A DNA stretch of 51,061 nt. Source: Halobacteriales archaeon QS_5_68_33 (GTDB taxonomy: Archaea > Halobacteriota > Halobacteria > Halobacteriales > Haloarculaceae). Below are positions 1 through 51,061 of this stretch, one piece after another. The notes beneath the pieces were generated by a model, which was not told the origin of the DNA, did no database searches, and saw only the letters and a list, made by a program, of their open reading frames with translations. The DNA lies in contig PXRS01000069.1 in the NCBI GenBank assembly GCA_003023785.1, positions 1 to 51,061 on the forward strand, read 5' to 3'. Every line of letters begins with the position of its first letter. The first letter of the stretch is position 1. Position numbers and translations under genes: made by a program.

Positions 1-8
1 ACTACCGG

Positions 9-581
9 TCAGCGTCCGTTGTCGGCCGCCGACCGCTCCGGTCGACCGCCCATCAGCGGCCGGCGGCGACCGTCGCCGTGGTCGTGTCGGACCTCGACCT
101 CCTCGAACGGGTCGCCGACGAACGCGACCGTCGCCTCGTAGTCGATCTCGGTGATACACTGGGTGCACATCCGGTCGGTCCCGCCCTCGCGCTCGGACCC
201 GACGACGACCACGAGCGTGTCGCTCTCGACCCGGACATCGGCGAGGACGGCCGTGTAACAGGCGTCGTTGCCCCAGATCGTCCCGGTGACGGTGACCTCG
301 CGGTCGCCGACGGAGACGGACGCGTCGTCGACCTGCCCGCCGCACTCGCTGGCGGTAACCGACAGCGACTCGTCGGTCACGCGGTCGGGTATCGGCGTCG
401 TCCCCGGAGTCCCGTCCGGGCTCTCGGTCCCCCGATCGTCGGGGGTGTCACTGCGGGTGTCGGTCGATCCGTCGGCGTCGGTCGGCACGTCCGTCGGGGT
501 GTTGGCGTCGTCGGCGAGACAGCCAGCGGTCAGGGTGAGCGCGCCCGCGGCGAGGCCACGGAGGAGGGGCCGCCGTCTCAT
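9..581 (-). CDS. Secreted lipoprotein of unknown function
   Basis: The 190-residue product begins with a twin-arginine-like stretch (RRR near the start), a short hydrophobic segment and a lipobox ending in LTAGC at about residues 17-21, so it is probably exported and lipid-anchored at Cys21. A low-complexity linker rich in Thr, Asp, Pro and Ser (about 25-65) follows, as is usual for haloarchaeal surface lipoproteins. The rest is a small domain with Cys pairs (SECGG, CTQCIT) that could form disulfides or bind metal. I do not recognise the family. It is transcribed away from element A1 and the large exported protein beyond it. Export is well supported; function is unknown. Confidence 0.75.
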   Translation of the reverse strand: MRRRPLLRGLAAGALTLTAGCLADDANTPTDVPTDADGSTDTRSDTPDDRGTESPDGTPGTTPIPDRVTDESLSVTASECGGQVDDASVSVGDREVTVTGTIWGNDACYTAVLADVRVESDTLVVVVGSEREGGTDRMCTQCITEIDYEATVAFVGDPFEEVEVRHDHGDGRRRPLMGGRPERSAADNGR

Positions 582-626
582 ACGTGAGGGGACGTGTTCG
601 TCGATAAAGGCCCTTGTGTGGTTTCA

Positions 627-703
627 TACGGTCGGTTGTAAATCGTGTCCGGATTTCGTCAAACTGGTTGCGAAATACCGGTACATCGGTACAACCGACC
701 GTA
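627..703. mobile_element. Family A palindromic element A1 (MITE-like)
   Basis: A 77-bp element with terminal inverted repeats of 14 bp (left TACGGTCGGTTGTA, right its complement). It is flanked by TCA at 624-626 and TCA at 704-706, consistent with a three-base target duplication. It lies in the intergenic space between the start of the lipoprotein gene and the 3' end of the next gene. Its interior (GGATTTCGTC...ACCGGTACATCGG) matches A3, A6 and A7 in the same orientation. Confidence 0.8.
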
Positions 704-792
704 TCAATCGCGTATTCGTCTCCGAGGGGCCGTCCGACGACGAACTCGCGGCGGCGGTCGACTGGATGGCCGGCGCGAGGGTCCGCTCCCGG

Positions 793-3702
793 TCACCTGC
801 CGTTGCTCTTTCCGTTTCCATTTCCGCCGCCGTTCCCGCGGCCGGGACCGAAGTTCCGCGTGGTGACGACGCCGGGGTCGTCGTTCAGGTTGGACTCCGT
901 ATCGCGGACGCGCCCGCTCCCGAGTCGGAGGTCCGAGCCGACGCCGGCGGCCACGTCGTTCAGGTGCGAGCGCTGGCTCGCCGGGGCGCGACCGCTGCCC
1001 ACGAGCATCACCGCGCCGCCGTCGTCGGCGAAGGAGGCCACCGCGTCGAGTTCGGCGTCGGCGAACCCGAACCGGGGCGTCGTGACGACGAGCGCCTTCG
1101 CCTCGTCGAGTCGGTCGCCCGACGCCGCCGAGGTCAGGTCGTTGACCTGCTCGAAGGCGGCGTCCTGGCCCTCCAGGTACCGCCCGAAGTAGGCGGCGTC
1201 CTCGCTGGAGAGCGCGTAGTCGAGACCGAACTGGCCGTGCCCGCCCTCGATGAGCACCGGCCCCTCGTCTTTGGCGAGTTCGTCGACCAGTCCGGCGACG
1301 AACGCGAAGTTCTCGTAGCCCGACGTGTCCACCGGGTATCCCTCCGCGGCCTCGTAGTCCTCGCTGATGAGGGGTGCGCCGAGGTACGCGACGTTGGCGC
1401 TCTTGTCCACTGCGGCCAGCGGGACGTCGCCCCGATAGGTCGTGTCGGCGCCCTCCTGTTCGGCGCTCGATTCGGCGAAGGCACGGACGTGGCCGGGCGG
1501 AACCCGTCTTCCGTCCCGGACGATGCTCGCCGGATCCGGGGCGAATATCTCGGCGACGGGGCGGTCGCGGATCGGCGGCGAGTCGTCGGGGTTGCTCGCG
1601 GCCCACAGGCCCGTGCCGGCGTCGCGGGCCGCGTCCTCGACGGTCCAGAACTCGTCGTGGCGGCTGAAACTCGACCCGTAAACGCGGGCGTACCCCTGCC
1701 GGACCGCCTCGGTGTTGTAGAGGGTATCCCGCGACCCGTCGCCGGTCGCGTCGTAAGTCAAATACCCCAGGATCCGCCCGAAGTCGTCGTAGACGGCAGA
1801 TTGCGGGTCGAACGAGAGCGTCAGCCGCGCCCCGACGGGGAGTTCGCGGCCGGCGAACTCGGAGGCGCGCTCGCCCCACGCGGCGAGATAGGGGTACTCG
1901 GCGTCGGGCGGCACGGACGTGTCGTCGGCGTCGAGATACGGGAACTCCTCGGTGTTGAGAACGGAGGTCAGGATGTCGAAGTTCTGGCCCTCGTTGTTCT
2001 CGTTGTCTCCGACCTGGTCGTCGTTGTACCGGAAGCCCGCGTCGAGGGCGTCGAGGATGCCGTTGAGCGTGGCCGTGCCGTCGAAATCGCGGAAGTCGGC
2101 GACGCCGTGACAGAGGACGACGCCGCCGTCGTCGACGAACGACCGGAGGGCGCTGCGCTCCTCGTCGGTGAAGGGCGCACCCTCGTCGGGCGTCACGACC
2201 ACGTAGCCGTCGGCGTCGTCGGTACGCTCGGGGACGCTCGTCGTCGCCTCGACGGTGTAGCCGGCGTCCTCGGCCGCGGACTCGAACGTCGAGAAGTTCG
2301 CGAGGCGGTAGTCCTCGAACTGGTCGTGGCCCTCGTCCCAGAGAACAGTACCGGAACCGATCTGCTCGTCCCAGACGTTGAGGAGGAACTCGTCCTCGTT
2401 GCCGGGGCCGGCGAGGTCGGCGCCGTCGCTGACGAGGTTCGCGCCGAACGCGACCACGCCGGCGTCGTCGTCGATGGCCGCCAGCGGGATCGGCTCGCCG
2501 CCGTAGACGTACGCGTCCCCGTCGCCGTCGGCGTCCTCGTTGACGGCGGTGGGTTCGGCCCAGACCGCGACGAGCGACTCGTCGGTCAGCGCCCCCTTCG
2601 ACGGGTCGACGAGGCTGGAGGTCGAGTAGAAGTTCAGTTCGCCCACGTCCCGGACCGAGTCGTCGCCGTCGTCGGACTCGCCCTCCGGCGGCTGGGGCGC
2701 CTCGTCGGCGATGCCCTCCCACTCCTCGGGGCGCTCGGCGTCGGCGTTGGCCGCCGTCTCGGGCGTGTCGATGCCCAGCACCCGGATCGGCCGCTCGGGC
2801 TGGCCCGCCTCGTCGGCGAACGCCACGTCGACGGTGTCGCCGTCGGTCGGCGAGACGACCTCGACCTCGTAGGACTCGGCCGGGTCCAGGTCGAGACCCA
2901 GGCCGTCGCGCTCCGCGAAGAAGGGGAACGCGTCGTTGAACTGGCCGGTCGTGGGGACGAACGCCACGCCGGCGTTGGATTCCTCGTCCTCGACCTGGTC
3001 GTCGTTGAACCGGAAGCCCGCACCCAGCGCCGACGCGAGCGCGTTCAGGTTGTCCGTCTCGTCGAAGTTCCGGAAGTCCGACTGGTCGTGGAGGAACACC
3101 GCGCCGCCGTCGTCGACGAAACCCGCGAGCGCGTCCCGCTCGCTCCCGCTGAACGCGTCGGACGGCGAGGTGACCACCACGCCGTCGGCGTCGCCGAGGT
3201 CGTCTGCGAGGTTCTCGGTGGCCTCGACCGTGTAGCCGTTGTCCTCGGCGTACCGCTCGAAAGAGCCGAAGCGGTCGAGCGCGTAGAACTGGCCGTGGCC
3301 CTCGTCCCAGAGCACAGTACCGGAACCGATCTGCTCGTCCCAGACGTTGAGGAGGAACTCCTCGTTGCCAAAGCGGAAGTCGGCGTCGTCGTTCGCGACC
3401 ATCGCGCCGAACCCGACGACCGACCCGTCGACCCCGACCAGCGGAATCCGCTGGTCGTCGCCGTAGTCGCCAGCGTCGCCGTCGTCGTCGGAGTCGACGT
3501 TCGTCGCGGTGGGTTCGGCCCACACCGCGACCAGCGATTCGTCGGTCAGCGGGTCCCCGGCGGCGTCTAGGAGACTCGACGTCGAGTCGAAGGCCAGGTC
3601 GGCGATCCTGGCCTGTCCCAACGCCCGACGGGTCCCCTGCCCGGCCAGGACGCTCCCGGCGACCGTCGCTGCTGTCGTTCGCAGGAAAGTGCGTCGCTGC
3701 AC
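793..3702 (-). CDS. Tat-exported protein: split staphylococcal-nuclease-like domain with three amidotransferase-like domains
   Basis: GTG at 3702 is preferred because it places a Tat signal (QRRTFLRTTAATVAGSVLAG) at the N-terminus; the product is 969 residues. A class I glutamine-amidotransferase-like (DUF4350-type) domain spans about 35-265. The first part of a thermonuclease/SNase domain follows (about 278-334), with DGDTVDV and IRVLGIDTPET giving the expected Asp, Arg, Asp and Glu active-site positions. A second amidotransferase-like domain (about 350-595), closely similar to the first, comes next. The SNase fold then resumes (about 599-702; YPYLAAWGERASEFA, DDFGRILGYL with the second catalytic Arg, and AGTGLWAAS). 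A third, more diverged amidotransferase-like domain (about 705-945) and a Gly/Asn tail end the protein. Nuclease activity outside the cell is inferred from the intact motifs; the role of the other domains is unknown. Confidence 0.8.
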   Translation of the reverse strand: MQRRTFLRTTAATVAGSVLAGQGTRRALGQARIADLAFDSTSSLLDAAGDPLTDESLVAVWAEPTATNVDSDDDGDAGDYGDDQRIPLVGVDGSVVGFGAMVANDDADFRFGNEEFLLNVWDEQIGSGTVLWDEGHGQFYALDRFGSFERYAEDNGYTVEATENLADDLGDADGVVVTSPSDAFSGSERDALAGFVDDGGAVFLHDQSDFRNFDETDNLNALASALGAGFRFNDDQVEDEESNAGVAFVPTTGQFNDAFPFFAERDGLGLDLDPAESYEVEVVSPTDGDTVDVAFADEAGQPERPIRVLGIDTPETAANADAERPEEWEGIADEAPQPPEGESDDGDDSVRDVGELNFYSTSSLVDPSKGALTDESLVAVWAEPTAVNEDADGDGDAYVYGGEPIPLAAIDDDAGVVAFGANLVSDGADLAGPGNEDEFLLNVWDEQIGSGTVLWDEGHDQFEDYRLANFSTFESAAEDAGYTVEATTSVPERTDDADGYVVVTPDEGAPFTDEERSALRSFVDDGGVVLCHGVADFRDFDGTATLNGILDALDAGFRYNDDQVGDNENNEGQNFDILTSVLNTEEFPYLDADDTSVPPDAEYPYLAAWGERASEFAGRELPVGARLTLSFDPQSAVYDDFGRILGYLTYDATGDGSRDTLYNTEAVRQGYARVYGSSFSRHDEFWTVEDAARDAGTGLWAASNPDDSPPIRDRPVAEIFAPDPASIVRDGRRVPPGHVRAFAESSAEQEGADTTYRGDVPLAAVDKSANVAYLGAPLISEDYEAAEGYPVDTSGYENFAFVAGLVDELAKDEGPVLIEGGHGQFGLDYALSSEDAAYFGRYLEGQDAAFEQVNDLTSAASGDRLDEAKALVVTTPRFGFADAELDAVASFADDGGAVMLVGSGRAPASQRSHLNDVAAGVGSDLRLGSGRVRDTESNLNDDPGVVTTRNFGPGRGNGGGNGNGKSNGR

Positions 3703-3804
3703 AGGCGTTCCCCGGGGCCCTGCTATTTGTCGTTTTATAATTTTTGTACGTTCGGATGAGTATCCATCATGATTCCCGGATCCACACCCCACAGGACTCG
3801 GCTG

Positions 3805-4026
3805 CTACCCGTCGTCCGACCCTGTCGCGACCACGTCGCCCCCGCAGGATGGACACTCCGAACGGTCGACGCCGACGGGCTGACCACAGTCGACACACTC
3901 CCGGTCCGAGTCCGTTTCGGTGGCAGTTTCGCCGGCGCTCTCCCCGCTGACAGTCTCCTCGGCGGCGTCCTCGGCTCGTTGTTTGAACGACTCGACCGTG
4001 CGGCCGAGGTTCTCGAACAGTCCCAT
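3805..4026 (-). CDS. Small zinc-ribbon protein
   Basis: The 73-residue acidic protein has an N-terminal helix-prone segment (MGLFENLGRTVESFKQRAED) and a C-terminal zinc ribbon with CVDC near residue 45 and CPSC near 58. The pattern CxxC...CPxC suits a single structural zinc ion. Such short proteins are common in haloarchaea and few have an assigned role. It directly follows the FKBP gene on the same strand: its ATG (4024-4026) overlaps the FKBP stop codon by one base, so the two are probably cotranscribed. Gene call is confident; function is unknown. Confidence 0.8.
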   Translation of the reverse strand: MGLFENLGRTVESFKQRAEDAAEETVSGESAGETATETDSDRECVDCGQPVGVDRSECPSCGGDVVATGSDDG

Positions 4027-4493
4027 TATTCGACCGAGACGACCTCAACCTCGAACTCCAGGGTCTCGCCCGCGAGTTCGTGGTTGAAGTCGACGCGGAC
4101 GGTCTCGCCCTCGACGGCGACGACTTCGCCGGGGAGGCCCTGCTCGGTCTGGACCTCCATGCCCTCCTGGGGGTCGCGACCGCCGATCATGGCCGAGAAT
4201 TCGTCGGCGGCGTACTCGACCACGCGGTCCTCGGTGCGCTCGCCGTAGCCCTCCTTCGGCGGTACGGTGACCGTCTCCTCGTCGCCGGCTCCGAGGCCCA
4301 CCAGCCCGTTTTCCAGGCCCTGGATGATCTCGCTCTCGCCCATCTCGACCGTGAGCGGGTCGTACTCGCGGTCGGGGTGGTGGTCGAGGCCCGCCTCGGT
4401 CGCGACCGATTCCCGGGAGGTGTCGAAGACCGTCCCGTCGGGGAGTCGGCCGACGTACTCGATGTTGACCGTGTCGCCTGTCTCGATCGCCAT
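4026..4493 (-). CDS. slyD: FKBP-type peptidyl-prolyl isomerase, SlyD-like
   Basis: The 155-residue product starts at ATG 4493 (MAIETGDTVNIEYVGRL). It shows the FKBP core: YVGRLPDGTVFDTS at 13-26, the MGESEIIQGLENGLVGLGAGDE stretch split by the insert-in-flap domain (PKEGYGERTEDRVVEY and following), and the returning strand VDFNHELAGETLEFEVEVVSV. These mark the SlyD/archaeal short FKBP type, which isomerises prolyl bonds and acts as a chaperone in the cytoplasm. It lacks the His-rich metal-binding tail of bacterial SlyD. It precedes the zinc-ribbon gene with a one-base overlap. Longer upstream starts run into the neighbouring gene and are not credible. Confidence 0.93.
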   Translation of the reverse strand: MAIETGDTVNIEYVGRLPDGTVFDTSRESVATEAGLDHHPDREYDPLTVEMGESEIIQGLENGLVGLGAGDEETVTVPPKEGYGERTEDRVVEYAADEFSAMIGGRDPQEGMEVQTEQGLPGEVVAVEGETVRVDFNHELAGETLEFEVEVVSVE

Positions 4494-4570
4494 ACGTATC
4501 TCAGGGGGAGCGCGCGGATAAGGATGTGTGTCGGCGTCCGGTCCTCGCCGTCGACCGATCGGCCCGCTGG

Positions 4571-5578
4571 TTACGCGTTCGTCTCGTAGAGGTCCCCGTC
4601 CTCGTCGTAGCGCGCCTCGAAGATGCGGTCGAACTGCTCGTCGGTGATCGAGACGCCGATGGCGTCGAGGTTCTCGTCGAGCTGGTCGACCGTGCGGGCG
4701 CCGACGATGGGCACGCAGTCGAAGTCGGGCTGGTCCATGAGCCAGCGCAGGGCCACCTGTGCGGGCGTCGCGTCCGCCTCGTCGGCGACGGCCCGTACCT
4801 CGTCGAGGACGTGCCAGCCGCGCTCGGAGACGTACCAGTCCGTGAACATCTCGTCGAAGTCGGCGCGGGTGTCCGCGGGCGCGTCGATGTCGTACGTGCC
4901 GTCGCCGACGCGCTCGTACTTGCCGGTGAGAAAGCCGCCCGCCAGCGGCGAGTACGGGCAGACGGCGATGTCCTGGTCGGCACAGACGTCCAGGTACTCC
5001 GCGACGTCCTCGTAGTAGGCGGCGTGGAAGAGCGGCTGGGTGACGGAGAAGGCCTCGTAGTTGTTCACGTCGGCTTTCCAGAGCCCCTTCGCGAGTTTCC
5101 ACGCCTCACACGTCGAGATGCCGACGTAGTGGACCTTCCCGTCGCTCACCAGGTCGTCCACCGCGCGGAGCGTGTGCTCGACCGGCGTCTCGTCGTCGAA
5201 GCGGTGCAGGTAGAGGACGTCCAGGTAGTCGGTCCCGAGGCGGTCGAGCGACCCCTCGACTTCGGCGCGGACGTTCTTCTTCGAGAGGTTCTCCTGGAAG
5301 CGCGAGACGGTCGACCAGAAGCACTTCGACGCGACCACGAAGTCCTCGCGGTCGCGGTCGTCGAGCCATTCGCCGATCCAGCGTTCGGAGTCGCCACCGC
5401 CGTAGCCGTTGGCGGTGTCGATGAAGTTCCCGCCGCGCTCGGCGTAGGCGTCGAGCAGTTCGTGGGCGTCCCCGCGGGCCGTCTCGACGACGCCGCCCGT
5501 CTCCTTGCCGAACCGCCAGGTGCCGAGACACACCGGCGACACTTCCAGTCCTGTGGAACCGAGTCGTCTGTACTCCAT
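4571..5578 (-). CDS. Aldo/keto reductase
   Basis: The 335-residue product starts at ATG 5578 (MEYRRLGSTGLEVSPVCLGTW). It has the AKR barrel motifs: FIDTANGYGGGDSE with catalytic Asp and Tyr (about 50-63), VASKCFWS with the Lys (about 79), and YLDVLYLHRFDDETP with the His (about 122). The NADP-binding end reads IVGARTVDQLDENL. This is the AKR11/YhdN-like group of NADPH-dependent carbonyl reductases; the substrate cannot be told. It is one of three AKR genes in the window (others at 36982-37953 and 43998-44852), all different in sequence. It is divergent from msrB. Confidence 0.92.
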   Translation of the reverse strand: MEYRRLGSTGLEVSPVCLGTWRFGKETGGVVETARGDAHELLDAYAERGGNFIDTANGYGGGDSERWIGEWLDDRDREDFVVASKCFWSTVSRFQENLSKKNVRAEVEGSLDRLGTDYLDVLYLHRFDDETPVEHTLRAVDDLVSDGKVHYVGISTCEAWKLAKGLWKADVNNYEAFSVTQPLFHAAYYEDVAEYLDVCADQDIAVCPYSPLAGGFLTGKYERVGDGTYDIDAPADTRADFDEMFTDWYVSERGWHVLDEVRAVADEADATPAQVALRWLMDQPDFDCVPIVGARTVDQLDENLDAIGVSITDEQFDRIFEARYDEDGDLYETNA

Positions 5579-5723
5579 ACCCGTCGATGGGACTCGCGGC
5601 GGATAAGGGGTTGCGACCCGGCCCCGCCTGCCGGGACCGGCTGTCGGCGGCCCGAGCGTTCGCCCCACGCTCGTCGCGGCCGCCGTCGGACCATTCATGC
5701 CCGTCGGGCACCTACCCGAGTGT

Positions 5724-6128
5724 ATGAGCGAACAGGAGCGACTGCCCGAAACCGAGGCGGAGTGGCGCGAGCGACTCACTGACGACGAGTACCACATCCT
5801 CCGGGAGGCGGGGACCGAACCCCGAAACACCTCCGACCTGCTCCACGTCGAGGCGGACGGCACCTTCCGGTGTGCCGGTTGCGGGCAGGAACTGTTCGAG
5901 TCGGACGCGAAGTTCGAGTCCGGCACCGGGTGGCCGAGTTTCCTCGAACCCGCCGCGGAGGCGGCCGTCGACACCCAGCCCGACGACGGACTGCTCGGGG
6001 CCCGCACCGAGGTTCTCTGTCGCAACTGCGGGGGCCACCTCGGCCACGTCTTCGACGACGGGCCACAGCCGACGGGACTGCGCTACTGCATCAACGGCCT
6101 CGCTCTCGATTTCGACCCCGGGGAGTGA
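5724..6128 (+). CDS. msrB: Peptide-methionine (R)-S-oxide reductase
   Basis: This 134-residue protein reduces methionine-R-sulfoxide in proteins. The start is ATG 5724 ([18 protein letters not shown]). Motifs are complete: zinc site CAGC (Cys50, Cys53) and CRNC (Cys99, Cys102), the GTGWPSF substrate loop (67-73), GHLGHVF and the RYCIN motif with catalytic Cys122. Length matches the family. It stands 38 bases before engB on the same strand, so cotranscription is possible. An upstream ATG at 5697 would add nine residues that the family lacks. Confidence 0.95.
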
Positions 6129-6166
6129 CCCGCGAGGCTTTTCGGCGCCGGCGGCCAACCGGCGGT

Positions 6167-6784
6167 ATGTTCGACACCCGCCCGGACCGGGACGGCGAGG
6201 TGGTGCTGGTCGGGCGCTCCAACGTCGGCAAGTCGACGCTGATGCGCGAGCTCACGGGACACACGTTCGAGACCGGCCGGCGCCCGGGCGTCACCCGCGA
6301 GCCCAACCACTTCGACTGGGCCGGCGACGACTTCGTGATCACCGACCTCCCCGGCTTCGGGTTCATGGAGAGCGTCCCCGAGGCGGTCCGCGAGCGGACC
6401 AAGACCGACATCGTCCGCTACATCGAGGACCACGCCGACGAGATCCTCGTGGGCGTCCTCGTCGTCGACGGCAAGGCCGCCGTCGACATCATCGACCGCC
6501 ACTCCAGTCCCGACGAGGTCCCCTACGACGTCGAGATGTTCCGCTTCCTGCGGGACGTGGACGTCCCGACGGTGGTCGCCGTCAACAAGATGGACAAGGT
6601 CGACGACCGGGACGAGCGCCTGAACGAACTCGCCGAGCGCCTCGGCCTCGTCCCCCCCTGGCAGCAGTGGCAGGAGACGGTCGCCCCCATCAGCGCCAAA
6701 CGGGGAAACGTTTCGGCGCTGACCGAGGCCGTCCGCTACCACCTCCACGAGCAGGAACGCGACGACCTGTTCAAGCATTTTTGA
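6167..6784 (+). CDS. engB: Ribosome-biogenesis-type GTPase EngB
   Basis: The 205-residue product begins at ATG 6167. G motifs are visible: G1 GRSNVGKS (16-23), a conserved Thr in RRPGVTREP (G2), G3 DLPG (60-63) and G4 NKMD (about 143-146), with SAKRGN as G5. This is the TrmE-Era-EngA-YihA superfamily EngB/YsxC group, which binds GTP and assists large-subunit maturation in bacteria; the archaeal role is less clear. It lies between msrB and taw1 on the same strand. Confidence 0.93.
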
Positions 6785-6859
6785 GCGATGCCCCGGGGAA
6801 TCTTCCGGTCGCTCCCCGGGACGAAAGCCTGTTTACTCCCGGCCCACGTGTGTCCCCTA

Positions 6860-7766
6860 ATGAGCGACTCGGACGGGCCGATGCAGGTGGACGACCCGAA
6901 CTACCACAGCGTCAACCACACGGCCGCACAGACGTGTGGGTGGACGAAGAACGCGCTCGAAGTGCAACGAGCGCTGTGTCTTCTGCTGGCGCGACCACGC
7001 CGGCCACGCCTACGAACTCGGCGACGTCGAATGGGACGACCCCGCGGCCGTCGCCGACGCCTCCCTCGAACTGCAGCGGGAGATCCTCTCGGGCTTTGGC
7101 GGCAACGACGCCGTCCCCCGTGAACGCTTCGAGGAGGCCATGGAACCGCGCCACGTCGCCATCTCGCTCGACGGCGAACCCTCCCTCTATCCCTACCTGC
7201 CCGAACTCATCGAGGAGTTCCACGCCCGCGACATCACGACGTTCCTCGTCTCGAACGGCACGAAACCCGAGGTGCTGGCGGCGTGTGACCCCACACAGCT
7301 GTACGTCAGCGTCGACGCCGCCGACCGCTGGACGTTCGACGAGACCGTCAAGGCTGTCGAGGACGACGCCTGGGAGCGCCTCGTCGACACGCTGGACGTC
7401 CTCGCCGCAAAGGACGAAACCCGAACCGTCCTCCGGACGACGCTGGTCAAGGGCCACAACATGCACCACCCCGGGTGGTACGCGACGATGTTCCGGCGGG
7501 CCGACCCCGACTTCGTCGAACTCAAAGCGTACATGCACGTCGGCCACTCGCGGGGCCGCCTCGACCGCGACTCGATGCCCGACCACGACGAGGTGCGCGA
7601 GTTCACCGAGGCGGTACAGACGCACATGCCCGACCACGACGTGATGAAGGAGGTCCCCGTCTCCCATGTCACCCTCCTCTCGCGGACCGACGACACCTGG
7701 GTTCCGAAACTCCGGAAGGACAGCGACTTCTGGGCGCGGGACCCCTACGCCGAGGCCGGCGACTGA
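6860..7766 (+). pseudogene. taw1: tRNA-Phe wybutosine synthesis radical SAM enzyme Taw1, frameshifted by a deletion
   Basis: Taw1 forms the tricyclic base 4-demethylwyosine at position 37 of tRNA-Phe. Here the gene is in two frames. From ATG 6860 the first frame reads MSDSDGPMQVDDPNYH and reaches QTCGWTKNAL, with Cys at codon 26. From about 6960 a second frame reads KCNERCVFCWRDHAGHAYEL, the radical SAM CxxxCxxC motif, and continues without interruption to 7766. In intact TYW1 proteins about 36 residues separate these two Cys positions and carry two further Cys (at GxCYK and SHRC) of the second Fe-S cluster. Here only about 28 bases lie between, so roughly 80 bases are missing. Either a recent inactivating deletion or an assembly error would explain this. 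Confidence 0.85.
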
Positions 7767-7851
7767 CCGCCCCTCTCACGTTCGGCCTTACACTTTTGAG
7801 ACGCGTCACGGTTTCGATACACTTATCCGGACGTGGCGGCAATGTCGGGGT

Positions 7852-8556
7852 ATGACAGGAGTCACGGCGGCGGTGGTGGGCCACGCCGAGCTGGCGACGC
7901 TGAAGTCGCTGGCGCTGGAACACGGCCTCGACGGCGAGGCAAAGATCTCGTGTTCGGCGCTGGCCGACCGGCTCGACGCCTCGACGCAGACGGCCTCGCG
8001 GCGCCTCCAGCGCCTGGAGGAGGCCGGCCTGCTGGAGCGGGAGATCGTCGGCGACGGCCAGTGGGTGGCGGTCACCGACGACGGCGAGCGCGCTCTCCAG
8101 CACGAGTACGCCGACTACCGGCGCATCTTCGAGCGCGACGCCACGGTCGAGTTGCGCGGCGACGTGACCAGCGGCATGGGCGAGGGTCGCCACTACATCT
8201 CGCTGTCGGGCTACATGCGCCAGTTCGAGTCCAAGCTGGGCTACGAACCGTTCCTCGGGACGCTCAACCTGGAACTCGACCCCGACAGCGTCCGCGAGCG
8301 CGGCCGGCTCACCGCCCTCGAACCCGTCACCATCGAGGGGTGGGCGGACGAGGAGCGGACCTACGGCCCGGCCTACTGCTACCCGGCGACCGTCGAGAAC
8401 GAGGCCGGCGAGAGCCAGGAAGCGTGTCACGTCATCACCCCCGAGCGCACCCACCACGGCGACGACCAGCTCGAGGTGATCGCGCCGGTGAAACTCCGCG
8501 AGGCGCTCGACCTGGACGACGGGTCGACGCTCGCCGTCCGTGTCTCCGAACAGTGA
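7852..8556 (+). CDS. rbkR: CTP-dependent riboflavin kinase with HTH domain (RbkR)
   Basis: The 234-residue bifunctional protein has an N-terminal winged-helix domain (about 1-95; [21 protein letters not shown] is the recognition region) and a C-terminal archaeal riboflavin kinase domain (about 100-230) with the [11 protein letters not shown] motif, [13 protein letters not shown] and a closing [11 protein letters not shown]. The archaeal kinase uses CTP to make FMN, and fused HTH versions are known regulators of riboflavin genes. The start ATG 7852 follows an ACACTTATCC TATA-like box at about 7819-7828. Its 3' end overlaps ribB by 17 bases, fitting joint control of the pathway. Confidence 0.94.
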
Positions 8557-9337
8557 CCCGTCCCGCACGCCGTCGCCCGGGGGGTCTGCCGTGACGGCCG
8601 ACGCGTCCGGGTCGGGGTCCGAATCGACGGGAGCCGAATCGACCGGGGCCGAATCGGGCGGGTCCGGCGACTCGACCGGGGACATCGAGCGCGCGGTCGC
8701 GGCCGTCCGACGGGGCGAGCCCGTCTTGATTCACGACGCCGCCGACCGCGAGGGCGAGACGGACCTCGTCTACCCCGCCGGCGCGGTCACGCCCGAGGCG
8801 GTCGCGCGGATGCGCAACGACGCGGGCGGCCTCGTCTGCGTCGCGCTCTCTGACGCGGTCGCGCGGGCCTTCGAGTTGCCCTACCGGCAGGACGTCATGG
8901 ACCACCCCGCCGCGGCCGACCACGACCTGGGTTACGACGAGCGCTCCTCGTTCTCGCTCACCGTGAATCACCGCGACACCTACACGGGGATCACCGACGT
9001 CGACCGCACGCTCACGATCACGCGCCTGGCCGAGGCCGCCGCTGACCCCGCCACCGTGGAGTTCGCCGCCGAGTTCCGCGCGCCGGGCCACGTCCACCTC
9101 CTGCGGGCCGCTCCCGGTCTGGTCGCCGACCGCGAGGGCCACACCGAACTCGCCCTGGTCCTCGCGGCGGCCGCCGACCGCCCGCCCGCGATGGTCGTCT
9201 GCGAGATGCTCGACGACGGGACCGGCGGCGCGCTCTTGCCGGCGGCCGCCCGCGAGTACGCACAGCGCCACGGCCTCGTCTACGTCGAGGGCAGCGAGGT
9301 CGTCCGCGCGCTTGCGGCCGACGAGTCGGGTAACTGA
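8540..9337 (+). CDS. ribB: 3,4-dihydroxy-2-butanone 4-phosphate synthase
   Basis: RibB converts ribulose 5-phosphate to the four-carbon riboflavin precursor. Motifs include [19 protein letters not shown] (acidic metal-binding loop), [13 protein letters not shown], a [21 protein letters not shown] region corresponding to the usual DRA-T-GIS motif, and [15 protein letters not shown]...GHTEL with the catalytic His. Two GTG starts are possible: 8540, inside rbkR, and 8591, after rbkR ends. The residues between them, and on to about residue 45, are a low-complexity Ser/Gly/Glu stretch that does not decide the start. The gene is coupled to rbkR. Its TGA stop (9335-9337) is also the left flank of element A2. 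Confidence 0.93.
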
Positions 9338-9410
9338 CACACCGGTTGTAACAGTGTACCGATGATTCGCCGGGCGAGCGGATCTCGGAACTGATTTACA
9401 ACCGACCGTA
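9338..9410. mobile_element. Family A palindromic element A2
   Basis: A 73-bp copy in reverse orientation relative to A1. The right terminus TTACAACCGACCGTA is intact; the left end (CACACCGGTTGTAA) has decayed. The flanks are TGA at 9335-9337, which is the ribB stop codon, and TGA at 9411-9413. Confidence 0.7.
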
Positions 9411-9440
9411 TGAAGACGCGGCCGTCCCGAGTCGGAAGCG

Positions 9441-9848
9441 ATGACAGGTTCGACGCGACGACGCGTGCTCGCGGGACTCGGCGCAGCGGCGACCGGCGCG
9501 CTCGCGGGATGTTCCGGCGATGGGCCCGAGGGGGACGTCCAGGTCGGTCCCGGCGGGGCCAACGCGTTCGACCCCGAGGAGCACACCGTGGGCGTCGGCG
9601 GGACGGTGACGTGGGTGTTCGCCAGCCCCAACCACAACGTCTCGGGCGTCCCCGACCACTCGCCGCGGACGTCCATCCCCGACGGCACCGACCCCTTCGC
9701 TAGTTACGGCGTCGATGGCAGCCCCAACGAGACCGCCGAACAGGGAAGCACCTTCGAACACACCTTCGAGACGCCCGGCGAGTACACCTACGTCTGTATC
9801 CCCCACGTCCGCCAGGGGATGGTCGGGACTATCGTCGTCGAGGAGTGA
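9441..9848 (+). CDS. Halocyanin-like blue copper lipoprotein
   Basis: The 135-residue protein has a Tat signal (STRRRVLAGLGAAATGALAGC, lipobox Cys24), so it is exported folded and anchored to the membrane. The plastocyanin-fold domain (about 31-135) carries the type 1 copper ligands His65 (SPNHNVSG), Cys119 and His122 (VCIPH) and Met127 (RQGMVG). Halocyanins carry electrons at the outer face of the haloarchaeal membrane. The gene stands alone between elements A2 and A3. Its TGA stop (9846-9848) is the left flank of A3. Confidence 0.94.
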   Translation: MTGSTRRRVLAGLGAAATGALAGCSGDGPEGDVQVGPGGANAFDPEEHTVGVGGTVTWVFASPNHNVSGVPDHSPRTSIPDGTDPFASYGVDGSPNETAEQGSTFEHTFETPGEYTYVCIPHVRQGMVGTIVVEE

Positions 9849-9926
9849 TGCGGTCGGTTGTCGATCAGTTCCGGATCTCGTCGGACCGGTCGGCGAAACA
9901 CCGGTACATCGGTACAACCGACCGTA
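9849..9926. mobile_element. Family A palindromic element A3
   Basis: A 78-bp copy in the same orientation as A1, with left end TGCGGTCGGTTGT and right end ACAACCGACCGTA. The left flank is the halocyanin stop TGA; the right flank is CGA, so the duplication has one mismatch. It lies between the convergent halocyanin and ABC ATPase genes and could form a hairpin in either transcript. Confidence 0.75.
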
Positions 9927-9978
9927 CGAGGGGGGCATTCCCCAGTGGACGGGCTGGCCACCGCCCGCGAGTCGTCGG

Positions 9979-11001
9979 TCACGGCTCCGGGAGGACGTGG
10001 ACCCGGTCGGTGTCGAGCGCGAGCGAGACCTCCTCGCCGGCGGCCGGCGCTTCCGTCGGGTCGAACCGGAGCGTGAGCGACTCGCCGTCGGGCAGTTCCG
10101 CGACCGCCCGGACGTGTTCGCCGAGGTAGAACCGCTCGCGGACGGTCGCCGAGAACGGCCCGCCGCCGAGTTCGAACGCCTCCGGGCGGACGACGACGGT
10201 CACCTCGCCGTCGTCGCCGTTGGGGGCCGGCGCCGTGGCGTGGCCGAAATCGAGGCGGCCGTCGCGGGCGGTCGCCGCCAGACGGTTCGAGGTGCCCACG
10301 AAGTCGGCGACGAAGTCGTTGGCCGGGCGCTCGTACACCTCGTCGGGCGTCCCGACCTGCTCGATGGTGCCGTCGTTCATGACGGCGATGCGGTCACACA
10401 TCACCATCGCCTCGGCCTGGTCGTGGGTGACATAGAGCGCCGTCACGTCCAGGTCCTCGAGCAGGCTGCCGATCTCACGCTGGAGGCGGGACTTGAGCTT
10501 CGCGTCCAGGCCCGTCATCGGTTCGTCGAGCAGGAGGACCCGCGGTTCGATGGCGAGCGCGCGAGCCAGGCCGACGCGCTGTTGCTGGCCGCCCGAGAGG
10601 GTGGTCGGGTCGCGGTCGGCCAGTTCGCCGATGTCGAGCAGCTCCAGGAGGTCCGTCGCGCGCTCGGCGCGCTCGACTTTCGGGAGCGAGCGCATCTTCA
10701 GGCCGAACTCGACGTTCTCCCGGACGGTCATGTTGTCGAACAGGGCGTAGGACTGGAAGACCAGTCCGACGTCGCGGGCCTCGGGCGGGGCGTTCGTGAC
10801 CTCCTGGCCGCCGAACTCCACCGCGCCCTCGGAGGGCGTCTCGAACCCCGCGACCGTCCGCAGGGTGGTCGTCTTGCCACACCCCGAGGGGCCGACGAGG
10901 CCGAGCGTCTCGCCGGGTTCGACGGTCACGGAGACGTCGTCGACCGCCAGGGTGTCGCCGAAGCGTTTCGTCACGCCGTCCAGGGTTACGCGTTCCGGCA
11001 T
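9979..11001 (-). CDS. ABC transporter ATP-binding protein (PotA/FbpC type)
   Basis: The 340-residue ATPase powers the importer encoded upstream. It shows Walker A GPSGCGKTT (37-45), the Q-loop VFQSYALF, the signature LSGGQQQR, Walker B VLLLDEP and the switch His in YVTHDQAEAM. A C-terminal TOBE-like domain (about 240-340; VVVRPEAFEL) marks the CUT1/PotA-like import group. Its ATG (10999-11001) shares one base with the stop of the permease gene, so translation is probably coupled. Substrate is not evident; iron, polyamine, thiamine and phosphonate systems share this architecture. Confidence 0.93.
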   Translation of the reverse strand: MPERVTLDGVTKRFGDTLAVDDVSVTVEPGETLGLVGPSGCGKTTTLRTVAGFETPSEGAVEFGGQEVTNAPPEARDVGLVFQSYALFDNMTVRENVEFGLKMRSLPKVERAERATDLLELLDIGELADRDPTTLSGGQQQRVGLARALAIEPRVLLLDEPMTGLDAKLKSRLQREIGSLLEDLDVTALYVTHDQAEAMVMCDRIAVMNDGTIEQVGTPDEVYERPANDFVADFVGTSNRLAATARDGRLDFGHATAPAPNGDDGEVTVVVRPEAFELGGGPFSATVRERFYLGEHVRAVAELPDGESLTLRFDPTEAPAAGEEVSLALDTDRVHVLPEP

Positions 11002-12023
11002 TAGCGGACACCTCCGAGCGCGAAGCCGCGCTGGCCGACCGCCTGCAGGAGCGCCGTCACGACGACGACGATGGCGAAGTAGACCGAGATGGCCGCCGCC
11101 GCCTGCAGGAACGGGTTGTTCGAGATGTTCTCGAACAGGAACAGCGAGAACGGTTTCGGACCGCTGGAGTAGACGATGTACGAGAAGTTGAACTCGGCGG
11201 CCGCGAGCGTCCAGCAGACGATGGCCCCGGCGACGATCCCGGTCTTGGCGTTCGGGACGACCACGGTGAGGAAGGTCCGCGGCCAGGAGGCCCCCAGCGA
11301 GCGGGCGCTCTCCTCCAACTGTCGGAGGTCCATCGACTCGAACGACGACTGGACGGCGAGCACCATGTACGGCGCTTTCAGCAGCGAGTAGCCGATCATG
11401 AGCCCGACGGCGCTGGGCAGGTCCGAGTAGGTCTTCAGGAACGCCACCCCGAGGATGATCCCCGGGACGACGGGGAGGACGGCGAACGTGTTGAGCCAGC
11501 CCCGCCCGTAGAAGTCGTACCGGGTCACCGCGTAGGCGATGGGGACGCCCACGAGCAGGTTGATGACCACGCCGCCAAGCGCGAGCAGCATGCTGAAGCC
11601 GATCGTGACGGGGATCGGGACCCCGAAGACGGTCCAGAACCCGCCGAGCCCGCGCTGTGCGCCCAGATCCGTCTGGGTGAGCCCGAGCGCCTGCCGCCAG
11701 TTGACGAGCGTCAGGAACTCCCCGTCCCGGACGAACGTCGGCAACACGCCGGCCCACTCGTGGGCGAACGACGCCGCGAACGTCGCCAGAACCGGCAGGA
11801 TCAGGAAGACGACCGTCACGAGGACGGTCCCGACGACCAGCGGCCGGCCGAGCGCCGTCGCCAGCTGGCTGAACGCTCCGGGGTCGCGGGTCGGGACCGC
11901 ACCGTCCATCGCCGGGAGGCCGCCGTCGGTCCGGGGGTCGGTTTCGGCATCGGAGTCGGCGGGCCCCGCCGGCAGGTCGGTCCCGGTCTCGGCGTCGGCC
12001 GGACGGTCGGGTGCGTCGGTCAT
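11001..12023 (-). CDS. ABC transporter permease, second subunit
   Basis: The 340-residue membrane protein starts at ATG 12023, overlapping the upstream permease by four bases. An acidic, Asp/Thr-rich cytoplasmic tail of about 60 residues precedes about six transmembrane segments. The conserved EAA loop that contacts the ATPase reads LEESARSLGASWPRTFLTVVVPNAKTG at about 255-280 and has the expected G and P positions. It belongs to the binding-protein-dependent permease family (MetI-like, PotC-type). Confidence 0.92.
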   Translation of the reverse strand: MTDAPDRPADAETGTDLPAGPADSDAETDPRTDGGLPAMDGAVPTRDPGAFSQLATALGRPLVVGTVLVTVVFLILPVLATFAASFAHEWAGVLPTFVRDGEFLTLVNWRQALGLTQTDLGAQRGLGGFWTVFGVPIPVTIGFSMLLALGGVVINLLVGVPIAYAVTRYDFYGRGWLNTFAVLPVVPGIILGVAFLKTYSDLPSAVGLMIGYSLLKAPYMVLAVQSSFESMDLRQLEESARSLGASWPRTFLTVVVPNAKTGIVAGAIVCWTLAAAEFNFSYIVYSSGPKPFSLFLFENISNNPFLQAAAAISVYFAIVVVVTALLQAVGQRGFALGGVR

Positions 12024-13024
12024 CCGGTCACCTCCGCGCTGGTAAAGCGCAGGCTCAGGAACGTGAAGCCGACCGTGAAAAAGAAGAAGAGACCGGCTAG
12101 CGCCGAGGCCGTCGGGAGGTCGTAGCCGACCTTGAGGATCTGGTCGAACCGGAACGTGACCACCGACAGCGCCTTCAGGACGAGGACGGTCCCGAAGATG
12201 GCCAGCGCCGTCCGGAAGGTGAGGATGACCGCGCCGACGATGCCCGGGCGGATCTGGGGGAGCGTGACGTACCGGAACGTCTGCCAGGGCGTCGCGCCCA
12301 GCGCGCGGGCGGCCGCCTCGGCGTCGGTGTTGACCTCCGCGTACGCGCCCCGCAGGAGGAAGGTCGCGCGTGGCACCATCGAGTAGAGGTACCCGAGAAA
12401 GAGGCCGAAGACCGCGATGGTCGTCCCCGAGGGGCGGCCGGTGAGTTTGACCTCGTTGGAGGTCACTGCCGGGAACAGCGACGCCTCGCCGCCGAGCCAG
12501 ACGAAGACGTTCGTCAGGAGGCCGGTCTTGCCGAACCAGACGATCATCATGAACGCGGCGACGATCCCGGGGAGACTGATCGGGAAGGAGATGAGCGTCA
12601 CGAGCAGTCCCTCGCCGGGGAGGTCGTACTTCTCCAGCGCGTGGGCGATGACGATCCCCAGCGCGACGCTGGCGACGGTCGTCACCGCGCCGAACCACAG
12701 CGAGTTCCAGATCACCTCGCCGTAGACGGGGTCGGCATCGACCGCCGACCCAACCCCGGGGACGAACGCGAGGATCGACGCCAGGAGCGTGACCCAGGCG
12801 TCGAACTGGACGCCCGCGGTCGCGGTGAGGTACTCCTCGGCGACCGAGATGCGGAACATCACGACCAGCGGCACGACCGCGCCGAACACCGCCAGCGCGA
12901 CGAACGGGAGCGCAAGTGCCGCGATCCGGCGGCGCTCGCGGTCGGTTTCGGTCGTCGGCGAGAGGAGCGCCTCGGTCCCGGTCCGGAGCCGAGCGACCAG
13001 CGGTCCCTCGTCCAGGGTCGACAT
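12020..13024 (-). CDS. ABC transporter permease, first subunit
   Basis: The 334-residue membrane protein starts at ATG 13024. After a short cytoplasmic tail (ETDRERRRIAALALPF) come about six hydrophobic segments. The EAA loop reads EAAARALGATPWQTFRYVTLPQIRPG at about 235-260. It pairs with the next permease to form the channel of the importer. It follows the binding-protein gene by one base and overlaps the second permease by four bases, so the four genes form one operon. Confidence 0.92.
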   Translation of the reverse strand: MSTLDEGPLVARLRTGTEALLSPTTETDRERRRIAALALPFVALAVFGAVVPLVVMFRISVAEEYLTATAGVQFDAWVTLLASILAFVPGVGSAVDADPVYGEVIWNSLWFGAVTTVASVALGIVIAHALEKYDLPGEGLLVTLISFPISLPGIVAAFMMIVWFGKTGLLTNVFVWLGGEASLFPAVTSNEVKLTGRPSGTTIAVFGLFLGYLYSMVPRATFLLRGAYAEVNTDAEAAARALGATPWQTFRYVTLPQIRPGIVGAVILTFRTALAIFGTVLVLKALSVVTFRFDQILKVGYDLPTASALAGLFFFFTVGFTFLSLRFTSAEVTG

Positions 13025-13025
13025 C

Positions 13026-14207
13026 TCAGTACCCGGTCAGGCCGACGCCCGTGCCGATGTCCTCGATGATGCTGTCCTGGTTCTCGACCATCTGCTGGTA
13101 GTCGACCTGGAACTCCGCCTCGGCGTACGCGTCCTGGCTGGGGAACTGGTCGGGCATGTCCAGTTCCGGCGCGCGGATCGGCCGGACGAACGCGTCGAGG
13201 AAGCGGCGCTGGCCCGCCTTCGAGAGCACGAAGTCCATGAACAGTTTGCAGGCCCCGGGGTTGGGCGCGCCCTCGAGCATCCCGTAGCCGTATGGCTGGT
13301 TGAACGCGCCGGGCTCCCCGTCGGGGCCGGTCAGCAGCGCCACGCCGACCTTCTCCTCGGCGATGGAGTCGGCGTTGTGCTTCAGGTCCAGGCCCGTGTA
13401 GTCGTACTCGACGAACGTCGTCACCTCGCCCTTGGTGAACTTCTGCTCGACGTTGCCGGCGAAGACCGCGCCGGCGTCTTTCATCTCGTTGTAGTAGTCG
13501 ATGACGGGCTGAACGTCGTCCAGCGACCCGCCGTAGGCGTTGTTGATCGAGAGCGCGCCGGCGAGGCCGACCGCGGCGTTGGGCGGCTGGAACTGCGTGT
13601 TGGCCGCGATCTCCGGCTTCCGGAGGTCCTCCCAGGTCTCGGGCGGGTCGATGCCCTCCTCCTCGTAGAGGTCCCTCCGGTAGGTGACCGTCGTGGTCAT
13701 CCGCCGGGTGGCGGTCATGTGCCCGTTGTCGGTCTTGAGCTTCTCGGGCACCGTGTCCCAGTTGGCCGGCTTGTAGGCCTGGGTGAGCCCGTCCTCCATC
13801 GCGAGGATGCCGAACGTATACCCCCCGTTGTACGCGGAGTGGGTCGGGTCCTGGGCGTTGTTGCGCAGGTCCGTGAGCGCCTCCCCGGAGGAGCGCTGGT
13901 CGTCGTTGAGCGCGACGCCGTACTCCCCCTCGAAGGCCTCCATCTGGGCCCCCCAGTTCGACCAGCCCGTCTGGACAGCGTAGACGAACAGTTTGTCCGG
14001 GAACGTCGCCGCGTCGACCGTCGTCCGGTGATCGCCGTGGCCCACTTCGTAGGTCTCGCCCGACGCGGTGTCGCCGGACCCGCCCCCGGAGCCGTCACCG
14101 CTCGATCCCCCGTCGTCGGCCGACCCGCCCGCGCCGGAACAGCCCGCGAGTCCCGCCGCGATCGCCGCACCCGTACCGGTCAGAAACCGCCGTCGTGTCC
14201 GTGGCAT
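13026..14207 (-). CDS. ABC transporter substrate-binding lipoprotein
   Basis: Start ATG 14207 gives a 393-residue protein beginning MPRTRRRFLTGTGAAIAAG, a Tat signal with lipobox LAGC. A Gly/Ser/Asp-rich linker follows, then a two-lobed family 1 solute-binding domain (PotD/AfuA-like) with GYTFGILAMEDGL, TYRRDLYEEEGIDPPETWEDL and FMDFVLSKAGQRRFL segments. It captures a solute at the cell surface for the two permeases and the ATPase downstream. The upstream ATG at 14288 would hide the signal peptide and is not credible. A CTTTTC box about 27 bases before the start is a likely TATA element. Confidence 0.92.
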   Translation of the reverse strand: MPRTRRRFLTGTGAAIAAGLAGCSGAGGSADDGGSSGDGSGGGSGDTASGETYEVGHGDHRTTVDAATFPDKLFVYAVQTGWSNWGAQMEAFEGEYGVALNDDQRSSGEALTDLRNNAQDPTHSAYNGGYTFGILAMEDGLTQAYKPANWDTVPEKLKTDNGHMTATRRMTTTVTYRRDLYEEEGIDPPETWEDLRKPEIAANTQFQPPNAAVGLAGALSINNAYGGSLDDVQPVIDYYNEMKDAGAVFAGNVEQKFTKGEVTTFVEYDYTGLDLKHNADSIAEEKVGVALLTGPDGEPGAFNQPYGYGMLEGAPNPGACKLFMDFVLSKAGQRRFLDAFVRPIRAPELDMPDQFPSQDAYAEAEFQVDYQQMVENQDSIIEDIGTGVGLTGY

Positions 14208-14344
14208 ACGTGTGGTTCCCCGGGATCCCCCCGAAAAGAGGTTGCTAAGATGACTATACCCCGGTATTTCCGCGTCCGGACGGGACACACCGCTCGGGAG
14301 CCGACCCGAACGCTACTGTCGGCTATGTATCCGTCGCGGAGGCG

Positions 14345-15181
14345 TCACTCGTGATAGGTCGGCGCCGCCCGCTCGACGACCTCGCAGGCCAGCGCCTCGA
14401 AGTCCGCCACCCCGGGGACGACGTCCACCGCGACGCCCGCGTCCTCGGCCGTCTCGCGCGTCGGGTCCCCGATCGCACCGACGACCGCCTCTGCCAGGCC
14501 CGCGAGCGCGGCCTCGCGGATCCCCCGGTCGGCCGCCGCCTCGAGGAAGTGCTCGACGGTCAGCGACGAGGTGAAAAGCGCCGCGTCGAGGTCGCCGCGG
14601 GCGGCCAGTTCGGCCGACTCGCCGGCGCCCTCGGGACGGCTCAGCCGGTAGAGGACCGTCTCACGGACGGTCGCGCCGGCCGATTCCAGCCCCTCGACCA
14701 GGGCGTGGGACCCGTGGTCCGACCGGGCGAGTTCGACCGCCGCGCCCGCGACGTCGTCCGCGAGGGCGTCGACCAGTCCCGCCGAGGAGTACTCCGCGGG
14801 GACGACGTCGACCGGGTAACCGTGCTCGCGGAGCGCGTCGGCGGTCGAGGCGCCGATGGCGACGACCGTCGCCTCGCCGGGTTCCCAGCACCGGTCTCCT
14901 CCCTCCAGGGGACGCTCGCCGGCGGCGATTTCGACGCCGGTCTTGCTCGTGAACACGACGTAGTCGGCCCCGCGGGGTCGCTGGCCGGTGGGGTCGACGG
15001 CGAGCATCGGGTCCGGGACCGGCGTGGCACCGAGCGACTCCAGCAGGGCGACCGCGTCGGCCAGGCGGTCGTCGTCGGGACGGAACACGCCCACGCGCAT
15101 CCGCGGTTCCGGTTCGTCGGAACCCGCGGCGCCGGCCGGGGTGTCGGCGTCGCTCCCGCGGGCCGGCTCGTCGCCGCTCAT
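14345..15181 (-). CDS. hemD: Uroporphyrinogen-III synthase
   Basis: The 278-residue protein follows hemC and cobA with 4-base ATGA overlap, which supports the assignment because HemD sequences are poorly conserved. Visible family features are VFTSKTGVEIA, VVAIGASTADALREHGYPVDVVP, LYRLSRPEGA and ALFTSSLTVEHFLEAA and the closing VVGAIGDPTRETAEDAGV. HemD closes and inverts ring D of hydroxymethylbilane to give uroporphyrinogen III. The first about 28 residues are an acidic extension. Confidence 0.9.
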   Translation of the reverse strand: MSGDEPARGSDADTPAGAAGSDEPEPRMRVGVFRPDDDRLADAVALLESLGATPVPDPMLAVDPTGQRPRGADYVVFTSKTGVEIAAGERPLEGGDRCWEPGEATVVAIGASTADALREHGYPVDVVPAEYSSAGLVDALADDVAGAAVELARSDHGSHALVEGLESAGATVRETVLYRLSRPEGAGESAELAARGDLDAALFTSSLTVEHFLEAAADRGIREAALAGLAEAVVGAIGDPTRETAEDAGVAVDVVPGVADFEALACEVVERAAPTYHE

Positions 15182-15954
15182 CGCTCACCCGACCCGGCGT
15201 CCGGGCCGTACCCGCGGAGGAACGCGACGACGCGCTCGCGCTCGCCGGCCACGTCGCCGATCACGGTGACCGCGGGGGGTTCGATGCCGGCCTCGTCGCG
15301 GGCGTCGACGATCGTGTCGAGCGTGCCGGTGACGACTCGCTGGTCGGGCCAGGTGGCCCGCTCGACCAGCGCGACCGGCGTGTCGGGGTCCATGCTGGCC
15401 TCGCGGAGCGCGGCGGTGTAGTCGGGCAGTTTCCCGACGCCCATCAGGACGACGATGGTGCCGCCGGTGGCCGCCAGCGCTTCCCAGTCGACGGCCGATT
15501 CGTCCTTCGTGGGGTCCTCGTGGCCGGTGACAAAGGAAACGGAGGAGGCGTGGTCGCGGTGGGTGACGGGGACGCCGGCGACGGCCGGCCCCGCGATGGC
15601 GGAGGTGACCCCCGGCACGACCTCGAACGGGACGCCGTGTTCGGCGAGGTAGGCGGCCTCCTCGCCGCCGCGCCCGAAGACGAACGGGTCGCCGCCCTTG
15701 AGTCGGACCACCGTCTCCCCCTCGCGGGCGAGTTCGACCAGCCGCTCGTTGGTGACCGACTGTGGCGTGCGGTCGCCGCCCGCGCGCTTGCCGACGTCCT
15801 CCCGGCGCTTCTCGGGTATCAGGTCGAGTATCTCCGGTCCCGGGAGTTTGTCGTGGAGGACGACGTCCGCTTCATCGAGAAGGCGGCGGGCTTTCACCGT
15901 CAGCAGGTCGGGGTCGCCGGGACCCGACCCCACGAGGTAGACGGTGCCGGTCAC
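15178..15954 (-). CDS. cobA: Uroporphyrinogen-III C-methyltransferase
   Basis: The 258-residue enzyme starts at GTG 15954, overlapping hemC by four bases. It adds two methyl groups from SAM to uroporphyrinogen III to give precorrin-2, the branch to siroheme, alternative heme and cobalamin. Family motifs are [18 protein letters not shown] (5-22), [18 protein letters not shown] (about 83-100), [21 protein letters not shown] and [11 protein letters not shown]. It sits between hemC and hemD, an arrangement that fits a tetrapyrrole operon. Confidence 0.95.
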
Positions 15955-17153
15955 GAGGCGCCCCCGTCGCCGTCGGGCGTTCCATCGCGTTCCGGCGTTT
16001 CGTCGTCCGTCTCTGCTCTCGTCCCGCCGGGTTCGGTGTCGGCGTCCCGACGGGCCCGTTCGACGATGTCGGCGGCCCCCCGGTCGGCGAGGTCGGTCGC
16101 GAACGCGCGGGCCGCCGCGGCGTGGCGCTCGACCGGGAGTTCCCGGGTCGCGCGCACCTCCTCCTCGCCCTCGCGGTCGAGCACCCGGACGGTGGTCCGG
16201 ACGACCGACCCCTGGAGGACCGCGTGGATGCCGACCGGCGCGACACACCCCCCGCCCAGCGTTTCTAACACCGTTCGCTCGACGGTCGTCTCGACCCGGG
16301 TGTGGGGGTGGTCCAGCACCGACCGGACCGCCTCGACGAGGTCGCCCGCCTGCGCCGTGACGGCGAGCGCGCCCTGTCCCGGCGCCGGGACGAACGTCTC
16401 CGGCGGGAGTCGCTGGTGCGGGACGTGATGCAGCAGTCCCGACCGCTCCAGGCCCACCTCCGCGAGGACGATGGCGTCGTATTCGGCGTCGACCTGCCGC
16501 TCCAGCGAGCGACGCTCGATCTCCGAGCGGTCGTCGAACCACTCCTCGACGGTCCGGTCGAAATCGGGTTCGTCGCCCGCCGCGTCGCCGTCACTATCAC
16601 CCGTGCCGGCTTCGTTCCCGTCCTCGACCTCGGCTTCCATCCGGCGCTGGTGTTCGCGCTGGCGGGACGGCGCGAGGAGTTTCTCGACGCGCGTGTCGAC
16701 GTTGCCCCGCAGCGGTTCGACCGCCAGGTCCGGGCGCTCGGCGAGCACCTGGGCGCCCCGCCGCAGACTCGAAGTGCCGACGGTCGCGCCCGTCGGGAGT
16801 TCCGACAGCGTGGCCCCGTCGGGCGTGACGAACACGTCGCCGGGCGTGCCGCGCTCGGGGACACCGGCGATGGCGAGGTCCCCGGGCATCTCGGTAGGCA
16901 TGTCCTTCATCGAGTGGACCGCGGCGTCGAGGTCGCCCGAGAGCACTTCCTCGTCCAGGTCGCGAACGAACGCGCCGGTCTTGCCCAGTCGGCGGACCAG
17001 TTCGTCGGTCACCCGGTCGCCCGTCGTCTCGACGGTCACGACCTCGACCTCGAACCGGCGGTCCGTCAGGCGGTCGGCGACGGTTGCCGCCTGGCGTCGC
17101 GCCAGGTCCGACCCCCGCGTCCCCAGTCGGATCGTCCGGCCGCGCATGCTCAT
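15951..17153 (-). CDS. hemC: Hydroxymethylbilane synthase
   Basis: HemC polymerises four porphobilinogen units. The 400-residue product shows IRLGTRGSDLARRQA, AVHSMKDMPTEMP, the RRGAQVLAERPDLAVEPLRGNVDTRVEKL stretch (in pieces) and LGGGCVAPVG with the Cys that holds the dipyrromethane cofactor. Compared with bacterial HemC it carries an acidic, hydrophilic insertion of roughly 65 residues between RVEKL and EYDAIVLAEVGL, plus an acidic C-terminal tail; both are likely haloadaptive. Start ATG 17153 is used; ATG 17147 is an alternative two codons on. It is the first gene of the hemC-cobA-hemD operon. Confidence 0.94.
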   Translation of the reverse strand: MSMRGRTIRLGTRGSDLARRQAATVADRLTDRRFEVEVVTVETTGDRVTDELVRRLGKTGAFVRDLDEEVLSGDLDAAVHSMKDMPTEMPGDLAIAGVPERGTPGDVFVTPDGATLSELPTGATVGTSSLRRGAQVLAERPDLAVEPLRGNVDTRVEKLLAPSRQREHQRRMEAEVEDGNEAGTGDSDGDAAGDEPDFDRTVEEWFDDRSEIERRSLERQVDAEYDAIVLAEVGLERSGLLHHVPHQRLPPETFVPAPGQGALAVTAQAGDLVEAVRSVLDHPHTRVETTVERTVLETLGGGCVAPVGIHAVLQGSVVRTTVRVLDREGEEEVRATRELPVERHAAAARAFATDLADRGAADIVERARRDADTEPGGTRAETDDETPERDGTPDGDGGAS

Positions 17154-17175
17154 TGGCCTTCCTTCGACGGTCCGT

Positions 17176-17220
17176 GGTGAAAAGCACACCACTTCTCGAC
17201 CACGGAAAGTATATAGAAGA
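17176..17220 (-). promoter_or_regulatory. Probable promoter of the hemC-cobA-hemD operon
   Basis: Two TATA-like stretches read on the minus strand: GCTTTTCAC at about 17177-17185, spaced about 26 bases from the hemC ATG and so able to give a leaderless transcript, and CTTCTATATACTTTCC at about 17205-17220, which would give a short leader. Which one is used cannot be decided by eye. Confidence 0.5.
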
Positions 17221-17260
17221 TGATGGGAATCCGCGCCACGTCGCGGCAGCCCATAAAGCC

Positions 17261-17315
17261 GTGAACTACCCCTGCCTACTCGCCGCCTTCTGTGGCTCTT
17301 TGAGGCAGGGGCTTC
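17261..17315 (-). ncRNA. Probable omega RNA / sotRNA 3' hairpin at the right end of the tnpB element
   Basis: The 3' end of tnpB contains a 9-bp stem: CCCCTGCCT at 17269-17277 pairs with AGGCAGGGG at 17303-17311. The element ends in GTTCAC on the minus strand (17261-17266). The other tnpB end, at 50963-51022, has the same layout with a different but equally paired stem, so the structure is conserved through compensatory changes. IS1341-type tnpB genes in haloarchaea are known to make sense-overlapping RNAs from this end, and TnpB uses such RNA as its guide scaffold. The 5' boundary of the RNA is not visible. Confidence 0.6.
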
Positions 17316-18537
17316 CCGCTTCAACGACGCGCTTTGCAGACACTCTCCGGGTGTCCGCAGGGAGCGCAGTCTCCACGGGCGTTCCTTCGGAGTGAACCAC
17401 TCCTAACTTCGATAGACCGCGAGAAAGCACGTTGAACGCCGCATTCCTGTCACGATCCGTCTTGAACCCACAGGACGGACACGAGTGTGTCCGCACCCAC
17501 AGCGGCTTCTCGGATTCGACGCCACACCGAGCACACTCTCTGGTCGTCCCCTCCGGCTCCACTTCCACCACGCGACACCCGTTTCTCTCGCCGTGATGTT
17601 TGAGAACGTGGATGAAGCCTCGCCATCCGACCTCGGCCTTGTTCCGCGCATTCCCACCGTCTTCGAGCATCCCCCGCACATCGAGGTCTTCGACGAACAC
17701 CGCATCGTACTCGTGGGTGTAGAAGTGGGCGAGCTTGTGCTTGAAGTCGTCTTTCCGATCGGTCATCCGCTGGTGCACTTCGGCAACACGGCGACGTTGC
17801 CGTTCCCAGTTGTTGGAACCGTGTTGCTTGCGCGAGAGCGACCGCTGCTCGCGCGCGAGTCGCTCTCGGTCCTCCGAGAGGTCGAGGCGGTCGACTGCCC
17901 TCCCGTCGGAATCGTGGACAAACGACAGAATGCCGAGGTCGATGCCGACGCAGTCCTCGGGGTCGATGTCCTCAACGGCGGGTTTCTCGGGATGGTCGGG
18001 GTCGTAGTCGACGACGATGCTGACCGTCCACTCCCCGGTCTTCTGCTTTTTGAGGTGGATCTGCTTGATGGTGCCGTCCTCGGGCAGCGAGCGGTGGTAA
18101 GTGAGGTGGAAGCGACCGATCTTCGAGAAGTTCACGGTAGCGTGGGCAGTCCGGCCCGTGTTACTATCCACGTCAAAGCCGGACTGATTGTACGTGATGC
18201 TGCGGTATTCCTTCGGTGCTTTCCACTTCAACCGCCCGACATCGTAGCCGTTTGCCTGAAGTCCGTCGAGGACGGTTTCGCCGTGTTTGATGCGGCGGAG
18301 GGCCATCTGAAGGCACTTCGAGTACACATCACCCCACTCCGACCACCGATGTTTCCAGTCGGGGATTTTGTTCTGGAGCCTAGTGTACGATGGTTTGTCG
18401 TGGTCGGGAGCGGGGTGATAGCGTTGGGTGAGGGCGTGGTTGTAGACCTCGCGGCAGGTCTGAATGTCGCTCCATGCACGCCGAGCTATCTCGTCAGAGG
18501 CGGGCTCGGCGTGGTACTGGAACGACATTTCAACCAT
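17266..18537 (-). CDS. tnpB: TnpB (IS200/IS605 OrfB), RNA-guided nuclease of an IS1341-type element
   Basis: From ATG 18537 (MVEMSFQYHAEP) the product has 423 residues. The RuvC active site is complete: Asp in VGIDLGILSF, Glu in VFVEDLDVRG and Asp in KTDRDRNAAFNV. The zinc ribbon CARC...CPSC lies between the last two. The helical N-terminal region (YNHALTQRYH, LQMALRRI) and WKAPKEYRSI are typical of OrfB. No TnpA transposase is adjacent, so this is a solo TnpB element whose movement would need a TnpA in trans. A longer reading from a GTG at 18564 is less likely. Codon use is less GC-rich than that of the neighbours. It sits between hemC and the KH protein gene without interrupting either. Confidence 0.93.
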   Translation of the reverse strand: MVEMSFQYHAEPASDEIARRAWSDIQTCREVYNHALTQRYHPAPDHDKPSYTRLQNKIPDWKHRWSEWGDVYSKCLQMALRRIKHGETVLDGLQANGYDVGRLKWKAPKEYRSITYNQSGFDVDSNTGRTAHATVNFSKIGRFHLTYHRSLPEDGTIKQIHLKKQKTGEWTVSIVVDYDPDHPEKPAVEDIDPEDCVGIDLGILSFVHDSDGRAVDRLDLSEDRERLAREQRSLSRKQHGSNNWERQRRRVAEVHQRMTDRKDDFKHKLAHFYTHEYDAVFVEDLDVRGMLEDGGNARNKAEVGWRGFIHVLKHHGERNGCRVVEVEPEGTTRECARCGVESEKPLWVRTHSCPSCGFKTDRDRNAAFNVLSRGLSKLGVVHSEGTPVETALPADTRRVSAKRVVEAGSPCLKEPQKAASRQG

Positions 18538-18670
18538 CGGATAGAATGGTGATGTTGGTGACACTTAATGATTTGTGTCCGCCGCGTATGGCTGTATCTC
18601 CGCCCTACTGCGCTACCCGCTCACGATGTTCGCTGCGTTGCTCCTTGAGGAGGGAGACTTACCCTGTAAA

Positions 18671-18680
18671 AGTTAAAAAG
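18671..18680 (+). promoter_or_regulatory. TATA box of the KH-protein gene
   Basis: AGTTAAAAAG lies about 27 bases before ATG 18703, the spacing expected for a leaderless archaeal transcript. Confidence 0.6.
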
Positions 18681-18702
18681 CCGGCGTCACCTACAGCCAG
18701 GC

Positions 18703-19251
18703 ATGCAACACGTGAAGATTCCACGGGACCGGGTCGGCGCACTCATCGGCGAGGGGGGTGAGACGATGCGGGCCATCGAGGACCGGGCGGAGGTCCGCCT
18801 GGACATCGACAGCGAGACCGGGCAGGTCGCCGTCGAGACGACCGGCGATCCTGTCACCGCGCTCAAGGGGCCGGACATCGTCAAGGCCATCGGGCGCGGG
18901 TTCGCCCCCGAGGAGGCCATGCGCCTGCTCGACGACGAGCTGATGCTGTTCGAGATCATCGACATCGACGCCGCCTCGCGCAACAGGAACGACCTGCGGC
19001 GCCACAAGGGCCGTCTGATCGGCGAGGACGGCCGCACCCGCGAGCTGATGGAGGAACTCACCGGCGCCTCCGTCGTCATCTACGGGTCGACGCTGGGCAT
19101 CATCGGCGACCCCGAACAGGTCGAGGCCGTCAGGGAGGCCGCACAGATGATCATCGACGGCGCGCCCCACGGCGCCGTCTACTCCTTCCTCGAAGAGCGG
19201 CACAACGAGATGAAACACAAGGGCATGGAGTACCACCGCTTCCCGGGCTGA
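18703..19251 (+). CDS. KH-domain RNA-binding protein, archaeal Dim2/Pno1 homologue
   Basis: The 182-residue protein has two KH domains: the first with IPRDRVGALIGEGGETMRAI (GxxG at 16-19) and the second with HKGRLIGEDGRTRELMEEL (about 101-119). It ends in EERHNEMKHKGMEYHR, a segment typical of archaeal Dim2. The family binds the 3' end of 16S rRNA during small-subunit maturation and works with the RIO1 kinase and eIF1A; RIO1 is not adjacent here. The gene starts right after the tnpB element and has its own promoter. Confidence 0.92.
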   Translation: MQHVKIPRDRVGALIGEGGETMRAIEDRAEVRLDIDSETGQVAVETTGDPVTALKGPDIVKAIGRGFAPEEAMRLLDDELMLFEIIDIDAASRNRNDLRRHKGRLIGEDGRTRELMEELTGASVVIYGSTLGIIGDPEQVEAVREAAQMIIDGAPHGAVYSFLEERHNEMKHKGMEYHRFPG

Positions 19252-19311
19252 CCGGGCCCGTCCCGGCGGCCGAAAGGCTAACACGCTGGACGAGCAAAGG
19301 GGGGTAAAGCG

Positions 19312-20385
19312 ATGGCCGACGACGGCAACGGTCGGGCGGCCGACGACCCGGACCGACCGACCGGCGACGGGCGTCCCGCCGAGGTCGACACGGTCGGCGG
19401 CGTCGTCGACCGGCTCCGGTCGGTAGACGGCGACGACGGGCGCGAGAGCGGGGTCCTCACCGACCAGTTGCGGGAGGTCGAGAACCGCCTGCTGGCGTTC
19501 GGGCGGGCGCTTGGCGGCGACCCCGGGGCCGTCGCCGACCTGCCGTTCACCGAGGAGGCGGGTACCGATCGGATGCCCGAACCCCTCTACGTCCGCCACG
19601 ACGCCGAGATGCTGAACCAGGTCACCAGCTGGCTCCTCCAGGAACAGCACATCGGCCTCGTGAGCCGCTACGGGACGGGCAAAACCGCCTTCCGGGAGAT
19701 CGTCCGCCGCGACCTCGGCGAGCACGCTGATTTCCTCGTCGCGGTGCTTGACAATCCTCGCGAGACCACCCCGCGGAAGGTGTACGCGACCGTCCTCCGG
19801 CGGGCCGCCGAGGCGGGCTACGAACCCGACATCCGGGACTACTGGCAGACCCGCGACGGGATCCCCTGGGCGACCGAGGACGCCAAGGAGGCCGCCCGCG
19901 ACGTCGTCGAGGGAGTCCGGGCCGACGGGGCCACCCTGTTGCTGGTCGTCGACGAGATCGAGGTGCTCCCCGCGGCGATCCTCTCGACGCTGCAGGTCGC
20001 CGGCGACATGGGGGTCCGACTCTTCCTGATGGGCACCCCCGAGGGAAAGGAACGAGTGGCCGACCTCCGGGGGACGCTTGACTCGCGGCTGCGCTACTAC
20101 GAGGGGATCGAGCCGTTCGGTCCCGAGGACGTCGCCGAGTACGTTGCCCGATCGTTCGCCTGCTTCCGCGACGAACCCTACGAGGGGCAGGCGCCCGACC
20201 TGTTCACCGAGGCCGCGATCCGCGACGTCCACGAGCGGACCGAGGGGATCCCCCGCGAGGTTCGCATCGAGTGTCGCGAACTGTTCACGCGTGCGGCGTT
20301 CGTCTGGTACCGCACCGGCCAGCCGATAGAGCGCATCCGGATCACGCCGGAACTGCGCCACCGCCGGTTCGGGATGGGTCGGTAG
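19312..20385 (+). CDS. AAA-type ATPase of unknown role
   Basis: The 357-residue protein has an acidic, poorly ordered N-terminal 85 residues, then an ATPase core with a Walker A-like SRYGTGKT at about 121-128 (the usual first Gly is replaced by Ser), Walker B LLLVVDEIE at about 205-213, a sensor-like GVRLFLMGTPEG and an Arg-rich DSRLRYYEGIEPFGPEDVAEYV region resembling the lid of ORC/Cdc6-MoaA-TniB-like ATPases. It has no recognisable winged-helix DNA-binding domain at the C-terminus. It follows the KH gene by 60 bases. I can support an ATPase, but not a pathway. Confidence 0.8.
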   Translation: MADDGNGRAADDPDRPTGDGRPAEVDTVGGVVDRLRSVDGDDGRESGVLTDQLREVENRLLAFGRALGGDPGAVADLPFTEEAGTDRMPEPLYVRHDAEMLNQVTSWLLQEQHIGLVSRYGTGKTAFREIVRRDLGEHADFLVAVLDNPRETTPRKVYATVLRRAAEAGYEPDIRDYWQTRDGIPWATEDAKEAARDVVEGVRADGATLLLVVDEIEVLPAAILSTLQVAGDMGVRLFLMGTPEGKERVADLRGTLDSRLRYYEGIEPFGPEDVAEYVARSFACFRDEPYEGQAPDLFTEAAIRDVHERTEGIPREVRIECRELFTRAAFVWYRTGQPIERIRITPELRHRRFGMGR

Positions 20386-20439
20386 CGGTCGACGGCCCCG
20401 ATTCGAAGGCTACAGGGCGGCGGCCGCCCAACCGAGCGT

Positions 20440-21330
20440 ATGAGCGAGACGGACGCGAGCCTCCTCGACCTGCCGTCGGCCGGGTCGACGCGGGTGACGG
20501 TCGACGACGGCGTCTCCCTGCACGTCGTCCGGGCGGGCGACCCCGCCGACCCGCCGGTCGTCCTGCTCCACGGGTTCCCCGACTTCTGGTACGGCTGGCG
20601 CCACCAGATACCGGCACTGGTCGAGGCCGGCTTTCGCGTACTCGTCCCCGACCAGCGCGGCTACAACCTGAGCGACAAGCCCGACGGCCTGGACGCCTAC
20701 CGGATGGGACGGCTCTCGACGGACGTCGCGGAACTGCTCGACGCGGCGGGTCACGAGTCGGCATACGTGGTCGGCCACGACTGGGGCGCGGCGGTGGCGT
20801 GGGACCTCGCGCTGCGCCACCCCGGAGCCGTCGACCGCCTCGGTATCGTGAACGTCCCGCACCCGACCGTGATGGCGCGGGCGCTGAAGACGAACCCCCG
20901 GCAGTTGCTGCGCAGCTGGTACATGTTCTCCTTCCAGGTGCCGCGCCTCCCCGAGTGGTTCCTGGGACGTGACGGCGCGTCGGGGGTCGCTCGCGTCCTG
21001 GAGGCGAGTTCGAACCCCGGTGCGTTCACGGACGCGGATCTCGCGTGCTACCGGCGGGCGTTCGACCGGCCGGGCGCGACCCGGGGCGCGGTGAACTGGT
21101 ATCGCGCGGCGGCGCGCCGACCCGACGACCCGCCCCGCGAGCGCGTCGCGGCCCCGACGCTGGTCGTCTGGGGCGACCAAGACGACGCGCTCCTGCCGAA
21201 GATGGCCGACGAGAGCCTCGACTACTGCGAGGCCGGCCGCCTGGAACGGTTCCCCGTCGCTTCCCACTGGGTCCACCGCGAGGAGCCCGACCGGGTGAAC
21301 GAGTTGCTCGCCGAACACCTCGGCGGATAG
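20440..21330 (+). CDS. Alpha/beta-fold hydrolase, epoxide-hydrolase-like
   Basis: The 296-residue protein has the oxyanion motif HGFP (44-47), DQRGYNLSDKP (71-81) and the nucleophile elbow VGHDWGAAVA with Asp114 in place of Ser, followed by Trp115. That combination marks epoxide hydrolases and haloalkane dehalogenases. The charge-relay acid is in WGDQDDALLP and the His in ASHWVHREEP. The cap region contains SWYMFSFQVPRLPEW, with a Tyr of the sort used to bind the epoxide oxygen. Substrate unknown; cytoplasmic, as no signal peptide is present. Confidence 0.92.
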   Translation: MSETDASLLDLPSAGSTRVTVDDGVSLHVVRAGDPADPPVVLLHGFPDFWYGWRHQIPALVEAGFRVLVPDQRGYNLSDKPDGLDAYRMGRLSTDVAELLDAAGHESAYVVGHDWGAAVAWDLALRHPGAVDRLGIVNVPHPTVMARALKTNPRQLLRSWYMFSFQVPRLPEWFLGRDGASGVARVLEASSNPGAFTDADLACYRRAFDRPGATRGAVNWYRAAARRPDDPPRERVAAPTLVVWGDQDDALLPKMADESLDYCEAGRLERFPVASHWVHREEPDRVNELLAEHLGG

Positions 21331-21357
21331 ACGGTCGGCCGAGTCGACCCCCGTTCA

Positions 21358-21540
21358 TACGGCCGGTTGTGATACTGTCGGACACAAGTACGTGAACGTG
21401 CTCGTCGACGTTCGGGGACGTGCGTCTCGAAGACCCCGAAACAGTCACCGGAGCGGTGGCATCACTTGTGTCCGACAGTATGAGTCGTCTCCGGACTTCG
21501 CCCGCCCGGCGAATCACCGGGACACGGTTAACCGACCGTA
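21358..21540. mobile_element. Family A element A4, split by insertion of element D1
   Basis: Ends are TACGGCCGGTTGT (left) and ACCGACCGTA (right). Flanks are TCA at 21355-21357 and TCA at 21541-21543; the latter is the tspO stop codon read on the plus strand. Removing D1 and one copy of its TGA duplication leaves 72 bp, the normal size of family A. Confidence 0.75.
21373..21480. mobile_element. Family D MITE, copy D1, nested in A4
   Basis: A 108-bp element with 17-bp terminal inverted repeats (TACTGTCGGACACAAGT and complement), flanked by TGA at 21370-21372 and TGA at 21481-21483. The interior is not palindromic. It matches D2 (27638-27745) in the opposite orientation over its whole length with about ten to fifteen differences. 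Confidence 0.85.
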
Positions 21541-22089
21541 TCAGTTCAGGACGTAGAACTGGTAGTTGAGGAGAGCGGCAAAAGTCACCCACGCGAGGTA
21601 GGGGACGAGCAACAGCGCCGCGCGCCGGTCGACGCGGTCGAAGGCGACGATGGTGACGAGCACCGCCGGCCAGAGCGCGGCGATGACGGCCAGTCCCGCG
21701 AGCAGGTTCTCCGCGGCGAAGAAGGCGGGCGTCCACGCGACGTTCAGGACCATTTGGACGGCGAACAGGGCCAGCGCGACCCGCCCGGCCCGCGTCCCCC
21801 GGCCGTCGAGCCAGACCAGCGCCACCGCGACGCCCAGCAGGGTAAAGAGGAGCGTCCAGACGACGCCGAAGGCCCACCCCGGCGGGTAGATGGCAGGTCT
21901 GGTGAGCGAACGGAACCACGCGGAATCGGGGCCGGCGAGCACCGCGGGCGCCGCGCCCACGACGTTCACGAGGACGACGCCCGCCAGCAGCGTCAGGACG
22001 CGACGGCGGTCGGCTCCGCTCCCTTCGCCCTCCGTTCCGGTCGCGCCGCTCTCGTCTCCAGCGTGGGTTCCGCTCGCGGGTCCTTCCAC
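21541..22089 (-). CDS. tspO: TspO/MBR family membrane protein
   Basis: The 182-residue protein has an acidic N-terminal extension of about 28 residues and then five transmembrane segments. Family motifs are WFRSLTRPAIYPPGWAFGVVWTLLF (first loop and helix 2, quoted from about 58), VQMVLNVAWTPAFF with the conserved N-x-x-W (about 112-125), and the closing LNYQFYVLN. TspO proteins bind tetrapyrroles and cholesterol-like ligands; the role in haloarchaea is unknown. Its stop codon lies in the target duplication of element A4. Confidence 0.92.
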   Translation of the reverse strand: MEGPASGTHAGDESGATGTEGEGSGADRRRVLTLLAGVVLVNVVGAAPAVLAGPDSAWFRSLTRPAIYPPGWAFGVVWTLLFTLLGVAVALVWLDGRGTRAGRVALALFAVQMVLNVAWTPAFFAAENLLAGLAVIAALWPAVLVTIVAFDRVDRRAALLLVPYLAWVTFAALLNYQFYVLN

Positions 22090-22117
22090 ACCGTCCGGAG
22101 TATCGCCGCGACCCTAA

Positions 22118-22195
22118 TACTGCCGGCTGTAACTTCGTGGAGATATCCGTCGCCCCGGGGCGGCGAAATTCTTTCCGGACCCGCAGCCGGCAGTG
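22118..22195. mobile_element. Family B palindromic element B1
   Basis: A 78-bp element with left end TACTGCCGGCTGTAA and the family's central GC palindrome (here GTCGCCCCGGGGCGGC). The right end (GCAGCCGGCAGTG) has changed. The left flank is TAA; the right flank has diverged. It lies between the divergently transcribed tspO and thermosome genes. Confidence 0.7.
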
Positions 22196-22336
22196 CAGGC
22201 CTGTCCCGGCCGACTCCCGCAGAGGCCCCGACCTACCTCAGTCACGACCCCGGACCGATATATAAACGTCTCTTGGTACGTTGTGTCATACCGCTGTAGG
22301 GGGCCGTCACCGTCGGTCAGGAGACAGGTACACAAC

Positions 22337-22345
22337 CTTTATATA
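22337..22345 (+). promoter_or_regulatory. TATA box of the thermosome gene
   Basis: CTTTATATA lies about 28 bases upstream of ATG 22373, so transcription should start at or near the start codon. A second AT-rich stretch (GATATATAAACG, about 22257-22268) lies further upstream and may be an additional or divergent promoter element. Confidence 0.7.
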
Positions 22346-22372
22346 GAATCACAATCAATCCTTCAGGTGACT

Positions 22373-24076
22373 ATGGCTCAGCAGATGGGCGACCAGCCCC
22401 TCATCATCATGTCCGAGGACTCCCAGCGGACCTCGGGCAAGGACGCACAGTCGATGAACATCACGGCCGGGAAGGCCGTCGCCGAATCCGTGCGGACCAC
22501 ACTCGGTCCGAAGGGAATGGACAAGATGCTCGTGGACAACTCGGGCAGCGTCGTCGTGACGAACGACGGCGTCACCATCCTCGAGGAGATGGACATCGAG
22601 CACCCGGCCGCGAACATGATCGTCGAAGTCGCCCAAACCCAGGAGGACGAGGTGGGCGACGGCACGACGACGGCGGTCGTCATCAGCGGCGAACTGCTGG
22701 GCAGGGCCGAGGACCTGCTCGACCAGGACATCCACGCGACCATCCTCACGCAGGGCTACCGCCAGGCCGCCGAGCGCGCCAAGGACGCCCTCGAGGAGAT
22801 CGCCATCGACGTCGACGAGGACGATACCGACATCCTGGAGTCCATCGCCTCGACCGCGATGACCGGCAAGGGCGCCGAGAACGCCAAGGAGATGCTCTCG
22901 TCGCTCGTCGTCCGGGCGGTCCAGGCCGTCGCCGACGAGGAGGGCATCGACACCGACAACGTCTCGCTCGAGACCGTGGTCGGCAGCACCATCGACGAGT
23001 CCGAACTCGTCGAGGGTGTCATCGTCGACAAGGAGCGCGTCCACGAGAACATGCCCTACGCGACCGAGGACGCCGACGTGGCGCTGCTCGACACCGCCAT
23101 CGAGGTGCCCGAGACGGAACTCGATACGGAGGTCAACGTCACCGACCCCGACCAGCTCCAGGAGTTCCTCGACCAGGAGGAACAGCAGCTCCGCGAGTAC
23201 GTCGATGCCATCGCCGCGGCCGGTGCCGACGTCGTCTTCTGCCAGAAGGGCATCGACGACATGGCCCAGCACTACCTCGCCCAGGAGGGCATCCTCGCGG
23301 TGCGCCGCGCCAAGAAGTCCGACATGAAGGCCCTCTCCCGTGCGACGGGCGGGCGCATCGTCTCGAACGTCGACGACATCTCCGCCGACGACCTGGGCTT
23401 TGCCGGGTCGGTCGCCCAGAAGGACATCGGCGGCGACCAGCGTATCTTCATCGAGGAGGTCGAGGACGCCAGGTCCGTCACGCTCGTCGTGCGCGGCGGC
23501 ACCGAGCACGTCGTCGACGAGGTCGAGCGCGCCATCAAGGACTCGCTGGGCGTCGTCGCGACGACTCTCGAGGACGGGCAGGTCCTGCCCGGTGGCGGCG
23601 CGCCCGAGGCCCACCTCGCGCTGGAACTGCGCGACTTCGCCGACTCCGTCGGCGGCCGCGAGCAGCTCGCCGTCGAGGCCTTCGCCGACGCCATCGACGT
23701 CGTCCCGCGGACGCTCGCCGAAAACGCCGGCCTCGACCCCATCGACTCCCTCGTCGACCTGCGCTCCAGCCACGACAGCGGCAACCACGCGACCGGGCTG
23801 GACGCCTACACCGGCGACGTCGCCGAGATGGTCGAGCAGGGCGTCGTCGAGCCCCTGCCCGTGAAGACCCAGGCCGTCGAGAGCGCGACGGAGGCCGCCG
23901 TGATGATCCTCCGCATCGACGACGTCATCGCCGCCGGCGACCTCAAGGGCGGCGGCACCGACGACGACGACGAAGCGGACGGCCCCGGCGGCCCCGGCGG
24001 CGGCCCCGGCGGTCCCGGCGGCCCCGGCGGTATGGGCGGCATGGGCGGCATGGGCGGTATGGGCGGCGCGATGTAG
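22373..24076 (+). CDS. Thermosome subunit (group II chaperonin)
   Basis: The 567-residue chaperonin subunit starts at ATG 22373 ([13 protein letters not shown]). ATP-site motifs are [13 protein letters not shown] (about 42-54), [19 protein letters not shown], the GDGTTTAVV loop (about 99-107) and the late [11 protein letters not shown]. The C-terminus is a Gly/Met-rich repeat (GGMGGMGG), as in other haloarchaeal subunits. The subunits form double-ring cages that fold proteins in the cytoplasm with ATP. Haloarchaea usually encode two or three paralogues; which one this is cannot be told. Confidence 0.97.
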
Positions 24077-24517
24077 GAGCGGTCGCGACCTCCGAAAAAC
24101 CGCTCGGTCAGCGAGCGGGCGTCGTCGACGACGACCGGTTCGCCCGACTCGAAGGCCCCGAACCATCCGTCTCGTGAGCAAGAGCGTTTCCACCCGGACG
24201 TGATTTGCTCAACTCGTGCCGTCACAGACCCGATATATCATGAGCCGAACTCACCGATCCGGCGTCGTGGCACGTAACAGAATCACGTCCGGGTGGATTG
24301 CTTCGTGCCGAGCAGGCCCAAGGAGTGGCGCAAGTACCGGGTTCCACAGATGAGCGTTTGGGCTTATCGTTGACAGCGCACTGAACCGCTCTGTGACACG
24401 ACCCAGCTGGTACGGTGAACGCAAGTGGGTCAGACTAAGTAGCTACACCCATGAGAGAGACGTGGATGAGCTTGGATCGAGTTCGGAATACCGGTCGTGT
24501 ATGGTGATCTCGAGCCT
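24077..24517. other. Intergenic region between the thermosome gene and uvrA, with an inverted repeat
   Basis: No convincing gene is present in these 441 bases. The region contains a perfect 17-bp inverted repeat, TCCACCCGGACGTGATT at 24189-24205 and its complement at 24281-24297, 75 bases apart. Base composition is lower in GC than in the genes around it, and short disrupted reading frames after the second arm look like decayed coding sequence. A remnant of an insertion element is likely. No clear TATA box for uvrA was found. Confidence 0.5.
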
Positions 24518-27601
<3,084 letters not shown>

Positions 27602-27637
27602 CCGCGGTGTACGGACGAGGGTGAGCGAGACGCCTCA

Positions 27638-27745
27638 TACTGTCGGACACAAGCGATGCCACCGCTCCGGTGACTGTTTCGGGGTCTTCGAGATGCATGT
27701 CTCCGAACGTCGACGGGCATGTTCACGTACTCGTGTCCGACAGTA
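27638..27745. mobile_element. Family D MITE, copy D2
   Basis: A 108-bp element with ends TACTGTCGGACACAAG and CTCGTGTCCGACAGTA. Flanks are TCA at 27635-27637 and TCA at 27746-27748. The right flank is the stop codon of the PIN-domain gene. It is inverted relative to D1. Confidence 0.85.
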
Positions 27746-28303
27746 TCAGTCCGACGCCGCATCCTCGATCAACCGTTCGGCGCGCCTGATCAGGCTCGCA
27801 CTCAGACGGGCGCCGACTTCGTCCATCGCGTAGAGCGTCTCGGTCGCTTCCTCACCGGAGATCGCACCGCGCTCGACCGCTCGAACGAACACTCCTATCG
27901 AACCGGATACGGGGATCGAGAGCGCCTTGCACGCCTTGCGAAGTGGCCTGTCGTCCGCGACCGCGACGACTTCCTCTTCGGCACCGAGTGCGTGAGCGAG
28001 CAGTCCGACGTCCCCGGTGTCGCCGTCCGCCGCGCCGAGATAGGAACGAGCGTCGTCGAGTCGGTCCTCGGCGGGGACGACCCGGACCGACCCCCGTTCC
28101 CGGGCGTTCGCAAGCGCGGCTCTCGACCGGTCGTCGGTCAGTTCGTTCGCGACGCGGTCCGGAACCACAACCTCCCCCTCCAGTCCGTCGAGCAAGTCCA
28201 CGGACCCGACGGCAGCGAGAGTAATGAAGACGCTCGCGTCTACGAGTACCGTTCGACTCCCCGAATCGTCGCCCGGTCCGTCGTCGCCATCGGCTCCGCT
28301 CAT
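27746..28303 (-). CDS. PIN-domain protein, probable toxin
   Basis: The 185-residue protein has the PIN nuclease acidic residues: Asp22 in LVDASVFITL, Glu in VANELTDD (about 54), a Thr-Gly-Asp in DGDTGDVGLLAHA (about 94-98) and Asp in VAVADDRPLRK (about 117). It resembles the DUF3368 group of VapC-like proteins, which cleave RNA. Its ATG overlaps the stop of the antitoxin-like gene by four bases, the usual order of antitoxin then toxin. Toxicity is inferred from this pairing. Confidence 0.85.
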   Translation of the reverse strand: MSGADGDDGPGDDSGSRTVLVDASVFITLAAVGSVDLLDGLEGEVVVPDRVANELTDDRSRAALANARERGSVRVVPAEDRLDDARSYLGAADGDTGDVGLLAHALGAEEEVVAVADDRPLRKACKALSIPVSGSIGVFVRAVERGAISGEEATETLYAMDEVGARLSASLIRRAERLIEDAASD

Positions 28304-28596
28304 CGCAGTGCTTCGACGTCCTCAGCCAGGTCGGCCTCGTCGTAGTTCGCGAGGACGCCCCGGTCGTTGGCCTCGGCCATCATCTCGGCGATGGTCAGAC
28401 CCGCGAGTTCGGCCGCGCCGCGCATTCCGACCTCGCCCTCCTGGTATCGCTGGAGCGCGACTCGTATCAGCTCCTCGCGCGCACCGCGCCGGAGCGCCTG
28501 CCGGATAGCGTCGCTCCGGCTCTCCCCCCGCGCTTTCGCAAGCCGCTCCACGAGGTCGACCTCTTCCTCGCTCATGCGCGTCGTGACGTTATCCAT
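28300..28596 (-). CDS. Antitoxin-like protein: ribbon-helix-helix plus UPF0175
   Basis: The 98-residue protein begins with a ribbon-helix-helix-like segment (TTRMSEEEVDLVERLAKARGE split around residue 5-25; SRSDAIRQALRRGAREEL follows) and ends with a UPF0175-type helix-turn-helix (GEVGMRGAAELAGLTIAEMMAEANDRGV), in which the MRGAAELAGL part is the DNA-binding helix. It is coupled to the PIN gene downstream and probably represses the operon and neutralises the toxin. Confidence 0.85.
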   Translation of the reverse strand: MDNVTTRMSEEEVDLVERLAKARGESRSDAIRQALRRGAREELIRVALQRYQEGEVGMRGAAELAGLTIAEMMAEANDRGVLANYDEADLAEDVEALR

Positions 28597-28706
28597 GTGC
28601 GATGCAACGCATTGCGTCGTATTAAGATTCGGTACACGAACGGAAATGGTTCGATAAAAAAGGTGCGGTCGCGAGTAAACCGAATACTGCCGCCGAATTC
28701 GGGCCC

Positions 28707-29681
28707 TCAGGCGCGTCCTGCCAACAGACCCGGGATCTCACCGGGCAGTTCCTCGCGGTCGTTCGGTTCGGTGAAGTCCACGTCGGGACCGATGGGCACG
28801 AACCCCACCGGGTTGATGTCGGTGTGATTGCGGTAGTAGTGCTCTTTGATGTGGTCGAGGTTCACCGTTTCCGCCACGCCCGGCAACCCGTAGACGTCCC
28901 GCACGAACCCCCAGAGGTTGGGGTAGTCGACGATCCGGCGGCGGTTCACCTTGAAGTGGGCGTAGTAGACGGCGTCGAACCGGACCAGGGTCGCGAATAG
29001 CCGCAGATCCGCCAGCGCCAGGTCACCGAGGAGGAAGTGCCGGTCAGAGAGCACGTCCTCCCAGTGGTCGAGTGCGTCGAAGACGTCGGCGACGGCGTCC
29101 TCGTAGTCCGCCTGCGTCTCCGCGAACCCGGCGCGGTAGACGCCGCGATTGACCGGGCCGTACAGCTCCTCGATGGCGTCGTTGACCTCCTCGCGCCGGC
29201 CCTCCGGGTAGAGGTTGATCCCGTTGCCGGGACCGCCCTCGCCGCCGAAGTTCGCGGCCAGCGTCCGCATGATCTCGTCCGACTCCTCGTTGACGACGGT
29301 CCCGGCTTCCTCGTCCCAGAGAACCGGGACGGACACCCGGCCCGTGTACTCGGAGTCTGCCGCGGTGTAGACCTCGTGGAGGTAGTCGCTCCTGTGGATC
29401 CTGTCGGGCGTACAGCCTCCCTTCCCGGGGGTGAACTCCCAGCCATCGTCCTGCCTGTGGGGGTCGACGACGCTGACGTCGATGGCGTCCTCGAGTCCGA
29501 GCAGCGCCCGGGTGAGCAGTGTCCCGTGGGCCCACGGGCAGGCCCAGGAGACGTAGAAGTGGTACCGCTCCGGGTCGGCGGTGCCGATCTCCCCGCGGAA
29601 GTTCGTCTCCTCGTGGTCCAGGTCGGCCCAGACCTCGTTCGATACGTCAGCGCGCCAGTCGCCGTCGATGAGTCGTCCCAT
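28707..29681 (-). CDS. Glutathione S-transferase family protein, glutathionyl-hydroquinone reductase type
   Basis: The 324-residue protein has the Xi-class signature: SWACPWAHGTLLTRAL with Cys48, DPHRQDDGWEF, YTGRVSVPVLWDEEAGTVVNEES in which VNEES is the glutathione-binding part, and LADLRLFATLVRFDAVYYAHFK in the C-terminal helical domain. These enzymes reduce glutathionyl- or other thiol-conjugated hydroquinones. Haloarchaea mostly use gamma-glutamylcysteine, so that may be the real thiol partner; this is inference. Confidence 0.92.
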   Translation of the reverse strand: MGRLIDGDWRADVSNEVWADLDHEETNFRGEIGTADPERYHFYVSWACPWAHGTLLTRALLGLEDAIDVSVVDPHRQDDGWEFTPGKGGCTPDRIHRSDYLHEVYTAADSEYTGRVSVPVLWDEEAGTVVNEESDEIMRTLAANFGGEGGPGNGINLYPEGRREEVNDAIEELYGPVNRGVYRAGFAETQADYEDAVADVFDALDHWEDVLSDRHFLLGDLALADLRLFATLVRFDAVYYAHFKVNRRRIVDYPNLWGFVRDVYGLPGVAETVNLDHIKEHYYRNHTDINPVGFVPIGPDVDFTEPNDREELPGEIPGLLAGRA

Positions 29682-29718
29682 TGTGGTGTGGTCGAGTGGT
29701 GTGGTCGTCAGTCCTGTG

Positions 29719-29982
29719 CTACAGCAGCGTCGGCCCCACCGCGTAGGGCCACGGCGTCGCTGCGACCGCCAGGAACACGAGCGCCGCCCCGGCGAGGCCG
29801 GCGTTCTTGAGGAAGTGGATCTGCTCGTTCTGGCGGTCCATCCCCTCCTGGTTCCAGAAGTCGTACATCACGGGCGTGACACCGACGAGGAAGCCGATCA
29901 CGGCGAGCGCTCCGAGCGCCGGCGTGACCCCCAGCAGGATGGACGCCGCGCCCACGACGAGCGCGACGCTCCCGAGCGGCAC
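29719..29982 (-). pseudogene. DoxX-like membrane protein, apparently truncated at the N-terminus
   Basis: The readable 87 residues from GTG 29982 match the second half of haloarchaeal DoxX-like proteins: VPLGSVALVVGAASILLGVTP, GFLVGVTPVMYDFWNQ with the conserved DFW, RQNEQIHFLKNAGLAGAALVFL. Full-length relatives have about 40 more residues before VPLGS, including the first transmembrane helix. Upstream in frame only a short basic stretch without a start is found, and the next gene starts divergently at 30047. The 5' part is therefore probably lost. A functional short form starting at GTG is possible. Confidence 0.65.
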
Positions 29983-30046
29983 CGTCAGAGTGGTGAATGC
30001 GGGGAGACGCCTGCGGATTTTTGTCCGGCTGGCGCGAATCGCCGGT

Positions 30047-30220
30047 ATGGTCTCCCGCGATACGAAAGAGACAGCCCTTCTCGTGGCGCTCGGGGTCGTC
30101 GGCTTCGTCGCCGCCAGCGCGGCGGGCGCGCCCGACGCGGTCGCGTTCAGTATTCTCGTCGTCGTCGGCGGCGTCGGGCCGCTGGTCCGCGACGAGTGGC
30201 GCCGCCGCCAGAAGGCGTAA
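30047..30220 (+). CDS. Small two-helix membrane protein
   Basis: The 57-residue product begins MVSRDTKETALLVALGVVGF and contains two hydrophobic segments (about 9-28 and 32-47), ending in a charged DEWRRRQKA tail. Short proteins of this layout are common in haloarchaea and have no known role. It starts 64 bases from the truncated DoxX gene, divergently. Coding evidence is moderate: an ATG, GC-rich third positions and a clean membrane pattern. Confidence 0.6.
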   Translation: MVSRDTKETALLVALGVVGFVAASAAGAPDAVAFSILVVVGGVGPLVRDEWRRRQKA

Positions 30221-30272
30221 CTCGAATCTTCTTCGGCGATCGCTTAAGCGCCTCCCGCCCCTCCGTACGACC

Positions 30273-31304
30273 ATGTCCGACACCACTGCCTACGCCGCGC
30301 TCGACGACCGCCTGCTCGTCGTGGACGAGGATGGCCCGGCAGCACGGGAACGACTCGTCGGCCGCGACTTCGAGTCCGTCGCGGCGAGTGCCGACGCGCC
30401 GGACCGGGCGTTCGCCGGCACCGTCGAGTCGGGGATCCAGCGCACGACCGACGGCGGCGACACCTGGGAACGCGTCTCCGAGGTCGACGACCGGGTCACC
30501 TCCCTCGCCCTGAGTCCGCACGACCCCGACGTCGTCTGGGCGGGCACCGAACCTTCGGCCGTGTACCGGTCGACCGACGGCGGCGACACCTGGGCGTCCC
30601 TCCCGCCGCTGACCGACCTCCCCTCGTCCTCGGAGTGGTCGTTCCCGCCCCGGCCCCACACCCACCACGCCCGCTGGCTCGAACCCGACCCGCGGGACCC
30701 CGACAGGCTCTACGTCGCCATCGAGGCCGGGGGGCTGGTCCGCACCGAGGACGGCGGCGAAACGTGGATCGACACGCCGGAGAGCGCCCGGTTCGACAAC
30801 CACACGCTCGCGACTCACCCCGACGCCCCCGGACGGGTCTACACGGCGGCAGGCGACGGCTACGCACAGTCCGAGGACGGCGGCGACACCTGGACCTACC
30901 CGCAGCAGGGACTGGGGCACCGCTACGTCTGGGGAATGACCGTCCCCCGAAGCGACCCGGGAACGGTCGTCGTCTCCGCCGCGAGCGGTCCCCGGAGTGC
31001 CCACACCGTCTCGACCGCCGAAGCCTACGTCTACCGGACGACCGATGCCGACAGCGCGGGCCGCGGGGACGACGCGAGCCGCGACGGCGTCGACTGGACG
31101 CTCGCGATGGACGGCCTCCCGGACCCCGAGGGGACGGTCAGGTCGGTGCTCGCTGCCGGGAGCGACGCGACGCTCTACGCGCTGAACAACCGGGGGCTCT
31201 ACCGCTCGGCCGACGCGGGCGCGAGCTGGGACCGCCTCGCCCTCGACTGGACCGGGACCTACGAGTCACAGACGCCGCGCGGGCTGGCGGTCGTCCGGGA
31301 CTGA
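30273..31304 (+). CDS. BNR/sialidase-type beta-propeller protein
   Basis: The 343-residue protein has repeated Asp-box motifs of the form S-T-D-G-G-D-T-W: QRTTDGGDTW (about 52-61), YRSTDGGDTW (about 94-103), VRTEDGGETW, AQSEDGGDTW and YRSADAGASW. Such repeats form the blades of sialidase or photosystem-stability-factor-like propellers. No signal peptide is present, so it is cytoplasmic, which is unusual for BNR proteins outside haloarchaea. A TCGCTTAAGCG box lies about 28-38 bases before ATG 30273. Function unknown. Confidence 0.88.
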   Translation: MSDTTAYAALDDRLLVVDEDGPAARERLVGRDFESVAASADAPDRAFAGTVESGIQRTTDGGDTWERVSEVDDRVTSLALSPHDPDVVWAGTEPSAVYRSTDGGDTWASLPPLTDLPSSSEWSFPPRPHTHHARWLEPDPRDPDRLYVAIEAGGLVRTEDGGETWIDTPESARFDNHTLATHPDAPGRVYTAAGDGYAQSEDGGDTWTYPQQGLGHRYVWGMTVPRSDPGTVVVSAASGPRSAHTVSTAEAYVYRTTDADSAGRGDDASRDGVDWTLAMDGLPDPEGTVRSVLAAGSDATLYALNNRGLYRSADAGASWDRLALDWTGTYESQTPRGLAVVRD

Positions 31305-31358
31305 CCCCGGCGACTCCGGACGGACCTGTCCCGGCCCCGGAGGGGTAACACACCGTCA

Positions 31359-31434
31359 TACGGTCGGCTGTACCGATTGACCGGTATTTCGCCGACCGAT
31401 CGACGAAATCCGGAACTGATTACAACCGACCGTA
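31359..31434. mobile_element. Family A palindromic element A5
   Basis: A 76-bp copy in reverse orientation with ends TACGGTCGGCTGTA and TACAACCGACCGTA. Flanks are TCA at 31356-31358 and TCA at 31435-31437. Confidence 0.8.
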
Positions 31435-31572
31435 TCAGTCGTCGGCGGCGGCCTCGACGTCCGACGGGTCCGGGCCCACGTCGGAACCCGACCCGGTGTC
31501 GGGGGCCGGATCGACCGCCGGGTCGGAGTTCTCGACCGGTGGGGCGACCGGGTGCGGTCGGCAGCCCGCCGG

Positions 31573-31959
31573 TCAGGCGACGAAACCGACGCTGTAGACG
31601 GCGCCGGTGGTGACTACCGCCGCCAGGGCCGCGTAGCCGACGACCTCGGCCGCCCGGCGACGGTCCCGGCGGACGGCCTCGGCCTCGCTGATGGTGCCTG
31701 TGTCGCCGCCCGACTCCTCCAGGTCGTATCGTGCCATCATCCCGAACGCGACGCAAAAGCTCAGTCGGTGCTGGAAGAGCCCCACGAACCCGCAGAACCA
31801 CAGCGGCAGGGTTGCCACGAGCGCCGTCTCGGGACGCCCGCTCACCAGTACGAACAGCGCGTACCCGGCGGCCGCGAGCACGGAGCTCACGCCCAGCAGC
31901 CGGCGCTTGCGTCGCTCGTCGCACCCGATGTTGCAGACCCCGGGTCGATACTCCGACAT
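31573..31959 (-). CDS. Membrane protein with conserved N-terminal cysteines
   Basis: Start ATG 31959 gives 128 residues: MSEYRPGVCNIGCDERRKRR, two closely spaced hydrophobic segments (about 22-40 and 46-62), a Cys in RLSFCVAF (about 71), an acidic loop and a third hydrophobic segment near the C-terminus. Two Cys in CNIGC could bind metal. I do not recognise the family. After the TGA stop the same frame stays open for 45 more codons to a TCA-encoded stop at 31435-31437; see findings. Confidence 0.75.
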   Translation of the reverse strand: MSEYRPGVCNIGCDERRKRRLLGVSSVLAAAGYALFVLVSGRPETALVATLPLWFCGFVGLFQHRLSFCVAFGMMARYDLEESGGDTGTISEAEAVRRDRRRAAEVVGYAALAAVVTTGAVYSVGFVA

Positions 31960-32084
31960 ATCCCCCTGTTGGGGCATCCCCCGTATAAGATCACCATCCA
32001 ACCACGTCGGTATCGACCCGCCGACCGGGACCGGGGAGCGGCGCCATTGAAAGCTATTTACGGGCGAGCGCCTCACTCGCGGGT

Positions 32085-33233
32085 ATGCGCGATTTCGTCG
32101 TCGTCGGCTGTGGCCCCGCCGGGTCGCGGTTCGCCCGCCGCGCCGCCGAGACAGGTCACGACGTGCTCGCCTTCGAGCAGGGCGCGGTCGGCGAGCCGCT
32201 GGCCTGTTCGGGTCACGTCTCGACCGACATCTGGGAGTTCCCCCCCGACGGCGCGCGCGAGCGCCTCCGCCAGAACGTCGTCTACGGCGCCCGCTTTCAC
32301 CTCGAAGACCCGAGCCCGCCGGACGACCGGATGCCAGCGGCCGACGGGGGCTCGATGGCGGGAGGCCGGGCGCGGGCCCGCGCGGGACCGGGCTATCCCT
32401 TCTACAAGGACGAGCAGGTGTCGAACGTCATCGACCGCGTGGGGCTGGACAGGGAACTCGCCGACGCCGCACGCGAGGCCGGCGCGGACCTGCGCGAGGA
32501 GCACACCGTCCTCGACGTCGCGGAGCGCGCCGACCACGTCGAAGTCGAGGTGCGCGGCTCCGACGGGGTCGAGACCCATCGCGCGCGGATGGTCGCCGGC
32601 TGTGACGGACCGAAGTCCCGCGTCCGGCGCGACGTCGGCTTGCCCGAACCCGGTGAGTTGCTCCACGGCGTCCTCGGGTTCACCGACGAGGCCGACGACG
32701 ACGATTTCGTCGACGTCCACCTCTCGGTTCCGCGGTTTTTCGCCTGGCGGATCCCGCGCGGCGGGGGCGGCGTCGAGTACGGGCTGGCGGTCCCGCCGGG
32801 CGGGGACGTCCGCGAGCGCTTCGAGGCCTTCACCGCGGCCTACGGCGTCGAGACCGACCGCCGGTGTTCGGGGCTCATCCCCGTCGGCCCGCCCGACGCC
32901 GTCACGAGCGACCGGGCGTTCCTGGTCGGGGACGCCGCCGCCCAGACCAAGCCCTTCACCGGCGGCGGCATCCGCTACGGCATGACCGCCGCCGACCACG
33001 CCGCCCGGACGGTCGACCCGACGGACCCGGGGACGCTCGCCGACTACGAGCGCGCCTGGCGCGAGGACCTCGCCCGGGAGATCAGGCTTGGCCACTGGGT
33101 TCGGCGGGCCTACTCGCTGCCCGAACCCGTCCAGCGTGCCGGCCTGTGGACCTTCTCTGGGGAGATCGGCGTCCACATGGACCGCCCGACGACGCTGTTC
33201 TCGCTCGACCAGTTGCGGTCGCTGTTGCGATAG
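32085..33233 (+). CDS. Geranylgeranyl reductase family flavoprotein
   Basis: The 382-residue protein starts at ATG 32085, about 25-30 bases after a CTATTTACGG box. It has an N-terminal FAD-binding fold (VVVGCGPAGSRFARRAAE, 5-22), the ACSGHVSTDIWEF segment in the position of the family's CxGG motif, and the GDAAAQTKPFTGGGIRYGM motif (about 282-300) that closes over FAD. This is the digeranylgeranylglycerophospholipid reductase/geranylgeranyl reductase group that saturates archaeal lipid or quinone isoprenoid chains. Exact substrate not determinable. Confidence 0.92.
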   Translation: MRDFVVVGCGPAGSRFARRAAETGHDVLAFEQGAVGEPLACSGHVSTDIWEFPPDGARERLRQNVVYGARFHLEDPSPPDDRMPAADGGSMAGGRARARAGPGYPFYKDEQVSNVIDRVGLDRELADAAREAGADLREEHTVLDVAERADHVEVEVRGSDGVETHRARMVAGCDGPKSRVRRDVGLPEPGELLHGVLGFTDEADDDDFVDVHLSVPRFFAWRIPRGGGGVEYGLAVPPGGDVRERFEAFTAAYGVETDRRCSGLIPVGPPDAVTSDRAFLVGDAAAQTKPFTGGGIRYGMTAADHAARTVDPTDPGTLADYERAWREDLAREIRLGHWVRRAYSLPEPVQRAGLWTFSGEIGVHMDRPTTLFSLDQLRSLLR

Positions 33234-33317
33234 ATACGAGACGCGAATCGGTGACCGACATCAACCGGGACCGGCGCGACTCGGGACGAAAGTCGACCGC
33301 AGAACCGCGTCAGACCG

Positions 33318-33503
33318 TTACGGACTGGCGTTGTACTCGCCGTGTTTCATCCCGAAGAAGAACGCGATGATCGAAAAAACGACCATCGAGGGCAGGACCA
33401 TCATGAAGACCGTCGAGGGCTGCATCACGCTCGTGAGTCCGACGGATGCGACGGCAACGATCACGACGAGTGGAACCACCGAGCGCGTGAAGTCGAATTC
33501 CAT
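33318..33503 (-). CDS. Small two-helix membrane protein
   Basis: The 61-residue product begins MEFDFTRSVVPLVVIVAVAS and has two hydrophobic segments (about 8-24 and 33-50), ending FFGMKHGEYNASP. It is convergent with the geranylgeranyl reductase gene and its start lies 35 bases from element B2. It resembles small conserved haloarchaeal membrane proteins of unknown function. Confidence 0.75.
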   Translation of the reverse strand: MEFDFTRSVVPLVVIVAVASVGLTSVMQPSTVFMMVLPSMVVFSIIAFFFGMKHGEYNASP

Positions 33504-33538
33504 GCCCGGTGTCGGGGCTGGACCGACAAAGTAGTTAA

Positions 33539-33616
33539 TACTGCCGGCTGTAAGTCTGTCAAGAATTTCGCCGCCCCGGGGCGGCGGATATCTTTACGAA
33601 GTTACAGCCGGCAGTA
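33539..33616. mobile_element. Family B palindromic element B2
   Basis: A 78-bp near-perfect hairpin: ends TACTGCCGGCTGTAA and TTACAGCCGGCAGTA, centre CGCCGCCCCGGGGCGGCG. Flanks are TAA at 33536-33538 and TAA at 33617-33619. Its interior is the reverse complement of that of B3. The rest of the gap up to the next gene at 33892 holds no gene I can support. Confidence 0.85.
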
Positions 33617-33891
33617 TAAGAAAACAGGCCCCCTGGACGCCTGACTGGCGAGTTCCGGCGCGAAATCAGCAGCGGCCGAGCGCCGCGTAGACGGTCCGTA
33701 TTTCGCACGTTGCTTCGGCCTGTCGTAACCCGTCGGACAGTTGATTCACCGGATCGAGTGCGAGTCTCCGTCGGCGACCGGTGTGGACGTCGGGCACGGC
33801 GAGTGCCGCGCCGGCACGACGCGCTGAACGGGACCGTGAGCGTCCACCGCTCCCGGAAGATGTAACCGCCCCACGGCCCCACGTCGGGGTG

Positions 33892-34989
33892 ATGACCGTC
33901 ATCGAGGGGATCCACGAGGACCACGGCGCGACCTTCGCCGAGCGGGGCGGGCGCCGCGTCGCCGCCGACTACGGGCGCCCCGAGCGGACACACGGGGCCG
34001 TCCGGCGGGTCGTCGGCGTCACCGAACACGTCTTCGGCGTACTCGTCGTCGAGGGCGAGGACCGCGTCGAGTTCGTCGACAACGCCGTCTCGAACCGCGT
34101 GCCCGACGCCGACGGCGAGGGCGTCTACGCGCTCCTGCTCGACCCCAGCGGCCACGTTCGGACTGACATGTACGTCTTCAACGCCGCCGCCGACCGCCTG
34201 CTGGTCTTTCTCCCGCCCTCCCGTACGGAAGCCGTCGCCGAGGACTGGGCTGGCAAGACGTTCATCCAGGACGTCGAGATAACGGTCGCGACCGACGAGT
34301 TCGGCGTCTTCGGCGTCTACGGCCCGCAGGCGACCGAGACGGTGGCGAGCGTCCTCACGAACGCGAGCACGCCCGACCGGCCGCTGTCGTTCGTCCGCGG
34401 GACGCTCGGCGAGGTGGGCGTCACCGTGGTCCGCGACGACGGCCTCACCGGCGAGGAGGGCTACCTGGTGGTCTGTGCGGCCGACGAGGCCGACGAGGCG
34501 TTCGACACCCTCGAAAACAGAGGGCAGGCGGCCGCCCCCTTCGGCGCCCGCACCTGGGAGACGCTCACGCTGGAGGCGGGCACGCCGCTGTTCGAGACCG
34601 AACTCGACGGGAACCTCCCCAACGACCTTGGGGCCCGGGCGGCGCTGGACTTCGAGAAGGGGTGTTACGTCGGCCAGGAGGTCGTCTCCCGCGTCGAGAA
34701 CCGCGGCCACCCCAACCGGAAACTGGTCGGACTCGCGCCCGACGCGCTGCCCGAAGGGGGCGCGGCGGTGTTCGCCGACGACGCCGCCATCGGCGAGATG
34801 ACACGCGCCGTCGAGAGCCCCTCGTGCGGACAGTCGCTTGCGCTCGCGCTCGTCGAAACCGACGCCGCCGACCGCGAGCGGGTCGCCGTCCGCGTCGACG
34901 GCGGCGAGATGCCCGCGACGGTCGAGACGCTGCCGTTCGTCGAGGGTTCTGACCGGTCGGCGCGACTGCCGACCTACCCCGGCGAATGA
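33892..34989 (+). CDS. YgfZ/GcvT-like folate-binding protein
   Basis: The 365-residue protein belongs to the aminomethyltransferase-like family. It begins MTVIEGIHEDHGATFAERGG and shows LLDPSGHVRTDMYVF, GVFGVYGPQATE and the signature DFEKGCYVGQEVVSRVENRG, whose K-G-C-Y-x-G-Q-E is diagnostic of YgfZ/IBA57 rather than the glycine-cleavage T-protein. YgfZ supports Fe-S cluster repair and assembly with tetrahydrofolate. No glycine cleavage genes are nearby, which fits a stand-alone YgfZ role. Confidence 0.9.
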   Translation: MTVIEGIHEDHGATFAERGGRRVAADYGRPERTHGAVRRVVGVTEHVFGVLVVEGEDRVEFVDNAVSNRVPDADGEGVYALLLDPSGHVRTDMYVFNAAADRLLVFLPPSRTEAVAEDWAGKTFIQDVEITVATDEFGVFGVYGPQATETVASVLTNASTPDRPLSFVRGTLGEVGVTVVRDDGLTGEEGYLVVCAADEADEAFDTLENRGQAAAPFGARTWETLTLEAGTPLFETELDGNLPNDLGARAALDFEKGCYVGQEVVSRVENRGHPNRKLVGLAPDALPEGGAAVFADDAAIGEMTRAVESPSCGQSLALALVETDAADRERVAVRVDGGEMPATVETLPFVEGSDRSARLPTYPGE

Positions 34990-35204
34990 CGGCCTCCGGC
35001 CCCGGACCTCCCCGCGGAGTCTTCTACCGTCCCTGCTGACTATCTATATATATTTATCAAAGGGCCTGTCAGAAAAACAATTTTTATACCGATCTTACGG
35101 CCTTGGAGAGCTTTATAGACTTTATTAAGCAAATTTTCCGGCAAAGTAGACATTCTTTAGGCGGACTCCAAAGCTTTTATTTTTCTCCAGAAAGTGAGAC
35201 GGCT
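34990..35204. promoter_or_regulatory. AT-rich intergenic region and promoter of the HTH gene
   Basis: From about 35036 to 35200 the GC content drops sharply (about 35% in 35101-35160), with runs such as TATATATATTTATC, CAATTTTTATACC and CTTTTATTTTTC. The last, at about 35174-35185, is correctly spaced to serve as TATA box for ATG 35205. No gene is supported here. Confidence 0.55.
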
Positions 35205-35660
35205 ATGGCTGACGAAGCCGACTGTGGCGAACCGGCCACGACCGGGTTCGACTTCTTCGCGGAACGAGTCGAGAAAGCGGCCGTCGAGCGGGCACTCGAA
35301 CTCGACCACGTTTACGAGGCGCTCGGACACCCCCGGCGTCGGTACCTCTGTTATGCGCTCATCGAGGACACCGAGTGGTCGCTCGCCGACCTCGCGACGA
35401 AGGTCGCGGCCTGGGAGAACGACATCCCCGAGCACGCGGTGACCGCAGAGCAACGGCAGTCGGTCCACGTCTCGCTCTACCACCGCCACATCCCGGGACT
35501 CGTCGAGGAGGGAGTGGTCACGTTCGACGAGGCGAGCGGGACGATCGCGGCCGGCCCCACCGCCCACCAGGTCCTGGCGGCGCTCGAAGGGGTGGGCACG
35601 AGTCTCGATGCAACCCAGGAGGTACGCGGGGAGATGGACGAGAGCGACCGAGGGGAGTAA
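35205..35660 (+). CDS. DUF7344-type winged-helix protein
   Basis: The 151-residue protein has a helical segment ERVEKAAVERALELDHVYEAL followed by a winged-helix domain, GHPRRRYLCYALIEDTEWSLADLATKVAAWEN, QSVHVSLYHRHIPGLVEEGVVTFDE (each part shown separately). These are the marks of the ArsR-like DUF7344 group of haloarchaeal regulators. A gene target is not evident. The TAA stop (35658-35660) lies within the truncated left end of element A6, so the present C-terminus may have been set by the element. Confidence 0.82.
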   Translation: MADEADCGEPATTGFDFFAERVEKAAVERALELDHVYEALGHPRRRYLCYALIEDTEWSLADLATKVAAWENDIPEHAVTAEQRQSVHVSLYHRHIPGLVEEGVVTFDEASGTIAAGPTAHQVLAALEGVGTSLDATQEVRGEMDESDRGE

Positions 35661-35723
35661 ATCAGTTCCGGAATTCGTCGAACCGGTCGACGAAATACCG
35701 GTAAATCGGTACAACCGACCGTA
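35657..35723. mobile_element. Family A element A6, left end missing
   Basis: The copy starts at GTAAATCAG, lacking about eleven bases of the terminal repeat, and ends normally (TACAACCGACCGTA) before TCA at 35724-35726. It supplies the stop codon of the preceding gene. Confidence 0.7.
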
Positions 35724-35862
35724 TCAAGCGGGCTTCGTCGCCGCCCTCCCCTGGAGCGGGCTCGTGTATCTCGCCGCCGGCGCCATCGACCCCATCGGCT
35801 ATCAGGAGCGGAGCTTGGAGCGAGGTCGGGACGGAGGTGCGCGAAGAACTGTCGGACGCTGT

Positions 35863-36552
35863 CTAGGGCTCCCAGGGCTCGCCGCTGGCGAGGTCCACAT
35901 CGGCGTCGCCCCGCTCGGAGGGACAGACGTCGGCGAGCACGCAGTCGTCGCAGTCAGGGTTTTGCGCCGGACAGACCGCCCGGCCGTGGCTGATGAGGAG
36001 GTGGGTGAAATCGCGCCACTCCTCGTCCGGCACGACCGGCATGAGGTCCCCCTCGATGGCTTCGGGGCGCTCTTTTTCGGTGATCCCCAGGCGACGCGTG
36101 AGCCGCTGGACGTGCGTGTCGACGACGATGCCCTCGACGACGTCGTGGCCGTGCTGGAGGACGACGTTGGCCGTCTTGCGTCCCACGCCCGGCAGGTCGG
36201 TCAGCGCCGACATCGTGTCGGGCACCTCGCCGTCGTGTTCCACGACGACGGTCTCGCCCGCCCCTTTGAGGTAGCCGGCCTTGCTGTTGTGAAAGGTGAT
36301 ACCGTAGATGTCGTCGGCGAGTTCGTCCTCGTCGGCGTTCGCGTAGTCGGCGGCCGTCTCGTACTTCTCGAAGAGGTCAGCGGTGACCTCGTTGACCCGC
36401 TCGTCGGTGCACTGGGCCGAGAGGACGACCGCGACCAGGAGTTCCAGGCGGTTCGAGTAGTTCAGCGAGATGGTCGCGTCGGGATACGCTTCCCAGAGGC
36501 GGTCGATGACCGCTTCGGCCTGTGCCTCGCGGGTCGGCAGTGGCTTGCCCAT
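35863..36552 (-). CDS. nth: Endonuclease III
   Basis: The 229-residue DNA glycosylase/AP lyase acts on oxidised pyrimidines in base excision repair. Start ATG 36552 (MGKPLPTREAQAEAVIDRL). The helix-hairpin-helix reads LPGVGRKTANVVL with catalytic Lys126; catalytic Asp145 is in VVDTHVQRL. The C-terminal 4Fe-4S loop has Cys194, Cys201, Cys204 and Cys210, spaced 6-2-5 as in E. coli Nth. A longer upstream reading adds Arg-rich sequence foreign to the family and is rejected. Confidence 0.96.
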   Translation of the reverse strand: MGKPLPTREAQAEAVIDRLWEAYPDATISLNYSNRLELLVAVVLSAQCTDERVNEVTADLFEKYETAADYANADEDELADDIYGITFHNSKAGYLKGAGETVVVEHDGEVPDTMSALTDLPGVGRKTANVVLQHGHDVVEGIVVDTHVQRLTRRLGITEKERPEAIEGDLMPVVPDEEWRDFTHLLISHGRAVCPAQNPDCDDCVLADVCPSERGDADVDLASGEPWEP

Positions 36553-36751
36553 CGTGATCGGGCCACGGCCGAGTCGTGCTTGAGTGGTTCGGTTTCCGGG
36601 AAGTCGCGTACGAGTCCCTGTGAACTCCGGGCACGTCCGCGGTGGGGAGCGCCAGCGAGGGAACCGTATCGGTCGCTTACGGGCGCGGTAGGCCCGGAAC
36701 ATCGGCGGTAGCGAACTGGTAACAAGGGTGCTCCCACGTGTCAGTGGAAGT

Positions 36752-36979
36752 ATGCCCGAACACCGTGCGCCCGGTGAAGCGGGGGCCCCTGTCGCCGTGG
36801 GCCAGGAACTGAACCCGACGGTCGCACCCGACGACGTGCTTCCGTCGATCGTCAGGGCCCGGTCCGAGGACAGCCTGCGGTATATCGCCTACTCGGCCGT
36901 GGCGGAAGGCGACGAGGTCGAGGACTACTGGTTGTCGATCGACCTGGAGACTGTCGTCTCGCGGGAGCTCTGGCGGTAG
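36752..36979 (+). CDS. Small acidic protein of unknown function
   Basis: The 75-residue product begins MPEHRAPGEAGAPVAVGQEL and contains VLPSIVRARSEDSLRYIAYSAV and EVEDYWLSIDLETVVSRELWR (first twenty shown). The composition is haloarchaeal, and the last 40 residues look like a small folded domain. It is convergent with the aldo/keto reductase gene, two bases apart. I do not recognise the family; a start at 36728 is possible but less likely. Confidence 0.6.
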   Translation: MPEHRAPGEAGAPVAVGQELNPTVAPDDVLPSIVRARSEDSLRYIAYSAVAEGDEVEDYWLSIDLETVVSRELWR

Positions 36980-36981
36980 AT

Positions 36982-37953
36982 TTAGCCCCGCCGGTCCCAC
37001 GAGTCGAACCCGTACGACTCGACGCCGTTCAGGCGGCGCCGCTCGGCTCCGGAAAAGGAGATATCCGTCGCGGCGAGGTTCTGCTCTACCTGTTCGAGCG
37101 TGCTCACGCCGAGGACGGGCACCGTGGGCTGGTCGCGGTCGAGCAGCCACGCGAGCGCGACCGTGTTGCCGTTGACCCCCTTGCGGTCGGCGATGTCCTC
37201 GATCGCCCGCATCTTCACCCGGTTTTCGGAGCGGGCGTACCCCTCGGGGACCGGGCGGTCGTCACGGCCGTAACAGCCCTGCAGCGTCGGCGAGTAGGGA
37301 AGGAGCGTGAGGTCGGCCTGCTCGCAGTAGTCGACGAGTTCGTCGGTGGTCGCCAGTTGTCCGCCGAAATCGGCGTCGCGGTCCGGGATCAGGTACGAGA
37401 AGCGGGGCTGGACGCACTCGAAACGCGGGAGGCCACGCTCCTCGGCGATGCGATTGGCGCGGGCGACCCGCCAGGCGGGGAAGTTGCTCGCCCCGAGATG
37501 GCGGACTTTGCCCGCGTCGACCGCCTCGCCGAAGGCCCCCATGACGTCGGTCTGTGGCGTGTCGGGGTCGTCGACGTGGGCGTACAGCAGGTCGATGGTG
37601 TCGGTCCCCAGCCTGTCGAGACTCCGGTCTATCTCCTGTGCGACGAGGTCCGGGTCGAGGCTCGTCGGGACGTCCCGGTAGCCGAACCCCAGCTTCGTCG
37701 CGACGGTCATTTCCTCGCGGACGCCCCGCTCGTCGAGCCACTCGCCGACCAGCGGTTCGCTCTCGGGGTCGTCGTAGCCCTCGACCCACGTCGCGTAGAT
37801 GTTGGCGGTGTCGAGGAAGCGACCGCCGGCGTCGTAGTAGCGGTCCAGGAGACCGAAGGACGTCTCCCGGTCGACCGTGCTTCCGAAGTACATCGGGCCA
37901 AGACAGAGTTCGCTGACCGATTCGCCGGTGCGCCCGAGCGGCGTCGTGTCCAT
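36982..37953 (-). CDS. Aldo/keto reductase
   Basis: The 323-residue protein starts at ATG 37953 (MDTTPLGRTGESVSELCLG). AKR motifs are FLDTANIYATW with Asp and Tyr (about 47-55), MTVATKLGFGY with Lys, and DLLYAHVDDPDTP with His. The cofactor end reads VLGVSTLEQVEQNL. It groups with YhdN/AKR11-12-like reductases. The next gene upstream on the same strand, a zinc alcohol dehydrogenase, ends 82 bases before its start, so the two redox genes may form one unit. Confidence 0.92.
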   Translation of the reverse strand: MDTTPLGRTGESVSELCLGPMYFGSTVDRETSFGLLDRYYDAGGRFLDTANIYATWVEGYDDPESEPLVGEWLDERGVREEMTVATKLGFGYRDVPTSLDPDLVAQEIDRSLDRLGTDTIDLLYAHVDDPDTPQTDVMGAFGEAVDAGKVRHLGASNFPAWRVARANRIAEERGLPRFECVQPRFSYLIPDRDADFGGQLATTDELVDYCEQADLTLLPYSPTLQGCYGRDDRPVPEGYARSENRVKMRAIEDIADRKGVNGNTVALAWLLDRDQPTVPVLGVSTLEQVEQNLAATDISFSGAERRRLNGVESYGFDSWDRRG

Positions 37954-38035
37954 GCAGGTCCAAGGGACGAGAGACAGGTAAACGCGAGTCTCCCGGGGGA
38001 TAGCGCCGGTTCTCGTCCGGGCCGTCGGCCCGCGG

Positions 38036-39067
38036 TCAGTCCTCGCCGAGGGAGAAGACCGGCTTGAGCGTCTCCGAATCGAGGAAGGCCCGGAAGGCGG
38101 CCTCGGGGTCCTCGACGGAGAAGGAGTCGTCCTGCAGGGCGCCCACGTCCACCTCGCCCGTGGCCATGAGCCGGAGCGCCCGCTCGAAGTCGGCCCACAG
38201 CGACCCGTAGGAGGTCTGGATGTCGACCTCGCCCCGCACCGCGGGCGCCAGCGAGAGTTCGCTGAGTTGGCCGGGGATGCCGACGATCACGACCTGCCCG
38301 CCGCGGCGGACGTGTTCGATGGCCGTCCCGGGGCCGGTGTGGTGGCCGGTCGCGTCGACGACGACGTCGAACCCGCTCTCGGTCCGTTCCTCGACCGCCG
38401 TCGCCAGCGCGCCGTCGCCGACGGTCACGGTGTCGATGCCCTGCTCCTCGACGAGCGGGAGGCGGTAGGCGCGGTCCCGTTCGAGACCCGAAACGACGAC
38501 GTCGGCGCCCATGGCGTCGGCGAGGGCGGCCGACAGCACGCCGATGGGGCCGGGCCCCTCCACGAGGAGGCTGTCGCCGGGTGACAGGCGGGACTGCTCG
38601 AAGACGGCGCGGGCGGCGACGCTCGCGGGTTCCGCGACGGCGGCCTCGCGCAGCGACACGCCCTCCGGGATCGGATGGAGGTGCTCGGCGGGGACGACCG
38701 TGTAGTCGGCCCACCCGCCGTCGCCGTGCATCCCCGCGATGTAGACGTTCTGGCAGACGTTGCCCTGACCGTTCTCGCACTGGAGGCAGTGCCCGCACTC
38801 GTGGACCGGCTCCTCGACCACCGGCTGCCCGACCTCGAAGCGGTCGACCCCCGCTCCCAGCGCGGCGACGCGACCGGCGTACTCGTGGCCGACCACCCGG
38901 GGCAGGGTCGTCCACTCGTAGTCGCCGTGATACAGGAATGCGTGGGCGTCGCTGCCGCACAGCCCCGCCGAGTGGACCTCGACCAGGACCTCGCCCTCCC
39001 CGGGATCCGGGCGCTCGCGCTCCTGTACCTCGACTACCTCCGGGCCGGTCTGGACGATTGCTCTCAC
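38036..39067 (-). CDS. Zinc-dependent alcohol dehydrogenase (MDR family)
   Basis: GTG 39067 gives a 343-residue protein (MRAIVQTGPEVVEVQERE). Catalytic zinc ligands are Cys37 (GLCGSDAH), His61 and Glu62 (VGHEYAGRV). Structural zinc is bound by Cys91, Cys94, Cys97 and Cys105 (CGHCLQC...VC). The Rossmann motif is VEGPGPIGVLSAAL at about 168-181. It resembles sorbitol/threonine/L-threo-type dehydrogenases; the substrate is unknown. It is divergent from the epimerase gene. Confidence 0.93.
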   Translation of the reverse strand: MRAIVQTGPEVVEVQERERPDPGEGEVLVEVHSAGLCGSDAHAFLYHGDYEWTTLPRVVGHEYAGRVAALGAGVDRFEVGQPVVEEPVHECGHCLQCENGQGNVCQNVYIAGMHGDGGWADYTVVPAEHLHPIPEGVSLREAAVAEPASVAARAVFEQSRLSPGDSLLVEGPGPIGVLSAALADAMGADVVVSGLERDRAYRLPLVEEQGIDTVTVGDGALATAVEERTESGFDVVVDATGHHTGPGTAIEHVRRGGQVVIVGIPGQLSELSLAPAVRGEVDIQTSYGSLWADFERALRLMATGEVDVGALQDDSFSVEDPEAAFRAFLDSETLKPVFSLGED

Positions 39068-39172
39068 ACCCGCCAAGGCGGCGGCCAGCGGGATGTACCT
39101 TGCGCCCTCCCGCGGGCTAGCGGTGTCCGTTCGGCCCCAGCCTTTGATCGTCTCAACGTGAATCGGTAGCGC

Positions 39173-39967
39173 ATGCCACGGAACGGCGAGTTCGACCACG
39201 GCGTCGAGGCGGCAGTCGTCACCGGAGCCACAGGGACAGTCGGCTCCCGGGTCGTCGAGCGACTCGCCGACGGCGGCGCACACGTCGTCGGCATGGACAC
39301 ACGGCCGCCGTCGGGGAGCCGCCCCCGCTTCGATTTCAGGGAGGTCGACCTGCGCGACCAGGCCGACACCTGGGAGTCGGTCCACGAGGTCGACCCCGAC
39401 GCGGTCGTCCACTGCGCCGCCATCTCGAACCCGCTGGACAACCCCGGGACGCGCGTGTTCACGAACAACACCGACAGCACCTACAACGCGCTGGTCGCGG
39501 CGGGCCGGGTCGACGCCGAAATCGTGTGGACCTCCTCGCAGGCGGCCTACGGCGCGCTCTTCGGCGAGGACTGGGTCCCCGACTACCTGCCCATCGACGA
39601 GGCCCACGAGTTACGCCCCGGCGACCCCTACGGCGTCTCGAAAGTCTGTGGCGAGGAGATAGCCAAGTCGGTCGCCCGCCGGTACGGCGTCCCGGTCACG
39701 TCGGTCCGGCCGGCGACGGTCCACGCCGGGGAGGCCCGCACCCGACCGCCGCGCGAGGACGCCGACCTCGGGACCGACGACCTCCGGGGCAACTTCGGCT
39801 CCTACGTCGACGTCCGGGACGTCGCCCGCCTGGTCGAGGCCGTCCTGGCGGCCGACTGCGAGGGCCACGAGGCGGTGCTGTGTGTCGCCGACGAGAACTT
39901 CGGCTGGAAGCCGGTCCACTCCGACCCCGGGGCCGGCGAGGGCGACGCATCGCCCGACTGGCTGTGA
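39173..39967 (+). CDS. NAD-dependent epimerase/dehydratase family protein
   Basis: The 264-residue short-chain dehydrogenase has the nucleotide-binding GATGTVG (about 18-24), DVVHCAAISNP-like substrate region (VVHCAAISNP), catalytic Tyr and Lys in PYGVSKVCGEE and SSQAAYG with the Ser. The C-terminal lid is short, as in UDP-sugar epimerase-like proteins of haloarchaea. It may act on the same sugar or polyol as the divergent alcohol dehydrogenase; this is inference from position only. Confidence 0.9.
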   Translation: MPRNGEFDHGVEAAVVTGATGTVGSRVVERLADGGAHVVGMDTRPPSGSRPRFDFREVDLRDQADTWESVHEVDPDAVVHCAAISNPLDNPGTRVFTNNTDSTYNALVAAGRVDAEIVWTSSQAAYGALFGEDWVPDYLPIDEAHELRPGDPYGVSKVCGEEIAKSVARRYGVPVTSVRPATVHAGEARTRPPREDADLGTDDLRGNFGSYVDVRDVARLVEAVLAADCEGHEAVLCVADENFGWKPVHSDPGAGEGDASPDWL

Positions 39968-40040
39968 GTGCCCCGAGCGCGGCGGGCGCACCCGGGACGG
40001 GGCAGACGCCGGACACCAGACGGGCCGGCCCGAACTGACG

Positions 40041-40050
40041 CCTTTTTTAC
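40041..40050 (+). promoter_or_regulatory. TATA box of the membrane glycosyltransferase gene
   Basis: CCTTTTTTAC lies 25-34 bases before ATG 40075, the spacing for a leaderless transcript. Confidence 0.6.
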
Positions 40051-40074
40051 CTCCCGGTGCGGTGGGGCCGACAC

Positions 40075-42027
40075 ATGCCGCAGGTCCCCACTCGCTCCTT
40101 CCAGCAGGCGAAGCGACGGGTGCGCGGGCGGGTCCGGGGTGTCGAAACCCGTCTGAGTCGTTTCGGGCGGGCAGTCATCACCGACGTCCGGACGGGGCAC
40201 CAGCGGGTTACCACGGACCTCCGGACGGACCCGTACCTGCCCTGGATCCTGTTGCTGGCGGCGGTCCTGGCGGCCTTCTGGGTCTGGCACCGCCTGCCGA
40301 ACGTCGCGACGCGGGACGAGCGCTGGCGGGTGGTCGACCCCGTCGAGGCGTTCGCGGCGCTGACCGACGGGGTGAGTTACGGGTCGCTCCGGGACGGCGT
40401 CACGTACTGGCGGAGCTACGGGGCGACGTTCTACGTCGCGGCGGTGGTCCTCGTGCCGGTGCTGGTCGTCGTCCTCTGTGCCGGTCAGGTGGAGGCCTTC
40501 GCCGACATGGGTCGCCACCGGAGCACCGACTTCTGGAGCCACTGGCAGCGGACGCCCGCCTGGATCTGGTCGACCAGCGTCCTCGCGCTCCGCCTCGTCA
40601 ACGTCGCGCTCGCGGTCGGGTGTGTCTACCTGGTCTACCGGGTCGGGACGACCATCCGCGACCGCGCGACCGGCCGCCTGGCCGCGCTCGTCGTGACCTG
40701 TACCTGGGGATTGCTCGTGCTCGCTCACGAGGCCGGCGAGGACGTCCCCGCCGTTTTCGCCTCTCTCCTCTCGTTTTACCTGGCGGTCGAGTACCTCGAG
40801 TCCGGGTCGACGCGAACGTTCTACTGGGGGTGTCTCGCCGGCGGGACGGCCTCGGCGCTGAAACTGAGCGCGGGCGTCAGCGCGCTCGTCCTCGGGGCGG
40901 CCTTCCTCCTGCGGGCGCGCCGCCGGCCCGGGAACTGGCGCGAGACGGTCTGGCGCCCCCGGTTTCTCCTCGTCGGCGTCGGCATCGGACTCGCGGCGAT
41001 CCTGGGAGGGTATCCGAGCCTCCTGGTCGGCGACCCCGCCGACGTTGGCGGCCGCCTCGCCCGCGGCGTCGCGAACAAGGGCGAACCCCACGGCTGGCGC
41101 GTCGAACCTAGCTGGTGGTGGATCCTCCGGGGATACCTCCACGGGCTCGGGTTGCCGCTGGCGGCCGCCGCGCTCGCGAGCGTCGCCGCGACCCTCCCGA
41201 CGCTGCGCGACCGGTCCCGGGTCGCCGACGGCCTCGGCCTGGCGCTGTTCGCGACCGTCGTCTACCTCGTCGCCTTCAGCAGGTGGTCGTACGTCCGCAC
41301 CCACCACCTGCTGGTGACGGTCCCGCTGCTCGCGCTGGTGGTCGCGACCGCCGCGAACCGGTTGCGCGAGCGCCGGCCCCGGGTCGGGACGGTCGCGGTC
41401 GCGCTGTTGCTCGTGACCAGCGGGGCCTACGCCGCCGCCGGCGACCTCGCCTACGCCGCCCAGCCGCGCGACCAGACGGCCGCCTACCTCGACGAGCGGG
41501 TCGGCCCGAACACGACCGTCGAGACGTACGTCAGGGACCCCCAGGAGGTCGGCATCCCCCACCGCGTCGACGTCGAGCACCCCTACGACCGGCAGATGCG
41601 CGTCGACGGCGTCCCGACGAAACCACGGGTCCACGAGTGGATCCTGGCCGTCGAGGAGCGCTGTCCCGGGTACATCGTCCTCAACTACCACAGGTCGCTG
41701 CTGTACCTGGCGCCCGACGACTGGGGCGAGCGCGCCGCGCAACTCTCGGACGCCGACCTCGAACGGTACTACCGCGACCTGCTCGCGGGCGAGCCCTACC
41801 CGTACGCGGTCGCCGAGCGGTTCGGCCGCCAGCCGCGGTTCCTCCGCGGCGAGGGCCGACCCCCGACCTGGCGGGCCATGCTCCGGGTCGGTACCCGCCC
41901 CCGAACGATGCAGTACGGCGACCCCCAGGACATGGGCGTCAACCAGTACACGGTCATCCTGGAACGGACCGGCGAGTGCAACCCCGAGGCGACGTCGCCG
42001 CTCCGGTCGGACGACGACGGTAACTGA
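40075..42027 (+). CDS. Polytopic membrane protein, GT39/ArnT-like glycosyltransferase
   Basis: The 650-residue protein has a basic cytoplasmic N-terminus (about 1-50) and about ten transmembrane segments (between about 52 and 470), followed by a soluble C-terminal domain of about 180 residues. After the first helix an acidic loop (NVATRDERWRVVD) precedes a large extracellular region with TDFWSHWQRTPAW, in the place of the GT-C fold Asp/Glu motif. GT-C enzymes move sugars or mannose from lipid carriers to acceptors on the outer face of the membrane. Its C-terminal domain contains EERCPGYIVLNYHRSLLY. Its TGA stop is the left flank of element B3. Confidence 0.78.
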   Translation: MPQVPTRSFQQAKRRVRGRVRGVETRLSRFGRAVITDVRTGHQRVTTDLRTDPYLPWILLLAAVLAAFWVWHRLPNVATRDERWRVVDPVEAFAALTDGVSYGSLRDGVTYWRSYGATFYVAAVVLVPVLVVVLCAGQVEAFADMGRHRSTDFWSHWQRTPAWIWSTSVLALRLVNVALAVGCVYLVYRVGTTIRDRATGRLAALVVTCTWGLLVLAHEAGEDVPAVFASLLSFYLAVEYLESGSTRTFYWGCLAGGTASALKLSAGVSALVLGAAFLLRARRRPGNWRETVWRPRFLLVGVGIGLAAILGGYPSLLVGDPADVGGRLARGVANKGEPHGWRVEPSWWWILRGYLHGLGLPLAAAALASVAATLPTLRDRSRVADGLGLALFATVVYLVAFSRWSYVRTHHLLVTVPLLALVVATAANRLRERRPRVGTVAVALLLVTSGAYAAAGDLAYAAQPRDQTAAYLDERVGPNTTVETYVRDPQEVGIPHRVDVEHPYDRQMRVDGVPTKPRVHEWILAVEERCPGYIVLNYHRSLLYLAPDDWGERAAQLSDADLERYYRDLLAGEPYPYAVAERFGRQPRFLRGEGRPPTWRAMLRVGTRPRTMQYGDPQDMGVNQYTVILERTGECNPEATSPLRSDDDGN

Positions 42028-42105
42028 TACTGCCGGCTGTAACTTCGTGAAGATATTCGCCGCCCCGGGGCGGCGAAATTCTTGATAGACTTACAGCCGG
42101 CAGTA
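42028..42105. mobile_element. Family B palindromic element B3
   Basis: A 78-bp hairpin with ends TACTGCCGGCTGTAA and TTACAGCCGGCAGTA and centre CGCCGCCCCGGGGCGGCG. Flanks are TGA at 42025-42027 (stop codon of the glycosyltransferase gene) and TGA at 42106-42108. Confidence 0.87.
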
Positions 42106-42200
42106 TGACCGGGTGAGAGTCGATTGCTCGATCCCCGCGAGGCAACCGCGCTGTGCCGTCTCGCGGGGTTGAAGTAGGCACAGCGGTTACGGAAAAGTAC

Positions 42201-43262
42201 ATGACGGAGACGGCGTACGACGTGGTCGTCGTCGGCGGCGGGCCCGCCGGCCTGACGACGGCGCTCTACACGACGCGACTCGGGCAGGACACGGCAGTAG
42301 TCGACCGCGGTGGCGGCCGGGCGGCGATGATGGCCGACACGCACAACGTCATCGGCGTCACCGAGGAGGTCAGCGGCGTCGAGTTCCTCGAAACCGCCAC
42401 CGAACAGGTCGAGTCCTACGGCGGGGACGTCGTTCGGGCGTTCGTCTCGGACGTCGCGCGGGTCGACACCGACGACGACCCGGTGACGTTCCGACTGGAG
42501 ACCGACGACGAAACCTACCGAACCCGGCGGGTCGTCCTCGCGACGGGGTTTTCGGACGCCCGGCCGGACCCGCCGCTCCCCCCGACGGGGCGGGGACTGC
42601 ACTGGTGTCTCCACTGTGACGCCTACATGTTCGTCGACGAACCGGTGTTCGTGATGGGAACCGGCGACTCCGCCGCCTACGTCGCGATGGTCATGCTGAA
42701 CTTCACTGACGACGTCGACCTGCTGACCCGCGGCGCACAACCGGAGTGGAGCGACGAGACCGCCCGACTGCTGGAGAACCACCCGGTCGACGTCGTCCAC
42801 GAGGACCTCGAGTCGGTCACCCGCGACGACGACGGCTGGCTGGAGTCGTTCACGTTCACCGACGGCACGACCCGCGAGTACCGCGGCGGGTTCCCGATGT
42901 GCGGGTCGAACTACAACACCGACCTGGCGGAGGGACTCGGGTGCGAGTTGAACGACGACGGGACCATCGCAGTGGACGACCACGGCCGCACGAGCGTCGA
43001 CGGCGTCTACGCGGTCGGCGACGTCACGCCCGGCCACAACCAGATCCCGGTCGCGATGGGCCAGGGCGCGAAGGCCGGCATCGACGTCCACATGGACCTG
43101 CGCGCGTTTCCGCGGTCGCTCGACGGGATAGAGGCGCAGGGGCCCGTCAACGGGAGCGAGGTGCCGGCCGTCTCGCCGGATCTCCTGGCGACGGCCGTCG
43201 CACACCACGGCCACGCCGCCGGCCCGCGGAGCGACGCCGACGCCGCCGCTGGCGACGACTGA
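42201..43262 (+). CDS. Thioredoxin reductase-like FAD/NAD(P)-binding protein
   Basis: The 353-residue protein has the FAD motif VVVVGGGPAGLTTAL (8-22), a central redox pair WCLHCD (Cys136, Cys139; the family usual is CATCD), an NADPH-region VMGTGDSAAYVAM and the closing VYAVGDVTPGHNQIPVAMGQGAKAG (parts; GD binds FAD). The overall layout is that of low-molecular-weight thioredoxin reductase. A C-terminal tail of about 45 residues (PAVSPDLLATAVAHHGHAAG and beyond) with several His is an addition. The partner thiol protein is unknown. Its TGA stop (43260-43262) flanks a partial family C element. Confidence 0.9.
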   Translation: MTETAYDVVVVGGGPAGLTTALYTTRLGQDTAVVDRGGGRAAMMADTHNVIGVTEEVSGVEFLETATEQVESYGGDVVRAFVSDVARVDTDDDPVTFRLETDDETYRTRRVVLATGFSDARPDPPLPPTGRGLHWCLHCDAYMFVDEPVFVMGTGDSAAYVAMVMLNFTDDVDLLTRGAQPEWSDETARLLENHPVDVVHEDLESVTRDDDGWLESFTFTDGTTREYRGGFPMCGSNYNTDLAEGLGCELNDDGTIAVDDHGRTSVDGVYAVGDVTPGHNQIPVAMGQGAKAGIDVHMDLRAFPRSLDGIEAQGPVNGSEVPAVSPDLLATAVAHHGHAAGPRSDADAAAGDD

Positions 43263-43291
43263 TAGTGTTTCTCACGAGCGTTTACCGGTGA
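43263..43291. mobile_element. Left-end fragment of a family C element
   Basis: TAGTGTTTCTCACGAGCGTTT and the next eight bases match the first 29 bases of the full C element at 43373 (two mismatches). The fragment begins immediately after the stop codon of the thioredoxin reductase-like gene and is cut off by A7. Confidence 0.7.
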
Positions 43292-43369
43292 TACGGTCGG
43301 TCGTAAATCGGTTCCGGATGTCGTCGAACCGGTCGGCGAAATACCGGTAAATCGTCACGACCGACCGTA
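43292..43369. mobile_element. Family A palindromic element A7
   Basis: A 78-bp copy in A1 orientation with ends TACGGTCGGTCGTAA and ACGACCGACCGTA. The left flank is TGA (43289-43291) and the right flank TCA (43370-43372), so the duplication is not exact; it joins a family C fragment to a full family C element. Confidence 0.75.
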
Positions 43370-43372
43370 TCA

Positions 43373-43480
43373 TAGTGTTTATCACGAGCATTTACCGGTG
43401 AGTCGGTCGGGTCACCGGGTGACAGCGTTTCTCCGGACCGGACTGGCGGGGTATCGTCGAATCTCTCGTGATAAACACTA
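43373..43480. mobile_element. Family C MITE, full copy
   Basis: A 108-bp element with 16-bp terminal inverted repeats (TAGTGTTTATCACGAG and complement). Flanks are TCA at 43370-43372 and TCA at 43481-43483. The right flank is the stop codon of the small membrane protein gene. Confidence 0.82.
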
Positions 43481-43684
43481 TCAGGCCTCGGTGCCGTACA
43501 TGTAGTCGACGCCGACGTAGATGAACCAGGCCATCCAGACGGTGAAGATGACGAGCCACGCGCTGTACTGGACCAGGGGTCGCGGCACGAGCACGTACGC
43601 GACGAACAACAGGACCACGACGAGGCCCCCGGCCGCGACGTTCCACCGGTTAGGTTCGAACACCTCGCGGAGCAACTCGCGCAT
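43481..43684 (-). CDS. Small two-helix membrane protein
   Basis: The 67-residue product begins MRELLREVFEPNRWNVAAGG, then has two hydrophobic segments (about 17-33 and 38-58) and ends VDYMYGTEA. Aromatic-rich helices (AWLVIFTVWMAWFIYVG) are typical of small haloarchaeal membrane proteins that are conserved but uncharacterised. Its stop codon is shared with the target duplication of the family C element. Confidence 0.75.
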   Translation of the reverse strand: MRELLREVFEPNRWNVAAGGLVVVLLFVAYVLVPRPLVQYSAWLVIFTVWMAWFIYVGVDYMYGTEA

Positions 43685-43760
43685 CGCTCCCGGCTAGGGA
43701 ATCGACGCACAAGACTGTTGGCGGTTTCCACCGAGAACCGACCGTCGAACTGACCGACGA

Positions 43761-43894
43761 GGACCACGTCGAACCGGTCGGCGAAATACCGTAAATCGTT
43801 ATGCTGCCGGCTGTAACCTCCTAAAGATATCCGCCGCCCCGGGGCGGCGACATTCTCGGCAGACTTACAGCCGGCAGTGTTACGACCGACCGTA
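43761..43894. mobile_element. Family A element A8, decayed at the left and split by B4
   Basis: GACCACGTCGAACCGGTCGG...ACCGTAAATCGTTA before B4 and CGACCGACCGTA after it together match the right three quarters of A7. The right flank is TGA (43895-43897). The left terminus can no longer be placed exactly. Confidence 0.65.
43802..43879. mobile_element. Family B element B4, nested in A8
   Basis: A 78-bp hairpin with ends TGCTGCCGGCTGTAA and TTACAGCCGGCAGTG and the standard GC-rich centre. Flanks are TTA at 43799-43801 and TTA at 43880-43882, a clean three-base duplication inside the host element. Confidence 0.85.
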
Positions 43895-43997
43895 TGACAC
43901 GGGCCGTCGCGTTTCGGCCGACGACGGGCCCGACCGCCACCCTCCGATCGCCGCTTCCCCCACCGATTAGTGTCTCGCGTCCCCACCGCCAAGCGCT

Positions 43998-44852
43998 ATG
44001 GCTGTCCACAACGAGAGCGACACGTTCGACCTCGGCGGGGACCTGGCGGTCCACCGGCTGGGATTCGGCGCGATGCGGCTCGCCGGGCCGGACATCATCG
44101 GCCCGCCCGACGACGAAACAGACGCGAGCGCGGTCGCGCGCCGGGCGGTCGAACTCGGTGTCGACTTCGTCGACACGGCCGACTCCTACGGCCCGGGCGT
44201 CAGCGAACGGATCCTCGGTGAGACCTACGGCGAGGACGACGACGTCGTCGTCGCCTCGAAGGCCGGCCTCCTCCGGCATCGCGACGGCGACTGGCGCCCC
44301 CACGGCGACCCCGAGTACCTTCACAACCAGGTGCTCTGTAGCCTCGACCGCCTCCGTACGGACACGATCGACCTCTACCAGTACCACCGTCCGGACCCCG
44401 ACACGCCCTTCGAGGAGTCCGTCAGGGCGTTCGCGGCGATGAAAGACGCCGGTCAGGTCGCACACGTCGGGCTCTCGAACGTCTCCGTCGAACAACTGGA
44501 AACCGCCCGGGAGATCGTCGACATCGCGACGGTACAGAACCGCTACAACGTCGGCAACCGCGACGACGAGGACGTCCTGCAGGCCTGCCAGGAGTACGAC
44601 GTCGGGTTCATCCCGTGGGGCCCGCTGTACACGGTCGGCAACGACGACGTCGCGCCCGTCCTCAGCGAGGTGGCGGAGGCCCACGACGCCACGCGCCGCC
44701 AGGTCGCGCTGGCGTGGCTGCTCCACCGCTCCGACGTGACCCTCCCGATCCCCGGGACCTCCAGCGTCGAGCACCTCGAATCGAACGTCGCCGCCTCGCA
44801 ACTGGAACTCACCGGCGACGACATGGCGAAACTCGACGCCATCGACGGCTGA
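43998..44852 (+). CDS. Aldo/keto reductase
   Basis: The 284-residue protein starts at ATG 43998. It has LGFGAMRLAGPDIIG, FVDTADSYGPGVSE with Asp and Tyr (about 55-67), VVVASKAGLLRH with Lys and DLYQYHRPDPDTP with His (about 133). The cofactor end reads PIPGTSSVEHLESNVAA. It is shorter than the other two AKRs in the window and resembles the pyridoxal reductase/YajO-like short AKR group. The substrate is unknown. Confidence 0.92.
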   Translation: MAVHNESDTFDLGGDLAVHRLGFGAMRLAGPDIIGPPDDETDASAVARRAVELGVDFVDTADSYGPGVSERILGETYGEDDDVVVASKAGLLRHRDGDWRPHGDPEYLHNQVLCSLDRLRTDTIDLYQYHRPDPDTPFEESVRAFAAMKDAGQVAHVGLSNVSVEQLETAREIVDIATVQNRYNVGNRDDEDVLQACQEYDVGFIPWGPLYTVGNDDVAPVLSEVAEAHDATRRQVALAWLLHRSDVTLPIPGTSSVEHLESNVAASQLELTGDDMAKLDAIDG

Positions 44853-44910
44853 CCGCGGGCGCCGTCGCTGGTCGGTGCGAGGTGTAGAGAATTCGGCTCG
44901 CTGCCGGTAG

Positions 44911-45105
44911 TTACTGCCGCGTCAGGTTCGTCGCGCGCGGGCCCTTGTCGGCCTGCTCGATGTCGAACTCGACTGCCTGTCCCTCTTCGAGGTCCGGTCC
45001 GCCGACGTCTTCCATGTGGAAGAACACGTCGTCATCGGAGTCGTCCGTCGAAATGAAACCGTAGCCGCCAGTGTCGTTGAAGAAATCGACTTCGCCTTCT
45101 GCCAT
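44911..45105 (-). CDS. cspA: Cold shock domain protein
   Basis: The 64-residue protein is a single cold shock domain (OB fold). RNP1 is GYGFIS (14-19) and RNP2 is DVFFHM (26-31). It is more acidic than bacterial CspA, as expected in high salt. Such proteins bind single-stranded RNA or DNA and melt RNA structure. The start ATG 45105 is used because MAEGEVDFFND matches the family start exactly; the longer upstream reading is not credible. Confidence 0.95.
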   Translation of the reverse strand: MAEGEVDFFNDTGGYGFISTDDSDDDVFFHMEDVGGPDLEEGQAVEFDIEQADKGPRATNLTRQ

Positions 45106-45251
45106 TGCAACTCTCCAGAGCAGCGTCGGGGGGATAAGGGTTGCGCGAGTCGCGGTACCACGGGGCGCCCGCATCCCCGACACCCGCGCGACGGCGGTGC
45201 CCGCCTCCTGCCCGGCCGTGACCGCCTGAATCCGGCCGCGTCGCGGGTGAG

Positions 45252-45260
45252 ACTTTTAAG
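45252..45260 (+). promoter_or_regulatory. TATA box of the DUF429 gene
   Basis: ACTTTTAAG lies 23-31 bases before ATG 45283, so the transcript is probably leaderless. Confidence 0.6.
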
Positions 45261-45282
45261 TGGCGGTCGACAAGCGCCGACC

Positions 45283-46032
45283 ATGAGTGCGGGAGCGTCG
45301 CTGTACGTGGGCGTCGATTGGGTGGGCAACGGCTGGATGGCCGTCGCCTTCGACGCCTCGGGGTTCGAGAGCGCCGCCGTTTTCCCGGAGGTGGGCGACC
45401 TGTGGGCCCGCTACGAGGAACGCGCCGAGCGCGTCCTCGTCGGCGTGCCGGTCGGTCTCACGGAGTCCGAGGGGGGAGGTCGGGAGTGTGACCGGCTGGC
45501 CCGGGAAGTACTCGGGCCGTGCTCGGGGTCGGTCGTCACGCCGCCGGTCCGGGAGGCCACGCGAAAGCGCCGCTACCCGGCGGCCAAGCGGGTCAACGAG
45601 CGCAAGACCGGCCGCGGGCTCTCGAAGGAGGCGTTCGCGATCAGCGACGGCATCGCGGCCGTCGACGAACTCCTCCGGAACGTCCCCGAAGCGCGGGCGG
45701 CCTTCACCGAGTCCCATCCCGAGGTGTGCTTCCGGGCGTTCGCCGGCGAACCCCTCGGACACTCGAAGCGCTACGCGGCGGGCTACGCCGAGCGCATGCG
45801 AACGCTGGCGGGCCACGACCGCGACGCCCCGCCGGCGGTCCAGGCCGCCGCCGAGGCGACAGAAGCCCACGAGGTGACCGTCGATGACGTCCTCGACGCG
45901 GTAGTGCTGGCCTACACCGCCCGGCCGGGCCGCGGCGAACTCCGGTCGCTCCCGCCGGACCCGCCGACCGACCCCGAGGGACTCCCGATGCGGATGGTTT
46001 ACCGAAGCGAGACGCCGCTCGTGGCGGACTGA
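45283..46032 (+). CDS. DUF429 family protein
   Basis: The 249-residue protein begins MSAGASLYVGVDWVGNGWMA, with the VGVDWV strand resembling the first strand of an RNase H/actin-like fold. Other conserved parts are VLVGVPVGLTE, CDRLAREVLGP, VVTPPVREA, KRVNERKTGRGLSKEAFAIS, ESHPEVCFRAFAGEPLGHSK and DVLDAVVLAYTA, where Asp and Glu residues could bind metal. DUF429 proteins have no established function; nuclease activity has been suggested from the fold. Its TGA stop is the left flank of the next family A element. Confidence 0.88.
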   Translation: MSAGASLYVGVDWVGNGWMAVAFDASGFESAAVFPEVGDLWARYEERAERVLVGVPVGLTESEGGGRECDRLAREVLGPCSGSVVTPPVREATRKRRYPAAKRVNERKTGRGLSKEAFAISDGIAAVDELLRNVPEARAAFTESHPEVCFRAFAGEPLGHSKRYAAGYAERMRTLAGHDRDAPPAVQAAAEATEAHEVTVDDVLDAVVLAYTARPGRGELRSLPPDPPTDPEGLPMRMVYRSETPLVAD

Positions 46033-46104
46033 TACGGTCGGTTGTGTCCCGGTGATTCGTCGGGCGGTCCGGCGAACCCCGGAAACGACTGACAACCGAC
46101 CGTA
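46033..46104. mobile_element. Family A palindromic element A9
   Basis: A 72-bp copy in reverse orientation with ends TACGGTCGGTTGT and ACAACCGACCGTA. Flanks are TGA at 46030-46032 (stop of the DUF429 gene) and TGA at 46105-46107. Confidence 0.82.
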
Positions 46105-46134
46105 TGACCGCGCCAGGTTCCGGGTTCACCGCGC

Positions 46135-46800
46135 CTACCGCACCATGTAGGGGTCGTCGTCGGGGAGAAAGCGCCCGAGGTCGGCCTCCCGGCGGTAGTC
46201 GCGGTCGAGCAACGCCTCGAGGGCCGCGACCAGTTCGGCCTCGTCGCCCTCGTCCCACGCCGCGGGGTCCGTGGTCGGGAGGATCAGCCACCCGCTCCCC
46301 GAAATCTCCGCTGCGTGACGCGCGCCCATGTCGACGTCCTCGGCGGGTTCGGCGCTCATGTGCCGGAAGACGTGTTTCGTCGCCCGCTCGCCGACCGGCA
46401 GGAGGACGTGGGCGGTGATCGCCCGCACCTCGGCGTCGAAAAAGGCCGTCTGGTCGGCGTAGTCCCGTGGACTCGGGACGCCCTCCGGGACGCACATGTG
46501 GAGATACGAGAAGTAGGTCCTGTCGACGACGGGCGGCGTCCCCGCCTCTTCGAGGAGGCCGCCGGCGACGAGGGCGCGCTGGAGGCGCTCGCTGGCCGCG
46601 AACCCGGTGAACGGGTAGCCCGTCTCGGTCCCGCCGTGGACGCCGGGGTGGTCCCCGACGACGTGGAAGTGGGCGTTGGCGTCGCCGTAGCCCGGGACGA
46701 ACGACTCACACGGCGGGTCGAACCCGAAGGGGTTGGACCGGCGGGCCGTGACGTTTCGCACGAACGTCCGGAGGGGTGCGCCGGTGAAAAGCGTCGCCAT
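46135..46800 (-). CDS. Uracil-DNA glycosylase family protein
   Basis: The 221-residue protein has [11 protein letters not shown] (about 47-57) in the place of the UDG motif A (GEAPG-x-x-E), [13 protein letters not shown] (about 61-73), [10 protein letters not shown] and a C-terminal LPTTDPAAW in the place of the usual H-P-S motif. It fits the Pfam uracil-DNA glycosylase superfamily as found in haloarchaea, but the altered motifs mean that uracil excision is not certain. No Cys cluster of family 4/5 enzymes is evident. It is divergent from the carboxylase operon. Confidence 0.75.
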
Positions 46801-46882
46801 TCGGACCGAACGCGGCGACCGGACGGCGGGAGCCGCCTGCCCGTGACCGCACCCGGGGCCGGCGACGACGCCCGTCGGGAAA

Positions 46883-46891
46883 CGCTTTTTT
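46883..46891 (+). promoter_or_regulatory. TATA box of the carboxylase operon
   Basis: CGCTTTTTT lies about 25-32 bases before ATG 46915 of the small leader ORF and about 95 bases before the carboxylase start. Transcription would therefore begin at the small ORF, without a leader. Confidence 0.55.
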
Positions 46892-46914
46892 CGCGGTCCG
46901 ACGATGTGAGTGGC

Positions 46915-46986
46915 ATGTCAATCGACCTCGCGTCGACTGCCCGTGCGGGACCCGCCGCACCGGCCGCCCGGGGTGGTCCGGCGTGA
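46915..46986 (+). CDS. Leaderless 23-residue ORF overlapping the carboxylase start
   Basis: The ORF reads [20 protein letters not shown] and three more residues, then TGA. Its stop overlaps the GTG start of the carboxylase gene (GTGA at 46983-46986). Its ATG is correctly spaced from the TATA box for leaderless translation, whereas the carboxylase GTG is not, so the small ORF probably delivers ribosomes to the main gene. Alternatively it may be untranslated spacer. There is no sign of a functional peptide. Confidence 0.5.
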
Positions 46987-48533
46987 CCCGCGAGGAGGAC
47001 ATCGAGGACCTCCGCGAGCGCAAGGAGCGCGCCCGACTGGGCGGCGGCCAGGACCGGGTCGACGCCCAGCACGAGAAGGGCAAAAAGACCGCCCGCGAGC
47101 GCATCGAATACCTCCTCGACGACGGCACGTTCGTCGAGGTCGACGGGTTGCGCGAGCACCGCTCGACGAACTTCGACATGGCCGAAAAGCGGGTCCCCGG
47201 TGACGGCGTCGTCACGGGCTACGGGAACGTCGACGGCCGCACCGTCTTCGTCTTCGCCCACGATTTCACCGTCTTCGGGGGCGCGCTCGGCGAGGAGTTC
47301 GCCGCCAAGGTCTGCAAGGTGATGGACAGGGCCATCGAGACTGGCGCGCCCATCATCGGCCTGAACGACTCCGCGGGGGCGCGGATCCAGGAGGGCGTCG
47401 ACTCGCTGGCCGGCTACGCCGACATCTTCCACCGCAACCAGCTCGCGTCCGGCGTCGTCCCCCAGATATCGGCCATCATGGGCCCCTGTGCGGGCGGTGC
47501 GGTCTACTCCCCCGCGATCACGGACTTCGTCTTCATGGTCGAGGAGACCAGTCACATGTTCATCACGGGGCCGGACGTCATCGAGACAGTCACCGGCGAG
47601 GAGGTGACCTTCGACGAACTGGGGGGCGCCGACACCCACGCCACCGACTCCGGGGTCGCACACTTCGCGCCCGCCGCCGAGGAGACGGCCCTGGACCAGG
47701 TCCGGTTTCTCCTCTCGTACCTGCCGAGCAACAACGCCGAGGACCCGCCCCGCGTCGAACCCTGGGACGACCCCGACCGGCGCGACGAACAGTTGCCCGA
47801 GGTAGTCCCCGACGAACCCCGGAAACCCTACGACGTGGTCCGCGTCATCGAGGGCGTCCTCGACGAGGACTCCTTCTTCGAGGTGGCGCCCCGCTACGCT
47901 CGCAACATCGTCACCGGATTCGCACGCCTCGACGGCCACTCGGTGGGCGTCATGGGTAACCAGCCCCGGGTCAACGCGGGGACGCTCGACATCGACGCCT
48001 CGCTGAAGGGGTCGCGGTTCGTCCGCTTCTGTGACGCGTTCAACATCCCCATCGTCACCTTCGTCGACGTGCCGGGGTTCATGCCCGGCAAGGACCAGGA
48101 GAAAGGCGGCATCATCAAACACGGCGCGAAGCTGCTGTACGCCTACTCGGAGGCGACGGTCCCCCTCCTCACCGTGATCACCCGCAAGGCCTACGGCGGT
48201 GCCTACGACGTCATGGCCTCGAAACACGTCGGCGCCGACGTCAACTACGCCTGGCCCGGCGCGGAGATCGCCGTCATGGGGCCGGAGGGTGCCGTGAACG
48301 TCCTCTACGACGACGAACTGGAGGCGGCCGAACAGGTCGAACAGAAGCGCGCGGAACTCATCGCGGAGTACCGCGACGCCTTCGCCAACCCCTACATCGC
48401 GGCCGGACGCGGGTACCTGGACGACGTGGTCGAACCGCCAGAGACCCGCGCCCGCCTGGTCGGGGACCTGGACAGTCTCCGGGGCAAGCGCGTCGACCAC
48501 CCCGACCGCAAGCACGGCAACATCCCGCTCTGA
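46983..48533 (+). CDS. pccB: Acyl-CoA carboxylase, carboxyltransferase subunit (propionyl/acetyl-CoA type)
   Basis: The 516-residue protein belongs to the biotin-dependent carboxyltransferase family. GTG 46983 gives [20 protein letters not shown]. Family segments are [21 protein letters not shown] (split), [14 protein letters not shown], the first oxyanion site [13 protein letters not shown] (about 162-174), [11 protein letters not shown], and the second site [12 protein letters not shown] (about 400-411). It transfers carboxyl from carboxybiotin to acyl-CoA in cytoplasm; in haloarchaea it pairs with a biotin carboxylase/carrier subunit encoded elsewhere. Propionyl-CoA specificity is a guess from family similarity. 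Its TGA stop is the left flank of a partial family A element. Confidence 0.94.
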
Positions 48534-48595
48534 TACGGTCGGTTGGAAGTCGTTTTCGGAATTCGCCGGACCGCCCGGCGAATCGACTCGATGCC
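48534..48595. mobile_element. Family A element A10, right end lost
   Basis: Starts TACGGTCGGTTGGAAGTCG directly after the carboxylase stop TGA (48531-48533) and keeps the family interior (TTCGGAATTCGCCGGACC) but has no recognisable right terminus. Confidence 0.65.
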
Positions 48596-49151
48596 GGCGG
48601 GCGCCACCGTCTGCCCGGAAGTCGTCGCTCGTGAGTTCCCACCGCCGCTTGATCGCTCGCTTCGTCGTTGCCGACCGATTCGGCAGGTCCCCGGCGGGTC
48701 TCGCATGCAGGGGGACGGCCTGTGTACGACGACCGGCCGGTGCCGGAAGCGGCCCGCGAGGTCAAGGTCGACCGCTCGCCCGCGTCTATCGGGACGTCCG
48801 CATCCCCGTTACATACATGGGAGCCGATGACACCCAGCGCAATCTCGTCTACTGCGTTCGCTACGGCCACTCTCAGGTGAGAGACGTGAGTGAGAGTACT
48901 GGACGTTCGGTACAGATGACTCGCTCACCGCTCGCTTCGCTCGCGGTTCGTTCGTCATACCGCAGAGAGACGCGCTCTCGCGCGTCTCGAACGGCAATCT
49001 ACACCAGCAAAAACTGCGAGCGAAGCGAGCAGTTTGCAGACAGAGTGAACAGCTGTTTTCGATTCGGTTGGCGGCAAACACGACAGCAAATCCGCCATTG
49101 CCACGGACCGGGACGGGCAAGCGTTTTCTCGCCGCCGACCGACCGCACGGT
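48596..49151. other. Intergenic region with several hairpins
   Basis: No gene is supported in this stretch. It contains perfect or near-perfect inverted repeats, including GAGACGCGCTCTCGCGCGTCTC (first twenty bases given: positions 48967-48988), AACTGCGAGCGAAGCGAGCAG near 49014-49036 and CTCGCTTCGCTCGC near 48936. These CGCTTCGCTCGC-type repeats are common in haloarchaeal intergenic DNA. A GCGTTTTCTC box at 49121-49130 is the likely promoter of bolA. Confidence 0.45.
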
Positions 49152-49394
49152 ATGGAAAGAGACGACGTCGCGGCACTCGTCGAATCGGAGATCCCCGGCG
49201 CAGAGGCGACGGTTACGACGCCACGGGACCCTGACGACGACAAACACTACGCAGTCGACGTGGTTTCGCCGGCCTTCGCGGGGAAGTCCCTCGTCGAGCA
49301 ACACCAGCTCGTCCACGACGCACTCGACGGCTATCTCACCGACGAGATTCACGCCATCGAACTGACGACCGCGACGCCCGGCGAACAGGAGTGA
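49152..49394 (+). CDS. bolA: BolA family protein
   Basis: The 80-residue protein has the BolA class II KH-like fold: DVAALVESEIPGAEATVTTP at the N-terminus, then HYAVDVVSPAFAGKSLVEQH (conserved V-S-x-x-F-x-G-x-S-x-x-x-x-H) and QLVHDALDGYLTDEIHAIEL at the end. The Cys that would help bind a Fe-S cluster with a monothiol glutaredoxin in some BolA proteins is absent; the His residues remain. BolA proteins take part in Fe-S handling and regulation. Start ATG 49152 follows a TATA-like box by about 26 bases. Confidence 0.93.
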   Translation: MERDDVAALVESEIPGAEATVTTPRDPDDDKHYAVDVVSPAFAGKSLVEQHQLVHDALDGYLTDEIHAIELTTATPGEQE

Positions 49395-49445
49395 CCGTCC
49401 CGGGGGGCCGGTCGCGGCCGCACGCCGGGTCGGTCGCTCGCGCGG

Positions 49446-50948
49446 TCAGGCGACGACGTCGACGTCCACGACCTCGAAGCGTGCGCCACCGGCGTCGCTC
49501 TCCGCGACGCGGACTTCCCAGTCGTGGGCCGCGGCGATCTGGTCGACGATGGAGAGACCGAACCCGGTGCCGTCCTCGGCGGTCGAGAAGCCGCTCTCGA
49601 ACACCTGGTCGCGGTGTTCGGGCGGGACCCCCGGGCCGTCGTCGGCGACGAAGAAGCCGTCCGCCGAGGTGAGTTCGCCGACCGTGACGGTCGCGTCCTC
49701 GCCCCCGTGCTCGATCGCGTTCCGGAACAGGTTTTCGAGCAGTTCCCGGAATCGCCCCTCGTGACACCGGACCGCGAGGTCCGTCTCCACGGCGAGCGCG
49801 GCCTCGGCGGTCGCGGCAGTCTTCCAGCTCTCGTCGGCGATCCGCCCGAGGCCGACCGTCTCCAGGCGCTCGACGTCCTCGCCCTGTCGAGCGAGCGTCA
49901 GGAGGTCGTCGATCAGTTCTTCCATGCGCTCGTATGCTCGTTTCCCGCGCTCGAAGTGTTCCGGCTCCCCAGTCTGCCGGGCCAGTTCGAGCGCCCCGCC
50001 GAGCACGTTCAGCGGGTTCCGGAGGTCGTGGCTGACGACGCTGACGAACGACTCCAGGCGCTCGTTCTGGCGCTGGAGTTCCTGCTCGCGCTCGATCCGC
50101 TCTATCGCCGAGGCGGTGTGGCTCACGAGCAGTTCCGTGTGCTCGACGTCCGCCTCGTCGAAGGCGTGGGTCTCGGTCTTGACGGCCTGGAAGACGCCGT
50201 GGTCGCCGATCGGGACGCTGATCGCCGACTTGTAAGTCTCCTTGGCCGGGTCGCTGGTCTCGTCCTGGTCGACGTCGTCGACGACCATCGATTCGCCCGT
50301 CTGGAAGGTCGCGCCCGCGAGCCCCTGGTCGACGCGCATCCGCCGGGTCCCGCCCGACGGGATATCCGTCGAGTCCGCGGTGGGGACCAGCCACTCGCCC
50401 TCCTGGAGGACGATGGTGCACTTGTCGAACTCGAGGATCCGCGCCGCCGCCTCGATGGTCCGCTCGCACGCCGCCTCGACCGTCTCGTCGGTCTGGATGT
50501 GCGTGGCGACGCTGTGGAGCGCCTGCATGGTCTCCTCGCGCTGTTTCTCGTCGGTAATGTCGTCGTGGAACGCGACGAAGTCTGCGACTGCCCCGGTCTC
50601 GTCCCGTAGCGGCACGATCCTGACCCGGTCCCAGAACGGGTCGCCGTCCGCGCGGTAGAGTCGCAGTTCGACCGTCACCGACTCCGCTCGGTCTCTGGCC
50701 CGTTCTATCCGTTCTCTGGCCTCCGCCCGCGTCTCCGGATCCTGCAGGTTATGCCAGGGCTCGCCAAGCAACTCGGACTCGGCGTAGCCCGTTATCTCCT
50801 CGAACCGCTCGTTCGCGTAGACGACCGGCGTCCCCGCCTCGCTCGGGTCACAGACCGTGATACCGACCGGTGCCTGCGCGACGATGTCGTACCTGGCACC
50901 GACGTTTGGCTCGTCGTCCACGTCGCTTCCTCCGCTGATACCTACCAT
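49446..50948 (-). CDS. PAS-GAF sensor histidine kinase
   Basis: The 500-residue cytoplasmic kinase has a PAS domain with PAC (about 18-135; VVYANERFEEITGYAESELLG and RIVPLRDETGAVADFVAFHDD, in parts), a GAF domain (about 140-290; DKCTIVLQEGEWLVP), a HisKA domain with the phosphoacceptor His near 307 (SVVSHDLRNPL) and a HATPase with N box (ENLFRNAIEHG), G1 (DDGPGVP) and G2 (GTGFGLSI). There is no transmembrane segment, so it senses an internal signal. No response regulator is adjacent, which is common for haloarchaeal kinases of this type. Confidence 0.94.
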   Translation of the reverse strand: MVGISGGSDVDDEPNVGARYDIVAQAPVGITVCDPSEAGTPVVYANERFEEITGYAESELLGEPWHNLQDPETRAEARERIERARDRAESVTVELRLYRADGDPFWDRVRIVPLRDETGAVADFVAFHDDITDEKQREETMQALHSVATHIQTDETVEAACERTIEAAARILEFDKCTIVLQEGEWLVPTADSTDIPSGGTRRMRVDQGLAGATFQTGESMVVDDVDQDETSDPAKETYKSAISVPIGDHGVFQAVKTETHAFDEADVEHTELLVSHTASAIERIEREQELQRQNERLESFVSVVSHDLRNPLNVLGGALELARQTGEPEHFERGKRAYERMEELIDDLLTLARQGEDVERLETVGLGRIADESWKTAATAEAALAVETDLAVRCHEGRFRELLENLFRNAIEHGGEDATVTVGELTSADGFFVADDGPGVPPEHRDQVFESGFSTAEDGTGFGLSIVDQIAAAHDWEVRVAESDAGGARFEVVDVDVVA

Positions 50949-50962
50949 ACTGGTTCTATCCA

Positions 50963-51022
50963 GTGAACTACCCCACCCTACCGCGCTCGGGGCTACTCGC
51001 CCCTCGCTTGTTGAGGGTGGGG
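50963..51022 (-). ncRNA. Probable omega RNA / sotRNA 3' hairpin of a second tnpB element
   Basis: CCCCACCCT at 50971-50979 pairs with AGGGTGGGG at 51014-51022, with a second small stem inside (CGGGGC and GCCCC). GTGAAC at 50963-50968 is the same terminal sextet as at the other element (17261-17266), and GGCTTCC follows the right arm in both. The stem bases differ but pairing is kept. Confidence 0.6.
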
Positions 51023-51061
51023 CTTCCTGTTTCTGTGTCGGAGCTTGTATCCGACGTGGAC
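50968..51061 (-). CDS. tnpB: 3' end of a second tnpB gene, cut by the window edge
   Basis: On the minus strand the last 30 codons read STSDTSSDTETGSPTLNKRG followed by ASSPERGRVG and TAG. ETGSPTLNK corresponds to EAGSPCLKE of the TnpB at 17266-18537 and is a typical end of haloarchaeal IS1341-type proteins. The gene continues beyond base 51061. The element's right end lies about 14 bases from the start codon of the histidine kinase gene, so it may affect that promoter. Confidence 0.7.
   Translation of the reverse strand, partial: STSDTSSDTETGSPTLNKRGASSPERGRVG

Follow-up and report, generated by a model that had tools for sequence, protein, structure and literature searches.

In SN5 of SND1/Tudor-SN (p100), the SNase-type fold is broken by an entire domain of another kind, a Tudor domain, and the metal-binding residues are degenerate (PMC5900569). 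In haloarchaea, extracellular DNA serves Haloferax volcanii mainly as a source of phosphorus, and the surface SNase HVO_1477 is required for this use (PMC3929857). For GIFT domains, sugar binding is put forward only as a proposal (PMC7226087, citing Beatson and Ponting 2004). The open-licence literature that we searched, under DUF4350 with a nuclease in Halobacteria and under nested homologous domains, contained no description of the protein presented here, no study of a family of exported archaeal nucleases with a GIFT-SNase-GIFT architecture, and no EcnA papers. Here we describe a gene from Halobacteriales archaeon QS_5_68_33, located in a stretch of 51,061 nt (the whole of the DNA analyzed, hereafter the window; contig PXRS01000069.1), that encodes an SNase-type domain in two segments separated by a GIFT domain.

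Domain order and site of the insertion

The gene occupies positions 793–3,702 of the window on the minus strand, where all the features described below also lie, and extends from a GTG start to a stop codon at 793–795, specifying a protein of 969 residues. Searches using pieces of the protein as queries revealed the order GIFT-[SNase half A-GIFT-SNase half B]-GIFT. The product starts with a Tat-type signal peptide (residues 1–31, positions 3,610–3,702; QRRTFLR..., in full VQRRTFLRTTAATVAG), with a match to Pfam TAT_signal (E = 0.011) that is under the family cut-off and with no lipobox cysteine in the signal sequence. This is followed by the N-terminal GIFT/DUF4350 domain (residues 33–272, positions 2,887–3,606), identified with Pfam and modeled by AF2 with a pLDDT mostly above 85, and by SNase half A (residues 273–335, positions 2,698–2,886), which carries the motifs DGDTVDV (D287, D289) and RVLGIDTPE (R307, D312, E315) and is delimited by a profile of the family and by alignment to the staphylococcal nuclease 1kda. 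The insert (residues 336–602, positions 1,897–2,697) replaces no SNase residue and contains the inserted GIFT domain proper (residues 351–594, positions 1,921–2,652), bounded on both sides by linkers of low predicted confidence. Half B (residues 603–700, positions 1,603–1,896) includes helix alpha1, the motif DDFGRILGYL (R643) and the C-terminal helices, and a C-terminal GIFT domain (residues 712–951, positions 850–1,569), located by Pfam, the piece searches and its identities, closes the protein. Neither this third GIFT domain nor the conservation of the insertion in many species was mentioned in the sequence-only reading.

Pfam matched DUF4350/IFT52_GIFT in three stretches of the protein, with scores of 63.3 bits for DUF4350 (cut-off 30.4) and 41.8 bits for IFT52_GIFT (cut-off 27.2); the three non-nuclease domains exceed the cut-offs of DUF4350, IFT52_GIFT and ABC_transp_aux. 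The same scan recognized SNase (PF00565) with 41.6 bits against a gathering cut-off of 21, at residues 605–701, from profile position 18 onward. The inserted domain had been read from the sequence as amidotransferase-like, an assignment that has to be replaced with DUF4350/GIFT; since the family has no cysteine that is invariant, or nearly so, among 54 members, the domain is not an amidotransferase enzyme. The insert was also considered as an intein, which was rejected because the Pfam scan retrieved no intein/Hint family at E ≤ 10. The flanks of the relatives contained no shared neighbor genes informative on function. The same genome contains a second SNase-type protein (G000:C79:1630-2091, L002/L003), uninterrupted and in a frame of 337 aa.

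The junction is IADEA/YPYLAAWG, exact to the residue and where the sequence-only reading had placed it (after EEWEGIADEA), and the 267 intervening residues agree with the roughly 260 that it had estimated between the split SNase motifs. Uninterrupted members read DTPE...ERxEEWEGI-ED-xYLxxWG, and split members read DTPE...ERPEEWEGL-A...[GIFT]...YPYLxxWG, with an insertion site that is identical in every split member according to the alignments. The family profile aligned to residues 12–147 of 1kda (E = 1.4e-14), and in this alignment the insert falls after the DTPE motif, in the segment that joins E43 to helix alpha1, the SNase Omega loop, which adjoins the active site. Two members without an insert, L042 and L045, have a longer loop that resembles the flanks of the split form (EWEGLGDEPSGRDPDGEYPYLSEWG); this loop may be what was left after an insert was lost, or may represent a precursor state.

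Completeness and predicted fold of the nuclease

Homologs without the insert exist, and from 92 such uninterrupted relatives we built the SNase profile of the family. Positions 1–60 of this profile correspond to residues 273–335 of the window protein and positions 59–155 to residues 603–700. Because the nuclease is divided in this way with no stretch missing or doubled, it is complete and nothing has been lost. Half A scored 71.6 bits, half B 127.5 bits and the joined halves 200.7 bits, within the range of 176–250 bits of natural uninterrupted members, whereas the insert by itself did not match the profile. An independent nuclease model from NCBIfam, EcnA (NF047969), likewise aligned to the window protein as two separate stretches but to L014, which is uninterrupted, as a single one; the score of the window protein, 76 bits, is under the equivalog cut-off of 180. 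Each of the 19 full-length split members has the equivalents of D19, D21, R35, D40, T41, E43 and R87, as do essentially all 92 uninterrupted ones (92 of 92 for the six positions other than T41), so that the preservation of the five catalytic positions (D21, R35, D40, E43, and R87), already noticed in the window protein, extends throughout the split form. A dead nuclease, with the parts of its OB fold separated and the gene on its way to being lost, is suggested by the interruption itself and by nothing else; the intact catalytic set of the 19 split members, the profile score of the window protein, which shows no decay, and the ORFs, which are long and conserved across many species, make it very improbable, and we rejected it on the integrity of the catalytic set. 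We consider it highly probable, from sequence and structural model together, that the window gene combines a two-segment architecture with a catalytically competent nuclease, for which activity is predicted.

An AF2 model of residues 28–955, generated with 54 relatives, had a mean pLDDT of 89 and a pTM of 0.64, and this last value makes the packing of the domains uncertain. In the numbering of the model, the first three SNase strands (251–260, 263–268, and 277–281) lie in blocks with pLDDT of about 75–94, and helix alpha1 (577–593), strands 599–603 and 617–623 and the C-terminal helices have pLDDT of about 84–97. On either side of the insert, the SNase strands and helices thereby follow one another in the canonical order, mostly with a pLDDT of about 90. 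The inserted GIFT domain is mostly at 84–97, and the linkers are at about 40–63 overall (39–55 for 301–320 and about 60 for 561–580). The prediction supports a folded state for each SNase half and for the insert. Foldseek matched it to the nuclease domains of SND1, the N-terminal (GIFT) domains of IFT52 and the metallopeptidase IMPa; the alignment to SNase was only partial and did not include a barrel of both halves, presumably owing to its interruption by the gap of 267 residues. The active site residues come from both SNase halves, and the order of the elements, their confidence and the co-conservation of the active site lead us to infer a closed barrel formed by the two.

Distribution, nested domains and origin of the insert

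Related loci were gathered from named genomes, 148 same-family genomes and two samples spanning the order (about 200 and about 400 genomes), with full genes fetched. A complete core was present in 111 members, of which 92 lack an insert, 17 have one inserted GIFT domain and two have a tandem of two in the same SNase loop (L010:5992-10272, from archaeon A07HR60, and L155:1574-5671). Split forms occur in about 20 species from at least four haloarchaeal families (group codes f1, f3, f6, and f7), including Halovenus carboxidivorans (L008) and Halosimplex aquaticum, in which the gene lies on a complete chromosome (L005), with further incomplete cases in L068 and L077. The genome of the window is a draft, 71% complete and metagenome-derived, which could raise the suspicion of an assembly artefact or chimera; however, the occurrence of the same architecture in a complete chromosome and in many independent genomes and species, at 48–78% identity, excludes an assembly error, and we give this explanation practically no credence. 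Divergent split members were also found in G297 and G298 (L117–L120), several with broken or overlapping frames, and these are possibly decaying copies. Additionally, the genus group of the H. aquaticum match (g72) contains short SNase-GIFT proteins of about 428 aa that lack the N-terminal GIFT domain (L084–L087, about residues 19–417).

Insertion of GIFT domains is also apparent N-terminal to the nuclease in several relatives (L020:6094-8817, L022, L023, L029, L101, L170:1598-4726(-), and L121). In L020, L022, and L101, from Natrialbaceae, and in L170, the N-terminal region consists of a GIFT half, half, whole, half and half, and the breaks fall at a single point, after a GYxLxATTDL motif. 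The outermost halves of L170 pair best (349 bits vs. 225–294 for other pairings), as expected if one domain is nested in a second and this in a third, whereas the pairings of halves in L020, L022, and L101 are indistinguishable by score. An AF2 model of L020 had a pLDDT of 57 and a pTM of 0.33 with eight sequences. In their sequence, these relatives read as GIFT self-insertion two levels deep. In the core tree, L170 and L121 fall within the group that is sister to the window clade.

The sequence-only reading proposed that the insert copies the N-terminal domain through an internal duplication, and this stands in part. The inserted and N-terminal domains of the window protein are 57% identical over 236 residues, compared with 35–37% against the C-terminal GIFT, and in nearly all split proteins the insert is closer to the N-terminal GIFT (44–74% identity) than to the C-terminal one (29–42%). 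The insert is, by these comparisons, of the N-terminal type of GIFT domain. It is an old copy, however, with 75–77% identity to the inserts of H. aquaticum and QS_9_67_15 (L004), indicating that the duplication predates those lineages; a recent duplication within the lineage of the window was thus rejected. The copy may derive from its own N-domain or may have arrived with an already split gene.

The two copies also appear to have exchanged sequence. A tract of 47 identical nucleotides is shared by the N-domain (positions 3,313–3,360; EFLLNVWDEQIGSGTV) and the inserted domain (positions 2,344–2,391), against an overall nucleotide identity of 0.69 between both. None of 2,000 codon-column shuffles, which leave clustered amino-acid conservation uncontrolled, produced a tract as long. 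Within the tract, the N-domain is 98% identical to its partner in the insert and about 80% to the orthologous N-domain of L004, and similar tracts between copies occur in L007, L127, and L065. These tracts are likely the result of gene conversion between N-domain and insert.

The history of the insertion is reconstructed differently by different parts of the protein, and the trees of the core, of SNase alone, of the C-terminal GIFT alone and of the GIFT domains conflict. The tree of the core (SNase plus C-terminal GIFT) needs 3–4 state changes and mildly rejects the split forms as one clade (AU test, p = 0.03), and in the C-terminal GIFT tree the window protein clusters with the uninterrupted L031, L032, L121, and L170; both observations favor several independent insertions at the same site over a single one spread by transfer and recombination. 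Conversely, the SNase part by itself does not force more than one origin, the insert tree is compatible with one clade (AU test, p = 0.34), and gene conversion distorts these trees; the insert tree likewise does not reject placing the window inserts together with their own N-domains (p = 0.18). We regard the case for several insertions as evenly balanced: the sequences may reflect a single insertion that spread through transfer, accompanied by domain shuffling, or at least two insertions at the same site.

Possible function and comparison with known systems

The export signal, the complete active site and the GIFT domains together suggest a secreted nuclease held to a glycan-rich matrix or to the S-layer. 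As an SNase-type enzyme, the protein would presumably be calcium-dependent and cut extracellular DNA or RNA. It belongs to a widespread haloarchaeal GIFT-SNase-GIFT family in which a minority of lineages have gained an entire N-type GIFT domain within the Omega loop, after strand beta3/DTPE and before helix alpha1. Two segments of the chain would together fold into the nuclease, with a GIFT module between them carried on flexible linkers by the mouth of the active site, and the insert would act as one extra binding module beside it. We tentatively propose, with slightly less than even confidence, that glycan binding by the GIFT domains keeps the enzyme in the extracellular matrix or at the S-layer, with the insert adding a module, in the service of scavenging of extracellular DNA (for phosphate) or of matrix remodeling. 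The use of extracellular DNA is a plausible context, transferred from HVO_1477, an enzyme of different architecture. In the C-terminal parts of certain relatives we observed weak dockerin-like matches (L010, residues 1371–1418; L006, residues 1101–1150) and, in L099, a lamin-tail domain with fn3-like matches (residues 710–822), which would be in keeping with extracellular assembly.

Engineered domain-insertion switches are a precedent for gating by an inserted domain, and the insert adjoins the active-site loop at a conserved site and mostly retains the GIFT signature motifs and residues. It could then be a regulatory gate, in which a glycan or metal ligand would shift the Omega loop and open or close the active site. 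We deem this gate unlikely: the linkers are predicted to be flexible, a property better suited to a tether than to close coupling, very similar enzymes exist that lack the insert, and L010 and L155 have two. Still more doubtful is a broader scenario in which the GIFT family repeatedly self-inserts, gene conversion keeps the copies similar and the nuclease insert is a ligand-responsive switch on a complete enzyme. The presence of zero, one or two copies at one site, the GIFT within GIFT arrangement of the Natrialbaceae relatives and the recombination among copies could, instead, reflect near-neutral insertion, with GIFT domains and the nuclease loop tolerating copies that are gained and lost without new function. 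Against this, the inserts have been long retained, their signature residues are conserved in most members and a single site of SNase is used, so that we find near-neutrality rather unlikely, if a stronger contender than the gate.

Whatever the role of the insert, the family constitutes a natural, multi-species domain-insertion experiment, in which the number of extra domains in a single loop by the active site of one enzyme varies from zero to two. Its close uninterrupted relatives allow a comparison of folding and function around an insert homologous to its neighbors, a situation in which misfolding through domain swapping would be expected, and the system lets one ask whether inserts turn into switches. 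It also brings into view a large family of nucleases exported by archaea, whose probable role in brines is the recycling of DNA.

The window protein shares its domains, catalytic motifs and family with uninterrupted GIFT-SNase-GIFT exported nucleases such as L014, from Halostella pelagica, although these, 92 of the 111 members analyzed, have no domain in the Omega loop. With HVO_1477 it has in common being an exported haloarchaeal SNase-type nuclease; HVO_1477, however, is an uninterrupted lipoprotein with a lamin-tail domain and no GIFT domains listed (PMC3929857), whereas the window protein lacks a lipobox cysteine and any Pfam LTD match. Its nuclease domain is similar to those of the calcium-activated nuclease EcnA and the thermonuclease NucI, but comes in two stretches. 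The GIFT domain relates it to IFT52, whose N-terminal domain matches the model, GldG and Wbp1/OST48; unlike in other GIFT proteins, its GIFT domains are fused to and inserted in a nuclease. A parallel is SND1, which is among the best structural matches to the model and in which SN5 likewise holds a complete foreign domain within an SNase-type fold (PMC5900569). The statement of the sequence-only reading that no protein of this form had been described is thus too strong; a description of the form with a self-copy was not found in the open-licence literature that we searched. SND1 is eukaryotic, with a Tudor insert and tandem SN repeats, whereas the window protein has a GIFT insert and a single SNase; it is, additionally, exported, with a complete catalytic set and an insert, variable in copy number among members, that copies its own flanking domain. 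An SNase fold with an inserted domain was therefore already known, and what appears to be new is a self-copy inserted in a catalytically complete nuclease.
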